NCBI GenBank assembly: GCA_030039575.1
Contig: JASHVH010000122.1
Span: forward strand, 1-19,519
Length of the DNA: 19,519 bases
Source: Acidimicrobiales bacterium
Lineage (GTDB): Bacteria; Actinomycetota; Acidimicrobiia; Acidimicrobiales; Palsa-688
Reading direction: 5' to 3'
The translations under genes and the position numbers were made by a program. Below the pieces are notes generated by a model. It was not told the DNA's origin. It made no database searches and saw only the letters and a list, made by a program, of their open reading frames with translations. Shown here piece after piece: positions 1 to 19,519 of the stretch. How positions within the stretch are numbered: the stretch's first letter is position 1; every line of letters starts with the position of its first letter.

Positions 1-1799
<1,799 letters not shown>

Positions 1800-1842
1800 G
1801 ATGTCGTCGCCTCCGTTGGCAATATCGAAACCGGGTGCTCGG

Positions 1843-1869
1843 CTAGCACTCTCACCGGACGAGTGCTAA
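1843..1869 (-). promoter_or_regulatory. CIRCE operator (HrcA binding site)
   Basis: The 9-9-9 structure is clear: on the minus strand TTAGCACTC, a 9-nt spacer, then GAGTGCTAG. The consensus is TTAGCACTC-N9-GAGTGCTAA, so only the last base departs from it. It lies about 45 bp upstream of the groES ATG and touches the -10 box, as expected for repression by HrcA. No hrcA gene is in the window. Confidence 0.96.
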
Positions 1870-1897
1870 AGATACCGTCCCCTGGGCGCTAACACAA
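1869..1897 (-). promoter_or_regulatory. Probable groES-groEL promoter
   Basis: On the minus strand a -35-like TTGTGT (1892-1897) is followed after 17 bp by a -10-like TATCTT (1869-1874). The -10 box abuts and shares one base with the CIRCE element, so bound HrcA would block initiation or clearance. The boxes are imperfect matches to the vegetative sigma consensus; the spacing and the operator position make the call plausible. Confidence 0.55.
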
Positions 1898-2111
1898 ACC
1901 CTCTTGCGCTGGTGCCGGTGGACGAGGTGCCAGCGCCACCTGGGGCCGGCACCTGGGGGCGGGCGGTTGCGGGGCGCGACGCGCCCGCAAGCGTTTTGCT
2001 GCGAGGAGCAATGGGTATGGTCCATTTGCAGCCCTGGAGACCGGTCGGCGCTCGGGCTGTTGCAGTGTAGCTGCGGCCGAGAGCCGTTTTTGAGATCGCC
2101 GAGGTAGCCAG
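1898..2111. other. Divergent groES / whiB intergenic region
   Basis: About 210 bp with no convincing ORF. It must hold the whiB promoter, but I see no strong -35/-10 pair. Two overlapping inverted repeats lie in it: GGTGCCGG at 1911-1918 with CCGGCACC at 1946-1953, and AGGTGCC at 1925-1931 with GGCACCT at 1948-1954. The right-hand arms overlap, so the two foldings would be mutually exclusive in a transcript. A shorter imperfect repeat, GCAATGG...CCATTTGC, spans 2008-2029. GAGGT at 2101-2105 is the whiB ribosome binding site. Confidence 0.4.
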
Positions 2112-2468
2112 TTGCCCTATCCCACACCCCGAGCCCAGCTGCAGGTTTGGTGGCAGGGGCCCAACCGCTCCGAACTCCCCGACAACAATGGCCGCCTCGC
2201 CTGGCGGGTGGACGCGGCCTGCAAGTACCTGCCGACGGAGCTGTTCTTCCCCATCGGCCACGGGCCGAGGGCCCAGGCCCAAACCAGCGTGGCCAAAGCG
2301 GTGTGCAACGCATGCTCGGTGCGCGCCCAGTGCCTCGACTACGCGTTGGCGGCCAATGCCCAGTACGGCGTGTTCGGCGGGATGTCCGAGGAAGAGCGGC
2401 GGGAGGTGCGCCGGCGGGTCGGGCAGCGCTACGAACTGGCGGCGGGGGGCCTGGAAGAGTCGGCCTGA
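2112..2468 (+). CDS. WhiB-family [4Fe-4S] transcriptional regulator
   Basis: Small actinobacterial redox-sensing regulator that binds an Fe-S cluster and works with the primary sigma factor. The 118-residue product has the four cluster cysteines C37, C65, C68 and C74 in the family arrangement (C, then CxxCxxxxxC), preceded by the ELFFPIG segment. Next comes the turn motif GVFGG (86-90) and the MSEEERREVRRR helix with a basic tail. The turn has Phe where the family usually has Trp. TTG at 2112 is the only possible start after the upstream in-frame stop; GAGGT six bases before it supports this. The ELFFPIG and YGVFGGMSEEER segments recall WhiB1/WhiB2-type proteins, but I cannot assign a subgroup. 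It is divergent from groES and convergent with the S9 peptidase gene; mycobacteria also have a whiB gene beside groES-groEL. Confidence 0.92.
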   Translation: MPYPTPRAQLQVWWQGPNRSELPDNNGRLAWRVDAACKYLPTELFFPIGHGPRAQAQTSVAKAVCNACSVRAQCLDYALAANAQYGVFGGMSEEERREVRRRVGQRYELAAGGLEESA

Positions 2469-2477
2469 ACTGGGGCG

Positions 2478-2513
2478 CCGTGGTGCGAGGCGTGGTCCGC
2501 ACGGCCGGTTTTT
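2478..2513 (+). terminator. Possible whiB terminator
   Basis: Ten bases after the whiB stop an imperfect stem pairs CCGTGGTGCG (2478-2487) with CGCACGG (2498-2504). It is followed by CCGG and a run of five T (2509-2513). The stem has a bulge and the T-run is offset by four bases, so this is a weak intrinsic terminator candidate between convergent genes. Confidence 0.4.
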
Positions 2514-2522
2514 AGTTCGAGG

Positions 2523-2554
2523 CCGGCTCAGCCAGGGCGTACCGGCTCAGCCAG
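2523..2554. repeat. 13-bp direct repeat at the end of the S9 peptidase gene
   Basis: CCGGCTCAGCCAG occurs at 2523-2535 and again at 2542-2554. The left copy contains the stop codon of the peptidase gene and the right copy encodes its residues LAEP in another frame. This looks like a small duplication that set the present C-terminus. Confidence 0.5.
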
Positions 2555-4711
2555 CGCATTTCGGAAGAAGTCGACCTGCGCGAGGAGGAGGTTCTCGGCT
2601 ACGTCTTCTCTTGACGCGACGTGAGTGACGGCCGGGAGGGGCAGGACGGAATGAGGACGCCCCGCGGCCAGCAGGGCGCCCGACAACACCAGGGTGTGGA
2701 CGGCGAAGACATTGTCGTCGACCAGCCCGTGCACGAGGAACAGCGGCCGGGACAGTTTGGGGGCGAGGGGCAGCAGCGAGTTGCGTTCGTAGACGGCGGG
2801 GTCGTCCTGAGGGCGGCCGAGGAAGCGTTCCGTGTAATAGGTGTCGTACCAACGCCAGTCGGTGACGGGGGCACCCGCAACGGCGGCGTGGAAGACGTCC
2901 GGACGAGCGAGCACCGCCAGCGCGGCCAGGTACCCGCCGAACGACCATCCCCTTATCCCGACCCGGGCCAGGTCCAGCTCCGGGAAGGCTTCCGCCGCCC
3001 CGTACAGCGCTTCCACCTGGTCCTCCAGCGCCGGCATGGCCAGGTCACGGTAAACCTCGCGCTCGAAGGCGGGGCCCCGCCCGGGTGTGCCCCGCCCGTC
3101 TGCGACGACGACCACAAAGCCCTGGTCAGCCAGCCACTGCGCCTCGAGCCACAACGACCGGGAGGCCATCACCATCTGGGCACCAGGGCCTCCGTAGGGG
3201 GCCATGACCACCGGCAGCTTGCCTCCGCGGTGGCCCGCCGGGAAGACAACGCCAGTCCGAAGCTGACGAGGGCCCACGCTCAAAAAATTCACCGAGGGGT
3301 CGACCACAGGGGCCTCCGCCTTGTTCTGCAGGGGGCGCGGCTCCGAGCCGTCCACCTGCACCGACGTCCTCGCCCCGGGCCACGACAGGCTGCGAGACAC
3401 CACGACCTTCACCGCCCCGTCACCCGTGGCGCTGGAAACGCCCCCCACCTCGGTCACTTTGCTGAGCCCCCCGTCCTTCGACCAGGACCAAGCCTCCACC
3501 ACCTCCGGGTCATCGGATGCGCTGAAAACGACGGACCGGCCGCTGCTGGTGACCTCCCGGACCTGCAGTCCTGGCGGCGTGACCAGCTCGTCGCCCACCT
3601 TCAACCTCGAAGTACCTGCGTCCGCCACCGCCCACAGCAGCTCCCCGCTTTCCAGCCACGCCGGCACACCTGCGGGCCAGTCCACCCAGGCAGTGTCAGT
3701 GGCCTCCAGCACGGTCGACGTGTTGGCCGTCTCGCGCTCGCCGTCAAGGTCCACGGCCAGCACGGCGCATTGCTTATGGTCCCTTTGTTCGACAAGGAGC
3801 AACGGCGGCCCCCAGCGGCTCCAGTGCACCGCCACCAGGTACGGGAAACGCCGGGCGTCCCAGGAGACCGGCCGGCGCCGGCCCCCACCGGGCACCGGTT
3901 CCAGGAGCCAGAGGGTGACCAGCGCGTCTGCCGTCCCGGCCGCGGGGTAGCGGTGCGCCCGGGGCGGGTGCGCCGGTTGGGACGGGTCCGATGTCCACCA
4001 GGTCCCGACCGGGTCGTTGTCCACGCGGGCGGCCAGGAGCGAGCGGCCGTCCGGGGACCACCAGAACCCTCGTGCCCGGCCCATCTCCTCCGCCGCAATG
4101 AACTCGGCCGCGCCCCAGGTTATGGTGCCGCCACCTTCGGGGTCGTGCTCCTCCGCCACCGCGAAACAGGGTTCGTCGCCACTGGTGGCGGATATGTACA
4201 GCCCGGGGCCCGACAGAAAGGCGACGGACCGGCCCTGGGGGTCAGGGCGGGGGTCGACCACCCCGCTCGGAGCAGGCAGTTCGACCAGGTCACCCGCGGC
4301 GGCGCCACCGGCCTCCTGGCCGGCCTCGAGGCCCACCCACCACAGCCGGCCGCTCAAGGCGAAGGCGGCGTGGCTCACGGCCTCTTCGCAGGCGTACGCG
4401 GTAATGCCGCCGGCCAGTTCCCGGCTGCGTTCCCGCCGGGCCCGTTCTTCGTCGGGGAGTTCTTCCTCCCCACCGCCCAAAGTCTGGCGAGCCCCGGCCA
4501 CCTCGCGCTCGGTACCAGACGGCACGTCGTAGACCCACAGACAGGTCGCCGGGTCGTCGCCGGCGGGCGAGCGCAGGAAAACGACGCGCTCACCGTCGGG
4601 TGACACTGTGAAATTGCGCGGCGTGCCGAGCGAAAACCGCCGGGTGCGAGCCTGCTGGCGAGGAAAGGAAACGCCGGCGCTTTCACCGCGCCCTTCGGCC
4701 GGCCCCGTCAT
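2528..4711 (-). CDS. Prolyl oligopeptidase family S9 (DPP IV-like) peptidase
   Basis: Serine peptidase expected to remove N-terminal dipeptides, probably cytosolic since no signal peptide or membrane segment is visible. The 727 residues fit the family: an N-terminal beta-propeller with repeated SPDG blades (SPDG at 37-40, FWWSPDG at 216-222), then an alpha/beta hydrolase. The propeller has the Glu pair E208-E209 just before GRARGFWWSPDG, the position of the DPP IV substrate-binding EE. The catalytic triad is S590 in GWSFGGY, D665 in HGLVDDNV and H697 in AVTHVA; the 32-residue Asp-His distance equals that in human DPP4. ATG at 4709-4711 is the first possible start after the tsaD stop in the same frame. 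No Shine-Dalgarno is visible, so translation may depend on tsaD. It is the last gene of the serA-tsaD operon; its link to t6A synthesis is unknown. Confidence 0.92.
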   Translation of the reverse strand: MTGPAEGRGESAGVSFPRQQARTRRFSLGTPRNFTVSPDGERVVFLRSPAGDDPATCLWVYDVPSGTEREVAGARQTLGGGEEELPDEERARRERSRELAGGITAYACEEAVSHAAFALSGRLWWVGLEAGQEAGGAAAGDLVELPAPSGVVDPRPDPQGRSVAFLSGPGLYISATSGDEPCFAVAEEHDPEGGGTITWGAAEFIAAEEMGRARGFWWSPDGRSLLAARVDNDPVGTWWTSDPSQPAHPPRAHRYPAAGTADALVTLWLLEPVPGGGRRRPVSWDARRFPYLVAVHWSRWGPPLLLVEQRDHKQCAVLAVDLDGERETANTSTVLEATDTAWVDWPAGVPAWLESGELLWAVADAGTSRLKVGDELVTPPGLQVREVTSSGRSVVFSASDDPEVVEAWSWSKDGGLSKVTEVGGVSSATGDGAVKVVVSRSLSWPGARTSVQVDGSEPRPLQNKAEAPVVDPSVNFLSVGPRQLRTGVVFPAGHRGGKLPVVMAPYGGPGAQMVMASRSLWLEAQWLADQGFVVVVADGRGTPGRGPAFEREVYRDLAMPALEDQVEALYGAAEAFPELDLARVGIRGWSFGGYLAALAVLARPDVFHAAVAGAPVTDWRWYDTYYTERFLGRPQDDPAVYERNSLLPLAPKLSRPLFLVHGLVDDNVFAVHTLVLSGALLAAGRPHSVLPLPAVTHVASREDVAENLLLAQVDFFRNALAEPVRPG

Positions 4712-4724
4712 ATCAACTGCGCGA

Positions 4725-4746
4725 TATGACCCGGAGCCGGGTCATA
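4725..4746. repeat. Perfect 22-bp palindrome over the tsaD stop codon
   Basis: TATGACCCGG (4725-4734), two bases, then CCGGGTCATA (4737-4746): ten perfect base pairs. On the minus-strand mRNA the tsaD TGA lies in its first arm. No T-run follows, so it is not a classical terminator. A second inverted repeat, CATATC/GATATG on either strand (4709-4714 and 4723-4728), overlaps it and includes the peptidase start codon, so the two hairpins exclude each other. Starting inside the tsaD stop (ATGA), a 10-codon ORF (4745 down to 4713) ends one base before the peptidase ATG. It may serve as coupling element, processing site or operator; the role is not known. Confidence 0.7.
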
Positions 4747-5779
4747 CGAGGGGGAGCCGGAGGTTGGGATTAACCGGCGCATCAAGCGGCGTTGGGCCGT
4801 CCATGCGCAAGCGGTAGAAGGCGGCGGCGGCGATCATGGCTGCGTTATCTGTGCACATCGCTCTCGACGGGATAAACGCGGCATAACCGTTTTCCTCGCA
4901 TACCCGTACCACCCGCTCGCGCAGGGCCGTGTTGGCGGCCACCCCACCTCCTATACAGACCGCTCTGGCGCCAACCTCGGCCGCGGCCTTTTTGGTTTTA
5001 GCCACGAGCACGTCAACGACCGCCTCCTGGAAACTGGCAGCCACGTCAGGCAGTGGCGCCTGCGGGTTGGCCCGCATATAGCGGATAACCGAAGTCTTTA
5101 GCCCGCTAAAAGAAAAATCGTAACCTTCGTTAGCCAGCCCGCGGGGGAAGGCAATTGCGCCAGGGTCACCGTCGTGCGCCGTCCGTTCGATGGCTGGGCC
5201 ACCCGGGTACCCGAGGCCGAGAAATCGGGCCACTTTGTCGAAGGCCTCGCCGGCCGCGTCGTCCAGGGTCTGGCCGAGCAGGCGGTACTCGACAGGCCCG
5301 GTGGCGCCGGCCCGGCCATTTTCGGCGGCTGAGCCGGAGGCCTGCATGCAGATGAGCATGGTATGGCCTCCCGAGACGAGCAGCACCACGGTCGGCAGGG
5401 ACAGAGCCGGATCTTCGAGGAAGGCGGCGTGGAGATGGCCCTCCATGTGGTTCACGCCCACGAACGGGAGGCCCCAGGACCAGGCGTACGCCTTGGCTGA
5501 GCTGACGCCGACCAGCAACGAACCGGCCAGCCCCGGCCCGATCGTCGCCGCCACGGCCGAGAGGTCTTCCGGGCCCGAACCGGCGCGCGCCATGGCTTCG
5601 CCCACCACGGCGCCGATCAGTTCGAGGTGTGCCCGGCTGGCAATTTCGGGCACCACCCCACCGAAAGTCGAATGGATATCGGTCTGGCTGCTGACGACAG
5701 AGGAAAGAACTCGATTGCCGTTTTCCACGACTGCAGCCGCCGTTTCGTCGCAGGACGTCTCGATGGCGAGGACCCTCAC
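4742..5779 (-). CDS. tsaD: tRNA N6-threonylcarbamoyladenosine transferase TsaD (Kae1/Gcp)
   Basis: Transfers the threonylcarbamoyl group from TC-AMP to A37 of ANN-decoding tRNAs, in complex with TsaB and TsaE. At 345 residues it has normal length. The ASKHA fold starts with LAIETSCDETAAAV (4-17). The metal ligands are H111 and H115 in NHMEGH and D311 in CTDNAAMI; SGGHT (136-140) and IGGGVAAN (276-283) form the nucleotide site. GTG at 5777-5779 directly precedes the conserved RVLAIETS strand and overlaps the rimI TGA by four bases (GTGA), so it is translationally coupled. It sits with tsaE, tsaB and rimI in the order known from other actinobacteria. The TsaC/Sua5 partner that makes TC-AMP is not in the window. 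Confidence 0.98.
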   Translation of the reverse strand: MRVLAIETSCDETAAAVVENGNRVLSSVVSSQTDIHSTFGGVVPEIASRAHLELIGAVVGEAMARAGSGPEDLSAVAATIGPGLAGSLLVGVSSAKAYAWSWGLPFVGVNHMEGHLHAAFLEDPALSLPTVVLLVSGGHTMLICMQASGSAAENGRAGATGPVEYRLLGQTLDDAAGEAFDKVARFLGLGYPGGPAIERTAHDGDPGAIAFPRGLANEGYDFSFSGLKTSVIRYMRANPQAPLPDVAASFQEAVVDVLVAKTKKAAAEVGARAVCIGGGVAANTALRERVVRVCEENGYAAFIPSRAMCTDNAAMIAAAAFYRLRMDGPTPLDAPVNPNLRLPLV

Positions 5780-6300
5780 AGCGGTGCTTCGATCGCTTTC
5801 AGACGCGCTTGGACTTCAGGCGAGAGAAGTTCTCGCAGCCACATTATGAAAGCGTCTTCTTTCGTTTCGGGGTAATAGTTCCGGCGCACGCCGGCGACCA
5901 CAAACCCGAACTTCCGGTACAGGTTCTGGGCGCCCAGGTTGCCCATACGGACTTCGAGGGTCATGGCCGTGCAGTGCCGCCGGGTGCTTTCATGGGCCAA
6001 CTCGGCCAGGGGGTAGGAGCCCAAGCCCTGGCGGCGCAGCGTGGGAGCGATGGCAATGTTGGTTACGTGCGCCTCGTCCGCGGCGAACATCAGGCCGCCG
6101 TACCCCGCGACTTTCCCGTCGACCTTCAGCACGACGTAATAACGGTCGTCGCCTTGGGCCAGTTCGCTCGTGAACACGCCGAGAGACCACGGCTTGGGGT
6201 GGGCCCGGCGCTCGATCCGCATGACCGCGGGCAAGTGCCGCCGGCGCATCGGCTCGGTAACTATGTGCCGGCTGCCCACTTGGGACATACCTGCTCTCAT
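5776..6300 (-). CDS. rimI: GNAT N-acetyltransferase, RimI type
   Basis: Acetyl-CoA-dependent N-terminal protein acetyltransferase; RimI family members modify ribosomal protein S18 and sometimes other N-termini. Counting from ATG 6300 it has 174 residues. GNAT motif A is VTNIAIAPTLRRQGLGSYPL, with the acetyl-CoA loop RRQGLG at 89-94. The C-terminal part LEVRMGNLGAQNLYRKFGF (115-133) and NYYPETKEDAFIMWL is typical of RimI. The open frame runs much further upstream, but that part overlaps tsaB and is low-complexity. I chose ATG 6300 because it overlaps the tsaB TGA as ATGA. The ATG at 6286-6288 (170 residues), with GAGAG five bases upstream, is nearly as good. The gene is coupled by four-base overlaps on both sides. 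Confidence 0.93.
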   Translation of the reverse strand: MRAGMSQVGSRHIVTEPMRRRHLPAVMRIERRAHPKPWSLGVFTSELAQGDDRYYVVLKVDGKVAGYGGLMFAADEAHVTNIAIAPTLRRQGLGSYPLAELAHESTRRHCTAMTLEVRMGNLGAQNLYRKFGFVVAGVRRNYYPETKEDAFIMWLRELLSPEVQARLKAIEAPL

Positions 6301-7268
6301 GGAGCCAGCTTGGGCTCTCGGGGCGGCCAAGCGGCGGCGGGTGCCGTGGCCGCTGGAAGGTGGCCACCGCCGGGGCCAGTAGTAGAGCCTTGACCGGGCC
6401 CCCGGTCCGGGCCGTATCCAGGGCGGTGACGGGGCGAGGGACCGGGGCTCGTCCCGGGCTGCCCGCCGGCCCGGCCTCCGACCTCCTCCCAGCCGATCCG
6501 GACATCTGGCTGGCGTAAGTAAAGGGGTTCGGGGAGGGATCCCTCGCCGCCCGCCGCCGAGGCGAGGCGCGGCACCCCGAGCTCGGCCACCACCAGCGGC
6601 GAGGGCCACATTTCGGGTTCGTCCCCCACGTCGGCCCCGCTTGCCACCAGGTGCTCTTTGTAACGCCGGGCGCCGTCGCCGATGGCAAGCACCGGCCCGG
6701 CGGGCGCCGGGCCGATAAGTGTTGGGCCGGCAGGTGTTGGGCCGGCCGGAGTTGGGCCGGCCGGTGTTGGGCCGGCCGGTGTTGGGCCGGGAAGTACCGG
6801 GTCATCGAGACGCCGCAGTTCGGCGGCCAGCTCGTCCGGGCGGGCGACCGCCGGCGGCCGCAGTTCCTGTACCGAGGTGCCGTCCGCCCGGTACAACGCC
6901 CAATAGACCTCCCCGCGCCGGGCGTCGACCACCGGCGCCACCAGGCCGGTACGGCGCCGGTACGGGTGGGCCAGGGCCTCGAGGCTGTTCACACCGGCGG
7001 CCGGGAGCCCCCGTGCAGAAGCGATAGCCCTCGCCGTCGCCACGCCGACCCGGAGCCCCGTGAACAGGCCCGGCCCGACATCGACGGCCACTCCTGACAG
7101 GTCACCGACGGTCCACCCGGCCCGCCGGCACAGCTCGTCGACGGCCGGTATGAGGACCTCGGCATGGCGCTGGCCGGCCACCAGCACGAACGATGCCACC
7201 GGCCCCGCATCCGACCACAAGGCGCACCCCACGCAGGGAGTGGCCGTTTCGATGGCAAGTACCTTCAA
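6297..7268 (-). CDS. tsaB: t6A synthesis protein TsaB, enlarged
   Basis: Inactive paralogue and partner of TsaD in the TsaBDE complex for tRNA t6A37. The start is TTG at 7266-7268, overlapping the tsaE TGA as TTGA and encoding the first residue of the conserved KVLAIETATPCVGCAL strand; no other in-frame start lies nearby. Core motifs are DVGPGLFTGLRVGVATARAI (63-82), VNSLEALA (93-100), PVVDARRGEVYWALY (112-126) and the C-terminal EPLYLRQPDV (247-256). TsaB is usually about 220-230 residues; this one has 323. The excess comes from a Gly-Pro-Thr-Pro-Ala repeat (residues 161-190) inserted where the family is variable, and a Gly/Pro-rich tail of about 60 residues after YLRQPDV. Both are low-complexity and probably disordered. 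The function is secure; the role of the additions is unknown. Confidence 0.95.
   Translation of the reverse strand: MKVLAIETATPCVGCALWSDAGPVASFVLVAGQRHAEVLIPAVDELCRRAGWTVGDLSGVAVDVGPGLFTGLRVGVATARAIASARGLPAAGVNSLEALAHPYRRRTGLVAPVVDARRGEVYWALYRADGTSVQELRPPAVARPDELAAELRRLDDPVLPGPTPAGPTPAGPTPAGPTPAGPTLIGPAPAGPVLAIGDGARRYKEHLVASGADVGDEPEMWPSPLVVAELGVPRLASAAGGEGSLPEPLYLRQPDVRIGWEEVGGRAGGQPGTSPGPSPRHRPGYGPDRGPGQGSTTGPGGGHLPAATAPAAAWPPREPKLAP
6721..6790. repeat. 15-bp tandem repeat inside tsaB
   Basis: Four almost identical units of GTTGGGCCGGCCGGT start at 6721, 6736, 6751 and 6766, and a fifth keeps its first ten bases at 6781-6790. Degenerate copies precede the tract (6691-6720). The period of five codons preserves the tsaB frame and encodes GPTPA units. 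Units differ at only one or two bases, which suggests recent slippage expansion. Confidence 0.92.
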
Positions 7269-7966
7269 ACGACTCGTCCCGTGGGCATGTTCGACAGCTC
7301 TTGCACCCGGGCCTGCCAGCTCGGCCCGAGGGCGCGGAACACCAGGCGCCGCCCGCCGCCCGCGCCGGGGACGCCACCGGGCAGAGGGAAAGGGGCCCGC
7401 GCTTCTGGTGGGGTTGGCCCGCCAGCGGGCTCGTCCGATGGCAACGCGGCCGCAGCCCCGGCAGGCTCGTCGGCACCCGGGCCGTCGTAGCTGATGACCA
7501 CCTCGAGCCAATCCGGGGCGAGGGCAGGCGCCGCCATCTCACCCCACTCGACCACGGCCGCCGCCCCGTCCTCCAGTAGCTCCGGCAAGGCCAGGTCAAT
7601 GACCTCGTGGAGATGTTCCAGGCGCCACACGTCGGCGTGCAGGAGGTCCCACCCCGCCGCCGTCTTGTAGCTGTGGACCAGTACGAACGTCGGGCTCGTG
7701 ACCGGGTCACCCACGCCCAGCTCGGCGGCCATGCCCTGGGTCAAAGTGGTCTTGCCGGCGCCGAGCTCGCCACCGAGGAGCACCGTGTCGCCCGGGCGGA
7801 GGAGGCGCCCCAGTATGGCCCCGATGCGCTTCATTTCATCAGGGGAAGCGGCGTGGACGACCAGCGGGGCGGCGGGCCCCTGCTCGCCTGCGCCCGCCAC
7901 TTGGTCTGCAGTGGGAGGGCCAGCCCGCGTGGCGCCGGCCTCGCCCGAGTTCGTGACGTCGTGCAT
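7265..7966 (-). CDS. tsaE: t6A synthesis ATPase TsaE, enlarged
   Basis: P-loop ATPase that drives turnover of the TsaBD complex in t6A synthesis. ATG at 7964-7966 is preceded by GGGAG eight bases upstream and lies 20 bp after the udg stop; the longer open frame upstream overlaps udg and is rejected. The Walker A motif is GELGAGKT (66-73), followed by SPTFVLVHSY (91-100), HADVWRL (110-116) and VVEWGE (138-143), all typical for TsaE. The protein has 233 residues against the usual ~150. The excess lies in about 35 residues before VVHAASPDEM and in a Pro/Ala/Gly-rich stretch at about 162-205, placed between two conserved C-terminal strands. The stop overlaps the TTG of tsaB (TTGA). Confidence 0.95.
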   Translation of the reverse strand: MHDVTNSGEAGATRAGPPTADQVAGAGEQGPAAPLVVHAASPDEMKRIGAILGRLLRPGDTVLLGGELGAGKTTLTQGMAAELGVGDPVTSPTFVLVHSYKTAAGWDLLHADVWRLEHLHEVIDLALPELLEDGAAAVVEWGEMAAPALAPDWLEVVISYDGPGADEPAGAAAALPSDEPAGGPTPPEARAPFPLPGGVPGAGGGRRLVFRALGPSWQARVQELSNMPTGRVV

Positions 7967-7986
7967 TGGTTGAGCTCCCGCGTGAC

Positions 7987-8682
7987 CTAAACCTTGGGCA
8001 CCGCGCCCGGCCGGGAGGGCTCGTGGACCGGCGCCGTCTGAGCGCCCTGCGCCAGGGGCAGAGCCTGCGCCTGAGGTGGCCGGGGGGCGTGGAGGGCTTC
8101 CTTGGCCCGCACGAGGTCGGCGCGCATCTGGGCTACTACCTGGCCTCCACCCCGGAGGGCGGCGGAAGGGTGGAAGGTGGGCACGAGATAGCCGGAACGG
8201 TAGGGGAAGGTGCGACCGCGGAGGCGGCTGATCCCTTCTGTCGTCCCGAGCAGTAATTTCGTGGCGAAATTGCCGAGGGTGACGACCACCTTCGGGTCGA
8301 TCAGTTCGAGCTGCTTTTCCAGGTACGGCCAGCACGCCTCGATCTCGTCCGGCAGGGGGTCGCGGTTCCCGGGCGGGCGGCACTTGATCGTGTTGGCTAT
8401 GTAACAGTTCGCCCGGGTGAGGCCCATTTCTTCGAGCACCAGGCGGTCAAGGAGCTGGCCCGAACGGCCGACGAACGGCAGTCCCTGCCGGTCCTCCTGC
8501 TCGCCCGGGCCCTCGCCCACGAACATGAGGTCGGCGCTCGGGTTCCCCATCCCGAAAACGACGTTCGTCCTTGTGCTCGCCAGACGGCAACGCGTGCAGG
8601 TGGACGCTTCCTCGGCGACTCGGGACAGCTCGGCGACCCGGGACGCCTCTCGGCCTTCGCCCACAGGTCGAGGGTAGCTCAC
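7987..8682 (-). CDS. Uracil-DNA glycosylase, family 4 (Fe-S type)
   Basis: Removes uracil from DNA as the first step of base excision repair. The 231-residue protein has motif A GEGPGEQED (56-64), motif B HPS (171-173), and four cysteines C29, C32, C101 and C117 spaced as the [4Fe-4S] ligands of family 4. The N-terminal CTRCRLASTRTNVVFGMGNP and the NTIKCRPPGNRDPLPDEIEAC segment are typical. The last ~30 residues are a Pro/Ala/Gln-rich tail. GTG at 8680-8682 overlaps the serA TGA by four bases (GTGA), so the gene is part of the serA operon. It has no known functional tie to its neighbours. High GC raises the chance of cytosine deamination, but that does not explain the placement. Confidence 0.95.
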   Translation of the reverse strand: MSYPRPVGEGREASRVAELSRVAEEASTCTRCRLASTRTNVVFGMGNPSADLMFVGEGPGEQEDRQGLPFVGRSGQLLDRLVLEEMGLTRANCYIANTIKCRPPGNRDPLPDEIEACWPYLEKQLELIDPKVVVTLGNFATKLLLGTTEGISRLRGRTFPYRSGYLVPTFHPSAALRGGGQVVAQMRADLVRAKEALHAPRPPQAQALPLAQGAQTAPVHEPSRPGAVPKV

Positions 8683-10253
8683 ACGCCGGCGAGGGCTACG
8701 GCCTCGAGTATCCCCGGGGCGCCCGCCAGCTCGCTTAGCACTTGTTGGGGCACCGGCTCGTCCAGCGAGATGACCATGATGGCCGTCCGGCTGTCTGCCG
8801 AGCGCCCGAGGTGCAAGTCGACGATGTTGATGCCGGCCCGGGCCAGGGCCGAGCCGACAAGGGCGACCATGCCGACACGGTTGTCGTTGCGGACCACCAA
8901 CAGGTACGGGGCGAAGGGGAGCTCGATCTCGTGCTCGTCGAGCAGCACTATCCTCGGTTCGTCCCTGGCGAACAGCGTGCCACCGACGGCCCTGCCCCCG
9001 CCCCTGATACTGACCAGGTTGACGTACTCGTGCGAGGCGCTGGCCGTGGTCGTCCGCACTTCGAGGCCCCGTTCGATGGCCAGCTGAGGCGCGTTCACGT
9101 ACGAAACGGGCTCCTCCGTCGCCACCGTGAGCAGGCCCTTCTGCGCGGCCAGGGTGAGCAGGCGGGTGTCGTGGTCGGCCAGCGCGCCCTGGTAACCGAC
9201 CTCGAGAACGGCCGGCAGTTCACGGGCGAGGGCGGCGAAAAGCCGCCCGAGCCGTTCGGCCAGAGGCACGAAGGGCCGGACGACATCATCAGCTTCGGTG
9301 GCCGGCAGGTTGACGGCGAAGGGCACCAGGTCCCCGTCGAGGGCCAGCACCACCTGCTCCGCTATGGCGACGCCGGCCTTGTCCTGTGCCTCCCGGGTAC
9401 TGGCGCCGAGGTGGGGCGTGACCACGACCTGTTCGAGGTCCAGCAGGGCCGAGCTCCCCGGAGGCTCTGCGGCAAAGACATCAAGCGCGGCGCCGGCAAT
9501 CCAGCCAAGCGCTATGGCTTTGGCCAGAGCGGTCTCGTCGACGATCCCGCCCCGGGCGGCATTGACGAGCCGGAGCCCGGGCTTGGCGTTGGCCAACAGC
9601 TCCTCGCCGATGAGGCCGGCCGTCTCGGGGGTTTTCGGGATGTGGACGGTGAGGAAATCGGCCTGGCGGACAAGGTCGTCGAGGGTCACCAGTTCCACGC
9701 CCATGGCTCTGGCCCGCTCGGTCGCCAGGTAGGGGTCAAAGGCGATAAGCCGCATACCGAACGCCAGCGCCCGCTGGGCCACGAGGGCGCCCACCCGGCC
9801 CAGGCCGACGATCCCGAGGGTTTTGCCGTGGAGCTCGACGCCTTCCCAGCGCGAGCGTTCCCAGCGGCCGGCCTTCAGAGCGGCGTGTGCTTGGGGGATG
9901 TTGCGGGCCTGGGCCAACAGGAGGGCGATGGTGTGCTCGGCGGCGGAGAGGATGTTCGACTGCGGCGCGTTGACCACGATGACCCCACGCCGGGTGGCGG
10001 CGGAAATGTCGACGTTGTCGAGGCCGATACCGGCCCGGCCCACCACCTGCAAGTCGCGCCCAGCCGCCAGCAATTCGTCATCCACGTTGGTGGCCGACCG
10101 GATTATGAGCGCCGCCGCTCCCGGCACTGCCTGGAGGAGGTCGCCCTTGGACAAGCCCAACCTGACATCGACGTGATGGCCCGCCTCGGCGAGGAGGTCA
10201 AGGCCGGGCTGGGCGATTTCTTCTGTTACCAGGACGCGGGCCATGGCGGCCAT
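8679..10253 (-). CDS. serA: D-3-phosphoglycerate dehydrogenase SerA
   Basis: First enzyme of serine synthesis: oxidises 3-phosphoglycerate to 3-phosphohydroxypyruvate with NAD+. The 524 residues match the long actinobacterial form. The Rossmann loop is GLGRVG (150-155) and the catalytic residues are R234 in NAARGG, E263 in FAAEPP and H281 in TPHLGAST. An intervening allosteric domain (about 315-445) is followed by a C-terminal ACT domain (about 450-524, with NDNRVGMVALVGSALARAGI), which binds serine in related enzymes, so feedback inhibition is likely. Two ATGs, at 10253 and 10244, both fit; I kept the first. It is the first gene of the serA-udg-tsaE-tsaB-rimI-tsaD-peptidase unit and is divergent from serC, the next step of the pathway. 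Confidence 0.98.
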   Translation of the reverse strand: MAAMARVLVTEEIAQPGLDLLAEAGHHVDVRLGLSKGDLLQAVPGAAALIIRSATNVDDELLAAGRDLQVVGRAGIGLDNVDISAATRRGVIVVNAPQSNILSAAEHTIALLLAQARNIPQAHAALKAGRWERSRWEGVELHGKTLGIVGLGRVGALVAQRALAFGMRLIAFDPYLATERARAMGVELVTLDDLVRQADFLTVHIPKTPETAGLIGEELLANAKPGLRLVNAARGGIVDETALAKAIALGWIAGAALDVFAAEPPGSSALLDLEQVVVTPHLGASTREAQDKAGVAIAEQVVLALDGDLVPFAVNLPATEADDVVRPFVPLAERLGRLFAALARELPAVLEVGYQGALADHDTRLLTLAAQKGLLTVATEEPVSYVNAPQLAIERGLEVRTTTASASHEYVNLVSIRGGGRAVGGTLFARDEPRIVLLDEHEIELPFAPYLLVVRNDNRVGMVALVGSALARAGINIVDLHLGRSADSRTAIMVISLDEPVPQQVLSELAGAPGILEAVALAGV

Positions 10254-10362
10254 GGTCCCACGAACCGGTTGGGCAATCCAGTGACGTGAGGCCCGGTCGC
10301 GCCACCGGGTTGTGCACGGTTATGAAGGTGCAGCGCCGGGGCCCGTGGGGCAGACTGGCCCT
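10254..10362. promoter_or_regulatory. serA / serC divergent intergenic region with hairpin
   Basis: This 109-bp gap must hold both promoters. A perfect inverted repeat, CCCGGT (10292-10297) and ACCGGG (10304-10309) with a 6-bp spacer, lies near its centre and could be an operator for joint control. I see no consensus -35/-10 pair for either gene. Confidence 0.3.
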
Positions 10363-11493
10363 ATGCCGGACACTGAGCTACCCGCAATAACCATCCCCAG
10401 CCATATGTTGCCCGCCGACGGCAGGTTCGGGAGCGGCCCGTCCAAGGTACGGACCATCGACTCCCTGGTGGCGGCGGCCAAGGGCCCGCTGGGGACGAGC
10501 CACCGGCAAGCGCCCGTCAAGTCGTTGGTAGGAAGGCTCCGCTCCGGCCTCGGCGAGTTGTTCAGGCTCCCCGATGGCTACGAGGTGGCCCTCGGCAACG
10601 GGGGCACGACAGCCTTCTGGGACATCGCCACGTTCTGCCTCATAGGGCAGCAAAGCCAGCACCTCTCTTTTGGCGAGTTCTCGTCCAAGTTCGCCGCCGC
10701 CGCCAAGGGCGCCCCGTGGCTGTCGGCGCCCGACGTCATCGAAAGCCCGGTAGGGTCCCACCCGTCGGCAGAGGGGCGTCCGGGGGTTGACCTTTACGCC
10801 CTTACCCACAACGAGACGTCCACGGGTGTGATGATGGAGATCCGCCGGCCTGACAGCGCCGACCCTGGTGCCCTGGTGGCGGTGGACGCCACCTCCGCAG
10901 CGGCGGGGTTACGGGTCGATGCTTCCCAGTTCGACGTCTACTACTTCGCCCCTCAGAAGGGCTTCGCCTCGGATGGTGGGTTGTGGCTCGCCCTTCTGTC
11001 CCCTGCCGCCGTCGCCAGGGTGGAGAGCATAAAAGCCTCCGGGCGGTTCGTCCCGGCGTTCCTGGACCTCTCGATCGCCATAGAGAACAGCCGGCTGGAC
11101 CAGACGTACAACACCCCCGCCATCGCCACGTTGCTGCTGGCCGTCGAGCAACTTGAGTGGATATTGGGCAACGGGGGAATGGAGTTCTCGGCCGGGCGGT
11201 GCGACCGCTCCGCCGAGATCCTGTACGGCTGGGCGGAGTCGACCGCCTACGCCTCTCCTTTCGTGGCCAAGCCCGATGAACGCTCACACGTGGTGGCCAC
11301 CGTCGATTTCGAGGAACGGGTCAATGCGGCTCACGTGGCCAACGTGCTGCGGGCGAACCGGATCGTGGACACGGAGCCTTACCGCAAGCTCGGCCGGAAC
11401 CAATTGCGCATAGCGATGTTCCCGGCCATCGAACCAGACGACATAAGCGCGCTTACCGGGTGCATCGACTACGTCGTCAGCGCGCTGTCGTAA
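10363..11493 (+). CDS. serC: Phosphoserine aminotransferase SerC, actinobacterial type
   Basis: PLP enzyme converting 3-phosphohydroxypyruvate and glutamate to O-phosphoserine and 2-oxoglutarate. The 376 residues have the length of mycobacterial SerC and close resemblance along it: DGRFGSGPSKVR (19-30), LFGTSHRQAPVK-like PLGTSHRQAPVK (42-53), LGNGGTTAFWD (77-87), AHNETSTGV-like THNETSTGV (148-156), and the PLP lysine K199 in YYFAPQKGFASDGG. The C-terminus has RKLGRNQLRIAMFPAIEPDD. The frame opens earlier, at GTG 10312, but ATG 10363 lines up with the family start and is preferred, although no clear Shine-Dalgarno precedes it. It is divergent from serA, so the first two serine steps flank one regulatory region. 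SerB is not in the window. Confidence 0.97.
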   Translation: MPDTELPAITIPSHMLPADGRFGSGPSKVRTIDSLVAAAKGPLGTSHRQAPVKSLVGRLRSGLGELFRLPDGYEVALGNGGTTAFWDIATFCLIGQQSQHLSFGEFSSKFAAAAKGAPWLSAPDVIESPVGSHPSAEGRPGVDLYALTHNETSTGVMMEIRRPDSADPGALVAVDATSAAAGLRVDASQFDVYYFAPQKGFASDGGLWLALLSPAAVARVESIKASGRFVPAFLDLSIAIENSRLDQTYNTPAIATLLLAVEQLEWILGNGGMEFSAGRCDRSAEILYGWAESTAYASPFVAKPDERSHVVATVDFEERVNAAHVANVLRANRIVDTEPYRKLGRNQLRIAMFPAIEPDDISALTGCIDYVVSALS

Positions 11494-11519
11494 AAAGCTG
11501 AGGAGCTAGGTGCTGATCG

Positions 11520-11549
11520 GTCAAACCGGGTCGCAGGGGCCCGTTTGAC
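11520..11549. terminator. Hairpin downstream of serC
   Basis: GTCAAACCGGG (11520-11530) pairs with CCCGTTTGAC (11540-11549) apart from one bulged C, around a 9-nt loop, 26 bp after the serC stop. It lacks a T-run, so it would be a tail-less or Rho-assisted terminator; its symmetry would also let it act on the opposite transcript. Confidence 0.5.
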
Positions 11550-11614
11550 GGTTCCCTTGGCCCCAGGCGTATAAAAATCCCATGATGCCTCGGCTGGTGG
11601 AGCCTCGTCTTGCC

Positions 11615-11655
11615 CATTTTTCGACGGCGGGAGCGGGCAAAGTAGGACTTTTAGC
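11615..11655. repeat. ~40-bp direct repeat, copy 1
   Basis: Begins CATTTTTCGACGGC and ends GGACTTTTAGC with a divergent middle of 16 bp. Copy 2 at 11750-11789 has the same ends with one mismatch and nearly the same length, 135 bp downstream. The copy overlaps an imperfect long hairpin (TTTTCG...CGGGA...CAAAG with CTTTG TCCCGG CGAAAA, 11617-11671). Confidence 0.6.
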
Positions 11656-11749
11656 TTTGTCCCGGCGAAAAGTGCGCACGGCGCCCGCTGCCGTGCCCCG
11701 CTCAGGATAAAACTGCGCGAGGCGGCTTTCCCGGACTGGGAGCTGTTCG

Positions 11750-11789
11750 CATTTTTCTACGGCACCGCCGTCCGGCGCGGACTTTTAGC
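11750..11789. repeat. ~40-bp direct repeat, copy 2
   Basis: Begins CATTTTTCTACGGC and ends GGACTTTTAGC, matching copy 1 at 11615-11655 at both ends. The middle differs and itself forms a GC-rich stem (CGCCGTCCGGCG region, 11766-11777). Confidence 0.6.
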
Positions 11790-11846
11790 CCCAGAAAACC
11801 GAGTAAAACCCCGTAGGGCGGGGGGATGAGGTGACAGTCGGGCGCG

Positions 11847-13217
11847 TTAGGTGTATATGCGCGGCAAGCGCGGCGACAGCGCGCACGTGACCTCGTAGGC
11901 GATAGTGCCGAGGCGGCCGGCCCATTCCCACGCCGATATTTCCTCGTCACCCTGGCGGCCGATAAACACGACCTCGTCGCCCGCCTGCACACCGCCCGCG
12001 GGCCCGCAGTCGACGAGGACCTGGTCCATCGTGACCGTCCCGGCCAAAGGACGGCGCCGGCCGCCCACCAGGACCTGGCCGCCCACTTCGGACAGCCGGC
12101 GAGGCACGCCGTCGGCATAGCCAAGCGGGACTGTGGCCACGACGGACGCCTCGGGCAGGCGGTAGCGCAGCCCGTACGAGAGCGACTCGCCTGCGGCTAC
12201 CTCCTTCACGTAAGAGACCCTGGCCTTCAGCGACAAGACCGGGGTCAGCGCTTGCACGCTCGGCTCGCTCTCCATCGAAGCGGCGGGCGCCAGCCCGTAA
12301 ACGGCGATCCCCGGCCTTACCATCTGGTAGCGGGCACCCGGGTGAGCCAGGGCGCCGGCCGAGTTGGCGGCGTGAAGGAGCGGCGGCCGAATGCCTCGAC
12401 TGGCCAGGCCGGCCACCACCATTTCGAAGCGGTGCAGCTGCTCGCCGGTGAAGGGCCGGGACGGCTCGTCTGCCACCGCTAAGTGCGTGAACAGGCCCTC
12501 AAGGCAGAGCTGCGGCTGGGCGGCAACGGCCCGGGCCAGCTCGACGGCCCCCTCCGGGCTGGCTCCCACGCGGTGCATGCCGGTGTCGACCTTTATGTGG
12601 AGCGCAAATGGTTTGCGCCGCTCGGGCCCGTTCGAGTTGATCGCCTCCAACAGGGAGCCCAAGCCGGCCTCTGTGTAAATGGTGGGCGTGAGGTTGTCGT
12701 CGACGACCAATTGCATGGCCTCGCCGGGAGGCTCGGAAAGGACCAGGACGGGCACCTCGATGCCGGCCGCTCGTAGCTGGCGCCCCTCCTCGGCCAGAGC
12801 CACCCCGAGGTGCGTGGCGCCGCCGGCCACCGCCGCCGATGCCACCTGGACGGCCCCGTGGCCGTAACCGTCGGCCTTCACTACGGCGCAGACGGCCGCC
12901 GGCGCTACTACTTTGCGGATCCGGGCCACGTTGGCACTGACGGCGCCGAGGTCCACTTCAACCCAGGCCGGCCGGAGCCAGCCCGTCACCCGAACTGAGG
13001 TGTTGTGGCCCTCGCGGCCGCGGTCGTCAGCCCCTCCGTCGGGACCGCCGCGGTTGAGGTCGCTTTTGTTGAGAGAGCCGTTTTGGTTGAGAGTGCTCGC
13101 CCCACTGCCGCCGGACGCCCCATTTCGGCCGGCGGCATAAGCCTGGCCCGCCGTCCGGGCCACCTCTCCAGTGGGGCGGCCGACCGGCCCCTGGTACACC
13201 GGGCCGGGCCGGCTCAC
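11847..13217 (-). CDS. alr: Alanine racemase Alr with low-complexity N-terminal extension
   Basis: PLP enzyme that makes D-alanine for peptidoglycan. The racemase core starts at RPAWVEVDLGAVSANVARI. Counting from GTG 13217, the PLP lysine is K114 in VVKADGYGHG and the second catalytic base is Y348 in GESLSYGLRY. KVDTGMHRVG, HAANSAGAL, RPGIAVYGL and PLGYADGVPR are also typical. I chose GTG at 13215-13217 because GAGAGG lies six bases upstream and the GTG overlaps the TGA of the repeat ORF (GTGA). This gives about 80 extra residues, rich in Gly, Asn and Arg, before the core. GTG 13238 (within the repeats) and GTG 12989 (just before the core, no Shine-Dalgarno) are alternatives. It is the last gene of the glmM-glmS-acpS-nnrD-alr unit and convergent with serC. 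Confidence 0.93.
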   Translation of the reverse strand: MSRPGPVYQGPVGRPTGEVARTAGQAYAAGRNGASGGSGASTLNQNGSLNKSDLNRGGPDGGADDRGREGHNTSVRVTGWLRPAWVEVDLGAVSANVARIRKVVAPAAVCAVVKADGYGHGAVQVASAAVAGGATHLGVALAEEGRQLRAAGIEVPVLVLSEPPGEAMQLVVDDNLTPTIYTEAGLGSLLEAINSNGPERRKPFALHIKVDTGMHRVGASPEGAVELARAVAAQPQLCLEGLFTHLAVADEPSRPFTGEQLHRFEMVVAGLASRGIRPPLLHAANSAGALAHPGARYQMVRPGIAVYGLAPAASMESEPSVQALTPVLSLKARVSYVKEVAAGESLSYGLRYRLPEASVVATVPLGYADGVPRRLSEVGGQVLVGGRRRPLAGTVTMDQVLVDCGPAGGVQAGDEVVFIGRQGDEEISAWEWAGRLGTIAYEVTCALSPRLPRIYT

Positions 13218-13336
13218 CGGCACCCTCTCATTTGGCACCCTCTCATTTGGCGGCCTCTATTTTGGCGCCCTCTCTGTTGGCGCCCTCTCTTTTGGCGCCG
13301 TCTCATTTGGCGCCCTCTCATTTGACGCCCTCTCAT
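13214..13336 (-). CDS. Repeat-built 40-codon mini-ORF bridging nnrD and alr
   Basis: ATG at 13334-13336 overlaps the nnrD TGA (ATGA). The frame stays open for 40 codons, and its TGA at 13214-13216 overlaps the best alr start (GTGA). It consists only of eight 5-codon units: MRGRQ, MRGRQ, MRRRQ, KRGRQ, QRGRQ, NRGRQ, MRGCQ, MRGCR. The peptide would be extremely basic. Each DNA unit also holds GAGAGG or a close variant, a good ribosome binding sequence, and five of the eight units begin with ATG. It may be a translated bridge that keeps ribosomes moving from nnrD to alr, rather than a gene for a useful peptide. That it is translated is inference. Confidence 0.35.
   Translation of the reverse strand: MRGRQMRGRQMRRRQKRGRQQRGRQNRGRQMRGCQMRGCR
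13217..13336. repeat. 15-bp tandem repeat in the nnrD-alr gap, 8 units
   Basis: Exactly eight 15-bp units with minus-strand consensus ATGAGAGGGCGCCAA. Most units differ from the consensus at one to three positions. The tract fills the whole gap between the nnrD stop and the alr start. It is unrelated in sequence to the 15-bp tract in tsaB, though it shares the period. Confidence 0.95.
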
Positions 13337-14811
13337 CGGCCGAGGTTCCTTGACAACCAGCCGGCCACCAGGTCGGGGAGGTCACCGGCCACGAGGCCCT
13401 CGGCGTACCCGGCCAGGGCGGCCCGGCCGTGGACGTGAGCGGCCAGCGCCGCCGCCTCGAACGCCGGCACGCCCCGGGCGATGAAGGCGCCGATCACGCC
13501 GGACAGGACGTCACCTGTACCGGCGGTGGCCAGGCGGGAGTCGCCGGATGCACTGATGAGCACGCTCCCGGCGTTACTGCCCTGAGCGTCCGAGCCTCCG
13601 GGACCGCCAGAGCCGGCCGGTCCAGCGCCGCCGGCTGAGCCATCGGGCGAGGCCACGACGGTTGTCGACCCTTTCAGCAGGACGATGGCGCCACTACGGG
13701 CGGCCGCCTCCCGAGCGGCAGCAATGTGGTCCGGGCCGGGAGGCTTCCCGGCCAGCCGGGTGAACTCGCCGACGTGGGGGGTGATCACGGTGGGCTGAGA
13801 TCGCTTGGCCACGATCACTCCCAGTGCTTCCAGCGACCCGATGGCGTTCAGCCCGTCGGCATCGATGACCACCGGCACCGGGGCGGCCGCGACGAGGGCG
13901 CCGACCTCGCCGCCGGGCAAGCCGGGCTCCCCCCCCGCTCCAGCCGTGTGCCCGAGCCCGGGGCCGACGACCAGCGCCTTCACCCGGTCCAGGCCGTTGA
14001 GCACCTGGCTGTGCCACCCCGATGCGGGCACCGGCGCGTGCACGATCTCGCTCGGCGGCAGCACGGTGGGCTCGACGCCCGGCATGGAAAGGAGCACGTA
14101 GCCGGCACCGGCCCGGAGGGCGGCCCGGCTGACGAACCACGGGGCACCGGTCATCCCGGGCGACCCGGCCACGACGTGGAGGGCGGTTAGCCACTTGTGC
14201 GCCTCGCGAGGCCGGCGCGGGAGGAGGCGCACGACGTCGCGGTCTTCGACCAGCCAGCACTTGGCGATGGCGTCGACCAGCTGACCCAGCCCTATATCCG
14301 CCAGTTCCACGTCACCGGCCAGGGTCGGGCCGGCACCGAGCAGTAGGCCCGGCTTCCAGGACGCAAAGGTGACGGTAACGACGGCGGCCATCGCCCCGCC
14401 TCTGTCGAGCACTTCCCCGGTGAGGCCGGACAGGCCGGAAGGGATGTCGACCGCCAGCACCGGGGCCCGGCCCGGGTCGGGAGGGGAATAGGGCCGTTCC
14501 AAGCCCGTCCCGTAGGCGGCGTCGATCACCAGTTCGGAGGGCGGCAGGGCCGAGCCTCCGGCCAGAGCGGCCGCCTCCAGGACGTTCACCCGCGCCCCGT
14601 TGGCGGACAGCAGTTTCGCCGCCAGCCGGCCGTCGGCCCCGTTGTTGCCTTTGCCGGCCACCACGGTGACGTTCTTGGCGTAGGTGCCGCCGAGCAGGCG
14701 GGCCGCCCGGCGGGCCACCGCGGCTCCGGCCCGGCCCACGAGCACGTCCACCGGCTCGGGAGCCTGCCGGTCGACCCCGGCCATCTCCGCGGGCGTGAGT
14801 ACGGGGATCAC
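13333..14811 (-). CDS. nnrD: Bifunctional NAD(P)H-hydrate epimerase / dehydratase
   Basis: Repairs damaged NADHX and NADPHX: the N-terminal domain epimerises the hydrate and the C-terminal domain dehydrates it with ATP or ADP. The 492 residues cover both domains. The epimerase part (about 1-200) has GKGNNGADG (53-61) and VDIPSGLSG (121-129). The dehydratase part (about 205-490) has VVAGSPGMTGAP (213-224), VVGPGLG (281-287), DADGLNAI (318-325), TPHVGEF (344-350) and the nucleotide loop AGTGDVLSG (430-438). A Gly/Ser-rich insertion at about 389-416 separates two strands of the dehydratase domain. The usual LMExAG of the epimerase N-terminus is LVGRAG here. GTG at 14809-14811 overlaps the acpS TGA (GTGA). 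Mycobacteria have this gene in the same neighbourhood. Confidence 0.95.
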   Translation of the reverse strand: MIPVLTPAEMAGVDRQAPEPVDVLVGRAGAAVARRAARLLGGTYAKNVTVVAGKGNNGADGRLAAKLLSANGARVNVLEAAALAGGSALPPSELVIDAAYGTGLERPYSPPDPGRAPVLAVDIPSGLSGLTGEVLDRGGAMAAVVTVTFASWKPGLLLGAGPTLAGDVELADIGLGQLVDAIAKCWLVEDRDVVRLLPRRPREAHKWLTALHVVAGSPGMTGAPWFVSRAALRAGAGYVLLSMPGVEPTVLPPSEIVHAPVPASGWHSQVLNGLDRVKALVVGPGLGHTAGAGGEPGLPGGEVGALVAAAPVPVVIDADGLNAIGSLEALGVIVAKRSQPTVITPHVGEFTRLAGKPPGPDHIAAAREAAARSGAIVLLKGSTTVVASPDGSAGGAGPAGSGGPGGSDAQGSNAGSVLISASGDSRLATAGTGDVLSGVIGAFIARGVPAFEAAALAAHVHGRAALAGYAEGLVAGDLPDLVAGWLSRNLGR

Positions 14812-15209
14812 GCCAGGGCCAGGACCACGGCCGCAGCCGTGTTCGACGTGTGGGTCAGGGAGACCGACCAGGAGCGGACATGCCGGGCGGAAGCCAACTC
14901 GGCCGCCCGCCCGGAGAGAACGAGGTGGGGAGCCCCGCTCTCTTCTCTTTGCACTTCCACCTCACCGAAGGCGAAGGCACCGAGACCCACACCGAGAGCC
15001 TTCATCACCGCTTCCTTGGCGGCGAAGCGGGCGGCCAGCGTTGGCGTCGGATCCGCGAACGTGCCGGCGTAGGTGCGCTCGCCCGCGGTGAAGAGGCGCT
15101 CGGCTATTTTTGGCCGGCGGCCCAGGACTTTGGCGAACCGGTCCACGTCAACCAGGTCGATCCCGAGGCCGACGAGCGTAGCGCCGGCGCTGCCCGCTCC
15201 CGCGCTAAT
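14808..15209 (-). CDS. acpS: Holo-[acyl-carrier-protein] synthase AcpS, probable ATT start
   Basis: Transfers 4'-phosphopantetheine from CoA to apo-ACP, activating fatty acid synthesis. Counting from ATT 15209 (133 residues), the family's first strand GLGIDLVDVDRF is at 14-25 with Mg2+ ligand D18. The second ligand E66 is in RFAAKEAVMKALG, LFTAGERTYA is at 39-48 and WSVSLTHT at 114-121. The first ATG/GTG/TTG in frame is GTG 15146, which would remove D18 and the strand, and no canonical start exists back to the next in-frame stop. ATT at 15207-15209 is preceded by GGAGG six bases upstream and shares one base with the glmS TAG. I therefore take ATT as the start. A sequencing error that destroyed an ATG is the main alternative. 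The stop overlaps the nnrD GTG. Confidence 0.9.
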   Translation of the reverse strand: MSAGAGSAGATLVGLGIDLVDVDRFAKVLGRRPKIAERLFTAGERTYAGTFADPTPTLAARFAAKEAVMKALGVGLGAFAFGEVEVQREESGAPHLVLSGRAAELASARHVRSWSVSLTHTSNTAAAVVLALA

Positions 15210-18200
15210 GGGCGGCCTCCGGAACGTCAGAGGGAGCGGACCAGTGCCGGGCGAGGACGACCACCGGCTCTGTCAACAGTTCGATCATGGGCACCTGCCC
15301 GAGCCGCTCGTCGGCGAACAGCGGCTCGCTCTCGGTGACCGCATCGACGAGCGCGCGGTAGCGCCCCTGGTACGCCTGGAGGACATCTTTTGCCGTCCCC
15401 GCGTCGAGGAACGGGAGGAACCGGGTGTGCAGCAGGGTAATCCCGGTGACCTGGCCGTCTTTCACCTCCGGGACCATCACGCCCGTCCTGCCATCATGTA
15501 GGCCACTGAACACCGTGACCTCCCTCTTGTCGGCTGTCCGGCGCTTGGTGCCCCGTAGGCTGTTGTCCGTCGCCGTCCGGGACGAAATGGAGCGGGAGAT
15601 CCCGCCCCGGTCGACCACCGTGATGGTCGCCCCGTCCAGGCTGCCGGGGGAGGCAGGCACTGTTGGCATGGTGATGTGGTAGCGGGTATAGCCGAGGACC
15701 TCTTCAACGGCTGGCCCAAGGGCGGCCAGGGTACGGAGGGCACGATAGCCAAGTACCTCGACTGAAGCTCCCGCGCCGAGCGTTTCGGCCACGAGCCTGG
15801 CGGTCAGTAGGGCCTCTTCGCTCCTGGAGGTGCCCACCGTTACGGTCTTGGCCTGGTGCTTGATGGCGTCGACCGGCCGCGTCAACTCGTCGATGGCAGC
15901 CCCCAGGGCGATAACGAGGTCGCCCGCAATAGCGCTCGGGGTGCCGACTTTGCCCATCTCGGCTTCATAACCGTCCACGGGCAGCGCGCGGGTGGCGTAC
16001 CGGAGGTGCGAGGTGAGCCGGGCCGCCGTTGAGGCGTTGAGATGGCCGTCGTAGGCCCCGGAGCGAAGACCGGCTAAGGCGGGCGCACTGACGTGGTCGA
16101 GCGCCGGCGCCAGCTGGTCGAGGTCGGGACCACCGCCGGCCTCCCGGGTGGCACCTTCGAGCACCGCCCGGGCCTCTCGGAAGGGCAGGGCCTGGGCGTC
16201 GATGGCGAGGGCCGCCTCGTACCCGAACAAATGGCCCGTCATGGCGGCCAGGACAAAGGCCAGCTCGGGGAGGCAGGCGGGGACCGTCAGGACGTCGACG
16301 CCGGACTTGAGCAGTTCTTCGGTGCCCTCCGCCGCGATGACGACGGGGGCGGCTTTATGAGCCCTGAATATGTCGATTTCCTTGGCGATATCCCTGGCGT
16401 TGGGCCCGCTCACGCCGGCGGCGCACACGATGACCAACGGCTCGGCGGAGAGGTCAATGTGCTTTTTGTCCTCTATAGGGTCGAGCGCTATCGCTTTGTA
16501 GCACAGCTCCGAAAGCTTGATCCTTATCTCGGCTGCCGCGATATGGTCCGGGCCGCTGCCGACCACCGCCCACGAACGGCGAGGCGGCGCCGTCGCCGAG
16601 GCCACCCGGGCGATTTCTGCCCGGTTGGAAAGGACTTTTTCCATCAGCGAGGGAAGTTCTCTCAGTGCGCTCAAGATCTCGTCCGCCCGGGCGGGGTTGG
16701 CGGTGCCGGCTGCCTCCGCCAGCCCAAGGGCCAGCAAATGCCCGGCGGCGACCTGCGAATAAAAAGCCTTGGTCGAGGCGACGCTCATCTCGACGTCGCG
16801 CCCATCCGAGGTATAGAGGACACCGTGGGCTTTTTGGACGAGGTCGCTGTTCCGGCGGTTGACGATGGCGATTACCTGGGCGCCCCGTGCCCGCAAAAGG
16901 TCGACGGTACGGTTGGTATCGGTCGTGGTCCCTGACTGGCTGATGGCGATGACGAGTGCCCCGGACATGTCGTCGGGCAGCCCGACGCCGGCCGGGCCCC
17001 AGCCCGACACCTCTGTGGCCGGCAACGCCACCACGCTCATGTGGGGGAGCGCTCTCGCCATCGCGGCCGCCACCGCCTGCCCTGCTACTGCCGCCGTGCC
17101 CTGGCCCATCACGATGGTGCTGTGGGTACGGCCGGCCGAGAGGGCTTGGCGGACCGACGCGGGTATGACGTCCTCCCCCAAGTAGGCGGAAAGGCGGCCT
17201 TTTTCTCCCGTCCCGATTTTCCCGCGCAGGGTTTTGCGCACCGACGATGGCGATTCCGAGATCTCCTTTAGGAAGAAATGCCTGAACCCGTGGCGGTCCA
17301 CATCCCGGGTCGTTATCTCGGCCTCGATAACCTCGGAGGGGGAGACGGGGAAGTCCGTGCCGTCGTAACGGCGGCGCGTAAGCCCCTCCAGGGTGCCCGC
17401 CCCGATGAGCGAGCACGTGACGACTTGTCCGCCCCTTTCGCCGTCCATGCGCAAATAGCGGCTCGTCTCTTCGACCAGGCCGTACGGCTCGCTGGCGACG
17501 ACGAACGCGTCCTCCGCGAGGCCGATGTTCAGGCTTTGCCCGCTGCCTCGGAGGGCCAGCTGAAGCTCGCCGGGCGCCCGGGCTGAATTGGCGGCGATCC
17601 CGACCGACCCGTCGAAACGCCCGACCACCCTCCGGAACGCCTCCTCGACCGGCGCACCGCCGGCCAGGTAACGAGAGAAAAGGGTGGGGACGAGCTTGGC
17701 GTCGGTGGTGACCTCGACGGCCACGGCCACGCCTTCGTCGACGACCAGTTCGGAGTAATTGTCGATATCGCCGTTGAGCGCCCCGACCACGTAAGGGCGG
17801 GGCGAGACCAGCGGGGCGGCCCCGTCAGTGGCCTCGTCAGAGTTGAGAGGGTGGGCGTTGGCCTCGGATATGAGGCCGACGCTGGCCCAGCGCGTGTGGG
17901 CGATGACTGTGGCCCTCACGTCCGGGGAAGCCAGCGCCCGGGCCAGGAGCGGGTCGCCGGCCAGTGCCGAACGCAGGGCGGCGACGTTGTCGCCTAGCTC
18001 GCCAATTTCAGCCGCCGCTTTGTACACAAACGAGAGGCAGCCTTCTTCGGCCCGCACCGCATGAGAGGTGAAGAGGGCGTCGGCCCTTTGCCCAAGCAGC
18101 TCCGTCAGTTCCCTGGACTCCAGGTCGAGGCCGTGCCCCGTCAGCATGAGGTGCAGGCCGGCCGAGTCCCGGCCCCGGACCTCGAGGCGGTCCAGCGACC

Positions 18201-18738
18201 GAAGGGCCACGTGGGCCCCCCAGAGGACACTTAGGGCAGGGGCGGGGGGAGGAGTTCCGGCGCTGCCGAAGCCAAGCGATGAAGCCAACCCGGAAACGCT
18301 CCTGAACGCCTCGAGGCGGTCGCGGCTGAGGGCCCAGGTGACGTCGCGGAACCTAACCAGGGCGGCGTTCAGCTCCTCCAGTTCTGAGGTCCCCATTTGG
18401 AACTGGCCGGCGTCGAGGGTGGCTTCGAGACTGGCCGCCAGCGCTTCCATTTCTGCCGTCCCCCGTTCGAGGGCTTCGACCGCCGGTGGGCTTCCGAGAA
18501 GGCATGTGAGGCCGGGGACGCCCCGAAGCGAAGCGTCGAGCGCGCTCAAGGCGGCATTGGCAGTTCGAAGCGCCGCCAGCTGAGACCGGGGGTCGGCGGT
18601 CAGACCATCGCGCCCCGTGGCGCGGTGCCCTACTTGTGCCAGTTCTTGGGACGCCCGGCCGAAGGTGGCAGCCACCTCCCCAGGGCCCGGAGGGGGCCGG
18701 ACTGAGGGCCTCGCCAACACGGCGACAATGCCGCACAT
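15205..18738 (-). CDS. glmS: Giant GlmS-like glutamine:fructose-6-phosphate amidotransferase
   Basis: Expected to make glucosamine-6-phosphate from fructose-6-phosphate and glutamine, the entry to UDP-GlcNAc. The 1177 residues compare with about 600-625 normally. The start is certain: MCGIVAV exposes nucleophile C2. The glutaminase motifs follow after a long insertion: RGRDSAG (188-194), HTRWAS (281-286, R283), NGDIDNYSEL (322-331, N322, G323) and TTDAKL (344-349, D346). HFFLKEISESPSSVRKTLRG (487-506) leads into SIS domain 1, with ISQSGTTTDT (599-608) and VASTKAF (653-659). SIS domain 2 has K741 and E744 in KLSE and H760 in DKKH, the same spacing as E. coli K485, E488 and H504. K964 in AKTVTV matches the ring-opening lysine at the normal C-terminus. 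Extra parts are about 11-175, about 50 residues before HTRW, about 845-945, and about 970-1177. glmM is 49 bp upstream; no Shine-Dalgarno is visible. Confidence 0.9.
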   Translation of the reverse strand: MCGIVAVLARPSVRPPPGPGEVAATFGRASQELAQVGHRATGRDGLTADPRSQLAALRTANAALSALDASLRGVPGLTCLLGSPPAVEALERGTAEMEALAASLEATLDAGQFQMGTSELEELNAALVRFRDVTWALSRDRLEAFRSVSGLASSLGFGSAGTPPPAPALSVLWGAHVALRSLDRLEVRGRDSAGLHLMLTGHGLDLESRELTELLGQRADALFTSHAVRAEEGCLSFVYKAAAEIGELGDNVAALRSALAGDPLLARALASPDVRATVIAHTRWASVGLISEANAHPLNSDEATDGAAPLVSPRPYVVGALNGDIDNYSELVVDEGVAVAVEVTTDAKLVPTLFSRYLAGGAPVEEAFRRVVGRFDGSVGIAANSARAPGELQLALRGSGQSLNIGLAEDAFVVASEPYGLVEETSRYLRMDGERGGQVVTCSLIGAGTLEGLTRRRYDGTDFPVSPSEVIEAEITTRDVDRHGFRHFFLKEISESPSSVRKTLRGKIGTGEKGRLSAYLGEDVIPASVRQALSAGRTHSTIVMGQGTAAVAGQAVAAAMARALPHMSVVALPATEVSGWGPAGVGLPDDMSGALVIAISQSGTTTDTNRTVDLLRARGAQVIAIVNRRNSDLVQKAHGVLYTSDGRDVEMSVASTKAFYSQVAAGHLLALGLAEAAGTANPARADEILSALRELPSLMEKVLSNRAEIARVASATAPPRRSWAVVGSGPDHIAAAEIRIKLSELCYKAIALDPIEDKKHIDLSAEPLVIVCAAGVSGPNARDIAKEIDIFRAHKAAPVVIAAEGTEELLKSGVDVLTVPACLPELAFVLAAMTGHLFGYEAALAIDAQALPFREARAVLEGATREAGGGPDLDQLAPALDHVSAPALAGLRSGAYDGHLNASTAARLTSHLRYATRALPVDGYEAEMGKVGTPSAIAGDLVIALGAAIDELTRPVDAIKHQAKTVTVGTSRSEEALLTARLVAETLGAGASVEVLGYRALRTLAALGPAVEEVLGYTRYHITMPTVPASPGSLDGATITVVDRGGISRSISSRTATDNSLRGTKRRTADKREVTVFSGLHDGRTGVMVPEVKDGQVTGITLLHTRFLPFLDAGTAKDVLQAYQGRYRALVDAVTESEPLFADERLGQVPMIELLTEPVVVLARHWSAPSDVPEAAH

Positions 18739-18787
18739 GGGGAAAAGGCTAGCGGCGCCGGCCTTCCCGGGTAAGGCTTGCGGGGGC

Positions 18788-19519
18788 CTACAGAGGGGTA
18801 GGGCTACCCAAAGCGGCTTGCAGCGCGTCCACGATCTGCGCCACCGCCGCCTCCGCCTCGCCCTCGGTCGGGGCCTCGACCATCACCCGCACCAGAGGCT
18901 CTGTCCCACTCGGGCGCAGCAACACGCGTCCCCTGTCACCGAGGGCCTCTTGGAGACGGCGCACCTCGGCCCAGACGGCGTCTGCGCCGGCCAGGCCGTC
19001 CCGGTCGGCGACGGCGACGCTGCGAAGCACCTGTGGGCACCGCTGCAACGCGGCACCGGCCAGCTCGGCCAGTCGCCCCCCGGTCCTCACCAGCAAGTCG
19101 GCCAGCAACAAGCCGGATAGGACGCCGTCCCCGGTGGACGCAAGTGACCGGAAGATTATGTGCCCCGACTGCTCGCCCCCGAGCGACCAGTTGTGGGCGT
19201 CGAGGGCCTCCAGGACGTAGCGGTCGCCGACGCCAACGGTGTGGACCTTGACCCCCGCCGAGGCCATCGCCTGGTGAAAACCGAGGTTCGTCATGACCGT
19301 CACCACCACGGTCTCGCTGACCAGCAGCTTTCGCGCCGACAGGTCGGCGGCAAACAGTGCGAGCAGGCGGTCGCCGTCCACCACGTTGCCACCGGAGTCG
19401 ACGGCGATGACCCGGTCGGCGTCGCCGTCGAAGGCCAAGCCGAGGTCCGCCCCCTCAGAGACGACGGCCTGCGCCAGCCGGCGCGGGTCGGTCGAGCCGC
19501 ACTTGTCGTTGATGTTGGT
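18788..19519 (-). CDS. glmM: Phosphoglucosamine mutase GlmM, N-terminus outside window
   Basis: Interconverts glucosamine-6-phosphate and glucosamine-1-phosphate, the step after GlmS. The frame is open from the right edge to TAG at 18788-18790, giving 243 residues, a little over half of the usual ~445. The first visible residues are TNINDKCGSTDP, followed by the metal-binding DGDADR, the sugar-binding GGEQSGHI and the phosphate-binding RPSGTEPLVRV near the C-terminus. The active-site phosphoserine loop is outside the window. An internal TTG at 19436-19438 is not a real start, since the frame and homology continue past it. It is the first visible gene of the glmM-glmS-acpS-nnrD-alr unit. Confidence 0.97.
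   Translation of the reverse strand, partial: TNINDKCGSTDPRRLAQAVVSEGADLGLAFDGDADRVIAVDSGGNVVDGDRLLALFAADLSARKLLVSETVVVTVMTNLGFHQAMASAGVKVHTVGVGDRYVLEALDAHNWSLGGEQSGHIIFRSLASTGDGVLSGLLLADLLVRTGGRLAELAGAALQRCPQVLRSVAVADRDGLAGADAVWAEVRRLQEALGDRGRVLLRPSGTEPLVRVMVEAPTEGEAEAAVAQIVDALQAALGSPTPL

Follow-up and report, generated by a model that had tools for sequence, protein, structure and literature searches.

The window analysed here, the whole 19,519 nt stretch of DNA from an Acidimicrobiales bacterium, encodes a protein best explained, with a probability of roughly 0.8, as a glucosamine-6-phosphate synthase of enlarged structure that took over the job of the ordinary GlmS. This long form is a coherent family, found mostly in Acidimicrobiia-type Actinomycetota. 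Cell-wall amino-sugar synthesis begins with GlmS, a classic example of ammonia channelling, in which the C-tail forms part of the channel. A widespread natural form that combines the catalytic residues with 568 extra residues, one block of which is joined to this C-tail, allows a direct test of which channel parts the enzyme requires. At its curated cut-off, the GlmS equivalog model overlooks the long form in all 77 of the class-sample genomes carrying it; hence pathway calls relying on that model alone would report glmS as missing.

Anatomy of the long form

The minus strand at 15205..18738 holds a single open reading frame of 1177 residues, as a sequence-only reading had claimed, with an ATG start and no internal stops, while the plus strand of the same interval contains stops. 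An assembly or frame artefact was ruled out as the source of this frame, as the same layout recurs in many genomes. The best solved relatives of the protein are E. coli GlmS chains (profile E 1.5e-42), to which it is 27% identical in an alignment that includes four short Actinomycetota GlmS. The following features were assigned.

15205..18738, minus strand: long-form glmS, 1177 aa (open reading frame, E. coli GlmS as best solved relative, alignments)
18733..18735, minus strand: Cys2 codon, counterpart of the GlmS N-terminal nucleophile (alignments)
18223..18705, minus strand: insert 1, residues ~12-172, in the glutaminase domain, where it separates the first strand from the first helix
17329..18222, minus strand: glutaminase (class II GATase) core, residues ~173-470, holding R283, W284, N322, G323 and D346
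17923..18132, minus strand: expansion 2, residues ~203-272, inside the glutaminase domain, containing YKAAAEIGELGDN (alignments)
16669..17301, minus strand: first SIS domain, residues ~480-690, with S600, Q601, S602, T605, S655, T656 and K657
16189..16668, minus strand: second SIS domain, residues ~691-850, with K741, E744 and H760 (alignment with GlmS)
15889..16188, minus strand: insert 3, residues 851-950, ~100 aa, which separates the second SIS domain from the C-tail (alignment)
15832..15870, minus strand: C-tail motif DAIKHQAKTVTVG, residues 957-969, with K964 (alignments)
15208..15831, minus strand: C-terminal part that follows the tail, residues 970-1177, 208 residues, conserved in the family

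Pfam detects one SIS domain only, the second being assigned by alignment with GlmS. The four extra segments previously described are correct as the main ones (residues ~12-172, 203-272, 851-950 and 970-1177). The C-tail motif DAIKHQAKTVTVG is the counterpart of DQPRNLAKSVTVE in E. coli, and is internal in the long form: rather than the chain ending at the tail (TVE), a further 208 residues follow it, whereas the tail is terminal in 42/42 short forms compared.

Searches of the extra parts against Pfam and the PDB gave nothing significant. This includes insert 1, which has a median length of 139 aa across the long set and a mean identity to the window's copy of 33%. Weak likenesses of the extra parts to ribose-phosphate pyrophosphokinase (E 0.7-1.1) were taken as chance, and the idea that these parts duplicate the core or one another was rejected, with hhalign probabilities of at most 2.84%. 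A search with the C-terminal part returned 678 matches among 8000 scored candidates; the 120 of these that were listed are 187-364 aa long, are named GlmS, hypothetical or nothing at all, and were taken for fragments rather than another architecture. No Rfam match to an RNA element was found in the window.

Conserved catalytic residues and altered surroundings

In the alignment of the long form with E. coli GlmS and the four short Actinomycetota GlmS, the nucleophile and glutaminase residues C2, R283, N322, G323 and D346 fall on Cys1, Arg73, Asn98, Gly99 and Asp123, and the synthase residues K741, E744 and H760 of the two SIS domains, with K964 of the tail, fall on Lys485, Glu488, His504 and Lys603. 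The nine counterparts proposed from the sequence alone therefore all lie on the expected columns, with the same spacing of the lysine, glutamate and histidine as in E. coli (3 and 16), and are invariant or nearly so among the long relatives compared. All nine are identical in 20/20 rows of one alignment (A1). In a second (A5, 82 hand-picked rows), eight of the nine are invariant and C2 is nearly so (at least 90%), probably owing to late starts in some database rows. All nine are again identical across 108 rows of long proteins, 107 of them distinct (one row, L009, duplicates the window protein); this long set was picked by a length above 1000 aa, an [MVL]CGI start and a KTVTVG tail, so the identity of C2 and K964 is conditioned there.

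Around these residues, the long forms share a set of fixed or nearly fixed changes in or near the sites, given in E. coli numbering: Y25V, Y28R, T76S, H77V/I, C300Q, S303A, E351T, G505-P506 to I-D, N600H, L601Q and E608G. The last is Gly in 108/108 long rows and Glu in 42/42 short rows, while S303A is present too in 5/42 short forms. The gate tryptophan, W284, is kept among the long forms compared.

The long form reaches 207.7 bits against TIGR01135, the GlmS equivalog, about half the curated cut-off of 418.05. Nor is it a NagB-II protein, as it contains a glutaminase domain and scores 53.6 bits against NF046059, for which the cut-off is 430. In a tree of the SIS core, the branch separating long from short forms is very long (6.73), although this rapidly built tree carries its own warning that long branches may have been drawn together.

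Near-exclusive distribution of long and short forms

Among 197 genomes sampled from the class, 77 have the long form and 112 an ordinary GlmS over the curated cut-off, with 0/197 holding both against 43.8 expected by chance, where searches scored up to 6 candidates per genome for the short GlmS and 16 for the long form. The remaining 8 have neither form over threshold, although 2 of these contain short-form fragments. The occurrence of the C-terminal-part profile in 77/197 class genomes, together with the layout shared among long relatives in the alignments, is beyond chance.

The suggestion of a lineage-specific class holds insofar as the family is mostly of the Acidimicrobiia type, but the long form also occurs outside the class, in 7/296 genomes of a phylum sample. 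The best 80 of 535 confirmed loci have titles that are mostly Acidimicrobiia or Actinomycetota; a few odd metagenome-assembled genome labels among them (Acidobacteria, Planctomycetia, Thermoanaerobacterales and Bifidobacterium breve) were taken for submitters' mislabels. No match to the long-form pattern was found in viral contigs, and a viral origin was rejected. Titles and abstract beginnings among the literature matches listed contained no description of a long or replaced GlmS, and the main text of PMC5962788 uses none of the terms glucosamine, fructose, SIS domain or sugar isomerase.

The proposal of an essential replacement fits the absence of an ordinary GlmS over the cut-off from 77/77 long-form genomes of the class sample, and the shared operon slot. 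It is weakened for the complete genome of Aquihabitans sp. G128 and for G256 (a draft with 5% contamination), each of which holds both forms. In the window's own genome, which is 68% complete, no ordinary glmS over the cut-off was found. A hidden copy was also sought at two further SIS loci, which were read as a 353-aa protein adjoining nagA and a 533-aa frame adjoining a kinase.

Operon slot and probable replacement in place

The long form usually fills the ordinary glmS slot, in the order glmM-glmS-acpS-nnrD-alr, as it does in the window:

18788..19519, minus strand: glmM (3' part), directly upstream of long glmS (277.2 bits to TIGR01455 for this gene fragment; slot)
14808..15146, minus strand: acpS, directly downstream of long glmS
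13333..14811, minus strand: nnrD/E-like NAD(P)H-hydrate repair gene
11847..13238, minus strand: alr, alanine racemase (TIGR00492)

Across 80 named loci, glmM lies upstream at 68 of the 71 with upstream room, and acpS, nnrD or alr downstream at 70 of the 72 with downstream room. The long gene lies outside the slot in genomes G374, G339 and G256.

Neighbouring genes were compared among 20 loci. In G263, the GlmM, NnrD, Alr, UDG and RimI proteins are nearest to those of G249, a short-form genome of the same family (5/6 genes tested); the exception is TsaD, whose G249 copy is truncated at the edge of the retrieved sequence. In G383, both genes tested, NnrD and Alr, are nearest to their counterparts in G311. 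In two families outside the class, the genes flanking the long form thus most resemble those flanking short glmS in related genomes, which speaks for replacement in place. The G263 long GlmS itself falls inside the long clade of the SIS-core tree, from which the partial long gene of G383 was left out.

Pathway context and the likely reaction

Later steps of the pathway point to a demand for the GlmS product in these genomes. MurA exceeds its cut-off in 75/77 long-form genomes, the exceptions being G000 and G151, and GlmU-model matches at E 0.001 are present in 77/77, although in 13 of these all matches are weak (E above 1e-40) and may represent other enzymes. NagB exceeds its cut-off in 2/77, and is matched at E 0.001 in 30/77. 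In seven genomes (G077, G078, G102, G151, G178, G188 and G206) the long form is the sole GlmS-model match and there is no nagB match; one of these, G151, is also without MurA over the cut-off.

Good GlmU matches in the window's order span approximately model positions 2-344 of 452, and miss the C-terminal end. The extra parts could be imagined to add a second step of UDP-GlcNAc synthesis, such as an acetylation beyond the reach of this shortened GlmU. However, the same shortened GlmU occurs in short-GlmS genomes of that order, GlmU is full-length in most long-GlmS genomes of the class's other orders, and the extra parts have no significant Pfam match, making this scarcely credible; the first two observations rule out a pairing of long GlmS with shortened GlmU.

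A GlmS-fold glutamine-dependent amidotransferase that uses or makes another sugar, in genomes where some other protein carries out the ordinary reaction, would accommodate the pocket changes (S303A, E351T, C300Q and G505-P506 to I-D), the deep split in the tree, the ordinary GlmS alongside the long form in G128 and G256, and the copies outside the slot. It fits poorly with the usual position between glmM and acpS, as for ordinary glmS, with the neighbourhoods in G263 and G383, and with the seven genomes in which the long form stands alone, set beside the near-universal MurA; we regard it as unlikely. The catalytic residues, coherent family, near-exclusive distribution, ordinary glmS slot and signs of in-place replacement make it very likely that the long form performs the GlmS reaction.

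A possible mechanism

The roles given here to single residues are those known from GlmS. Cys2, in the N-terminal glutaminase domain, would free ammonia from glutamine, with R283, N322, G323 and D346 binding the glutaminase substrate. Passing along the W284 gate, the ammonia would travel through the interior of the protein to the sugar site, which lies in the two SIS domains. There, H760, K964 and E744 would open, hold and isomerise fructose-6-phosphate, yielding glucosamine-6-phosphate for GlmM from the same operon to take on. Insert 1 may serve assembly. The 208-residue C-terminal part and the gate changes (Tyr28 to Arg, Leu601 to Gln) may rebuild or regulate the coupling of the two sites; this effect is proposed for the C-terminal part because the C-tail is part of the ammonia channel in known GlmS, as passages of PMC7948480 describe for the C-tail and gate tryptophan. 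The idea that the C-tail must be free was dropped, since the same passages report similar activity for C-terminally tagged human GFAT2.

The altered neighbours of the channel gate could instead mean that tight coupling was lost, the enzyme drawing mainly on free ammonia or acting as a leaky glutaminase. This is very improbable, as the long forms compared retain the gate tryptophan along with the catalytic residues of the glutaminase, which relaxed selection would not preserve. Beyond the enlarged synthase itself, we tentatively suggest, at somewhat less than even odds, a distinct GlmS class, in which the C-tail would be an internal hinge to a new C-terminal domain, the ammonia gate would be rebuilt (Arg190, Gln962), coupling or feedback control would differ from that of GlmS and GFAT, and spread would occur by in-place gene swap.

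Comparison with known systems

Other SIS proteins of the window's genome share the SIS fold with the long form, but the 353-aa protein and the 533-aa frame have no glutaminase domain. From their neighbours, we take the one beside nagA to be NagB-II-like and the one beside the kinase to be FrlB-like; such glutaminase-less proteins sit on very long tree branches, where their placement is unsure. The human GFAT1 and GFAT2 chains, of ~687 aa, carry an insertion at a different place from the long-form inserts. These are likewise enlarged GlmS, in which passages of PMC7948480 and PMC7000685 suggest that the extra loop is regulatory, although their insertion is much smaller, and they have no C-terminal part after the tail. 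With E. coli GlmS (TIGR01135 type, 609 aa) the long form shares the order of glutaminase, SIS, SIS and C-tail, and the catalytic residues; short GlmS holds the same operon slot in other Actinomycetota. Compared with the E. coli enzyme, the long form is 568 residues longer, mainly at four places, falls under the curated cut-off, and combines an internal C-tail with fixed differences in the pocket and gate.

An enlarged GlmS variant in the glmM operon

The single open frame of 1177 residues that the sequence-only reading had proposed was recovered on the minus strand. Its first residues are MCGIVAV, and 49 bases separate it from the glmM stop; acpS, the NAD(P)H-hydrate repair gene (nnrD) and alr come next on the same strand.

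15205..18738, minus strand: long-form glmS, single open frame of 1177 codons
18788..19519, minus strand: glmM (TIGR01455), upstream of long-form glmS

About eight copies of a 15-base tandem repeat (13219-13336) occupy the spacer between alr and nnrD, and a second 15-base repeat (6709-6790), within tsaB, encodes a PTPAG repeat. Between alr and tsaD, serC (10312-11493) and serA (8679-10253) adjoin on opposite strands.

Alignment with E. coli GlmS (NC_000913) and four short GlmS of Actinomycetota placed the extra sequence of the long forms mainly at residues 12-172, 203-272, 851-950 and 970-1177, in agreement with the four additional segments first proposed, as regards the main ones. Across the long set, the first insert (median 139 aa) has a mean identity to the window protein of 33%, the third (about 100 aa) 45% and the C-terminal part (194 aa) 52%, all lower than the 56-63% of the core. 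The C-terminal part has 42 positions invariant in 17 sequences, which points to selection on it. No likeness was found on comparing the parts of the long form with one another, and Pfam and PDB searches with them gave no significant match.

The long and short forms rarely coexist

In a protein search, 7937 of 8000 scored candidates passed E 0.001; among the 120 matches listed, lengths were 845-1223 aa and the named organisms were Acidimicrobiales or Actinomycetota. The class, judged from the names of near relatives, is probably Acidimicrobiia. Its sample comprised 197 genomes, 194 of them 90% complete or better with contamination no higher than 5%; here profile A3, built on the C-terminal part, detected the long form in 77, and the short form exceeded the GlmS-model cut-off in 112. 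No genome held both, against 43.8 expected, although the computed probability of zero overlap (5e-46) overstates the case, as these genomes are not independent by descent. Eight had neither form, two of them holding short-form fragments. An ordinary glmS elsewhere in the window's own genome, named beforehand as evidence against the proposal, was sought with the GlmS model, with no match over the cut-off in that 68% complete assembly.

In the phylum sample, the long form occurred in 27 of 296 genomes. Twenty carriers belong to the class and seven do not, so that the long form is not strictly of the lineage-specific kind suggested as possible; of the seven, only G256 also has the short form. The absence of a second, short glmS, named beforehand as what would support an essential replacement, is seen in the 77 class-sample genomes, but not in G256, a draft with 5% contamination, or in Aquihabitans sp. 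G128, whose genome is titled as complete. The latter has the long form in the operon and a full short GlmS elsewhere (705 bits; loci L200, L204), which is divergent, lies outside the glmM operon and groups on a long branch with that of genome G028. Among eight genomes reached via named loci, only Aquihabitans sp. G128 had a GlmS match over the cut-off.

In the two-contig genome G035, the long glmS (L208:9918-12185 and downstream) reads as two frames of 812 and 431 aa, probably through sequencing error, possibly as a split gene.

Probable exchange within a conserved operon

In all ten short loci compared (L110-L119), the short gene is flanked by glmM and nnrD-alr, all on one strand, with acpS not detected in L114, L115 and L117-L119. 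The long gene takes the same place at L103, L107 and L108 and, within the reach of its contig, at the partial L106, and lies outside it at L102, L104 and L105 (genomes G374, G256 and G339). Among the best 80 of 535 confirmed loci, neighbours were kept upstream in 68 of 71, and downstream in 70 of 72, with room for them.

Genome G263, of the same phylum but another class, has the long gene in this place. Across 20 loci, the nearest counterparts of its GlmM, NnrD, Alr, UDG and RimI were found in G249, which belongs to the same family and has the short form; this did not hold for TsaD, although the G249 copy is truncated where the fetched stretch ends. Likewise, NnrD and Alr of G383 were nearest to those of G311, a short-form genome of its family. 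A quick tree of the SIS core (21 long, 22 short and two other SIS proteins, G383 left out), which carried long-branch warnings, separated the long clade from the rest by a branch with support 99, with the long forms of G263, G374, G339 and G256 inside it. Neighbour affinities and tree placement are together taken to mean that G263, and probably also G383, acquired the long gene by transfer, in place of the short one.

Demand for glucosamine-6-phosphate

MurA exceeded its cut-off in 75 of the 77 long-form genomes (exceptions G000 and G151). GlmU-model matches at E 0.001 occurred in all 77, above cut-off in 24 and only weakly (E above 1e-40) in 13, where they may be other nucleotidyltransferases. 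NagB was above cut-off in two and matched at E 0.001 in 30. In seven, the long form is the sole GlmS-model match and NagB has none, making it, by these searches, the only candidate source of glucosamine-6-phosphate.

In the window's order, good GlmU matches (E below 1e-40) reach only about 344 of 452 model positions, at most 362, in long- and short-GlmS genomes alike, often in frames of 357-410 aa (for example L210:3459-4721, on G000:C254). They stop short of the acetyltransferase active-site region, and the following gene at L210 and L211 looks, to us, like ribose-phosphate pyrophosphokinase. In other orders of the class the match extends to about 431-451, except in G048 and G134, where it stops at contig ends, and in G131, which has no good match. 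The 13 long-form genomes with only weak matches (best E above 1e-40) are G077, G105, G131, G159, G169, G178, G180, G184, G188, G214, G215, G219 and G225; G093 and G140 likewise had no good match, all of these genomes being reported as 94-98% complete. Loss, strong divergence and missing contigs are the alternatives.

Active sites and relation to known GlmS

The comparison covered 42 short and 107 distinct long proteins (108 rows, the window entered twice; median 1141 aa). All long rows kept E. coli C1, R26, R73, W74, N98, G99, D123, S347, Q348, S349, T352, S401, T402, K403, E481, K485, E488, H504, A602 and K603, although C2 and K964 were conditioned by selecting rows on length, start and tail motif. 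In alignment A5, whose 82 rows had not passed through this filter, R283, W284, N322, G323, D346, K741, E744, H760 and K964 were invariant and C2 nearly so, bearing out all nine catalytic counterparts originally assigned.

Pfam recognised a glutaminase and one SIS domain in the window protein. The nearest NCBIfam models were the GlmS subfamily (228.5 bits, cut-off 381) and equivalog (207.7 bits, cut-off 418.05), both far below cut-off. Because it scores below the equivalog cut-off and its chain runs on past the C-tail, the long form is called a GlmS variant working like GlmS, rather than an equivalog member. The sequences support the view that it is a functional, enlarged GlmS with conserved added parts, substituting for the standard enzyme.

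The closest relatives with a solved structure are chains of E. coli GlmS, and the long set differs from that enzyme, in fixed or almost fixed fashion, at Y25V, Y28R, T76S, H77V/I, C300Q, S303A, E351T, G505-P506 to I-D, P598I, N600H, L601Q and E608G. By our alignment, Tyr28 and Leu601 correspond to human Tyr35 and Leu675, which are reported, from GFAT2 simulations (PMC7948480), to contact the gate tryptophan.
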